A DNA stretch of 34,026 nt, from contig JAKSDJ010000944.1 in the NCBI GenBank assembly GCA_022360155.1, positions 1 to 34,026 on the forward strand. The letters run 5' to 3'. The DNA comes from Chloroflexales bacterium (lineage in GTDB: Bacteria; Chloroflexota; Chloroflexia; Chloroflexales; Chloroflexaceae). Under the pieces are notes generated by a model. It was given only the letters and a program-made list of their open reading frames with translations, did no database searches and was not told the DNA's origin. Positions 1-34,026 of this stretch are shown one piece after another. The stretch's first letter is position 1. The number at the start of each line of letters is the position of its first letter. A program made the position numbers and the translations under genes.

Positions 1-872
1 AACCCATTCTCAAGCCGGTGTATAATCACACCAGGGGAAAGCTGGTCCGGCCCGAATATGTGCAGCCATGCGAGTTCATCATTGTTGAGGGACTGCTTGG
101 ATTTCATAGTCCCGAGCTGCGCCAATGCTACGATATCAAGGTCTATCTGGATCTCCCCGAAGAGCTGCGTCGATTCTGGAAGATCAAGCGCGACACCACC
201 CGCCGTGGCTATAACCCTGAACAGGTGCGCGCCGAATTGGCGAAACGGCAGCGCGACTCGTTCCTCTACATCCGGCCACAACGCCACTTTGCAGATATTG
301 TTATCCAATTCTCGCTACCCGAAGGCGTGACGCCTGAACAAGCCGGCTCGAATCTCAATACCAGGCTGATCTTACGCCCTACGCTGCCCCATCCCGATCT
401 ATCGTATCTTCTTGATCCCAGCGACCCCAACCCAACTATCCGCTTACAGGCCGGCCATGAGTGGAATACCGTCGTGGAAGTGCTCGATATTGACAATCAT
501 GTAACCCCTGATCAGGCCACCTCTCTGGAGGAGGCAATCTGGCAACACCTGCCTGACCTGCGCCCTCTGCCCACCAGGCAGTTCGGTGATTATGACGACC
601 GCACCGAAGTGCGTCACAGCGACTCTTTGGCGCTGACCCAGCTATTACTCACCTATCACCTCCTGCGTGGATATCGCGACCATGTTCAAGACGCCAAAGG
701 CGTTGCATTAGTGCCAAGACATTATATGCGGCAACTCAGAACTATGATCGAGAAACACACCTGGCTCGACAACCTCGGGGCCTCGTTTCAATCGCAGATA
801 TCATTGGCAAAAGGTCTTGGCGTGCGCACATTGCGTTCGCTTGCCACGCGGCGGGCGCTTCTTCGCAAGTAA
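1..872 (+). CDS. prk: Phosphoribulokinase (5'-truncated by window edge)
   Basis: Phosphoribulokinase makes ribulose 1,5-bisphosphate from ribulose 5-phosphate and ATP, the CO2-acceptor step of the Calvin cycle in the cytoplasm. The reading frame is open from base 3, so the N-terminal P-loop lies outside the window. A GTG at 18 lies inside the conserved YNH segment and is not the real start. Visible family features are YNHTRGKL near the beginning, the IIVEGLLGFHSPELR segment, VYLDLPEELRRFWKIKRDTTRRGY, and RQRDSFLYIRPQRHFADIVIQF. This order matches phosphoribulokinase of the longer bacterial/cyanobacterial type. About 290 residues are present. The stop TAA ends at 872. The next gene starts about 300 bp downstream behind its own promoter, so co-transcription is not implied. 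The enzyme points to an autotroph using the Calvin cycle, uncommon among Chloroflexota. RuBisCO genes are not in the window. Confidence 0.93.
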   Translation, partial: PILKPVYNHTRGKLVRPEYVQPCEFIIVEGLLGFHSPELRQCYDIKVYLDLPEELRRFWKIKRDTTRRGYNPEQVRAELAKRQRDSFLYIRPQRHFADIVIQFSLPEGVTPEQAGSNLNTRLILRPTLPHPDLSYLLDPSDPNPTIRLQAGHEWNTVVEVLDIDNHVTPDQATSLEEAIWQHLPDLRPLPTRQFGDYDDRTEVRHSDSLALTQLLLTYHLLRGYRDHVQDAKGVALVPRHYMRQLRTMIEKHTWLDNLGASFQSQISLAKGLGVRTLRSLATRRALLRK

Positions 873-992
873 TACAGCCCTCGGAAACGATATCGGCCAA
901 CATCCCACGCAGGGAAGCTGGCCGAACCCTGCGATCCGCTCCGTTCCACCTAACCCATATGAGGCAGCGCAGCAAAACACCTCGTGCAACCG

Positions 993-1001
993 TGCTATAA
1001 T
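993..1001 (+). promoter_or_regulatory. Extended -10 promoter upstream of the nfeD/flotillin pair
   Basis: TGCTATAAT at 993-1001 is an extended -10 element with a perfect TATAAT hexamer. No good -35 hexamer lies 16-18 bp upstream, which extended -10 promoters tolerate. The predicted transcript would start near 1008 and carry a leader of about 165 nt before the NfeD gene. The rest of 873-1174 holds no gene I can support. Confidence 0.45.
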
Positions 1002-1174
1002 TACACCATCGGAGCGCCAGAGTGACGCTGTGGTCCATATGGCACGATTGTCTTCTTCCTTGTAACTTTATCGGACCCAAATGCGTATCTCTTCATAGAA
1101 TGGCTTGCCATTCACAGCTCCCGCCTCAACCTCAACAATCAAACGTCATTGTAAGCGTCGAATAGCCGAGAGAG

Positions 1175-1888
1175 ATGTCTATGGGTCCGTTCAGCTTTCT
1201 GTTTGCCTGGTACAATATTCCCTTTCTCGTTGCACTCCTCTGTTGCCTCTTCTTCGCTGGGCTGCAACTCTTCACTGGCGGCGGTGATAGTAACGCTGAT
1301 GCTGATCTGGACGCCGATGTTGATCTCGACGCCGATGTTGATCTCGACGCCAGCGTGGAGGCCGATACCAATGTTGCTGCCAACGCCGGCGGCAACACAG
1401 GGACAGGCGCTATATTCACTGCCGCTTTGAGCGCCCTGGGTATTGGCCGTGTACCGCTGATGCTCATCCTAATGGCTTTCTTAGGAAGTTTTGGTGCGTT
1501 AGGATTGATCGCCAACGCTCTCCTCACCAGCGACACCGATCCGTATTCGCCAATTGTTTTTGCGCTTGTGCTGGTAGGAATTGCACTTTTGGCTCTCTTT
1601 GTGACAAGCCGGATCAGCGGTTTGCTGGGACGCCTCGCCCCCCGAACAAGTGCAGCCATCAGCTTCGAACAACTCGTAGGCCGGGCTGGTGTGGTGGTCA
1701 GTCACTCGGTCAGCCAAAGTTATGGCCGGGTTGCTGTACGCGACCGCTTTGGCGCAATCCATACCGTCTTTGCGGTGCTCAATGACGGTGAGCCCCTGCC
1801 CGAACAGAGCGAGGTCGCACTGTTGAGCTACGACGAATCGCAACACTATTTTATCGTCAAGCCGCTGCGCCGCAAAGCAGCGTCGTAG
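1175..1888 (+). CDS. NfeD-like (YuaF/YqiJ-type) membrane protein
   Basis: A 237-residue membrane protein of the NfeD group that partners flotillins. It has hydrophobic segments at about residues 14-34, 93-117 and 125-145, followed by a C-terminal beta-rich segment (about 165-232) starting FEQLVGRAGVVV, typical of the OB-fold NfeD domain. Between the first two membrane segments lies an acidic stretch (about residues 37-64) built from DADVDL hexapeptides. The Clp-like protease domain of long NfeD proteins is absent, as in YuaF/YqiJ. A flotillin gene follows 110 bp downstream on the same strand, the arrangement of B. subtilis yuaF-yuaG. The probable role is shaping flotillin membrane domains, by analogy. 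ATG at 1181, six bases later, has better spacing from the GAGAG Shine-Dalgarno-like run and may be the true start. Confidence 0.8.
   Translation: MSMGPFSFLFAWYNIPFLVALLCCLFFAGLQLFTGGGDSNADADLDADVDLDADVDLDASVEADTNVAANAGGNTGTGAIFTAALSALGIGRVPLMLILMAFLGSFGALGLIANALLTSDTDPYSPIVFALVLVGIALLALFVTSRISGLLGRLAPRTSAAISFEQLVGRAGVVVSHSVSQSYGRVAVRDRFGAIHTVFAVLNDGEPLPEQSEVALLSYDESQHYFIVKPLRRKAAS
1310..1355 (+). repeat. 18-bp tandem repeat encoding DADVDL units
   Basis: The 18-base unit GACGCCGATGTTGATCTC occurs exactly at 1310-1327 and 1328-1345, with a degenerate partial copy following to about 1355. It encodes the acidic DADVDL repeats of the NfeD-like protein. Identical DNA copies suggest recent slippage expansion. 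An acidic Asp-rich loop could bind divalent cations, but that is speculation. Confidence 0.75.
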
Positions 1889-1998
1889 AGTTCGTACAAT
1901 CTGTCCGTAAGCCGTAGCGAACATCGGTGTTTTGGATGAGCCGCATCCTATTCGTATAGCGCTGCACGCCGAATAGCGGGCGATCATAAGGAGTAGCC

Positions 1999-4242
1999 AT
2001 GGGTCTGGATATCATTATCGCCATCAGTATCGGGTTTGGCATTTTCTTAATTCTGTTGGTGGTCTTCTTTGCAATGGTTTCGCGTTTCTATATGAAGGCC
2101 CCCGCCGACCGCGCCTATGTCAGAACAGGTAGCGGCAAAACTCGTGTCGTTGTCAACGGCGGCGATTGGGTCATCCGCGCCTTCCACGAGGTGACCTGGG
2201 TCGACCTTCGGACGATGGACATCGATATCGAGCGTACCGAAGTCAACGCACTGCTGACGATTGATCCGCAGTATGCCGATATCCGCGCCATTTTCTATAT
2301 CAAAGTCAATCCAATTACCGAGGACATCGAACGGGCGGCGCGGACGATTGGCGGAGGCGAAGTCAATACCGATAGCGTCAAGCGGCTGGTCGAGAGCAAA
2401 CTCGAGGGGGCGTTGCGTGACGTTGCCGCCACCTTTACCCTGATGTCGCTGCACCAGGAACGCGAAAAATTCGTCGAGCGGGTGCAAAATCTGGTGCGCG
2501 CCGACCTGGCCGAAAACGGCCTTGTCCTCGAATCGGTTTCGATCACGACGCTCAAGAGTGCGCGCCAGGGCAGCTTCGGCGTCGACGATGTCTTTGGGGC
2601 GCAGGTCGCCCGAGCTAACGCCGAAGTCATTCAACGCGCCCTGAAGGAGCGGAACGAGATCGACCAGACCACCCAGACCGAGATCGCCGAGCGCAACGCC
2701 ACTGCCGAACAGAAACGTAACGATATCGAGCAGCGCAAACGCCTTGAGATAGCGCGGCGCAACACGTCAGCGGAGCAGGAGCAGAATGATATTGCCCGCA
2801 GCGCCGAATTGGAGATTGCCACGCGGAATGCCACAGTCGAGCAGGAAAAGCTCAATCTGGATCGAAACCTGTCGCAGGCTCGCGCCACCCAGCAACGCGA
2901 AATCGCCATCCGCGCTGCGGAAGAGAAGAGCGCCGCTGAACAGGTCTCGTACGAGCAACAGCGTGTGGCCGAATTGGCCCGCGTCACCAAAGAACAAGCC
3001 ATTGCCGAGGCTGAACAGCAGAAGGAACAAGCCGTACAGCTTGCGGGACAGCGCAAGCAACAGGCGATCCAATTAGCCGAGCAGGAGCGTGAAGGCGAGG
3101 TTCGGCGCAGCGAGGTGCTCAAGCAGCAGGCGGTTGAGGTTGCCGATCAGGAACGTAAGGTTGCCCTCGCCCAACAGCAGTCCAAACAAGAAGCCGCCGA
3201 AAAAGAACGCCTGGCCATTGCCGCCGAGCGCGAAGCCGCCGAACAACAGGTTCTTACCGTCCAGGAACGAGCCGCCGCCGAACGAGAGGCGCAGATCCAG
3301 ATCATCAATGCCGAGCGCGACGCGAAGCGGGAAATGATCAACCGCAGGAATGAGGTCGAAATCGAAGCGTTCAAGCGCATCAAAGACGCCGAAGCGGAGG
3401 CGACCGCCCTCAACCAACGGGCCGAGGCTGAGGCGACTGCCGCGATCAAGATGGCCGAAGCACGCCGCACCGAAGCGCAAGCCACAGCCGACGCCGATAA
3501 ACTACGCGCCGAAGCGATGCGTGCAACCACTGCGGCCCAGGGCCTTGCAGAAGCCGAGGTATTCGAGGCCAAAGCCGAAGCCGCCAACCTCGAAGCCGAA
3601 GCAATCAAAGCCCGTGGTCTGGCCGAGGCCGAGGCGATACGCGCCAAGACACTCGCCGAAGCGGACGGTCAGCGCGCAATGGCTGACGCGCTGGCCGCGA
3701 ACGAAGGTGTCACGCAACGACTTGAGTTGGAGCGTATCCGTCTTCAAGCCCAGATCGAAATCGGCGTGGCCCAGGCCAAGGCAATGGGTGAAGCGATGAC
3801 CGCTATGGACTTCAAGCTCTACGGGACGCCGGAGACAGCCCAACAGATCCTACGCATGATGAGTATGACTGATGGCGTTAGCAATCTCTTTCAGGCCGTT
3901 CCGCCGCAACTGCGCGATCTGGGGAACCGATTGGCTGATCGCATCCTCCCGCCGAACGGCAGTGGTGCTCTGTCAAGCAGCGGGGGTGATAACGGCGCCA
4001 GCAACAGCGCCAGCAACGTCGATCTGAGCGCAGTCCAGCCGCTGATCACTGCCGGGAACGCCATTCTGATACGCCATCTCAGTGCGGAGGAACGCGAAAC
4101 ACTGACGCTCAACACCGCTATCGAGCAAGCCCTCAAACTAGCTGACCCGGCTGAACAGACAACCTTGCTGAAGCTCCAAGGCCTGCTTACGCTTATGCCC
4201 GCCTTGGGCGAACAAGCGTTAACGGATTTCATTGGCGGATAG
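1999..4242 (+). CDS. Flotillin / SPFH-domain protein (YqiK/FloT-type)
   Basis: A 747-residue flotillin, the scaffold of bacterial functional membrane microdomains, anchored at the inner face of the membrane. Residues 5-27 form a hydrophobic anchor, residues about 30-200 the SPFH domain (RTMDIDIERTEVNA, QYADIRAIFYIKV), and residues about 200-600 a very long Glu/Ala/Gln/Arg-rich coiled coil rich in AEAEA-type runs. A C-terminal domain follows (KLYGTPETAQQILRMM and beyond) with a Ser/Gly/Asn linker near 654-672. It is much longer than FloT (about 510 residues) or YqiK (about 550); the surplus is mostly coiled coil. AAGGAG sits 5 bases before the ATG. It follows the NfeD-like gene, its usual partner. 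A short CGG-ATAG-CCG plus T6 run overlaps the stop codon and may help end transcription, but the stem is weak. Confidence 0.9.
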   Translation: MGLDIIIAISIGFGIFLILLVVFFAMVSRFYMKAPADRAYVRTGSGKTRVVVNGGDWVIRAFHEVTWVDLRTMDIDIERTEVNALLTIDPQYADIRAIFYIKVNPITEDIERAARTIGGGEVNTDSVKRLVESKLEGALRDVAATFTLMSLHQEREKFVERVQNLVRADLAENGLVLESVSITTLKSARQGSFGVDDVFGAQVARANAEVIQRALKERNEIDQTTQTEIAERNATAEQKRNDIEQRKRLEIARRNTSAEQEQNDIARSAELEIATRNATVEQEKLNLDRNLSQARATQQREIAIRAAEEKSAAEQVSYEQQRVAELARVTKEQAIAEAEQQKEQAVQLAGQRKQQAIQLAEQEREGEVRRSEVLKQQAVEVADQERKVALAQQQSKQEAAEKERLAIAAEREAAEQQVLTVQERAAAEREAQIQIINAERDAKREMINRRNEVEIEAFKRIKDAEAEATALNQRAEAEATAAIKMAEARRTEAQATADADKLRAEAMRATTAAQGLAEAEVFEAKAEAANLEAEAIKARGLAEAEAIRAKTLAEADGQRAMADALAANEGVTQRLELERIRLQAQIEIGVAQAKAMGEAMTAMDFKLYGTPETAQQILRMMSMTDGVSNLFQAVPPQLRDLGNRLADRILPPNGSGALSSSGGDNGASNSASNVDLSAVQPLITAGNAILIRHLSAEERETLTLNTAIEQALKLADPAEQTTLLKLQGLLTLMPALGEQALTDFIGG
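2656..2853 (+). repeat. Three 66-bp (22-residue) repeats in the flotillin coiled coil
   Basis: Flotillin residues 220-241, 242-263 and 264-285 are three successive 22-residue units. They share the pattern x-I-x5-L/T-E-I-A-x-R-N-x-T/S-x-E-Q-x3-N/L, for example EIARRNTSAEQEQN and EIATRNATVEQEKL. The DNA has diverged while the protein pattern is kept, so this is an old internal duplication within the stalk. Confidence 0.75.
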
Positions 4243-4284
4243 CCGTTTTTTCGTGTTGGCGCGCTGCCGGCGTTCCGCCGCACG

Positions 4285-5382
4285 CTACGCCATCGATGCC
4301 TGTGCTTCCACTTCCGCTCTGTCGTGGTAGACCATCGTCGGCACAGCGGGGAATTCCAGAAAGAGTCGATCGCCCAGGTTGGCCCGCGGCGCCTCGGTCG
4401 TGACAATATTCAAGCGCATCTCGCTATCCCAGACAGTCACGATATGTCGCCCCGCCACCGGCGTCGCCTCCGCGAATTCGACCGGTAGACAGCGTGAACC
4501 TGGCTCGGGACGGAGCAGCAGGGCATCGGCGCGATACATCAACCAGGACGGCCCGACGCCATTGCGCTGGTCGGCGACACCCAAATCGATCTGTTTGTAG
4601 CAGTAGCGTCCCTGGACCACCTCGACCGGGATCACATTGGCGGGCGGCGTGCCGATAAACGTCGCCACGAAGCGCGTCGCCGGCGCGTTGAGCAGCTCGT
4701 CCGGCGCGCCAAATTGCTCGACCCGGCCCTGAGCCATAACCGCCACATGGCTGGCCATCGTCATCGCCTCGACTTGGTCGTGGGTCACATACACGCTGGT
4801 CGCCCCGGTCAGGCGGTGAACGCGCATCAACTCGGTCCGCATCTCCGCGCGCAGCTTGGCATCGAGGTTCGAGAGCGGTTCGTCGAAGAGCAGGATCTTC
4901 GGCCCTGGCGCAATCGTGCGCGCAATCGCGACCCGTTGCTGCTGTCCGCCGGAAATCTCGCCAGGATACCGTTCGATGAGATTGCCGATGCTCAACAAAT
5001 CGAGCACTTCGCGAACACGGGCATTCCGTCGCTCTGTCGACCAGCCTTTCACTTTGAGCGGCCAAGCCACATTCTCATACACGCTCATATGCGGCCAGAG
5101 CGCGTAGCTTTGGAACACCAACCCGGCATCACGCTGGCCCGGCGCGACCGTCATCCCGGTGTCGCCACTGGCAACTAGTTGATCACCAAAGTGGATCTCC
5201 CCGCCGGAGGGCTCTTCTAAGCCGGCGAGCATGCGGAGGATCGTCGTCTTCCCGCAACCCGACGGCCCAAGCAGCACAAGAAACGCCCCCGACGGCACTG
5301 CGAGGTCAACATGGTCTACCGCGCGCACGTCCCCATAGCGCTTTTCCAGACCGCGGATGCGAATCCCAAAATCGGTTGTCAT
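4285..5382 (-). CDS. ABC transporter ATP-binding protein, ferric-iron/spermidine (FbpC/PotA) type
   Basis: The 365-residue ATPase of an importer; it hydrolyses ATP on the cytoplasmic side. It has Walker A GPSGCGKTT (residues 39-47), the Q-loop VFQSYALWPHMSVYENV, signature ISGGQQQRVAIAR, Walker B ILLFDEPLSNLDAKLR and switch His in VYVTHDQVEA. A C-terminal extension of about 120 residues fits the TOBE domain of the MalK/FbpC/PotA class. The start is well set by GGAGGAG five bases before the ATG. It is the last gene of the regulator, binding protein, permease, ATPase operon, 54 bp after the permease. The flotillin gene converges on it with about 40 bp between stops. ATPases of this class are alike across substrates, so the sequence does not tell which solute is carried. 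Confidence 0.93.
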   Translation of the reverse strand: MTTDFGIRIRGLEKRYGDVRAVDHVDLAVPSGAFLVLLGPSGCGKTTILRMLAGLEEPSGGEIHFGDQLVASGDTGMTVAPGQRDAGLVFQSYALWPHMSVYENVAWPLKVKGWSTERRNARVREVLDLLSIGNLIERYPGEISGGQQQRVAIARTIAPGPKILLFDEPLSNLDAKLRAEMRTELMRVHRLTGATSVYVTHDQVEAMTMASHVAVMAQGRVEQFGAPDELLNAPATRFVATFIGTPPANVIPVEVVQGRYCYKQIDLGVADQRNGVGPSWLMYRADALLLRPEPGSRCLPVEFAEATPVAGRHIVTVWDSEMRLNIVTTEAPRANLGDRLFLEFPAVPTMVYHDRAEVEAQASMA

Positions 5383-5436
5383 AGACGCTCCTCCGTCCTA
5401 TATCTAGCGTTATTACATACCATGAGCCGGTGCATT

Positions 5437-7233
5437 TCAACGCTCATTCCATGGTTGCGCCAAGCCCTGTGCGCGCCGCGCAAGTATCGTTGCCGTAACT
5501 GAAATGATCGCAATGATCATAGTGATTGCGTATGCAAACTGGGCGAAACCTTCTGAGGCATACCGGAAGGCCAGCACGCTCAACAGCGGCGTGGTAGGCG
5601 TGACGAGCAACACAACCAGTGAGAGATCACGAGTCATATTAACGAAAACCAGGACGGCGCCGGCAAGCAAGCCGCGTATGGTGAGCGGCAGGAAGATGCG
5701 CCCTAAGCGACGGACGAAATTCGCCCCGATCATCGTTGCCGCTTCTTCGAGTTCACCAGCTACCTGACTCATCGCCGAACGCCCCGACTGCGCCGCAAAC
5801 GGCAACGTGGCAGCCGCGCCCGCGATGACCAACAACGCAAAAGTTCCGTACAGCGCCGGAAACGGGCCAATCGGTCGTCCAAATTGGGCGATATAGACCG
5901 CGCCAAGGGCCACACCGGGGATCAGGAACGGCAAATAACTCAACAGGCCGACGGCGCTGCTGATCGAGCGGTTGCGTCCACGGACCACCACATATCCGAT
6001 CATCAAGCCCAGCAGCGTGGCGACGAGTGCAACCAATAGGCCAAGTAAGAGCGTATTCCAAGTGGCTTCGATAATTTGTTCATTGTGGAAAATACCAGGC
6101 TGGCCCTGAGCGAATGAGGGGTTAGACTCACCGAACCAGTAGTGGGTCGTCAGACCGCCGCTGAGCGAACCAGTGCGCTGTGCAAAGCTCGAAAGCAACA
6201 AAGCCAGGCCAGGGACAATGGTCGTCGCCATACAAATTGCCAAGGCTACGCCGAAGGCCGGCCAGCGCAAAGCGCGGAGGCGTTGGCGACGACGGCGCGC
6301 CCCCTTCCCAGTAATCGTGGTGTAGGAGCGGCGACTACTCACAATGCGGGTGCTGCTCCACAGCACAACAGCTGCGATCACAATCAGCAAGATGGTCAGC
6401 ACAAAGCCCCTTTCGGTCTGACCGGTTTGAATCGAACCATAGAGCCGAGTCGAGATAGTGTGAAAGCGCACCGGCAGGCCAAGTAAGGCCGGAGAGGCAA
6501 AGTTGCTCACCCCTTCAGCGAAGGCGAGCAGCCCCGACGAGAGAATGGCCGGAAAAACCACCGGCAACGTAATATCGCGTAAGACACGCGCGCGAGTCGC
6601 GCCTGTCATCTCGGCGGCTTCAAGCAGTTCGGTATTGACCGAGGCCAGCGCCGCACTGATTAAAAGAAACGCAAGGGAGAAATAATGAGCGATCAGAGTC
6701 AGCACAATCGGCACAAAACCCCAGGCGAGCCAATCCGGCACATTGATGCCTAAATCGAACAGCAACCCGGCCTGGCCGCCGATCCGGTCATTGCGAAAAA
6801 TGGTCTCCCAAGCCAGGGCAATTGCAAAGGTAGGCAGCGCAAACGGGATCGAGGCCAAAAGCCCGATGAACGCGCGCCCCGGCACATCGGTCATAACCAC
6901 TAACCAGGCCAGATAGCCGCCAAGAATCACGGTTCCCAATGCGACCAGCACACCAATGGCTAAAGTGTTCATGAGTGGGCGCCAGAAGAGGTTTGGGGCC
7001 AACTCACTCAGCAACACCTGCTGCCAGACTGCTAGCCCCGATCCATTCACGGTCGTCGCAACCAGGTAGACCAGCGGTACAACGACCATCGCCCCCAGGA
7101 TCAGCAGCAAGAGCAGGCCAAGCAATGCGGTTGGCTGCAACCATTGGTAACGCATTCGATTGAGCCAGGCAAGCCATTGGCGGCTTGCCCGCGCTTGAGC
7201 ACGATCGATTGAAGTCAGACTATCTCCAGTCAT
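5437..7233 (-). CDS. ABC transporter permease, two fused membrane domains (FbpB type)
   Basis: A 598-residue inner-membrane permease made of two BPD-type domains in one chain, as in iron(III) permeases of the FbpB/SfuB class. It has about 12 hydrophobic segments. The two cytoplasmic EAA loops that dock on the ATPase are visible: EAAEMTGATRARVLRDITLP in the first half and EEAATMIGANFVRRLGRIFLP in the second. An Arg/Lys-rich linker (GKGARRRRQRLR) lies between the halves. The ATG follows a TAGGA Shine-Dalgarno-like run. It lies between the binding protein (106 bp upstream) and the ATPase (54 bp downstream), all on the minus strand. Fused permeases occur for iron but also for related solutes such as aminoethylphosphonate and thiamine, so the substrate is left open. 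Confidence 0.92.
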   Translation of the reverse strand: MTGDSLTSIDRAQARASRQWLAWLNRMRYQWLQPTALLGLLLLLILGAMVVVPLVYLVATTVNGSGLAVWQQVLLSELAPNLFWRPLMNTLAIGVLVALGTVILGGYLAWLVVMTDVPGRAFIGLLASIPFALPTFAIALAWETIFRNDRIGGQAGLLFDLGINVPDWLAWGFVPIVLTLIAHYFSLAFLLISAALASVNTELLEAAEMTGATRARVLRDITLPVVFPAILSSGLLAFAEGVSNFASPALLGLPVRFHTISTRLYGSIQTGQTERGFVLTILLIVIAAVVLWSSTRIVSSRRSYTTITGKGARRRRQRLRALRWPAFGVALAICMATTIVPGLALLLSSFAQRTGSLSGGLTTHYWFGESNPSFAQGQPGIFHNEQIIEATWNTLLLGLLVALVATLLGLMIGYVVVRGRNRSISSAVGLLSYLPFLIPGVALGAVYIAQFGRPIGPFPALYGTFALLVIAGAAATLPFAAQSGRSAMSQVAGELEEAATMIGANFVRRLGRIFLPLTIRGLLAGAVLVFVNMTRDLSLVVLLVTPTTPLLSVLAFRYASEGFAQFAYAITMIIAIISVTATILARRAQGLAQPWNER

Positions 7234-7339
7234 AATCCTATTCCAGCGTGATCTGTGCGTGCGACATTGTTTTTACAAATGACGCTTCACGTATCACGAG
7301 TTACAGTCCACTATGTTCAACATACGAAACCTCGTCGGC

Positions 7340-8560
7340 TCACTGGAAAGTTAGGATCAAATCGGCGACTTGCTGACGGCTCTCATAAGTGCGCTGCGGA
7401 TCGATAAACCAGGCGCGAAACTGATTCGGCGGCACGGCATCAGGGTGTGGCGTGATGTCGGTGCGGGTCGCATAGTCACCCGGGACATAAAACGGTTCAT
7501 AGCCCGGCCCGCCGGTTGGCGTGTCATCGCCCATCATGAAGTGAATAAGGAGACGAGCTGCCGCTGGATGCGGTGCATTTTCAACAACACCAAGTAGTGC
7601 GGGAAAAGCGATACCAGGCGTCGGTGCAACATCATTGGCAATTTGGAGCGCCCAACCTTCATCGTCATTGTCACGTCGATCCGAGTACGAGGTAAATCCA
7701 ACCGGCGGTGCGGTCTGTCCAATAGCGCCAACCGCAGCATTCACCGAGTCGGTGTCGTTCACCAGCACAACATCATTGGCGAAGAGATCGCGGATCCACT
7801 GCTCACCAGCACTTTGGACTCCGTCGCCCAACGTGATCGGTTGACCAAATTGTTGCTGATAGGCCTCCTCCATTTCGCCCGAGCGGATGACCAGCTCGGT
7901 CATTAGGTCGAGATAGTCGCCGCGCACCAGCGGATCAACCATCACCACTTTGCTGTTCCATTCCGGCAACGTGAGCTGCCAAAGATTTTGGACGGGCGAG
8001 CCATTAGGGTATGCTTGCTCGTTGTACATCAAGACCTTGGTCGAAATGCGATTAGCCAACAATGGTTGTTTGAACATATCGGGCACACGGTCAGCGAATT
8101 GAGGTGGAACAAAGGGCTCCAGGACGCCGGTCTGGATCAATTCGCCGTAAACAACCGGTGCATCCGAGATATAAGCAACGTCGACTTCCGTCCGTCCAGC
8201 ATCCTGTTCCGCCTTGATTCGGGTGATTTGTTGGGTTGAAGGGATATCCAGGCCGACGAGATCGATGCCCGGATAGGCTGCTTCAAATGCTGTTTCAACC
8301 CTGGCGATGCGACTAGTAAACGAATACACCACCACACTGCCCTCAGCCCGCGCCGCTGCCACGAGTGCGTTCAAATCAGACCCGCTGAGGTCAACAGTGG
8401 CGCCGGTAGTTTGCATCCCAGAGGCATTTGGATTAGGGGTTCCTGTTGTAGGGCTTCCTGATGCTATAGGTTGATTAGTGGACGTAGACGTATTGCCGCA
8501 AGCGCTTAGTGCAATAGCGCTTACAACAAGCAGGACAATCCATCTCCGAACTGTGTCCAT
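7340..8560 (-). CDS. Periplasmic-type lipoprotein binding protein of the ABC importer (ferric-iron class)
   Basis: A 406-residue binding lipoprotein. The N-terminus has a basic start, a hydrophobic stretch and a lipobox LSAC with Cys21, so it should be lipid-anchored outside the membrane. A Ser/Thr/Asn/Pro-rich linker runs to about residue 55. The body starts LVAAARAEGSVVVYSFTSR and continues TRIKAEQDAGRTEVDVAYISD, the order seen in ferric-binding proteins (FbpA/SfuA, class II fold). The C-terminal FYVPGDYATRTDI region is also of this family. The gene starts six bases after the RpiR regulator stop, with its Shine-Dalgarno run (AGAGGAA) inside the regulator end, so the two are translationally linked. 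I cannot confirm the metal-binding tyrosines by eye, so iron as substrate is not proven. Confidence 0.88.
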   Translation of the reverse strand: MDTVRRWIVLLVVSAIALSACGNTSTSTNQPIASGSPTTGTPNPNASGMQTTGATVDLSGSDLNALVAAARAEGSVVVYSFTSRIARVETAFEAAYPGIDLVGLDIPSTQQITRIKAEQDAGRTEVDVAYISDAPVVYGELIQTGVLEPFVPPQFADRVPDMFKQPLLANRISTKVLMYNEQAYPNGSPVQNLWQLTLPEWNSKVVMVDPLVRGDYLDLMTELVIRSGEMEEAYQQQFGQPITLGDGVQSAGEQWIRDLFANDVVLVNDTDSVNAAVGAIGQTAPPVGFTSYSDRRDNDDEGWALQIANDVAPTPGIAFPALLGVVENAPHPAAARLLIHFMMGDDTPTGGPGYEPFYVPGDYATRTDITPHPDAVPPNQFRAWFIDPQRTYESRQQVADLILTFQ

Positions 8561-8566
8561 GCGATC

Positions 8567-9451
8567 TCATTCCTCTCTATTGAGCAACTTTACGACATCG
8601 TGCAATCGATCCAGCGTTTGCATCGTTTGCCCGCCATCAGACCGACTTATCGTTAAAACCAACGCATTACAGATTGCCATTGGAACTGTTAGGGTATGAA
8701 ACTCGCCTTGTGCGCCACGCCGCGATGAAAGCACAATTTTTGGTTTGGGGCGGATCAGCGGACCCAGGGTATCGCTGATCAGAATCCCTGGTGCGCCCAC
8801 CGACATCGCGTGAAGTAACAGCGCTTGCAAGCCTGACGGTCGAGTTCGGAACGCAAATGCCAGAATGACATCGTCAGGCTTGAGCAATAACAGCCGTTCA
8901 GCCAGATCACGCCCTTGCACGCGCAGGTCAACCGTATTGATACCGGAGCGGCGTAAGCGACGATCCATCAATTCAACCAGGGCCATGGCATGGCCGTGCC
9001 CAAAGATAAACACCCGCTGTGCATCACGGATGAGTTGGGCTGCCGCTTCGATCTGCGCCTGCGACACTCGATGGTTTAATTCGTGCAGCGCTTCAATCTC
9101 ATCAGCAATGAGACTGGACAGAATAGAGTCTTCATCGACCTGAGCCAACCGTCGACGAATACGCTCAGCAGGACTGCTTCCATCGCTTTGCTCTTGCAAC
9201 TCACTGCGCAACTCTGGCAGCAACTCCGCCTGCATATCAGCGCGTAACTCAGGATAGCCGCGATAACCAAGCTTTTTTGCAAGCCGCACGGCGGTGGCTT
9301 CATGGACATTCACCCGATTTGCCATCTCGGCAGCAGAGAGGAATGAAGCTTCAACAGGATTGGCAAGTAGTTCGCGCACGAGGCGCTCGTCAGCAGCGGT
9401 GAGTCGGCCAGTGTATTGTTGGATCTTTTGGCGCAAGCTCATCATCGACAT
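8567..9451 (-). CDS. MurR/RpiR-family transcriptional regulator (HTH + SIS domain)
   Basis: A 294-residue regulator. The N-terminal helix-turn-helix of RpiR type spans about residues 1-75 (LTAADERLVRELL, FLSAAEMANRVNVHEATAVRLAKKLGYRGYPELR). A SIS domain follows at about 125-270 (AAQLIRDAQRVFIFGHGHAMALVELMDRRL). In RpiR, MurR and relatives the SIS domain senses phosphorylated sugars or similar small molecules. It is the first gene of the operon and is followed directly by the ABC binding protein, so it probably controls that operon and itself. A short palindrome GCTCTTATAGAGC at 9502-9514, about 50 bp upstream of the start, could be its operator. The start is one of three nearby ATG codons (MSMM), all within nine bases. 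Confidence 0.9.
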   Translation of the reverse strand: MSMMSLRQKIQQYTGRLTAADERLVRELLANPVEASFLSAAEMANRVNVHEATAVRLAKKLGYRGYPELRADMQAELLPELRSELQEQSDGSSPAERIRRRLAQVDEDSILSSLIADEIEALHELNHRVSQAQIEAAAQLIRDAQRVFIFGHGHAMALVELMDRRLRRSGINTVDLRVQGRDLAERLLLLKPDDVILAFAFRTRPSGLQALLLHAMSVGAPGILISDTLGPLIRPKPKIVLSSRRGAQGEFHTLTVPMAICNALVLTISRSDGGQTMQTLDRLHDVVKLLNREE

Positions 9452-9501
9452 TCCCGCTATATGATTTTATCCAAAGACTGAAAGAAACAAACTATGAAAC
9501 A

Positions 9502-9514
9502 GCTCTTATAGAGC
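9502..9514. promoter_or_regulatory. 13-bp palindrome upstream of the RpiR gene, possible operator
   Basis: GCTCT-TAT-AGAGC is a perfect 5-bp inverted repeat with a 3-base centre, about 50 bp before the regulator start. Position and symmetry suit an autoregulatory site, but short palindromes are common by chance. Confidence 0.25.
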
Positions 9515-10540
9515 AGCATATTTCTGTTGGGCTTGACTTTGCAGAGTCTTCATATATAAAGAATACCTTCTCTCTTTCAAAAATACCGTAATTAGGCGCC
9601 GAATGCAAGGATTTATTCAGAATTTTACAATCTGCAATTTTACTTGCAAAATTATCGCCAGCAACAAGAAAAGAGTAAAGAAAAGGTAAACCACTCATGC
9701 TGTTCAACACGGCATCAAATCTCATTTTATAAGCGAAATACGCCATTTTATGTACAGCACAAACCCTGCACACGCATGCAGCGCTTCTTTAGATCTGGCA
9801 ATGAGATAAAGTATAGTATATAACAAGATTTGAGATAGTATGCTCATCGGTCAGACTTCAGGGCATCGTAAGCGCCCGTTGTTGCCTGACTACGCTCCGC
9901 ATTAGCACAGACTCTACGATATTTTGAACCTTAGCAACCCGAACAGGACGCCCTGCTGCTTCGGTATGCGGTCGCACTACGTTCCCTGGCGCAGACAGAA
10001 CGTACGACGCACAACACCTTAGCAACATGCTGCCACCATCCTGACAGCTCACCGCAAGCGCCTAGGTTGATTGGTATCATCTACCGTCGTATTGACTTTA
10101 TGAACAATGATAATTAGTTATAATTAGCTGCCATTATACTGGCTTTCGGCACATTCATGTTATAACAACAGCCTGAAGGCAACTCTGTCGAAGTTTGTTT
10201 GCGTTACTGAGAGGTGAGCGACAGTATGAAGCACATTAGCCCTCCAGCTTCATCATGTCGGCCAGATTCTGCGATAGAATCCCGATCTACCGGCAGATAC
10301 AGCACACCAAGCGAAACTCAGGCGTGAACGATTCGTACCACAGCTCTTTCGCTTCAAAAAGGTCTCATCGCTCGAATATTTCCATGGGCGCTAGTCTATA
10401 TGAAAATATATTGGCGGAATTGCCGCAAACTGAGGCTCTCGCTGCAATCTTTATCCTTTATATAGACTTCTGAGGAATAAACGACATTATCGCATTAGGA
10501 AAAGTTCAGATGCCACGCTTGACCTATGCTATGGCAAGTA
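9515..10540. other. Long stretch without a convincing gene
   Basis: Between the RpiR gene and lpdA about 1.2 kb carries no reading frame I can support. The frames present (up to 93 residues) have no recognisable domain, biased composition and no good ribosome site. The DNA is more A+T-rich than its surroundings, with TATA-like stretches near 9550, 9820 and 10105. It could hold promoters, a small RNA or the remains of decayed genes. A tiny frame starting ATG at 10226 (33 codons, Ser/Pro-rich) was not accepted as a gene. Confidence 0.5.
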
Positions 10541-10588
10541 TCGCATTGAAGATGACCTCCACAGGGAAAGCCCATCTTCAACGCGATT
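10541..10588. repeat. 15-bp imperfect inverted repeat downstream of lpdA
   Basis: ATCGCATTGAAGATG (10541-10555) pairs with CATCTTCAACGCGAT (10574-10588), with one mispair that becomes a G-U wobble in minus-strand RNA. The loop is 18 nt. It lies 84 bp past the lpdA stop and could end or stabilise that transcript. No T-run follows on the minus strand, so it is not a standard intrinsic terminator. Confidence 0.5.
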
Positions 10589-10671
10589 TCTCGTTTTAGC
10601 TGCAGCAATGCGCCTGCAAGCGCATCACCGCATTACCCGCAATATTATGACGCACAACACGCAATCCAGCG

Positions 10672-12084
10672 TTAAATATGGATTGCCGCTCCATTGACAA
10701 CAGCGTGAGACGCTTCACCAATCGCTTCATAAAGTGTCGGGTGAGCGTGAACTGTATGCATCATGCTCTCGCCGGTCGACTCGTGACTCAGCGCAATACC
10801 GCCTTCACTGATCATCTCCGTCACATGCGGGCCGACCATGTGAACACCGAGGATCTCATCATACTGCTTGTCGGCGACAATCTTGATGAAGCCAAAGCGG
10901 CTCTGTCCCAAAATGCGCGCTTTACCGTTGGCAGAGAAGGGAAACTTTCCAACCTTCACGTCATAACCGCATTCTTTGGCTTTGGCTTCGCTCAAACCGA
11001 CACTCGCAACTTCCGGATTACAGTAGGTGCAAGCGGGGATTTTCTCATAGTCAAGCGGGTGAACATTTTGACCAGCAATATGTTCGACCACCAGAATACC
11101 TTCAGCCGACGCCTTATGTGCCAACCAGGGCGTCGCCACAGTACAGTCGCCAATTGCATAGACCCCCTCGACACTGGTGCGCATATACCCATCGACCTCG
11201 ATAAAGCCGCGCCCATCGAGCTTGACCCCAGCCTCCTCCAAGCCCATACCCTTCGTATTGGGTTGAATGCCGATACCCAAGAGCACCCGTTCAAACTGGA
11301 GTTTGTGGGCTTTGCCTTTGTTGTCAGCAATATCCACAACAACCTGGTTATCGCTTCGATCTACGCCTTCAAGCTTGGCCCCAGGCATAAGGGTTAGGCC
11401 GCGACGTTGCAACGCCTTGGCTAACTCAGCGCTGACCTCTTCGTCCTCGACCGGCACGATACGAGGCAAGGCTTCAACAACCGTAACATCAGCACCGAAC
11501 GAGCGATACATCGAGGCGAACTCGATACCAATAGCGCCAGCGCCAATAACAAGCAAGCTCTTGGGAACAGACGTTAGTTCCAGAATCCCAGTTGACGAGA
11601 GGATGCGGTCTTCGTCGAACTCAATACCTGGCAAACTGCGCGGGCGTCCGCCGGTTGCAACGATAATATGCTTAGCCTGAAGCATCTGCTCGCCGCCATC
11701 GTTCAGATTGACACGCACTTTGCCACGACCAGCAACACTGCCCCGGCCATTATAGACATCAACCTTATTCTTCTTCATGAGGAAAGCCACGCCATCAGTG
11801 CTCTGCTTGACCACGGTTTGTTTATGTTTCATAGCCGCCGTTAAATCAAAACTAACATCTTTCGTTATGACGCCGAAGCGTTTGCCTTCCTTGACTTCTT
11901 CGAGCAAATCAGCGCTGTGCAGCAGCGCCTTGGTAGGAATACACCCGACATTCAAACAGACGCCGCCAAGATATTTTGATTCGACCATTGCTGTTTTCAA
12001 ACCGAGCTGTCCAGCCCGTACTGCGGCAACATAACCCCCTGGTCCCGAACCAATAATTACAATATCATAGACTGTATCAGTCAC
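10672..12084 (-). CDS. lpdA: Dihydrolipoyl dehydrogenase (E3)
   Basis: A flavoprotein that reoxidises dihydrolipoyl groups with NAD+ as the E3 subunit of 2-oxoacid dehydrogenase or glycine cleavage complexes. The 470 residues match the family length. FAD-binding GSGPGG is at residues 12-17, the redox disulfide at Cys43 and Cys48 (GGVCLNVGCIPTK), NAD-binding GAGAIGIE in the middle, YAIGD before the interface domain, and the catalytic His-Glu pair in HAHPTLYEA near the end. The frame is open 44 codons further upstream, but GTG at 12084 is chosen because AGGAGAAAGG lies eight bases before it and the fold begins at once (VTDTVYDIVIIG). No E1, E2 or lipoylation gene is adjacent, so which complex it serves cannot be told. 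Confidence 0.95.
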   Translation of the reverse strand: MTDTVYDIVIIGSGPGGYVAAVRAGQLGLKTAMVESKYLGGVCLNVGCIPTKALLHSADLLEEVKEGKRFGVITKDVSFDLTAAMKHKQTVVKQSTDGVAFLMKKNKVDVYNGRGSVAGRGKVRVNLNDGGEQMLQAKHIIVATGGRPRSLPGIEFDEDRILSSTGILELTSVPKSLLVIGAGAIGIEFASMYRSFGADVTVVEALPRIVPVEDEEVSAELAKALQRRGLTLMPGAKLEGVDRSDNQVVVDIADNKGKAHKLQFERVLLGIGIQPNTKGMGLEEAGVKLDGRGFIEVDGYMRTSVEGVYAIGDCTVATPWLAHKASAEGILVVEHIAGQNVHPLDYEKIPACTYCNPEVASVGLSEAKAKECGYDVKVGKFPFSANGKARILGQSRFGFIKIVADKQYDEILGVHMVGPHVTEMISEGGIALSHESTGESMMHTVHAHPTLYEAIGEASHAVVNGAAIHI

Positions 12085-12127
12085 TGTACTAACCTTTCTC
12101 CTATGTCTGGAATGTGCGGGAAGACTT

Positions 12128-12133
12128 ATTATA
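12128..12133 (-). promoter_or_regulatory. -10 element of the lpdA promoter
   Basis: On the minus strand TATAAT (12133-12128) sits about 45 bp before the lpdA GTG and would give a leader of roughly 37 nt containing the strong Shine-Dalgarno run. The -35 region is poor, so support is moderate. Confidence 0.4.
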
Positions 12134-12263
12134 CACCAAGACATAGATTGTACGATGCGATTTTGACAATATGTTGTGCAGGCGCATGATGCCCAAGCAA
12201 CACAGCGAGGCGCCAAGGAAAGCGTAGTAAAGCTTCGCCCAATACAGGATCATGAACGTCGGC

Positions 12264-13661
12264 TTATCCGATTAAGATCTGTTCTTCGGGATAAACTACC
12301 GGTTGATGCCGTTGCTGTTTCGCCAGCGCGACAATGATTGTCAATGCACCTAGCCGCCCCCAAAACATCATCAGGATAATAACCATCTGTCCAAAGAGAT
12401 TAAGCTCACCCGTAAATGCTAGCGTCAGACCACACGTCGCAAATGCCGAAACCACTTCGAAGAACGCAGCGTCCAAGGAGGCTTCAGGATGAGTCAGGAG
12501 AATGAGCCATGTCGAGAGCAAGACTAGAAAGAGCGAGATAGTCAAGACAGCGGCAGCTTTGCGCACCATGCCAACCGCAATCGTTCGCCCGCCAATTTGT
12601 GCATTGGGTAACCCACGGGCATAGCCCCACAATGCCAGCATGAGCACCGCAAACGTGCCAGTAGTAATTCCGCCGCCCATTGAAGCTGGCGCACAACCAA
12701 TGAACATCAGCACAATCAGCAACAACTCGCTCGCTGAAGTCAATTGATCGAATGAAACAATACCCGCAAATCCAGCGGTACGGGCTGAAATGGACTGAAA
12801 GAAGGACATTAAGAAACGGCGAAACCAGGATTCATCAACCAACACGCCTGTGGGCCGGCTCTCGGCCAGCACTATCCCCAACCCGCCGGCCGTTACCAAA
12901 AAAGCGATCACGACTAACGTGATCTTGGTATGGAGCGAGAATCGTCGTTCCTTCGGCCACGTCAACAAATCTGCCAACACCGGAATACCGAGGCCGCCAA
13001 GAAAAATCAGTGAACCCAGAATAAGCAGGCTGATATTGTCTTTAGGAATGCCAGTGGGGTAATCAGGCAATCCTGTGAACAGATCAAAACCTGCGTTGCA
13101 AAAGGCTGAAACCGCATGAAAAACAGCATAAAAGGCTGCCTGACTATCGCCAAGATCATTGCGCCAATGCAGCCAGAGCAATATCGCGCCAATACCCTCG
13201 ATAGCCAACACCGTCGATAACACTCGTCGGGTGAGTTTGAGGATGGCGCCGGGTACAATCAGGCCTAGCGAATCACTCAACGCCAGGCGAGCCATGAGCG
13301 AGACCCTGCGCCCAAGCAAACGGAACATTATGACCGCTATGACCATAAAGCCGACACCGCCGATCTGGATGAGAATCAACAACAGGATCTGACCCCAAAT
13401 GGTCAAATCCTGGACAGGCACGATGATCGACAGGCCGGTCACACTCAGGGCAGAGGTGGCAGTAAACAGCGCCTCGTTCCAATAGAGTGGGCGTTCGGCG
13501 CCAACCCACGGCAACATCAGCAAAATCGTGCCGCTCGCAACCAATACCAACAAGCCAAGCACAATCCGCAACGGCGGCGGCAGCAAGCGCTGTCGGGCTG
13601 GTCGTGAAAGGCGTTCCAAGGATGTCTTAGGCGGTATGTTCCGAAATACCTGCCGACTCAT
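12264..13661 (-). CDS. TrkH/KtrB-family potassium channel subunit
   Basis: A 465-residue membrane protein forming the K+ pore of a Trk/Ktr uptake system. Four pseudo-repeats each give a pore loop with a filter-like segment: SVTGL (73-77), NAGFD (189-193), RTAGF (294-298) and TCGL (409-412). The length of about 450-480 and the absence of long extra N-terminal helices resemble KtrB-type proteins. GCAPASMGGG before the third-repeat helix is also typical. Its ATG overlaps the stop of the upstream trkA-like gene (ATGA), so the two are translationally coupled. It is the last gene of the pair. Na+ coupling, usual for Ktr systems, cannot be read from the sequence. Confidence 0.93.
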   Translation of the reverse strand: MSRQVFRNIPPKTSLERLSRPARQRLLPPPLRIVLGLLVLVASGTILLMLPWVGAERPLYWNEALFTATSALSVTGLSIIVPVQDLTIWGQILLLILIQIGGVGFMVIAVIMFRLLGRRVSLMARLALSDSLGLIVPGAILKLTRRVLSTVLAIEGIGAILLWLHWRNDLGDSQAAFYAVFHAVSAFCNAGFDLFTGLPDYPTGIPKDNISLLILGSLIFLGGLGIPVLADLLTWPKERRFSLHTKITLVVIAFLVTAGGLGIVLAESRPTGVLVDESWFRRFLMSFFQSISARTAGFAGIVSFDQLTSASELLLIVLMFIGCAPASMGGGITTGTFAVLMLALWGYARGLPNAQIGGRTIAVGMVRKAAAVLTISLFLVLLSTWLILLTHPEASLDAAFFEVVSAFATCGLTLAFTGELNLFGQMVIILMMFWGRLGALTIIVALAKQQRHQPVVYPEEQILIG

Positions 13662-14326
13662 GATAGTTCACAAAAGCGAGCAATGCTTGTGTCTGCACCA
13701 ATCACCAGCAATATATCGTTCTCTTCAAATATATAGTTGACAGGCGGCGAAACGGTTAACGCCGAACCGCGCCGAACCGCAAGAACATTAATTCCATAGC
13801 GGCGGCGCATATCTGTCTCGATAAGCGTATGCTCGACCATCGAAGGGGGAACCCGAAGCTCGGCGACGCTAAACCCTGGTCCAAGTTCAAGATGATCTAG
13901 CACACGTGGTTCCGCCAAAACCCAGGCTAGACGCTGCCCGGCTTCATGTTCTGGTAACACCACACGGTCGGCCCCAACACGCAGCAGAATTGCCTGCTGA
14001 CGCTCGGTCAGCGCTTTACAGACGACATGTTTGACCCCGAGGCTCTTCAGCGCTACGGTCGTCATCAGGTTGCCTTCAAAATTGTTGCCAATAGCTACAA
14101 CGACCGTATCAAATGATATTATGTCAACTGCACTGAGCGCATCTTCGTTGGTAGAGTCAAGCGACACTGCTTGGGTAATCTGGTCCGACAAGCGTTGAAC
14201 AATCTCAGTATCCCGGTCAATCCCTAACACATGAAACCCTTGCTCCATTAACGTCATTGCAAGGCTCGTTCCAAATCGCCCAAGGCCAATGACCGCAAAT
14301 TCCTTTTTACCATTCCGGCGGGCCAT
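13658..14326 (-). CDS. TrkA/KtrA-family RCK protein gating the potassium channel
   Basis: A 222-residue cytoplasmic subunit with one RCK_N domain (Rossmann GLGRFGTSLA near the start, ending in the acidic GIDRDTE after beta-2, which binds the nucleotide ribose) and one RCK_C domain (about 140-222). Proteins of this size form an octameric ring under KtrB and gate it with ATP/ADP or NAD(H); c-di-AMP binding to RCK_C is known in several phyla. ATG at 14326 is chosen because GGGGAG lies four bases before it; an in-frame start at 14338 adds four residues. It overlaps the channel gene by four bases. A long leader seems to precede it (see 14339-14623), which may regulate the operon. Confidence 0.92.
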   Translation of the reverse strand: MARRNGKKEFAVIGLGRFGTSLAMTLMEQGFHVLGIDRDTEIVQRLSDQITQAVSLDSTNEDALSAVDIISFDTVVVAIGNNFEGNLMTTVALKSLGVKHVVCKALTERQQAILLRVGADRVVLPEHEAGQRLAWVLAEPRVLDHLELGPGFSVAELRVPPSMVEHTLIETDMRRRYGINVLAVRRGSALTVSPPVNYIFEENDILLVIGADTSIARFCELS

Positions 14327-14436
14327 TACGCTCCCCATTTCACGAGTAAGACAAGGTCCGTGGCCATTTTATATTCGGTAGAATTTTTGGCTCCTGGAGA
14401 TAGTATGTATGACTTTGCTATAAGCTTGCGAGTGAT

Positions 14437-14465
14437 CGATGCGGGCGGTAAAACCGCCCGCATCG
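14437..14465 (-). repeat. Perfect 13-bp stem-loop in the trkA leader region
   Basis: CGATGCGGGCGGT (14437-14449) and its exact complement (14453-14465) flank a 3-base loop. It is G+C-rich and very stable. No T-run follows on either strand. It lies 111 bp before the trkA start, inside the transcript predicted from the -10 element near 14620. Confidence 0.85.
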
Positions 14466-14617
14466 CCTGCCAGTAACAGATCGATGCAACGACAACACCG
14501 CCCCGGTATCTTACGCTTAGCCAGTGACAGTGCAACTGCCTGCTTGTTCCAAAGAACCAGATTTTACTCCCACGAACCTCTATCCAAATAAGCTAGTATC
14601 TAAAAATATTATCTACC

Positions 14618-14623
14618 ATTATA
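14618..14623 (-). promoter_or_regulatory. Possible -10 element for the trkA-trkH operon
   Basis: Minus-strand TATAAT (14623-14618) would start a transcript near 14611 with a leader of about 285 nt. The -35 is weak. Together with the stem-loop at 14437-14465 it suggests a structured leader. I see no other feature in 14327-14775. Confidence 0.3.
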
Positions 14624-14772
14624 CGCATCTCTGGCGTATTGTACATTAAGCTTCTTTAACTTCAGAATACCTGCGGGTAGTTTAACGGCTGCCGCCAATC
14701 ACCGACGCCAAACGTGCCAGCGATCCCAGAGGCGTTTGCAATTATATTGATTCCAATTACCCACACAGAGTA

Positions 14773-14781
14773 TGCTACAAT
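14773..14781 (+). promoter_or_regulatory. Extended -10 promoter just before tatD (leaderless start)
   Basis: TGCTACAAT (14773-14781) is an extended -10. Its last base is six bases before the tatD ATG, so the expected start point falls on or next to the A of the ATG at 14788. No Shine-Dalgarno run lies before the ATG, which fits a leaderless mRNA. Confidence 0.5.
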
Positions 14782-14787
14782 GCTCAC

Positions 14788-15582
14788 ATGGCTAACGAGT
14801 TTCGTCTCATAGATACGCACACCCATCTTCATGCAGCACATTTTGATGAAGACCGAGCTATAGTGCTGGAACGGGCGGCTGTTGCTGGTGTGGCGCGGAT
14901 TGTCGAAATCGGTTATGACTTAGCATCAAGCCAAGCAGCGCTCGCGCTCGCAGACGATTATCCGCAGATCTTTGCCGTCGTCGGCATCCAGCCCAACCAC
15001 GCTGTCGATCTGCCTCCCGATTGGGTAGATCAGGTGCATAGCTTGGCACATCACCCGAAAGTCGTCGCTATTGGCGAGATCGGATTTGATTATCATTGGA
15101 ATGTGGCATCACCCCAATATCAGGAACAAGTCTTTCGTGAGCAACTATGCCTCGCCCGTGAATTGGAATTGCCTGTGGTCATCCACAGCCGTGACGCTCA
15201 AGCCGATACGATCAGAGTATTGCGCGATGCAGTGACACGTGGCGAAGCGTTGCCACGTGGCATCATGCATTCCTTCTCGGGCGATTGGGCATATGCCGAA
15301 TCCTGTCTTGAAATAGGCTTTTTACTCTCATTCTCGGGTCCAGTTACGTTTCCCAAGGCGAGCAGTTTACACGATGCAGCCTGCCGTGCGCCGCTTGATC
15401 GAATCCTAACTGAAACCGACTGCCCTTATCTCAGCCCGCACCCGCTGCGCGGCAAGCGCAACGAACCGAGAAATGTACGACTGATTACCGAGCGGCTGGC
15501 CGAACTGCGGAACCTGAGTCTAGAGAGCGTAGCGTCCATCATCTGGAACAATGCAAGCAATATCTTTAGATTTTGTGCATAA
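14788..15582 (+). CDS. tatD: TatD-family metal-dependent deoxyribonuclease
   Basis: A 264-residue hydrolase of the TatD family (amidohydrolase-like TIM barrel), a metal-dependent 3'-5' exonuclease on DNA and possibly RNA, acting in DNA repair and quality control. Metal ligands and motifs are in the expected order: DTHTHLH (His11, His13), Glu97 in GEIGFDYHW, His133 in VIHSRDA, His161 in GIMHSFSG, and the TETDCPYLSPHPLRGKRNEP motif near the end. Length matches the family (about 255-265). The ATG is supported by the immediate start of the conserved fold and the promoter directly before it. It is divergent from trkA and about 200 bp upstream of the transglutaminase gene, with a MITE-like element between. 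Confidence 0.94.
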   Translation: MANEFRLIDTHTHLHAAHFDEDRAIVLERAAVAGVARIVEIGYDLASSQAALALADDYPQIFAVVGIQPNHAVDLPPDWVDQVHSLAHHPKVVAIGEIGFDYHWNVASPQYQEQVFREQLCLARELELPVVIHSRDAQADTIRVLRDAVTRGEALPRGIMHSFSGDWAYAESCLEIGFLLSFSGPVTFPKASSLHDAACRAPLDRILTETDCPYLSPHPLRGKRNEPRNVRLITERLAELRNLSLESVASIIWNNASNIFRFCA

Positions 15583-15625
15583 GCAAAGACATAGTAATCA
15601 ATTTCTCTTCCTATTCTCTTCCTAT

Positions 15626-15753
15626 TACTACAACGAGCCATGTCATGCTGCACGACATGACGAATCGCCTGGGAAGCGGGTGCGAGACCCTTCGCGACGC
15701 TCAGGGTGACATCGGCGTTCCAACGAGGTGGGTCGGGAAGTCTCGTTGTAGTA
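15626..15753. mobile_element. 128-bp MITE-like element with 12-bp terminal inverted repeats
   Basis: TACTACAACGAG (15626-15637) and its exact reverse complement (15742-15753) bound a 104-bp non-coding core. Each end has an outer TA, which can be read as a TA target duplication around CTACAACGAG ends, as in Tc1/mariner-IS630 MITEs. CTAT also flanks both sides (15622-15625 and 15754-15757). The core holds CATGTC/GACATG inverted repeats and a CCCTTCGCGACGCTCAGGG segment. On the minus strand that resembles the dispersed TGTCACCCTGAGCG-type repeats I recall from many bacterial genomes. It sits between tatD and tgpA and ends 27 bp before the tgpA -10. No transposase is encoded. Confidence 0.6.
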
Positions 15754-15779
15754 CTATGCACCACATAACTATGTGCCAA

Positions 15780-15802
15780 TATAATAAGTGAACGTTAACG
15801 TT
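15780..15802 (+). promoter_or_regulatory. TATAAT box and 12-bp palindrome at the tgpA start
   Basis: A perfect TATAAT at 15780-15785 is followed by the perfect palindrome AACGTTAACGTT (15791-15802), which lies just before ATG 15803 and just after GTG 15788. Transcription should start at about 15792, within the palindrome. That would make ATG 15803 the real start with an about 11-nt leader, and the palindrome a good place for a repressor. The -35 is weak. Confidence 0.45.
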
Positions 15803-18163
15803 ATGGTACAAGCAACAACTACAATCCGGCGACCGCTGCGTAGCGACCTGTTGACCTTGCTGCCCAGCGTGCTGCTTGCTCTGTTGATGGTCTGGACCGT
15901 TGTTCGTAGCATTGCCGACGCGAACTGGGCGGCAGGTCTCGATGTATTGATTCCGGTCGCGCTTCCCGCCTTGCTGATAGGCGCGCTCTTTGCACGGCTG
16001 CATTGGCTTCCGGGCTGGCTCGCCCACCTGCTCAGCACAGTGCTTGGCTTTGTCTGGACGGTGCAATCGCTTGGAATACTGATGGAAGAGCGCCTCGTCA
16101 CCTGGCGCGACCAAGCAATCGAATTGATCATCCGTACCGTTATCCTCACTCGCATTCTATCTAACGGCGGTCGCGGCGAAGATATTCTGCTCTTCGTCGC
16201 GATATTGGCATTGCTGGCCTGGGCCCTTGGCTATATAACAGCGTGGATGATATTCCGCAAAGGTTGGACGTGGCGTCCCGTTTTGCTCAGTGCCTTCGTT
16301 ATTCTTACAAACTACACATACGTACTCCCCAAGCCCACAACCCTCTTTTTCATCTTTCTGACCTCAGCACTGCTGATTGTGGTCTATCAGAATGTTCTAA
16401 ATCGACAAGAAACCTGGAATGCATCACAGATCGAATATCCTGAGTTTCTGCCACTGCGCTTTGTCTGGGCCGCCGCGCTCGTTTGTGGTACGGTTATTCT
16501 AATCACGAGCCTATTTCCTAGCCGCATTTCCAGTGAACAAGTAGCCGCAGCTTGGAAAACCATGAGTCTGCCATTTACGCTAGCTCGTGAACGATGGGAA
16601 GATGCCTTTAGCACTATCAATGCACCGCCCGGCGTTACAACCGGCGGCAGCTTCACCGCAAGAACTTCAGCCCTCGGTGGGGCGCGCAGCCTTGGAGACA
16701 AAGTGTTATTACATATTCGTTCAAGGGAAGCGGGATACTGGCGCACTGTCACCCGCGATCACTATACCGATGGCCTCTGGCAAAATACCACCGGCGAACA
16801 GGCCCGCGATGCCCTCAATGCGAGCACGCCGGAGGGGGCGCGCACCGCCCTCGATCCAGGAACGTTATTATCATATAACGATGTCCGCGCCCGCAACCCT
16901 ATCGAGCAAGTCGTTGAGATGACTGACGATCGCAAGGATGATTTGATTGTGAGCAACGGCGAAGTCCTCGAAGCAAGCTTGCCCATCCTTGTTGAACACA
17001 ACTACCTGGTTGACGACCAGAACCGCCTCATTCCTAATTTTGACGATACAGCCTTGATTGTTTCGCAGGAACCATTGCGGGCTGGTATGGTCTACACCGT
17101 AACAGCGCTGGTCTCTAATGCTGATGTTCAGAGTCTACGCCAGGCTGGCTCCGATTATCCAGATTGGATCCGGGAGCGCTATGTACAAATCCCCAATACC
17201 ATTACTGAGCGCACATTAGCTACAGCGCAAGAGATCGTCGCAGAAGCAAATGCGACCAATGCATACGACAAAGCAATCGCGATCCAGAACCACCTACGCA
17301 CTTTCACCTATAACGATCAGATTAGCGCGCCTCCCTTCGGCGTCGAGCCAATCGACTATTTTCTCTTCGATTTACGCGAGGGCTACTGTGACTATTACGC
17401 CTCGGCGATGGTTATTATGCTTCGCTCACTCGATGTGCCGGCGCGCCTTGCTATTGGCTACGCTGAAGGATACCTTGACCCCGACCTCGGCGCCTACGTC
17501 GTGCGCGAAAATGTGACTCACACTTGGCCGGAGGTCTACTTTCCCGGCTTTGGATGGGAGCGTTTCGAGCCAACCCCCGCCAGTTATACGAGTTTGCCTG
17601 ACCGCCCAACTACCCCCCCAGCATATGCTGAAGACGATGATTTTGCGGTCGGGAGCGGCTTGGGCGAAGGCTTGACCCACCCTGATGACGAGCTTGACCT
17701 GGGCCTGGAAATCGATGACTCGATAGGAACCGGGGGTACTCTGCCTGAAGAGCCGCTCAACTGGACGACCATCCAGCGCAGACTAGCAATCTTAGGCATT
17801 TTTATCGGAATAATAGGGTTGATGATATATGCGCTTGTTTTACGCTGGCGCTACGAACTGCATGGACTGAGCAGCGCGGCATCGGCCTACGCACGGCTCA
17901 CGTGGTTGGCTGGCTGGGCGGGTCTCCCCAAGCAGCCCCAAAGCACACCGTACGAATATGGCGGCGAGCTTGCCCAAGCGTTGCCCCAACATCGCCGTGC
18001 ACTTACTCGTATCATTAACGCCTACGTTGAAGAACAGTACCAAACTGGACCAAAAGGCCGCAAACGGAACTTCGAGCCAGATCTTAGCATGGTACGTCGC
18101 TCCTTGCTCGAACGCATGATCAGGCAGCTTGGCAGCGTGGTACATCGAATGAAACCAAACTAG
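15788..18163 (+). CDS. TgpA-type membrane transglutaminase-like protease
   Basis: A 791-residue membrane protein of the TgpA type. Hydrophobic segments between about residues 20 and 245 form the N-terminal membrane domain (DUF3488-like), then a long extracytoplasmic part, a transglutaminase core, a single membrane segment at about 667-690 and a cytoplasmic tail similar to DUF4129. The core shows catalytic Cys534 in REGYCDYYASAMVIMLRSLDVPARLAIGY and His578 in VTHTWPEVYFPGFGWERFEPTP. The usual acidic third residue of the triad (normally Asp in DPTP) is Glu594 here. Such proteins are often encoded with a MoxR ATPase and a DUF58 protein; neither is adjacent. GTG at 15788 opens the frame, but the promoter geometry favours ATG 15803. 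Substrate is unknown; a cell-envelope protein is likely. Confidence 0.88.
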   Translation: MNVNVMVQATTTIRRPLRSDLLTLLPSVLLALLMVWTVVRSIADANWAAGLDVLIPVALPALLIGALFARLHWLPGWLAHLLSTVLGFVWTVQSLGILMEERLVTWRDQAIELIIRTVILTRILSNGGRGEDILLFVAILALLAWALGYITAWMIFRKGWTWRPVLLSAFVILTNYTYVLPKPTTLFFIFLTSALLIVVYQNVLNRQETWNASQIEYPEFLPLRFVWAAALVCGTVILITSLFPSRISSEQVAAAWKTMSLPFTLARERWEDAFSTINAPPGVTTGGSFTARTSALGGARSLGDKVLLHIRSREAGYWRTVTRDHYTDGLWQNTTGEQARDALNASTPEGARTALDPGTLLSYNDVRARNPIEQVVEMTDDRKDDLIVSNGEVLEASLPILVEHNYLVDDQNRLIPNFDDTALIVSQEPLRAGMVYTVTALVSNADVQSLRQAGSDYPDWIRERYVQIPNTITERTLATAQEIVAEANATNAYDKAIAIQNHLRTFTYNDQISAPPFGVEPIDYFLFDLREGYCDYYASAMVIMLRSLDVPARLAIGYAEGYLDPDLGAYVVRENVTHTWPEVYFPGFGWERFEPTPASYTSLPDRPTTPPAYAEDDDFAVGSGLGEGLTHPDDELDLGLEIDDSIGTGGTLPEEPLNWTTIQRRLAILGIFIGIIGLMIYALVLRWRYELHGLSSAASAYARLTWLAGWAGLPKQPQSTPYEYGGELAQALPQHRRALTRIINAYVEEQYQTGPKGRKRNFEPDLSMVRRSLLERMIRQLGSVVHRMKPN

Positions 18164-18559
18164 CGCCTCACAAACCGATATTCATCTGAGGAGCCCAGTT
18201 TTGCTCGAATGACAAGCTTCGACTTTTGTGCAGATGCATGCTAGTCAGGGTGAGCAGAGCTCTGCTCTACCCAAACAATGCTGGCAAATTCCAGACGCCC
18301 ATCTTACGGTGCGTCTATCAACACGCCCTTGTATTGTTAAGAATAGTTCGCAGGCGCTGCACCGTTTGACGTAATACGATGTGACGCGGGCGCGCCGTCA
18401 TAGCCACATCACATCACCTAATCTGTAGGACCGCATCAAGCGGGAATAGTCCGTGCTGAACCAAAGGCCTTCGCGCCTATATCTGACAGAAGAATCAAGG
18501 TATGCTGTTAGAGCTTCACAGGAACTATGTCTAGGTCATATAATGGAGAGAAATATATT
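18164..18559. other. Intergenic region with inverted repeats
   Basis: No gene is supported here. It contains the palindrome at 18252-18267, a 6-bp inverted repeat GATGTG/CACATC at 18378-18383 and 18405-18410 with an inner TGACG/CGTCA, and an AGACGC/GCGTCT pair near 18290-18310. These could be tgpA 3'-end structures or sites controlling the HD-GYP gene. No T-run terminator is seen. Confidence 0.45.
18248..18272. repeat. 16-bp perfect palindrome extended to a 25-bp inverted repeat
   Basis: GAGCAGAGCTCTGCTC (18252-18267) is a perfect palindrome. GGGT before and ACCC after extend the pairing past one bulged T at 18268. It lies about 85 bp after the tgpA stop and lacks a following T-run. Confidence 0.6.
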
Positions 18560-19594
18560 ATGCTGCATGCATTGGGAAATAAGCATCCCGCTCACTCATC
18601 AGCATCTATCTCGGAAACGGCTCGAGTCCTCATTGTTGATGATAATCCCGAGGTTTCTGCTTCACTTGCGAGCTTGATCGATGAATATGGCTATCAAGGC
18701 GAGGTCGCGCACAATGGTCGCAGCGCACTCCGCCGGATAGCCCAAAACCCGCCTGATCTTATTCTGCTCGACCTTCAACTACCCGATGTAGATGGGCTCT
18801 ATATCTGTGATGATGTGAAGAATAACAAACTGACCCGCCTTATTCCGATCATCATTGTCACCGCCTGCGGCGATCGCGATGCTCAACTCCGCAGCATCGA
18901 GGCTGGAGCTGAAGGGTATCTCCAAAAGCCTATTGATACGCAGGAACTCAAGATGCGGTTACGAACGCTGCTGCGCGTCAAGCGCCTCAACGAAATGCTC
19001 GAGCCAGCAGAGAATGTCATCTTTACCCTCGCCCGTGCCGTCGAGGCAAAAGATCCGTATACCGAGAGCCATCTCCAACGCCTGGCCCATTACGCAACCG
19101 CTATTGGTGAACGCCTAGGTTTGGATGACATCGCACTAACTGAGCTTCGCTATGGCGCAATTCTGCATGATGTGGGAAAAGTGGGGATTGACGAGACGAT
19201 TATCCGCAAAACTGGGCCGCTGAGTCCGGATGAATATAGGGTGATGCAGCAACATACGCTCATTGGCGAACGGATTGTCGCCCCATTGCGAATAGCCGCC
19301 CACGTTGGGCCGATTATTCGTAGCCACCATGAACGCTGGGACGGGTACGGCTATCCCGATGGGTTGTCCGGCACAGCCATCCCGCTCGGCGCACGGATTG
19401 TCTCGGTTGTTGACGCTTTTGATGCCATGACTACGCAACGACCCTATAATCGAGTACGAAGCCACAGCGAGGCGCTATCTCAGTTGTGGGCCGAAGCGGG
19501 GACTGCCTGGGACCCACAGATCGTCACTATCTTTGCCGAGTGGCTCCTCGAACAAAAGCTTGTTCCTATGTTGGAACACAGTCAAGGTGTTTAG
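18560..19594 (+). CDS. Response regulator with HD-GYP domain (cyclic-di-GMP phosphodiesterase type)
   Basis: A 344-residue two-domain signalling protein. The receiver domain (about 22-140) has the acidic pair Asp27-Asp28, phospho-acceptor Asp71 in LILLDLQLPDVDG and the conserved Lys in LQKPID. The HD-GYP domain (about 155-335) has His203-Asp204 in ILHDVGK, His256-His257 and GYGYPDG (262-268), the full motif for cyclic-di-GMP (or cGAMP) hydrolysis. ATG 18560 is preferred because GGAGAG lies nine bases before it; an in-frame ATG at 18527 adds eleven residues but has its AGGA only two bases away. No sensor kinase gene is adjacent, so it is an orphan regulator in this window. The facing gene on the minus strand ends about 50 bp downstream. 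Confidence 0.93.
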   Translation: MLHALGNKHPAHSSASISETARVLIVDDNPEVSASLASLIDEYGYQGEVAHNGRSALRRIAQNPPDLILLDLQLPDVDGLYICDDVKNNKLTRLIPIIIVTACGDRDAQLRSIEAGAEGYLQKPIDTQELKMRLRTLLRVKRLNEMLEPAENVIFTLARAVEAKDPYTESHLQRLAHYATAIGERLGLDDIALTELRYGAILHDVGKVGIDETIIRKTGPLSPDEYRVMQQHTLIGERIVAPLRIAAHVGPIIRSHHERWDGYGYPDGLSGTAIPLGARIVSVVDAFDAMTTQRPYNRVRSHSEALSQLWAEAGTAWDPQIVTIFAEWLLEQKLVPMLEHSQGV

Positions 19595-19644
19595 CAAGAT
19601 GTAGCGAACCTCACCCTAACCTCTTCACAACCAATCACTCAACG

Positions 19645-20661
19645 TCAATGGTCGACGTACGATGGTATCAGACTGGACGACAGCGACACTCCAGCGTTTT
19701 CAGCTCCCGCAGCAAACCTCATTCGCCGCACAAATGAACTTACGAATAGTGCTACCTCTACAGGATTCTCTCGCTGGGGCAGATGTCCAGAACCTGGCAA
19801 CAAAAGCACTGTCGGGTTAGGTAAATAATCGAGGAAAAACTCAAAAGAGCCCTCTGGAAGAAAATAATCTCGCATCCCCCAGACTAAAGCAACCGGCACA
19901 CTAATCTGACGCAGTTCTTCAACATCCAAGAAGTCTGCTTCGCTAGTACTTGCGACAAATTGTTGCACAGAGTCACGCACAAAGAGCGACTGAAAGCCAC
20001 GCTGGACCAGATATAACTCAGGATGAATTCGACCAAACATCTGGCGATAAATTTTGCGGACGGTGCGCAGATCGCCAACCCCAATTGTATCGACAAAGCC
20101 CTGCCAAGAATCACGCCCGCCCAGAAGCGCGCCACCGGGGTTCAGCAACACGACTCCTCGCAGCAACATAGGCGCAGTCAACGCTAAGCGCGCCGCTAAC
20201 CAACCGCCAAGAGAATTTCCGATAAGCAGTACTGGACGCTTGATAACCTCTTCGATCAACTCCTGAACAATTCCCAACAGGTCGCCAAACGCCGTATATC
20301 GACTTCTGGATGGACAGCTACTCAGCCCAAAGCCAGGCAAGTCTACCGCATAAACCGGTCCCAAATGACGCAATGGCGCCATCATAGACGACCAAGTCAG
20401 TGCGCTATCCGCAATACCATGGACAAGCAAAATCGGAAGATCCCCTATATGATCTGGCTGACCTGTCAAGCGATAGAGGTTGATTCTTGCCCCTCCCAAA
20501 CTCAGCTCCTCTGCAGTCATACCCTGATGAAATAGCTGCCGCCGGTTCAAGCCATCAGCAAGCGGGAGCATGTTATCGAGCAGCGGATCAAAGAGATGAA
20601 AACTCTGCCGCTGTCGTTGCACCTGAAAACGGTAGCGTAGCAAATTCGTTTTCCAGCACAT
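19645..20661 (-). CDS. Alpha/beta-hydrolase fold protein
   Basis: A 338-residue hydrolase of the alpha/beta fold. The oxyanion-hole segment LLVHGIADSALTW lies near residue 80. The nucleophile elbow is GNSLGGW (Ser in G-N-S-L-G-G), followed by VVLLNPGG. The acid Asp is probable in ALVWGMRDYFLPE and the catalytic His in LLPGSGHLPQRENP. The core therefore has a complete triad and resembles C-C bond hydrolases, lipases or epoxide-hydrolase-like enzymes; the substrate cannot be named. AGGAGAAAG upstream supports the ATG at 20661, and a TTGCAT-16-TAGAAT promoter lies 110 bp before it, so it is probably transcribed alone. About 60 residues before the fold are extra and unassigned. Confidence 0.85.
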   Translation of the reverse strand: MCWKTNLLRYRFQVQRQRQSFHLFDPLLDNMLPLADGLNRRQLFHQGMTAEELSLGGARINLYRLTGQPDHIGDLPILLVHGIADSALTWSSMMAPLRHLGPVYAVDLPGFGLSSCPSRSRYTAFGDLLGIVQELIEEVIKRPVLLIGNSLGGWLAARLALTAPMLLRGVVLLNPGGALLGGRDSWQGFVDTIGVGDLRTVRKIYRQMFGRIHPELYLVQRGFQSLFVRDSVQQFVASTSEADFLDVEELRQISVPVALVWGMRDYFLPEGSFEFFLDYLPNPTVLLLPGSGHLPQRENPVEVALFVSSFVRRMRFAAGAENAGVSLSSSLIPSYVDH

Positions 20662-20777
20662 CGAACGCTTTCTCCTATATATTCAGCACCTTTGCTTATC
20701 CAGAACAGTGACAGACGCTTTTACCAAACCCACCGATTTTGGTTTAAAACAGATCAATTATACCAGAATAACTGAGC

Positions 20778-20805
20778 ATTCTATCAGATTGACTATAATA
20801 TGCAA
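20778..20805 (-). promoter_or_regulatory. Promoter of the alpha/beta-hydrolase gene
   Basis: On the minus strand TTGCAT (20805-20800), a 16-bp spacer and TAGAAT (20783-20778) make a plausible housekeeping promoter. The start point would be about 20771, giving a leader of about 110 nt. No gene is supported between 20806 and 21257 apart from the stem-loop at 21046-21101. Confidence 0.5.
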
Positions 20806-21045
20806 TTAAGATCTTAGTCGCCCTGCAACGAGCATACCGTAATTTTCCCACAACGTTCTTTGAAAACAAGAAATGGAGATGTTTTCACCCGAATATATAC
20901 CACAATAATACACTTTAATGACAAGGCTCACACTGTGGCGGGATTCATCGATCTATGGAATCGAGTAGCCTAGTCACTGAAAGAGAAAATTCCGAACAAA
21001 TGTTTGCAAATTCCCGTCATGACAATCTAAAACAAGTATAAAAAC

Positions 21046-21101
21046 AATACAATATCGCTGTCAGGCAGTAATCGCATATTTCCTGACAGCGATATTGTAT
21101 T
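21046..21101 (-). terminator. 20-bp perfect stem-loop downstream of rsbT, probable terminator
   Basis: Bases 21046-21065 and 21082-21101 are exact reverse complements over 20 bp (core ATATCGCTGTCAGG) around a 16-nt loop. On the minus strand the stem is followed by GTTTTTATAC, a T-rich tail, so it can end the rsbS-rsbT transcript about 150 nt past the rsbT stop. On the plus strand TTTT follows too, so it may work both ways. The stem is longer than most terminators, so a mobile palindrome is an alternative. Confidence 0.6.
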
Positions 21102-21257
21102 TTAAACAGAACCGTTATTGTATTTATCTACATCCTTATTATCATACACAATAGATGGAGGAGTAATTGGAAAAGCAGAGGATTGAAGATCAGAGAACGC
21201 GGAGCAGACGAAGAGAATAATTTATTATTCCATATCTCAACTTGGTATAACAAAATA

Positions 21258-21659
21258 TCAAATCCGCCACTTTCGGCAAGTAATAGTCGTGCCCTGACCC
21301 TCCTGTGATCTGATATCAAACTCGTCCATCAACCGCTTGGCGCCAGGTAGGCCCATACCCATACCACGCGAGGTGCTGTAACCATCCTGCATTACCAAAT
21401 CAATATTGGCAATTCCAGGCCCTTGATCTTCGCACATAATCTCAAGCCCCCTACGTCCATTTCGCTCGATCTCACACACAGTGACACTTCCAGTTCCAGC
21501 GTACAGGAAAATATTGCGAGCAAGTTCGCTCACTGCTGTTGCAATGCGCGCCTGATCAATAGCGCCAAAACCTAACGACCGAGCGGTATCACGGGCTATT
21601 GTGCGAGCAATGACAATATCGAGGTCACTACGAATGACTGACGCCTTAGCTTGCCCCAT
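21258..21659 (-). CDS. rsbT: Anti-sigma switch kinase RsbT
   Basis: A serine/threonine kinase of the GHKL fold. In B. subtilis RsbT phosphorylates RsbS and RsbR in the stressosome, is released and activates a PP2C phosphatase. The 133 residues match RsbT. The N box is ATAVSELARNIFLYA, the Bergerat G1 box CEDQGPGI, and the glycine-rich lid SRGMGMGLPGAKRLMDEF. Phosphorylation-type anti-sigma factors (SpoIIAB/RsbW) share the fold, but the RsbT-like length and the adjoining RsbS favour RsbT. GTG at 21662 and ATG at 21659 are consecutive; GGAGGAG lies upstream. The first bases overlap the end of rsbS by 14-17 nt, so translation is coupled. RsbU/RsbX phosphatases are not nearby. Confidence 0.87.
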   Translation of the reverse strand: MGQAKASVIRSDLDIVIARTIARDTARSLGFGAIDQARIATAVSELARNIFLYAGTGSVTVCEIERNGRRGLEIMCEDQGPGIANIDLVMQDGYSTSRGMGMGLPGAKRLMDEFDIRSQEGQGTTITCRKWRI

Positions 21660-22068
21660 CACCGCTCTCCTCCGTCATTCGCTGCATCATCGCTAGACCT
21701 TTTTCCAGGTTCAGCGCTGTCAGCACATGCGGAAGCTCCAACCCCAACTCAACGAGGGTGATCGCAACCGCTGGTTGGAGCCCGGTCAGAACGACTCGTG
21801 TTCCCATCAAGCCGGCCATAGCGGCAATATCGGCGATCAGGCGCCCAATAAAGCTATCGACAACATCAAGAGCGGTTAGATCGATGATCACTCCACGCGC
21901 TTTGGTATCGTGGATCTTTTGCAGGAGATCATCTTTGAATTGCACTGCTGAGGCATCGTGCAGTGCAACCTGAATGGATGCGATTAAAACATCGCCAATT
22001 TTGAGGATAGGAATACGGAGGGTATCCAACGATTGATACTCCATTCGCACAACAAATGAGCGGCTCAC
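21646..22068 (-). CDS. rsbS: STAS-domain anti-sigma antagonist RsbS
   Basis: A 140-residue STAS protein like the stressosome core protein RsbS. A small edge strand begins MEYQSLDTLRIPILKIGDVLIASI, and the switch motif DLTALDVVDSFIGR carries Ser72, matching the phosphorylated Ser59 of B. subtilis RsbS. The following TGLQPAVAITLVELG is also of this type. Start choice is uncertain: GTG 22068 gives 140 residues, while ATG at 22044 (MEYQSL) gives a more usual 132. Neither has a clear Shine-Dalgarno run. It overlaps rsbT. RsbR-type sensors, which normally complete the complex, are not in the window. Confidence 0.87.
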   Translation of the reverse strand: MSRSFVVRMEYQSLDTLRIPILKIGDVLIASIQVALHDASAVQFKDDLLQKIHDTKARGVIIDLTALDVVDSFIGRLIADIAAMAGLMGTRVVLTGLQPAVAITLVELGLELPHVLTALNLEKGLAMMQRMTEESGDGAS

Positions 22069-22114
22069 AGTGAAACACTAGCTCGCAACGCGAGGCAATG
22101 CTATGGCGTCAGTT

Positions 22115-22143
22115 ATTGTAAGCCGATGCCTGCATTTCGTCCA
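22115..22143 (-). promoter_or_regulatory. Possible promoter of rsbS-rsbT
   Basis: Minus-strand TGGACG (22143-22138), a 17-bp spacer and TACAAT (22120-22115) match the -35/-10 consensus at four and five positions. The start point would be near 22108, some 40 bp before the GTG. Confidence 0.4.
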
Positions 22144-22185
22144 TATGCCGACAGTCCTATAAAGGACTAGGTCTCTTGGCTCTCG

Positions 22186-22911
22186 TTAGGGGTTCAGTGC
22201 AATCACGCCAAACAAGACTACACCAGCCAACAATGGCACACTTAAATTGTCAGTACCAGAGGGAGAGAATGCTTCAGCGACCGTAACGATAGCTGCCCCA
22301 AGCACAGCAGCAAGCAGGCCAACGATCAGCCCTGGCGGCATGCTCAACGGCCCCAGTGGCGAACCTGGCACAAGCAGCAATGTCAGCGCCATTGTCACGG
22401 CGCTGGCGACAAACATTGCCATCGAACCTTCCCAGGAGCGTGTGCTTCCCACAACCGTATAACGATGTTGTCCCCAGCGCTGACCAACAATTGCCGCCAA
22501 TGCATCGCCCCAGGTCATTGCCATGACCGCCGCTGCCGCAATGTAACCACGATCTTGCGGGCTGTTGGTACGCCAAAGCATAACAAATAACACGGTAATT
22601 GAAAAAGCAAAGTAGACTGTTCCTGGGGTGCTGTCTGGCGCATCCATTGCGCTGAAGATACGATAACGGTAGAAGATATAATTGAGGATAATGAAAGTTG
22701 CAAAAGGAATAATGCCAATATACCACGTATCGAAGAGCGCAAGAACACCAAAAACCCACATTCCTGCACCAATATGCACTATCTTACGTGTAAAATCTTG
22801 AGGGTACCCGCGCCAACGTCGTATCATTTCTGCCAGCGCAATCAGGCCAAACGCATATACATATGAAGCACTCAAACCAATAAGGTCACGTGTGGTCATA
22901 GTATCTCGCAC
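22186..22911 (-). CDS. Phytol/dolichol-kinase-type membrane kinase (CTP transferase family)
   Basis: A polytopic membrane protein of about 240 residues in the phosphatidate cytidylyltransferase / dolichol kinase / phytol kinase superfamily. Near the start, RKIVHIGAGMWVF matches the signature of phytol (VTE5) and dolichol kinases, and the later WGDALAAIVGQRWG and RSWEGSMAMFV match their second and third conserved blocks. Six or seven hydrophobic segments are visible. Members phosphorylate long-chain isoprenoid alcohols with CTP. In a phototroph it could recycle phytol, farnesol or geranylgeraniol from bacteriochlorophyll, which is inference. The frame opens at GTG 22911; ATG 22899 (MTTRDLIG) is an equally likely start. 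A strong promoter (22937-22965) precedes it, so it is likely monocistronic, ending about 115 bp before the rsbS start. Confidence 0.82.
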   Translation of the reverse strand: MRDTMTTRDLIGLSASYVYAFGLIALAEMIRRWRGYPQDFTRKIVHIGAGMWVFGVLALFDTWYIGIIPFATFIILNYIFYRYRIFSAMDAPDSTPGTVYFAFSITVLFVMLWRTNSPQDRGYIAAAAVMAMTWGDALAAIVGQRWGQHRYTVVGSTRSWEGSMAMFVASAVTMALTLLLVPGSPLGPLSMPPGLIVGLLAAVLGAAIVTVAEAFSPSGTDNLSVPLLAGVVLFGVIALNP

Positions 22912-22936
22912 TATTCAGGAAGTATTGCCTGCCGCA

Positions 22937-22965
22937 ATTTTAACGCGACAGCGTGTAAAAGTCAA
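22937..22965 (-). promoter_or_regulatory. Strong promoter of the lipid-alcohol kinase gene
   Basis: On the minus strand TTGACT (22965-22960), a 17-bp spacer and TAAAAT (22942-22937) are each one base from consensus. Transcription should begin near 22930, about 20-30 nt before the coding start. Confidence 0.65.
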
Positions 22966-23168
22966 TAAAGCATTGTTATGGTCTATAACGCCAGTAGCAT
23001 ATCGACAGGATTACCAAATTGACCAGATTAGCTCTTAAACATCCAGCATAAGAACGACGCAGTCAATCCTGCTCATCCTATCAATAAAATAAACCTAGCG
23101 CCGATGCTCTAGGATTATAGCTACGGCTGGTGTTCCACTTTGACTGCACCTCACATTTCCGCCACACC

Positions 23169-23198
23169 TTGCACCGTTCTAAAGCGCTGTGCTATAAT
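23169..23198 (+). promoter_or_regulatory. Promoter of the orphan binding-protein gene
   Basis: TTGCAC (23169-23174), an 18-bp spacer and TATAAT (23193-23198), with TGC before it as an extended -10, form one of the best promoters in the window. The start point at about 23205 excludes an ATG at 23140 as translation start and supports GTG 23233. Confidence 0.7.
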
Positions 23199-23232
23199 CG
23201 AAGCACTATGGAACACAGACAGAGAGGCTCCA

Positions 23233-24534
23233 GTGACCGCCAGGCATCATATACATCGCATGCTGGCCACTTGCTTGTTTTTGATACTCCTGGCGGCATG
23301 TACAGTATCCTCAACTCCAGCGCCTACGCCCAACGCGCCGCTTAACCCTGATCGCAATCCGATCACCCTTGTTCTTTGGCATGCTTGGCCTTCTCCTGAA
23401 CAACAAGCGCTGGCTGTTCTCGTTGACGGTTATAATCGCAGCAACCAAGCAGCACAGATTGTGCTCAGAGCTGTACCACTGGCTTCGTTACCCAGTGAGT
23501 TACGCGGCGCCAATCTAGAAGGAAGCGGGCCGCATCTGGCCATTCTTCAAAGCCATCTCATCGGCGAGCTGGCGGAAGAAGGCTTGATACTTCCTCTCAA
23601 CAGCCGGGTTTCTCCCACTGAGCAAGATCGACTGCTGCCGACTGCAGTAGGAGGAGCGCAAGCGCCCAATAAAGATGGCGAAACTATCCTCTATGGTCTG
23701 CCAATCACTTTCGACACTCTGGCGCTCTACTATAACAAGGCTAATTTCGATGAGCCCGATGAGCCGCCTGCCGATACGGAGGCCATGCTTCGCATTGCAC
23801 AGGGTCTGACCGAGCCGCCGATCTGGGGATTAGCATATACGCTGTCATTCGATAAGACTGTGGGCTATTTGTATGCCTTTGGCGGGCGCATCTTTGATGA
23901 TGAGGGTAATCTCGTTCTGGGCAGTGAAGGGCGAGCCGGCGCCGAGAACTGGTTGCATTGGCTCGTGGAACTTCGCCAAGATAACCAATTATTAGCAGCA
24001 ACTGATAGTATTGCAGTAGATCAAGCACTGATGGCCCAAGAAGCGATCATGACGATTGATTGGGCACATGCGTTTTTGAGCTATCATGATCTTTGGGAAT
24101 CTAATTTGGGGGTTGCGGTACTCCCTCGGTTGAGCGCGGAGAATCGGTCGCCAAAGCCGTATGTCCAAAGTGATGTTATCACGCTAAACGCACGTATTGT
24201 CCATGATGCCGAGCAGCGTGCCGCTATTGCGTTTATGCGTTACCTGCTAACGCGCGAAGCGCAGCGAGAATTGCTGCGGGCTGGAAAGCAACCCACTCTC
24301 CTTGACCTTAATCTCAGTGGAGATGATCCAGACCTTGCTGCAGCACGCGCATTTCGCGCCCAGGCACAACAGGGACAGCCGATACCTAACTCACGCATGG
24401 CAAACCAAGTTGTCAAAGATGTGTTAGAAATGATGCAGCGCTCGGTGCTACGCGGCCTGGCGACTCCGGAAGAAGCCGTCACCCGCGCAGACACTATGCT
24501 GCGCGAACGGCTTGATGCTGCGCAAGGACCATAA
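23233..24534 (+). CDS. Extracellular solute-binding lipoprotein, family 1 (sugar type), without transporter genes
   Basis: A 433-residue binding protein of the sugar/maltose-type family 1. The N-terminus has a hydrophobic run and lipobox LAAC (in LFLILLAACTVSS), so it is a lipoprotein, followed by a Pro/Thr/Ala-rich linker. Mature features include ITLVLWHAWPSPEQQALAVLVDGYNRSN, YGLPITFDTLALYYNKANFDEPDEPPAD and DWAHAFLSYHDLWESNLGVAVLPR, standard for the fold. GTG 23233 is chosen because the promoter at 23169-23198 starts transcription after an in-frame ATG at 23140 and GAGAGG precedes the GTG. No permease or ATPase is adjacent, so it either borrows a transporter encoded elsewhere or acts as a sensor. 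The next gene, a roadblock protein, has its own promoter. Confidence 0.88.
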   Translation: MTARHHIHRMLATCLFLILLAACTVSSTPAPTPNAPLNPDRNPITLVLWHAWPSPEQQALAVLVDGYNRSNQAAQIVLRAVPLASLPSELRGANLEGSGPHLAILQSHLIGELAEEGLILPLNSRVSPTEQDRLLPTAVGGAQAPNKDGETILYGLPITFDTLALYYNKANFDEPDEPPADTEAMLRIAQGLTEPPIWGLAYTLSFDKTVGYLYAFGGRIFDDEGNLVLGSEGRAGAENWLHWLVELRQDNQLLAATDSIAVDQALMAQEAIMTIDWAHAFLSYHDLWESNLGVAVLPRLSAENRSPKPYVQSDVITLNARIVHDAEQRAAIAFMRYLLTREAQRELLRAGKQPTLLDLNLSGDDPDLAAARAFRAQAQQGQPIPNSRMANQVVKDVLEMMQRSVLRGLATPEEAVTRADTMLRERLDAAQGP

Positions 24535-24620
24535 ATGTGCAACACAATATGATGTTGGCTAGTCATTACACTTCACTTATATCGACCCAGCATGCTGCTG
24601 ATTGAAACGAAGCAAACTAG

Positions 24621-24649
24621 TTGCCCTCCGTCAAAAAATGTAGTAGAAT
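24621..24649 (+). promoter_or_regulatory. Promoter and hairpin leader of the roadblock gene
   Basis: TTGCCC (24621-24626), a 17-bp spacer and TAGAAT (24644-24649) predict a start near 24656. The leader of about 97 nt would begin with a hairpin GGCCGT-CTAAC-ACGGCC (24659-24675) and carry a second GCTGG/CCAGC hairpin (24684-24700). AAGGAGG lies six bases before the ATG. A 5'-terminal hairpin can stabilise an mRNA. Confidence 0.6.
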
Positions 24650-24752
24650 AAGCGGAGTGGCCGTCTAACACGGCCGGCACCATGCTGGTTCTATTCCAGC
24701 GCAATCTCGCCAGTGTTCCACACCCGACTGACGGCCTGTAAGGAGGATATGA

Positions 24753-25121
24753 ATGGCAAGCAGAACCGAAGAGATGGTGCGTCATCTAAAAGCCTTAAGT
24801 ATGAATACCCCGGATATAGAAGCATCCGCAGTTGTGAGTGTTGACGGTCTCATCATGGCTTCTGCGTTGCCTGCGGATGTCGAAGAAGATCGCGTGTCGG
24901 CTATGAGCGCCGCAATGCTCTCGCTGGGCGAACGTATCGCAAGCGAGTTACGCCGTGGTCAGCTTGATCAAGTCTTTGTTCGTGGCGAAAATGGATTTGT
25001 GATCTTAATGGCCATTGGCGAGGAGGCAGTACTTACGGCATTGGCGCAAAGCCGGGCCAAGCTTGGCCTCGTCTTCTTGGATATGCGTCGTACAGCTAGT
25101 GAACTTGTCAACCTAGTCTAA
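24753..25121 (+). CDS. Roadblock/LC7-domain protein
   Basis: A 122-residue single-domain roadblock/LC7 protein, the fold of MglB and dynein light chain 7. Sequence blocks PDIEASAVVSVDGLIMASALP, SAMSAAMLSLGERIASELRRGQLDQVFVRGENGFVILMAIGEEAVLTALA and the C-terminal LVFLDMRRTASELVNLV match the family. These proteins form dimers and usually regulate a small Ras-like GTPase, acting as GAP or scaffold in polarity, motility or secretion. No GTPase gene is next to it here, unlike the common mglA-mglB pairing. The ATG is fixed by AAGGAGG six bases upstream. It probably forms its own transcript, ending at the stem-loop at 25266-25292. Confidence 0.9.
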   Translation: MASRTEEMVRHLKALSMNTPDIEASAVVSVDGLIMASALPADVEEDRVSAMSAAMLSLGERIASELRRGQLDQVFVRGENGFVILMAIGEEAVLTALAQSRAKLGLVFLDMRRTASELVNLV

Positions 25122-25265
25122 CTAAAATTCGCAGATGGATGTTCGTATATTGTTTTAGGCTGTATGCCTCGCACGGTTATGAAAGGGTTGTGAGGCAAGC
25201 TACCACCTTCGGCCTCTCCCTCCTTTACAGCTACCTATCCACATAGCTAATCTGAACCAACAACA

Positions 25266-25292
25266 AGCGGGCTTGCTCAAAACAAGCCCGCT
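25266..25292. terminator. Bidirectional terminator between the roadblock and AIM24 genes
   Basis: AGCGGGCTTG (25266-25275) pairs perfectly with CAAGCCCGCT (25283-25292) over 10 bp with a 7-base loop. CTTATTC follows on plus and TTGTTGTTGG on minus. It lies between converging genes (stops at 25121 and 25398) and probably ends both transcripts. The T-runs are interrupted, so strength is uncertain. Confidence 0.6.
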
Positions 25293-25397
25293 CCTTATTC
25301 GCCATCTTGCCTGTACGTGAAAGCGACATCACTTACTTGGAACGCCATGAAGGTCAGAGCAAACTGCTGACTTCCGGACGCTACACAGCACCCACAG

Positions 25398-26339
25398 CTA
25401 ATCACGTTCCAAAAGATTGCCAAGATTGAAAGAAGTGCCACCTCCACTGCCGCTGCTGCCGCTACTGGGCATGTATTGAGCTAGTTTCTTCGCCAAATTC
25501 ATAGCTGGCATTGTCTGGAGCCAAACCCGACCTGGGCCACGCAGGGTCGCCAGAAACAAGCCCTCACCGCCGAACAAGATGTTTTTGAAACCGCGAACCA
25601 TCTCCACATCAAATTGGACAGTCGGCTCATACATCGCTACGTGCCCTGTATCGACCTTCAGCATCTGATTGGCGTTAAGCGTGTATTCAACGATTTCACC
25701 ATCCAACTCGACAAACACCAGGCCCGGGCCTGTTAGCCGCTGCATAATAAATCCCTCGCCGCCGAAGAAGCCAGCGCCTAGTCTGCGCCGAAAGTGAATG
25801 TCAAGCTGTACACTCCGCTCAGCACACATAAACGAGTCTTTCTGGCAAATCATTTGCTGGCCTGGTCCCAGATTGAGCGGAACAATCTTGCCAGGAAACT
25901 CGGCGGAGAAGCCGATCAAAGCAGTGCCGCCCGTCGATGAAAACGTCACCATGAAGATCGATTCTCCCGAGAACATGCGTTTAAAGGCCCCGCCCAGGCC
26001 GCCTTCCATATTGGTTTGCATCTGGATGTTAGCGCTCATCCAGCTCATCCCGCCGCGCTCGGAAAAAATCTGTTGGTTCTGTGGCAATTGGATGACAACC
26101 GCTTGCAGCGTTGTGCCAATGATTTGATAGGTTAAGCCGCCCTGACCTTCGCCCCGCCCAGCAACTGTCGGATCGGGAAGATCAATGCGCTCACCGGGGA
26201 GGTTATCGTAGACATCCGCCATACTTTGTGATTCGCCTTGAACCGCAGCTTGATCCGCAATAATTGGCGCACCACAACTGGTGCAGAACTTTGTGTTAGG
26301 GGTGATCTGCGATCCACAGGTTGAGCAGAACGTGTTCAT
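25398..26339 (-). CDS. AIM24-family protein with N-terminal zinc ribbon
   Basis: A 313-residue protein. The first 25 residues form a zinc ribbon with Cys5, Cys8, Cys19 and Cys22 (CSTCG, CTSCG). From about residue 65 onward it is an AIM24/TIGR00266-type beta-rich domain with Gly-rich repeats such as [22 protein letters not shown] and [21 protein letters not shown] and [22 protein letters not shown]. The tail has a Ser/Gly run. AIM24 was named from a yeast mitochondrial protein; bacterial roles are unknown. ATG 26339 is chosen because GAGGAG lies four bases before it and the ribbon starts at once; the frame continues 19 codons upstream with no support. It is transcribed alone, between rho upstream and the converging roadblock gene. 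Confidence 0.88.
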
Positions 26340-26557
26340 AAGGCTCCTCGGGTGATCAGGGCAACAACGCACGCTGCGCGAAAGGTTGCACTGCATCGGC
26401 TAAAAGGCGAATACTGTTAACACAAGCAGCACACTAGCGCCGCTAGATTGCGATCGAAGATATGGAGTTAGCCTTTAGACGAGAGGCGGACCTGCGCATA
26501 TCTTACAAAAGAATACGCAGAATACTGCCTTTTGGTTGCAACCGGAAATGCGATGTG

Positions 26558-27805
26558 TTAGGAACCCTTACTCAATGTCGCCAGGAAGTCAGAGTTATGG
26601 CGTGTCTTAGCCATCCGTGAGAGCATCAACTCGGTACCCTCGTTCTCACCAAGCATACTGACCATACGCCGGAGCGTCCAAACCTGGCGAAGCACATCGG
26701 GCGCGAGTAGCAGTTCTTCGCGACGAGTGCTGCTGCGCTGAATATCCAGTGCAGGGAAAATGCGTTTCTCGGCCAGACGTCGATCAAGGTGCAGTTCCAT
26801 ATTACCGGTGCCCTTGAATTCTTCGTAAATGACATCGTCCATGCGACTGCCGGTATCAACAAGGCAGGTGGCAATGATCGTAAGGCTTCCGCCATTTTCG
26901 ATGTTACGTGCAGCCCCAAAGAAGCGTTTCGGAGGGTAGAGTGCGACAGGATCGATACCGCCAGAGAGGGTTCGCCCGCTTGGGGGCATGTCGAGGTTAT
27001 AGGCGCGGGCTAGACGAGTAATCGAGTCCATAAGGATGACAACATCCTGTCCGCCTTCGACCAAACGCTTGGCGCGATCCAGGGTCATTTCAGCGACCTT
27101 GGTATGATCTTCAACCGGCTCGTCAAACGTCGAGGAGATGACATCGCCTTTAACACTACGACGCATATCAGTGACTTCTTCAGGGCGTTCACCAATCAAC
27201 AGCACCATCAGATGCACATCCGGGTGATTGGCAGTAATACCATTGGCAATGGCTTTGAGCAACATGGTCTTACCCGCTTTGGGGGGAGAAACGATCAGCC
27301 CACGCTGGCCACGCCCGATAGGAGCAATGAGATCGACGAGGCGGGTATGAAGTAGATTTGGTTCGGTTTCAAGGCGTAGTTGTTGATTGGGGAAGATAGG
27401 CGTCAACTGATCGAAGGAAGGCCGACGCCGCGCTGTTTCCGGGTCCATGTTATTGATCAGTTCAACCCGCAACAACGAGTAGAATCGCTCACTCTCTTTC
27501 GGCGGTCTGATCTGCCCCCAGATCCTATCGCCCGTACGCAACCCAAAGCGCCGAATTTGTGATTGCGAGACATAGACATCGTCAGGGCCAGGCAACATAC
27601 GTTCCCCACGGAGAAACCCAAAACCATCAGAGACGATATCGAGGATGCCGTCGCTAAAGGTATTACCAGCTTCTTCAGTCTGCGCCTGGAGTAATTTGAA
27701 AATCAAATCCTGCTTTTTCAGCCCGCTATAGCCGCTAATATCAAGCTTACGAGCCATTTCTCGCAGGTCGGTTAAGGTTTTAGATTCTAATTCTGCGACG
27801 TTCAC
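26558..27805 (-). CDS. rho: Transcription termination factor Rho
   Basis: Rho is a hexameric RNA-dependent ATPase that ends transcription. The 415 residues carry a SAP-like N-terminal domain (about 1-45), the cold-shock-like RNA-binding domain with GFGFLRG (61-67) and [19 protein letters not shown], Walker A SPPKAGKT (173-180), Walker [17 protein letters not shown] and the R-loop arginines after it. The Q-loop and C-terminal [20 protein letters not shown] are also typical. GTG 27805 is chosen because AAGGAG is eight bases upstream; the frame extends further but lacks support. A TTGCAT-17-TATACT promoter lies about 420 bp upstream, giving an unusually long leader with a C-rich tract that Rho itself could bind. 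Flanking genes are on the same strand but separated by long gaps, so it is probably monocistronic. Confidence 0.96.
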
Positions 27806-28229
27806 GATGATTTCTCCTTGAGAAATAAAACCAGCAAAAGCAGCAATACATTTGTACCGAAGAGAAGGCACATCAACACACTATATTCAAAGTGAGATAC
27901 TGTTGTATACAATCAGCTTACGGAAGTAGCGAACTTATAGTGGACAACACCAGCGAACACGAGCCTATACAGACCCACCCAGACATACCATTAACCTCCA
28001 CAAAGAGGTCGACGATACATACTTTCCCATCTGTTGCTTGTTATTTGAGGATGCATAGTGGATGAACAGGCCACTATTGGCTTACGCCGCGTTGTGTAGC
28101 ATAAACTACCACATTGGGTTGTGAGATGAGTTTGGAAACGAAGTTGGGGAACGTGCCTTGGAAGCACCGGGCGGCACTACCAGTCAATGCGACAGAGGAT
28201 ACCAAAGCTTCCCTTTGTTCCTTTGCTTA
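27806..28229 (-). promoter_or_regulatory. Long rho 5' leader with rut-like C-rich tract
   Basis: From a start near 28223 the rho mRNA would carry a leader of about 418 nt with no convincing upstream peptide. On the minus strand, bases 28153-28112 hold 17 C but only 3 G in 42 nt with spaced YC dinucleotides, which is how rut sites look. Downstream are small stem-loops (ACCTC/GAGGT near 27994-28009; GTGC/GCAC near 28150-28175). Autoregulation of rho by termination in its leader is known in E. coli. Here it is inferred from composition. Confidence 0.5.
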
Positions 28230-28258
28230 GTATAGCATATCTGTCAAGAGTATGCAAC
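28230..28258 (-). promoter_or_regulatory. Promoter of rho
   Basis: Minus-strand TTGCAT (28258-28253), a 17-bp spacer and TATACT (28235-28230) are close to consensus. No other gene lies between it and rho. Confidence 0.6.
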
Positions 28259-28526
28259 TCTTTTGTTCAGCATACATGCGGCGTGATTGTTTCAGTACCT
28301 TTCTCTTTGAATGACAACGTTTCTGACTGCTTTTTAGGCAAGTTGGAAATGAACAAAATATAGCTCTATTGACATGCCAGAACCGTCGCGTCCCGTTCAT
28401 AAGCTATATGTTCGTCGCCTGCAAGTTGTTTCCATTCTGCTGTCTGAAAACAACACTGTAACTCAAGTGGAGTTGCTATATATTTCTCTGTTTAGCATTG
28501 ACACTTTATATTCGCAGCTATACGCT

Positions 28527-29447
28527 TTAGGCAAGCACTTTCTCTGGTCGCCACTCTGCGCCGGAACGGCGCAAGATCGCCAGCAAGGCGCCATCAGGGC
28601 CGTGCGCACGAACATAATCTCCCGCAACGCCGCAGGACGATAAAGCCATGCCATGCCTGACTCGTTCGCTCTGTTCAGCATCAAGTGTAACAACTGGCCA
28701 ATTAGCAACAGCCGTTTCGAGCGGAAGCAATAGCTGCTCAAGTTGTGCAGCATCTTTTTCCAGCATCGCCAGCGATATCGACTGTTCGAGCGTGAAGCTT
28801 CCGACAAAGGTGCGTTCTAGGGCAGCAAGGTGCGCGCCACAGCCCAGATTTATGCCAAGGTCACGGGCTAAGGCACGAATATAGGCGCCTTTGCTACATT
28901 CGACTTCTAGCGCTAGTAGTGATAAAACATCAGCCGTCTGAATTTGGAGGCCATAGCGTATGAATTCCTCGCTTATCTCGCCCGGCTCTCGTATCTCTAA
29001 TGTGTAAACCGTGACCGGTCGCGGTTCTCGGTCAATTGTTCGGCCTTCGCGCGCCAACTCATAGAGCCGCTTGCCTTGGCAATGCAACGCCGAATACATT
29101 GGCGGCACTTGCAAAATCCGTCCACGTAGCGGCGCCAACGCTGCTTCCAACGTTGATGTGTCCAGTAGCGGCGCCGGCTGTTCCTGCAACACCTCACCCT
29201 CGGCGTCATCAGTGCTGGTAGTAACACCAAGACGCACTAGAGCGCGATAGCCCTTGCGCACATCAGCCAGATACTCGATCAGCCGAGTGGCCTTACCAAG
29301 AGCAACAGGTAACACACCTATTGCTGCCGGGTCAAGCGTTCCCGCATGACCAACCTTCACCTGACGACCGACCAGCCGGCGCACACGCGCCACTACATCG
29401 TGCGAGGTCAGTCCAGGCGGTTTATTGAGATTGAGAAAGCCATTCAT
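28527..29447 (-). CDS. truB: tRNA pseudouridine(55) synthase TruB
   Basis: TruB converts U55 in the T-loop of nearly all tRNAs to pseudouridine and also acts as a tRNA chaperone. The 306 residues fit the family (about 290-315). The start MNGFLNLNKPPGLTSHDVV is characteristic, the catalytic Asp39 is in GHAGTLDPAAIGVLPVALGKATRL, and RKGYRALVRLGVTTSTDDAEGEV and PPMYSALHCQGKRLYELAREG follow in order. A PUA-like C-terminal part includes DLGINLGCGAHLAALERT and ends near 306. It is the last gene of the infB-rbfA-methyltransferase-nrnA-truB cluster, 145 bp after nrnA. No clear Shine-Dalgarno run precedes the ATG. The region 28259-28526 between it and the rho promoter holds no gene I can support. Confidence 0.95.
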   Translation of the reverse strand: MNGFLNLNKPPGLTSHDVVARVRRLVGRQVKVGHAGTLDPAAIGVLPVALGKATRLIEYLADVRKGYRALVRLGVTTSTDDAEGEVLQEQPAPLLDTSTLEAALAPLRGRILQVPPMYSALHCQGKRLYELAREGRTIDREPRPVTVYTLEIREPGEISEEFIRYGLQIQTADVLSLLALEVECSKGAYIRALARDLGINLGCGAHLAALERTFVGSFTLEQSISLAMLEKDAAQLEQLLLPLETAVANWPVVTLDAEQSERVRHGMALSSCGVAGDYVRAHGPDGALLAILRRSGAEWRPEKVLA

Positions 29448-29592
29448 ATATTATGCAGGCTATTTGCGTATTTGCAAACTGGAAGGACGCTCACTGTCAT
29501 ATGAGAGCGCTGGCAAACCTGAACACGCAGGCAAGATGAACGGTTACACGGCAGGCGACATCGTACAATTTGCCGGCGTTATCTTTACATTA

Positions 29593-30591
29593 TCACTGCT
29601 TACGTCCTAACGCCTCGCGTAGTTGATGCAGCACTTCACGCTGCGCCTCTTCCAGACCCATGGATAACGTCGCGCCTGCCGCCTGCGTATGACCGCCACC
29701 GCCCCAGATTCCCGCTATCGCAGCAACATCAAGCCCTGGCTTGGCACGTAAACTAATCTTGACCGTTCCATCGGCGCGTTCCTTAAACAGAGCGCAGGCG
29801 CGCATTCCTGCCATCCGCTGCATACGATTGACAATATCATCAGACGCCTCATCTTCGGCGCCGGTTGCGCGGAGCATAGCCCAAGAGACATTTGTCCAGA
29901 CCAAATCATCATCCTGCTGCAACTGACTCAGGGCCATTCCAACCAACTGTAGTGTGCTATAGGGTGTCGAATAGTAAACCGCTTGCACAACAGCATAATG
30001 GTCAGCGCCCGCTTCCAGCAATTCCGCAGCCGTTCGAAGCGCCTGGGGGTTTGTGCTGCTCGTTTGGAAGCTTTGCGTGTCGGTCGTTAGACCCATGAGC
30101 AGACATGTCGCAATTTCAGGCGTTATGTATACATCGATCGCTCGGAATAAACGATAGAGCAAATCTGCGGTCGAAGCCGATTCAGGCGCTATGAGGTTGA
30201 GCGTGCCTTCACCGGTGTTGGTGACGTGGTGATCAACAATCAACAACGGACGATTGGACAAGCTAGCGGTACAATCATCGTAGATCTGGCCTACGCGCAT
30301 TAGCGTTGCCGTATCTACCATCCAGATGAGATCTGTCTCGGGCAAGGCCATTCCACGGTGATACACTCGGACATGCTCTATCCCTGGCAGACCTTCTATA
30401 TAACTCGGCAGCGCTGACGAAGCTATCGCCAGTGGAGTTTTCCCCATATCAGTGAGAACATGCCAGAGTGCAAGCATGGAACCAATTGCATCGCCATCAG
30501 GATTCACGTGAGTCAACAAGAGGATACGCTTAGCTGGAGCAAGCATTGAGGCAAACGCGGGGGCAGCAGTAGCAGGATCGGTATGGATCAT
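29593..30591 (-). CDS. nrnA: DHH-family phosphoesterase, NrnA-type (oligoribonuclease / pAp phosphatase)
   Basis: A cytoplasmic phosphoesterase that degrades nanoRNAs and can dephosphorylate pAp, taking the place of Orn. DHH-domain metal ligands appear as His28, Asp32 and Asp34 in THVNPDGDAIGSM, an Asp in IWMVDTA and the DHH motif in LIVDHHVTNTGEG. The C-terminal DHHA1 domain shows GGGGHTQAAGATLSM. The chosen ATG (MIHTDPATA, 332 residues) has GGAG 11 bases upstream; ATG 30621 and TTG 30660 in the same frame are alternatives. A weak promoter (TTGAAA-16-TATTGT, 30657-30684) lies just upstream. Position between rbfA and truB is common in Firmicutes and many other phyla, which supports the NrnA call. 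Confidence 0.9.
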   Translation of the reverse strand: MIHTDPATAAPAFASMLAPAKRILLLTHVNPDGDAIGSMLALWHVLTDMGKTPLAIASSALPSYIEGLPGIEHVRVYHRGMALPETDLIWMVDTATLMRVGQIYDDCTASLSNRPLLIVDHHVTNTGEGTLNLIAPESASTADLLYRLFRAIDVYITPEIATCLLMGLTTDTQSFQTSSTNPQALRTAAELLEAGADHYAVVQAVYYSTPYSTLQLVGMALSQLQQDDDLVWTNVSWAMLRATGAEDEASDDIVNRMQRMAGMRACALFKERADGTVKISLRAKPGLDVAAIAGIWGGGGHTQAAGATLSMGLEEAQREVLHQLREALGRKQ

Positions 30592-30656
30592 CGGTCTCGT
30601 AGCTCCAATCTTATGTAACATCAGGCCATTCGACAGGATAAAACGCAATGTATGAA

Positions 30657-30684
30657 ACAATAATCAGGCCAAGGCAAGTTTCAA
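30657..30684 (-). promoter_or_regulatory. Possible internal promoter before nrnA
   Basis: Minus-strand TTGAAA (30684-30679), a 16-bp spacer and TATTGT (30662-30657) could start an nrnA-truB transcript near 30650. The gap of about 220 bp after the methyltransferase stop leaves room for it. Confidence 0.3.
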
Positions 30685-30812
30685 GCCAAAGCTCTATGAT
30701 ATAACGAATAGCCGGACTGCGTCACAAAATACAAATAGCAACACTGGTTGTGCAGAAAGGCTGCTGGAATACTGCAAACAACTACACCTTTGCACAACAC
30801 TAGGCAGCGTAA

Positions 30813-31409
30813 TCACAACCCCATTCCTGGATTGCGTACATGATACACGGTATGCCCAGAGCGTTTCTTGACCGCTTTCAGCCGAAGTTGGTTGCGTGTA
30901 CCAATCCGAGGGATTAGATGATTTAAGCCACTGACTACAACAAACCAATAATCTCCGCCAGGCCGTAATCGTTCAAGCGGCGCTAGAATAAACTCTTGCT
31001 CAATGGCGGCATCACCAATCTTCGCAGGAATATTGGAGACGATGAGATCATAAGGGCCACACGGCGCCTGCTCCAACCCAACGCTTCCTATCACCTGCGT
31101 ATTGGACGCATTGTTGAGCGCACAATTATGGCGTGTATAGCGTACCGCCAGAAGATCCTTGTCCACCAAGAACACCTGGGATTCAGGAAAACGCTTCGCA
31201 AGGACAATGCCAATCACGCCGCAACCGCATCCCAGATCTAGGATAGCACGAGGCGCTTCTGCGTCAAGGGTGCGCAGAAGCAAATCAGTACCCTCATCTA
31301 CCTGGTACGACGAGAAGATTGTGTGTCCAACATCGAAGTTAAAATGCTGGCCTTTGCATATATAGGGGATACGCTTCTTAAAGTAGATATCGGGGCCGCT
31401 ATCCTGCAT
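30813..31409 (-). CDS. Class I SAM-dependent methyltransferase (RsmC-like, small-domain type)
   Basis: A 198-residue methyltransferase of the MTS (methyltransferase-small) type related to RsmC/RlmG rRNA enzymes. Motif I is [20 protein letters not shown], the acidic end of beta-2 is VFLVDKD, and motif IV is [11 protein letters not shown] where RsmC-type enzymes have NPPF or NPPY. The N-terminal segment [32 protein letters not shown] matches the lead-in of this family. In-frame starts are GTG 31439, ATG 31427 and ATG 31409. The last is chosen because GAGAG is four bases before it and it gives the smallest overlap with rbfA (11 bp). Overlap with rbfA implies coupled translation. The setting in a ribosome-maturation cluster suggests rRNA, tRNA or ribosomal protein as target. 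The exact target is unknown. Confidence 0.82.
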
Positions 31410-31764
31410 CGTTCTCTCGGCGCTCATGCTCGACTTCACGCAGCAATTCGTTGATCCGCATGCTGTAATCGAGCGAGGTATCCAATTCGAGGATCAAATC
31501 GGGGATGAAACGCATATGCCGCATCTCCTCAGCCACGCGTCGTCGCAAGAACGAGCGAGCGCTTTGGAGTCCTTCCATCGTTTCGGCACGCTGCCGTTCA
31601 TCGCCCATGACCGAGACACGCACGCGCGCATGCTGCAAATCCGCACTAACATCAACCCCAACAACGGTTGCAAAGCCAACTCGCGGGTCTTTGAGCTCAT
31701 ACTGGACTACTGCGCTTAATACGCGCTGAATAGTATCGGCAACTTGTTGGGTCCGTTTCGACAT
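31399..31764 (-). CDS. rbfA: Ribosome-binding factor A
   Basis: RbfA is a small KH-fold assembly factor for the 30S subunit, needed for maturation of the 16S 5' end and cold growth. The 121 residues have the standard length. [54 protein letters not shown] is the classic N-terminal region, and [41 protein letters not shown] the C-terminal one. The frame opens upstream at 31872 inside a large stem-loop, but ATG 31764 matches the family start. No strong Shine-Dalgarno run precedes it. It follows infB by about 190 bp, with a 17-bp perfect stem-loop between, and overlaps the methyltransferase. Confidence 0.94.
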
Positions 31765-31839
31765 GAGTTCTGCCCAAGTATAGTAAAGTTGAAAACGTGC
31801 GGTCAATTTATGCCCGCAGGTGTATCGGTTAGGCGACAC

Positions 31840-31889
31840 TTGCCCGCCGTGGCAATGCAGAAGATGCGCCATATTGCCACGGCGGGCAA
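31840..31889 (-). repeat. 17-bp perfect stem-loop between infB and rbfA
   Basis: TTGCCCGCCGTGGCAAT (31840-31856) and its exact complement (31873-31889) flank a 16-nt loop. No T-run follows on the minus strand, so transcription of rbfA may pass through. It could attenuate, protect the infB 3' end, or be a processing site. It lies about 75 bp before the rbfA ATG. Confidence 0.85.
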
Positions 31890-31951
31890 TTTGTAGGAGA
31901 AACTCCGTTTTTTATATGTACTTTATACAAAATAGCGCCGCACACACATCG

Positions 31952-34026
31952 TTACGCAACATGTTCCACCTTCTCGATGCGATAAAACTCCATGTTATCG
32001 CCAACCTGGACATCGCCGAACCCATCGACGACAAGACCGCACTCATACCCCGACTGTACCTCGCGGACATCTTCTTTGAATCGCTTCAGACTACTGATCC
32101 GTCCGTCATGGATAACCGCGCCATTTCGGAGTACACGCACGTGCTGCGAGCGCATAATCTTACCATCAGTCACATAAAGACCGGCCACAATCTCGCGCGA
32201 GGGCAATCGGAACGTATTGCGCACATCGGCGAAGCCTTCGACAGCCTCTTTATACTCTGGTTCGAGCATACCGATCATGGCCTTTTTGATGTCATCGGTA
32301 AGCTGGTAGATGATATTATAGAAGCGAATGTCAACACCCTGCTGTTCGGCTGCGCGTCGCGCTGCTGGGTCAGGACGCACATTGAAGCCGATGATAATAG
32401 CGTGACTGGCGACAGCCAGGTTCACATCACTCTTGGTGATCGCGCCGGTGGCTTTGTGAATAACCTTGAGTTGGACTTCACTCTGGCTTGTATTCAGTTG
32501 GGTGAGTTGATGCTCAATAGCGCCAATCGAGCCTTGAACATCAGCCTTCAGGATAACATTGAGTTCTTTAACCTGACCCTGCTGGATCTTACTGAACAGG
32601 TCATCCAGGCTTACTCCCCGCGACGAAGCAATGGCTTCCAAACGCTGTTGGCGCTGGCGTTGTAATGCAATCTCACGAGCGATCTGCAAGTCATCCATAA
32701 CCTGGAGAATGTCGCCGGCTTGGGGCACGGTTTCCAGACCAAGGATCTCCACTGGCGTAGACGGCTCAGCGAAGCGTAAACGCTTGCCGCTATCGCCAAA
32801 CATCATCTTGATTTTACCAGCAGCGCTGCCGACCAACACGTTGTCTTCCGAGCGCAACGTACCATTCTGGATCAGCACTGTCGCAACTGGGCCACGAGTT
32901 TTATCCAGTTCAGCCTCAATGATGGTGCCAACCGCCATTGCATTTGGATTAGCCTTGAAATCTTCCAAGTCAGCAACCAACAAAACCATTTCCAGCAGGC
33001 CATCGATATTTATATGTTGACGAGCCGACACTTCTACACAAGGAATATTTCCGCCGTAATCCTCAACAATCACTTCATTCGCTGCTAACTGCTGCTTAAT
33101 GCGATCAGGATTCGCCGTGGCCAAATCAATCTTGTTGATCGCCACAATCAGCGGAACACCCGCAGCTTTGACGTGCGAGATCGCTTCCATTGTTTGCGGC
33201 ATCACACCATCATCGGCAGCAACCACCAGAACCACAATATCTGTCGCTTGCGCACCACGAGCCCGCATCTCAGTAAATGCCTCGTGACCGGGCGTGTCAA
33301 GGAAGGAGATCTTGCGTCCATTGACTTCGATCTGGTAAGCGCCAATATGCTGCGTAATACCGCCAGCCTCGCCTTCAGCCACATGAGTCGAGCGGATAGC
33401 ATCGAGGAGTTTAGTCTTCCCATGATCGACGTGTCCCATGATTGTGACAACGGGTGGGCGAGGGCGTAGATCTTCTTGCGCCTGGATTGCAAGCACCTCA
33501 TCGATACTCTCAACGACAATAGCCAGCTTTTCAGGAACTTTCTCGGTGGTTTCTAAACCAAAATCAGCAGCGATCAAAGCAGCTGTTTCATAGTCGATTT
33601 GCTGATTGATATTGGCAATAACTCCACCTTTCATCAACGCTTTGAGGATTTCGGACGCCCCTATACCGGTCGCTTCGGAGAATTCCCGCACGGTCATGAC
33701 GCTCGTTAACTCGATTGGTCCACGTGGACGTACAGGCACTCGTTGCGTTATCTGACGCTGACCAGAGCTCGCACCGCCACGCCCGCCAACACTAGAACGG
33801 GCCGAACTCCCACCCTGACGGCTTGTCCCACTGCGGCTGCCGCTTGTACGTGGACCGCCGCTCCGCGCGCTACCGCTTCGCGCACTACCACTCCCGCGTG
33901 TCAAGTTCGAAGCTGGTTCTTCACTGCGGCCGCCACGGCTAGGACGACTGCCGCCCCCGCTCCCGCGGCTGCTGCCCCCGCTCCCGCGGCTGCCGCCCCC
34001 GCTCCCGCGGCTGCTGCCCCCGCTCC
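31952..34026 (-). CDS. infB: Translation initiation factor IF-2 (5' end beyond window)
   Basis: IF-2 is the GTPase that brings initiator tRNA to the 30S subunit and helps join the subunits. The minus-strand frame is open through the right edge, so the start is not seen. The visible N-terminal part is disordered and Gly/Ser/Arg-rich, then IF2_N ([25 protein letters not shown]), the G domain with G1 [12 protein letters not shown]3 DTPGHEAF and G4 NKID, and the beta-barrel and C-terminal domains ending EKVEHVA. A TTG at 33904 lies within the low-complexity region and is not a start. The 21-bp repeats at 33951-34026 make the N-terminal linker. It is followed by rbfA after about 190 bp, as in most bacteria. 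Confidence 0.96.
33951..34026 (-). repeat. 21-bp tandem repeats in the infB N-terminal coding region
   Basis: Units at 33951-33971, 33972-33992 and 33993-34013, and a 13-bp part of a fourth at 34014-34026, differ only at one base (CCG/CTG alternation). On the coding strand they give GSGGGSR and GSGGSSR heptapeptides. The array continues past the window edge, so its copy number is unknown. The near-identity suggests recent slippage. Confidence 0.85.

Follow-up and report, generated by a model that had tools for sequence, protein, structure and literature searches.

Introduction

Bacterial MITEs are known from other insertion sequence families, an example being MITEPye1, which has IS1182-like ends (PMC11578231), and RUP, NEMIS and Nezha are also listed among them (PMC3733652). 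The same source describes GTAG- and CGTC-tagged kinds of REP palindrome (PMC3733652). Members of the IS701 family are 1400-1550 bp in length and generate a 4-bp target duplication (PMC2266710, Table 1 for the duplication). We found no description in the literature of a MITE family driven by IS701, and no relevant paper on either the end or the core sequence of the element considered here.

This element is a 128-bp non-coding segment (positions 15626-15753) located between tatD and a tgpA-like gene in a 34,026-nucleotide stretch of DNA from a Chloroflexales bacterium, referred to below as the window. It belongs to a family scattered through its genome and marked by IS701 ends and NTAN target duplications of 4 bp. 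We put at roughly 85% the probability that it is a non-autonomous MITE with these ends and duplications that would have been mobilised in trans by IS701, and whose core would represent REP-like cargo.

Results

Organisation of the tatD-tgpA spacer

The features of the locus are collected in Table 1. The initial annotation had reported two exact 12-bp terminal inverted repeats enclosing a 104-bp core, with CTAT on both sides; all of these are present, and CTAT constitutes a 4-bp target duplication. The limits that it assigned to the element are exact, since the alignment of copies and the 48-copy count described below both indicate that the repeat proper stops at the 12-bp ends. The window holds no other perfect 12-bp inverted pair at 60-300 bp spacing. 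Taken alone the pair is nevertheless weak evidence, because when the window was simulated 60 times with a first-order Markov model, 21 runs held at least one such pair, and the significance of the element therefore derives from its copies and ends genome-wide. No Rfam match was found in the window. An 11-bp tandem duplication (TTCTCTTCCTA, two copies at 15603-15624) extends as far as the insertion and shares bases with the left target duplication.

Table 1. Features of the element and its surroundings (window coordinates)
Feature	Position	Strand	Basis or remark
Upstream neighbour tatD (TatD DNase, PF01026)	14788..15582	+	
Left target duplication copy, CTAT	15622..15625	.	Sequence; identical 4-bp flanks in 34/48 genome copies
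Left terminal inverted repeat, TACTACAACGAG	15626..15637	+	Identical to IS701 element ends
Non-coding core, 104 bp	15638..15741	.	Alignment of copies
Core half 1, GTCA-footed palindrome, two departures from pattern	15642..15666	+	
Core half 2, GTCA-footed palindrome GTCACCCTGAGCGTCGCGAAGGGTC, perfect pattern match	15686..15710	-	Recurs in other element types and relatives
Right 17 bp (TACTACAACGAGACTTC on minus)	15737..15753	-	Same as one end of the IS701 elements L105 and L133
Right terminal inverted repeat, reverse complement of TACTACAACGAG	15742..15753	-	
Right target duplication copy, CTAT	15754..15757	.	Sequence; genome-wide flank count
TATAAT, possible -10 box of downstream gene	15780..15785	+	26 bp from element; no full sigma-70 match
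Downstream neighbour tgpA-like gene (transglutaminase core and DUF4129)	15788..18163	+	Start may be ATG 15803

The TATAAT hexamer previously proposed as a -10 box for tgpA is present, although the spacing is one base shorter than the 27 bp claimed. A consensus scan of 15400-16000 detected no full sigma-70 promoter and no terminator, and the creation of either by the element was discounted on this basis. In the region 15788-15805, mechanical calling places the tgpA start at a GTG 2 bp downstream of TATAAT; the ATG at 15803 is a likelier start and would render the tgpA transcript nearly leaderless. The element may uncouple tgpA from tatD.

Copies and target duplications

The window's own assembly (8.93 Mb in 1048 contigs) was searched at the DNA level, as the initial annotation had set as a test, and yielded several dozen copies: there are at least 40 (40 scored matches to the element), and the exact 15-bp end TAGTACTACAACGAG occurs 76 times, compared with none for the reversed control. 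Members of this dispersed family range from 128 to 205 bp and the window copy is complete. Some longer copies (L147, L149, L159 and L170, 158-205 bp) have additional palindromes nested in the core, one or two per copy, each about 24 bp long and of the CCCTGAGCGCAGCCGAAGGGC type.

Among 48 distinct complete copies the left and right 4-bp flanks are identical in 34, compared with a permuted mean of 10.9 and a maximum of 21 in 20,000 permutations; with CTAG/CTAG copies removed, 17 of 31 still agree (permuted mean 4.3, maximum 13). No copy shows agreement at 3 or at 5-8 bp and only one does so at 2 bp, while 14 of the 48 have no perfect 4-bp duplication. The duplications have the form NTAN (CTAG, CTAA, TTAG, ATAG, CTAC and CTAT). 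A target duplication of constant length, as expected of a MITE, is found in 34/48 copies. When the flanks were joined across each element and open frames then crudely called, 3 of 32 copies fell inside frames, compared with 19.9 expected from target-like tetramers of the same loci.

The tatD-tgpA spacer was also compared in relatives, as had been proposed. The two genes are adjacent in the 26 relatives that have both on the locus, and an end within two mismatches is absent from the spacer in all 26, these spacers being too diverged to reveal a base-exact empty site. The original classification of the segment as a MITE is supported by its many copies, its intact inverted ends and target duplications, its position between genes, its lack of coding capacity and its absence from relatives' spacers.

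The 15-bp end is present in 14 of 61 genomes searched, all 14 belonging to the taxonomic family of the window, whereas none of the 24 searched genomes that represent other families of the order has it. Elements identical between loci, some of them in named records (L049/L113, L048/L118), would point to Chloroflexaceae as the family in question. Within the genomes searched the full window element is confined to its own genome. Short elements with window-type ends in other genomes contain different cores, mostly with NTAN duplications, and 19 other genomes of the same taxonomic family match the core but not the complete element.

Terminal sequences shared with IS701

In relatives the same end starts both genes and short elements. 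For example, the 418-residue product encoded behind the end at L043 is an IS701 transposase (NF033540, E 1e-105; PF13546, E 1e-60), and the extended locus (L068, from a genome of the same family) is a 1574-bp element with exact 12-bp ends on both sides and TTAG/TTAG flanks. A scan of named genomes identified three additional IS701 elements: L133 in the Anaerolineaceae MAG NAT123, likewise from Chloroflexota (1501 bp, exact ends, CTAG/CTAG), L105 in the cyanobacterial Leptolyngbyaceae MAG MO_188.B28 (1490 bp, exact ends, with TTAG on the left and CTAA on the right, which is not a direct repeat) and L136 in the Anaerolineae MAG fen_1038 (1634 bp, TTAG/TTAG, one mismatch in the right end). All four transposases match NF033540 at E 1e-96 or better. 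The window element shares 12 terminal bp with L068 and 16-17 bp with L105 and L133; its right 17 bp recur unchanged as ends of the latter two. Relative to the published IS701 end consensus ---YACT-Y--YR, which according to PMC2266710 is not representative of the whole family, the element has TACT 3 bp nearer the duplication.

The window's own assembly yielded no IS701 element with exact ends. The best IS701 of this genome (C193) has ends TATTACAACGCG with 10/12 matches, GTAA/GTAA flanks and a broken gene; the other IS701 genes found are diverged, interrupted or partial, and the unpaired ends that were fetched in search of an intact IS701 proved to be MITEs, contig edges or chance matches. Because the resident genes are in this condition, the identity of the partner transposase is deduced from other genomes.

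Transposases of the IS5 group duplicate YTAR, some of them generating 4-bp duplications of this type, and the observed targets CTAG, CTAA, TTAG and ATAG are close to this pattern, but terminal identity of up to 17 bp with IS701 elements from two phyla makes mobilisation by an IS5-group enzyme improbable. No IS5 element with such ends was encountered in the searches, which were directed at IS630 and IS701.

The GTCA-hairpin core

Two palindromes that face each other make up the core, both of the pattern GTCA-NN-CT-GA-N-(5)-N-GA-AG-NN-TC. The minus-strand segment GTCACCCTGAGCG, which the initial annotation had likened to a dispersed repeat, does indeed recur in other element types and in relatives. 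In loci of the window's own genome the outer NN dinucleotides can pair with each other in 62 of 74 cases, against a permuted mean of 26.0, and fall into three types of pair, CC/GG, TT/AA and TG/CA; in relatives complementarity is observed in 43 of 46 (permuted mean 18.2), kinship among the loci being uncontrolled in both counts. The core thus has the fixed foot, conserved hairpin and facing pairs that characterise REP/BIME sequences. None of the 11 loci of RAYT-type (Y1_Tnp) genes in the same genome holds the palindrome, and a RAYT partner was accordingly rejected.

Could the repeat have been kept and spread as a functional structure, in the manner of REP/BIME-like hairpins in mRNA or DNA, with transposition incidental or ancient? 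Conservation of pairing through three stem types would suit this explanation, as would the intergenic location of the copies and the observation that both strands of the element fold better than shuffled sequences (z -2.5 and -3.6). However, the three stem types may represent few lineages, so that the pairing does not amount to many independent events, and the intergenic bias is equally explained by purging of gene-disrupting copies. No terminator-like site was detected in the region scanned around the element, and the intact 4-bp duplications show that copies arrived by transposition. We thus see little prospect for a purely structural explanation, and retain a MITE with IS701 ends as the preferred reading.

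A core enclosed by different ends

We read 77 distinct GTCACCCTGAGC sites in the own genome, of which 35 lie in elements of the window's type and 14 in a second type, a short family with ends TACCAATTCGA that encloses the same core (L200-L217, L175-L182 and further loci of G000). The second-type ends TAATACCAATTCGA occur 18 times exactly, compared with none for the control. A third type, also with this core, accounts for others of the 77 sites and has ends TATCAAATCT, a length of 126-127 bp and TCA or TTA flanks (L168, L224, L227 and L238). Since the flanks of the second and third types are mostly 3-bp and TNA-like (TAA/TAA, TTA/TTA, TGA/TGA, TCA/TCA), these types probably belong to another transposition system. 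A few hybrids with one end of each type also occur (L180, L207, L215, L213 and L232); on visual inspection, matching 3-bp flanks are limited to L232, which would fit recombination as the origin of most of them.

Variation in the enclosing sequences is also observed in the core loci that were read in relatives (L271-L290). In G001 the core is found inside ends TACCAAACGA in four of five loci, in G064 and G003 it lies within the inverted ends GCAGAAGTAACGC and AGGGCTGATGCAACGTCC respectively, and in G035 it is bare. It is conceivable, at somewhat less than even odds in our estimation, that the pair of GTCA palindromes spreads independently and has entered many unrelated MITE families (the 4-bp NTAN IS701 type, the 3-bp TNA types and those with other ends in relatives), as a single cargo that would be associated with several transposition systems and give hybrids by exchange through the core. 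We found no description in the literature of a core common to elements with different ends.

Discussion

The least credible alternative is the assignment first made, to an IS630/Tc1-mariner MITE with a TA duplication: TA is present on either side and the genome has two IS630-type (DDE_3) genes, but a TA duplication is excluded because the flanks match over 4 bp, in that register only, the bases outside TA agreeing left to right (position 1 in 41/48 copies, position 4 in 43/48), and a search for an IS630-family transposase with matching ends returned only those two genes, which have other ends and no match to the element ends nearby, whereas the ends of IS701 elements are identical. The TA initially read as a duplication is the middle of NTAN, the true duplication being CTAT.

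Under the IS701 assignment, a DDE transposase of this type supplied in trans would have bound the 12-17 bp ends and moved the element, inserting it between tatD and tgpA at a CTAT cut with a 4-bp stagger. The core may first have been dispersed on its own, as a REP-like pair of facing hairpins, and have become cargo between IS701 ends later; exchange through the shared core would account for hybrids with elements whose ends are of another type. In the own genome the autonomous partner appears to have been lost, to have decayed or to be unassembled.

These observations are clear evidence, at the sequence level, for a MITE family driven by IS701 and correct the transposase assignment. A single hairpin core within several unrelated sets of transposon ends would illustrate the way in which non-autonomous elements swap cargo, and it prompts one to ask which agent disperses the core.

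Compared with known systems, the element resembles IS630/Tc1-mariner MITEs in being short, with TA in its target and inverted ends, but its duplication is 4 bp and its ends are not those of the IS630 genes of its genome. Like REP/BIME sequences, it presents a hairpin that is short, has a tetranucleotide foot that does not vary and occurs in facing pairs scattered through intergenic DNA, although the foot is GTCA, none of the RAYT-type genes of the genome has the palindrome nearby and the pair lies inside transposon ends. It resembles the bacterial MITEs MITEPye1, RUP, NEMIS and Nezha in that all are short, non-coding, intergenic and foldable, with IS-like ends and target duplications; in contrast to these, the element has IS701 ends and a core common to elements with other ends. 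It differs from the IS701 family itself (NF033540, PF13546) in having no transposase gene, in its length of 128-205 bp rather than about 1.5 kb and in a core that, as far as seen, is not derived from an IS701 gene, yet its 12-bp ends are identical to those of IS701 elements from a genome of its own family, from an Anaerolineaceae MAG and from a cyanobacterial MAG, and the 4-bp NTAN duplication is likewise shared.
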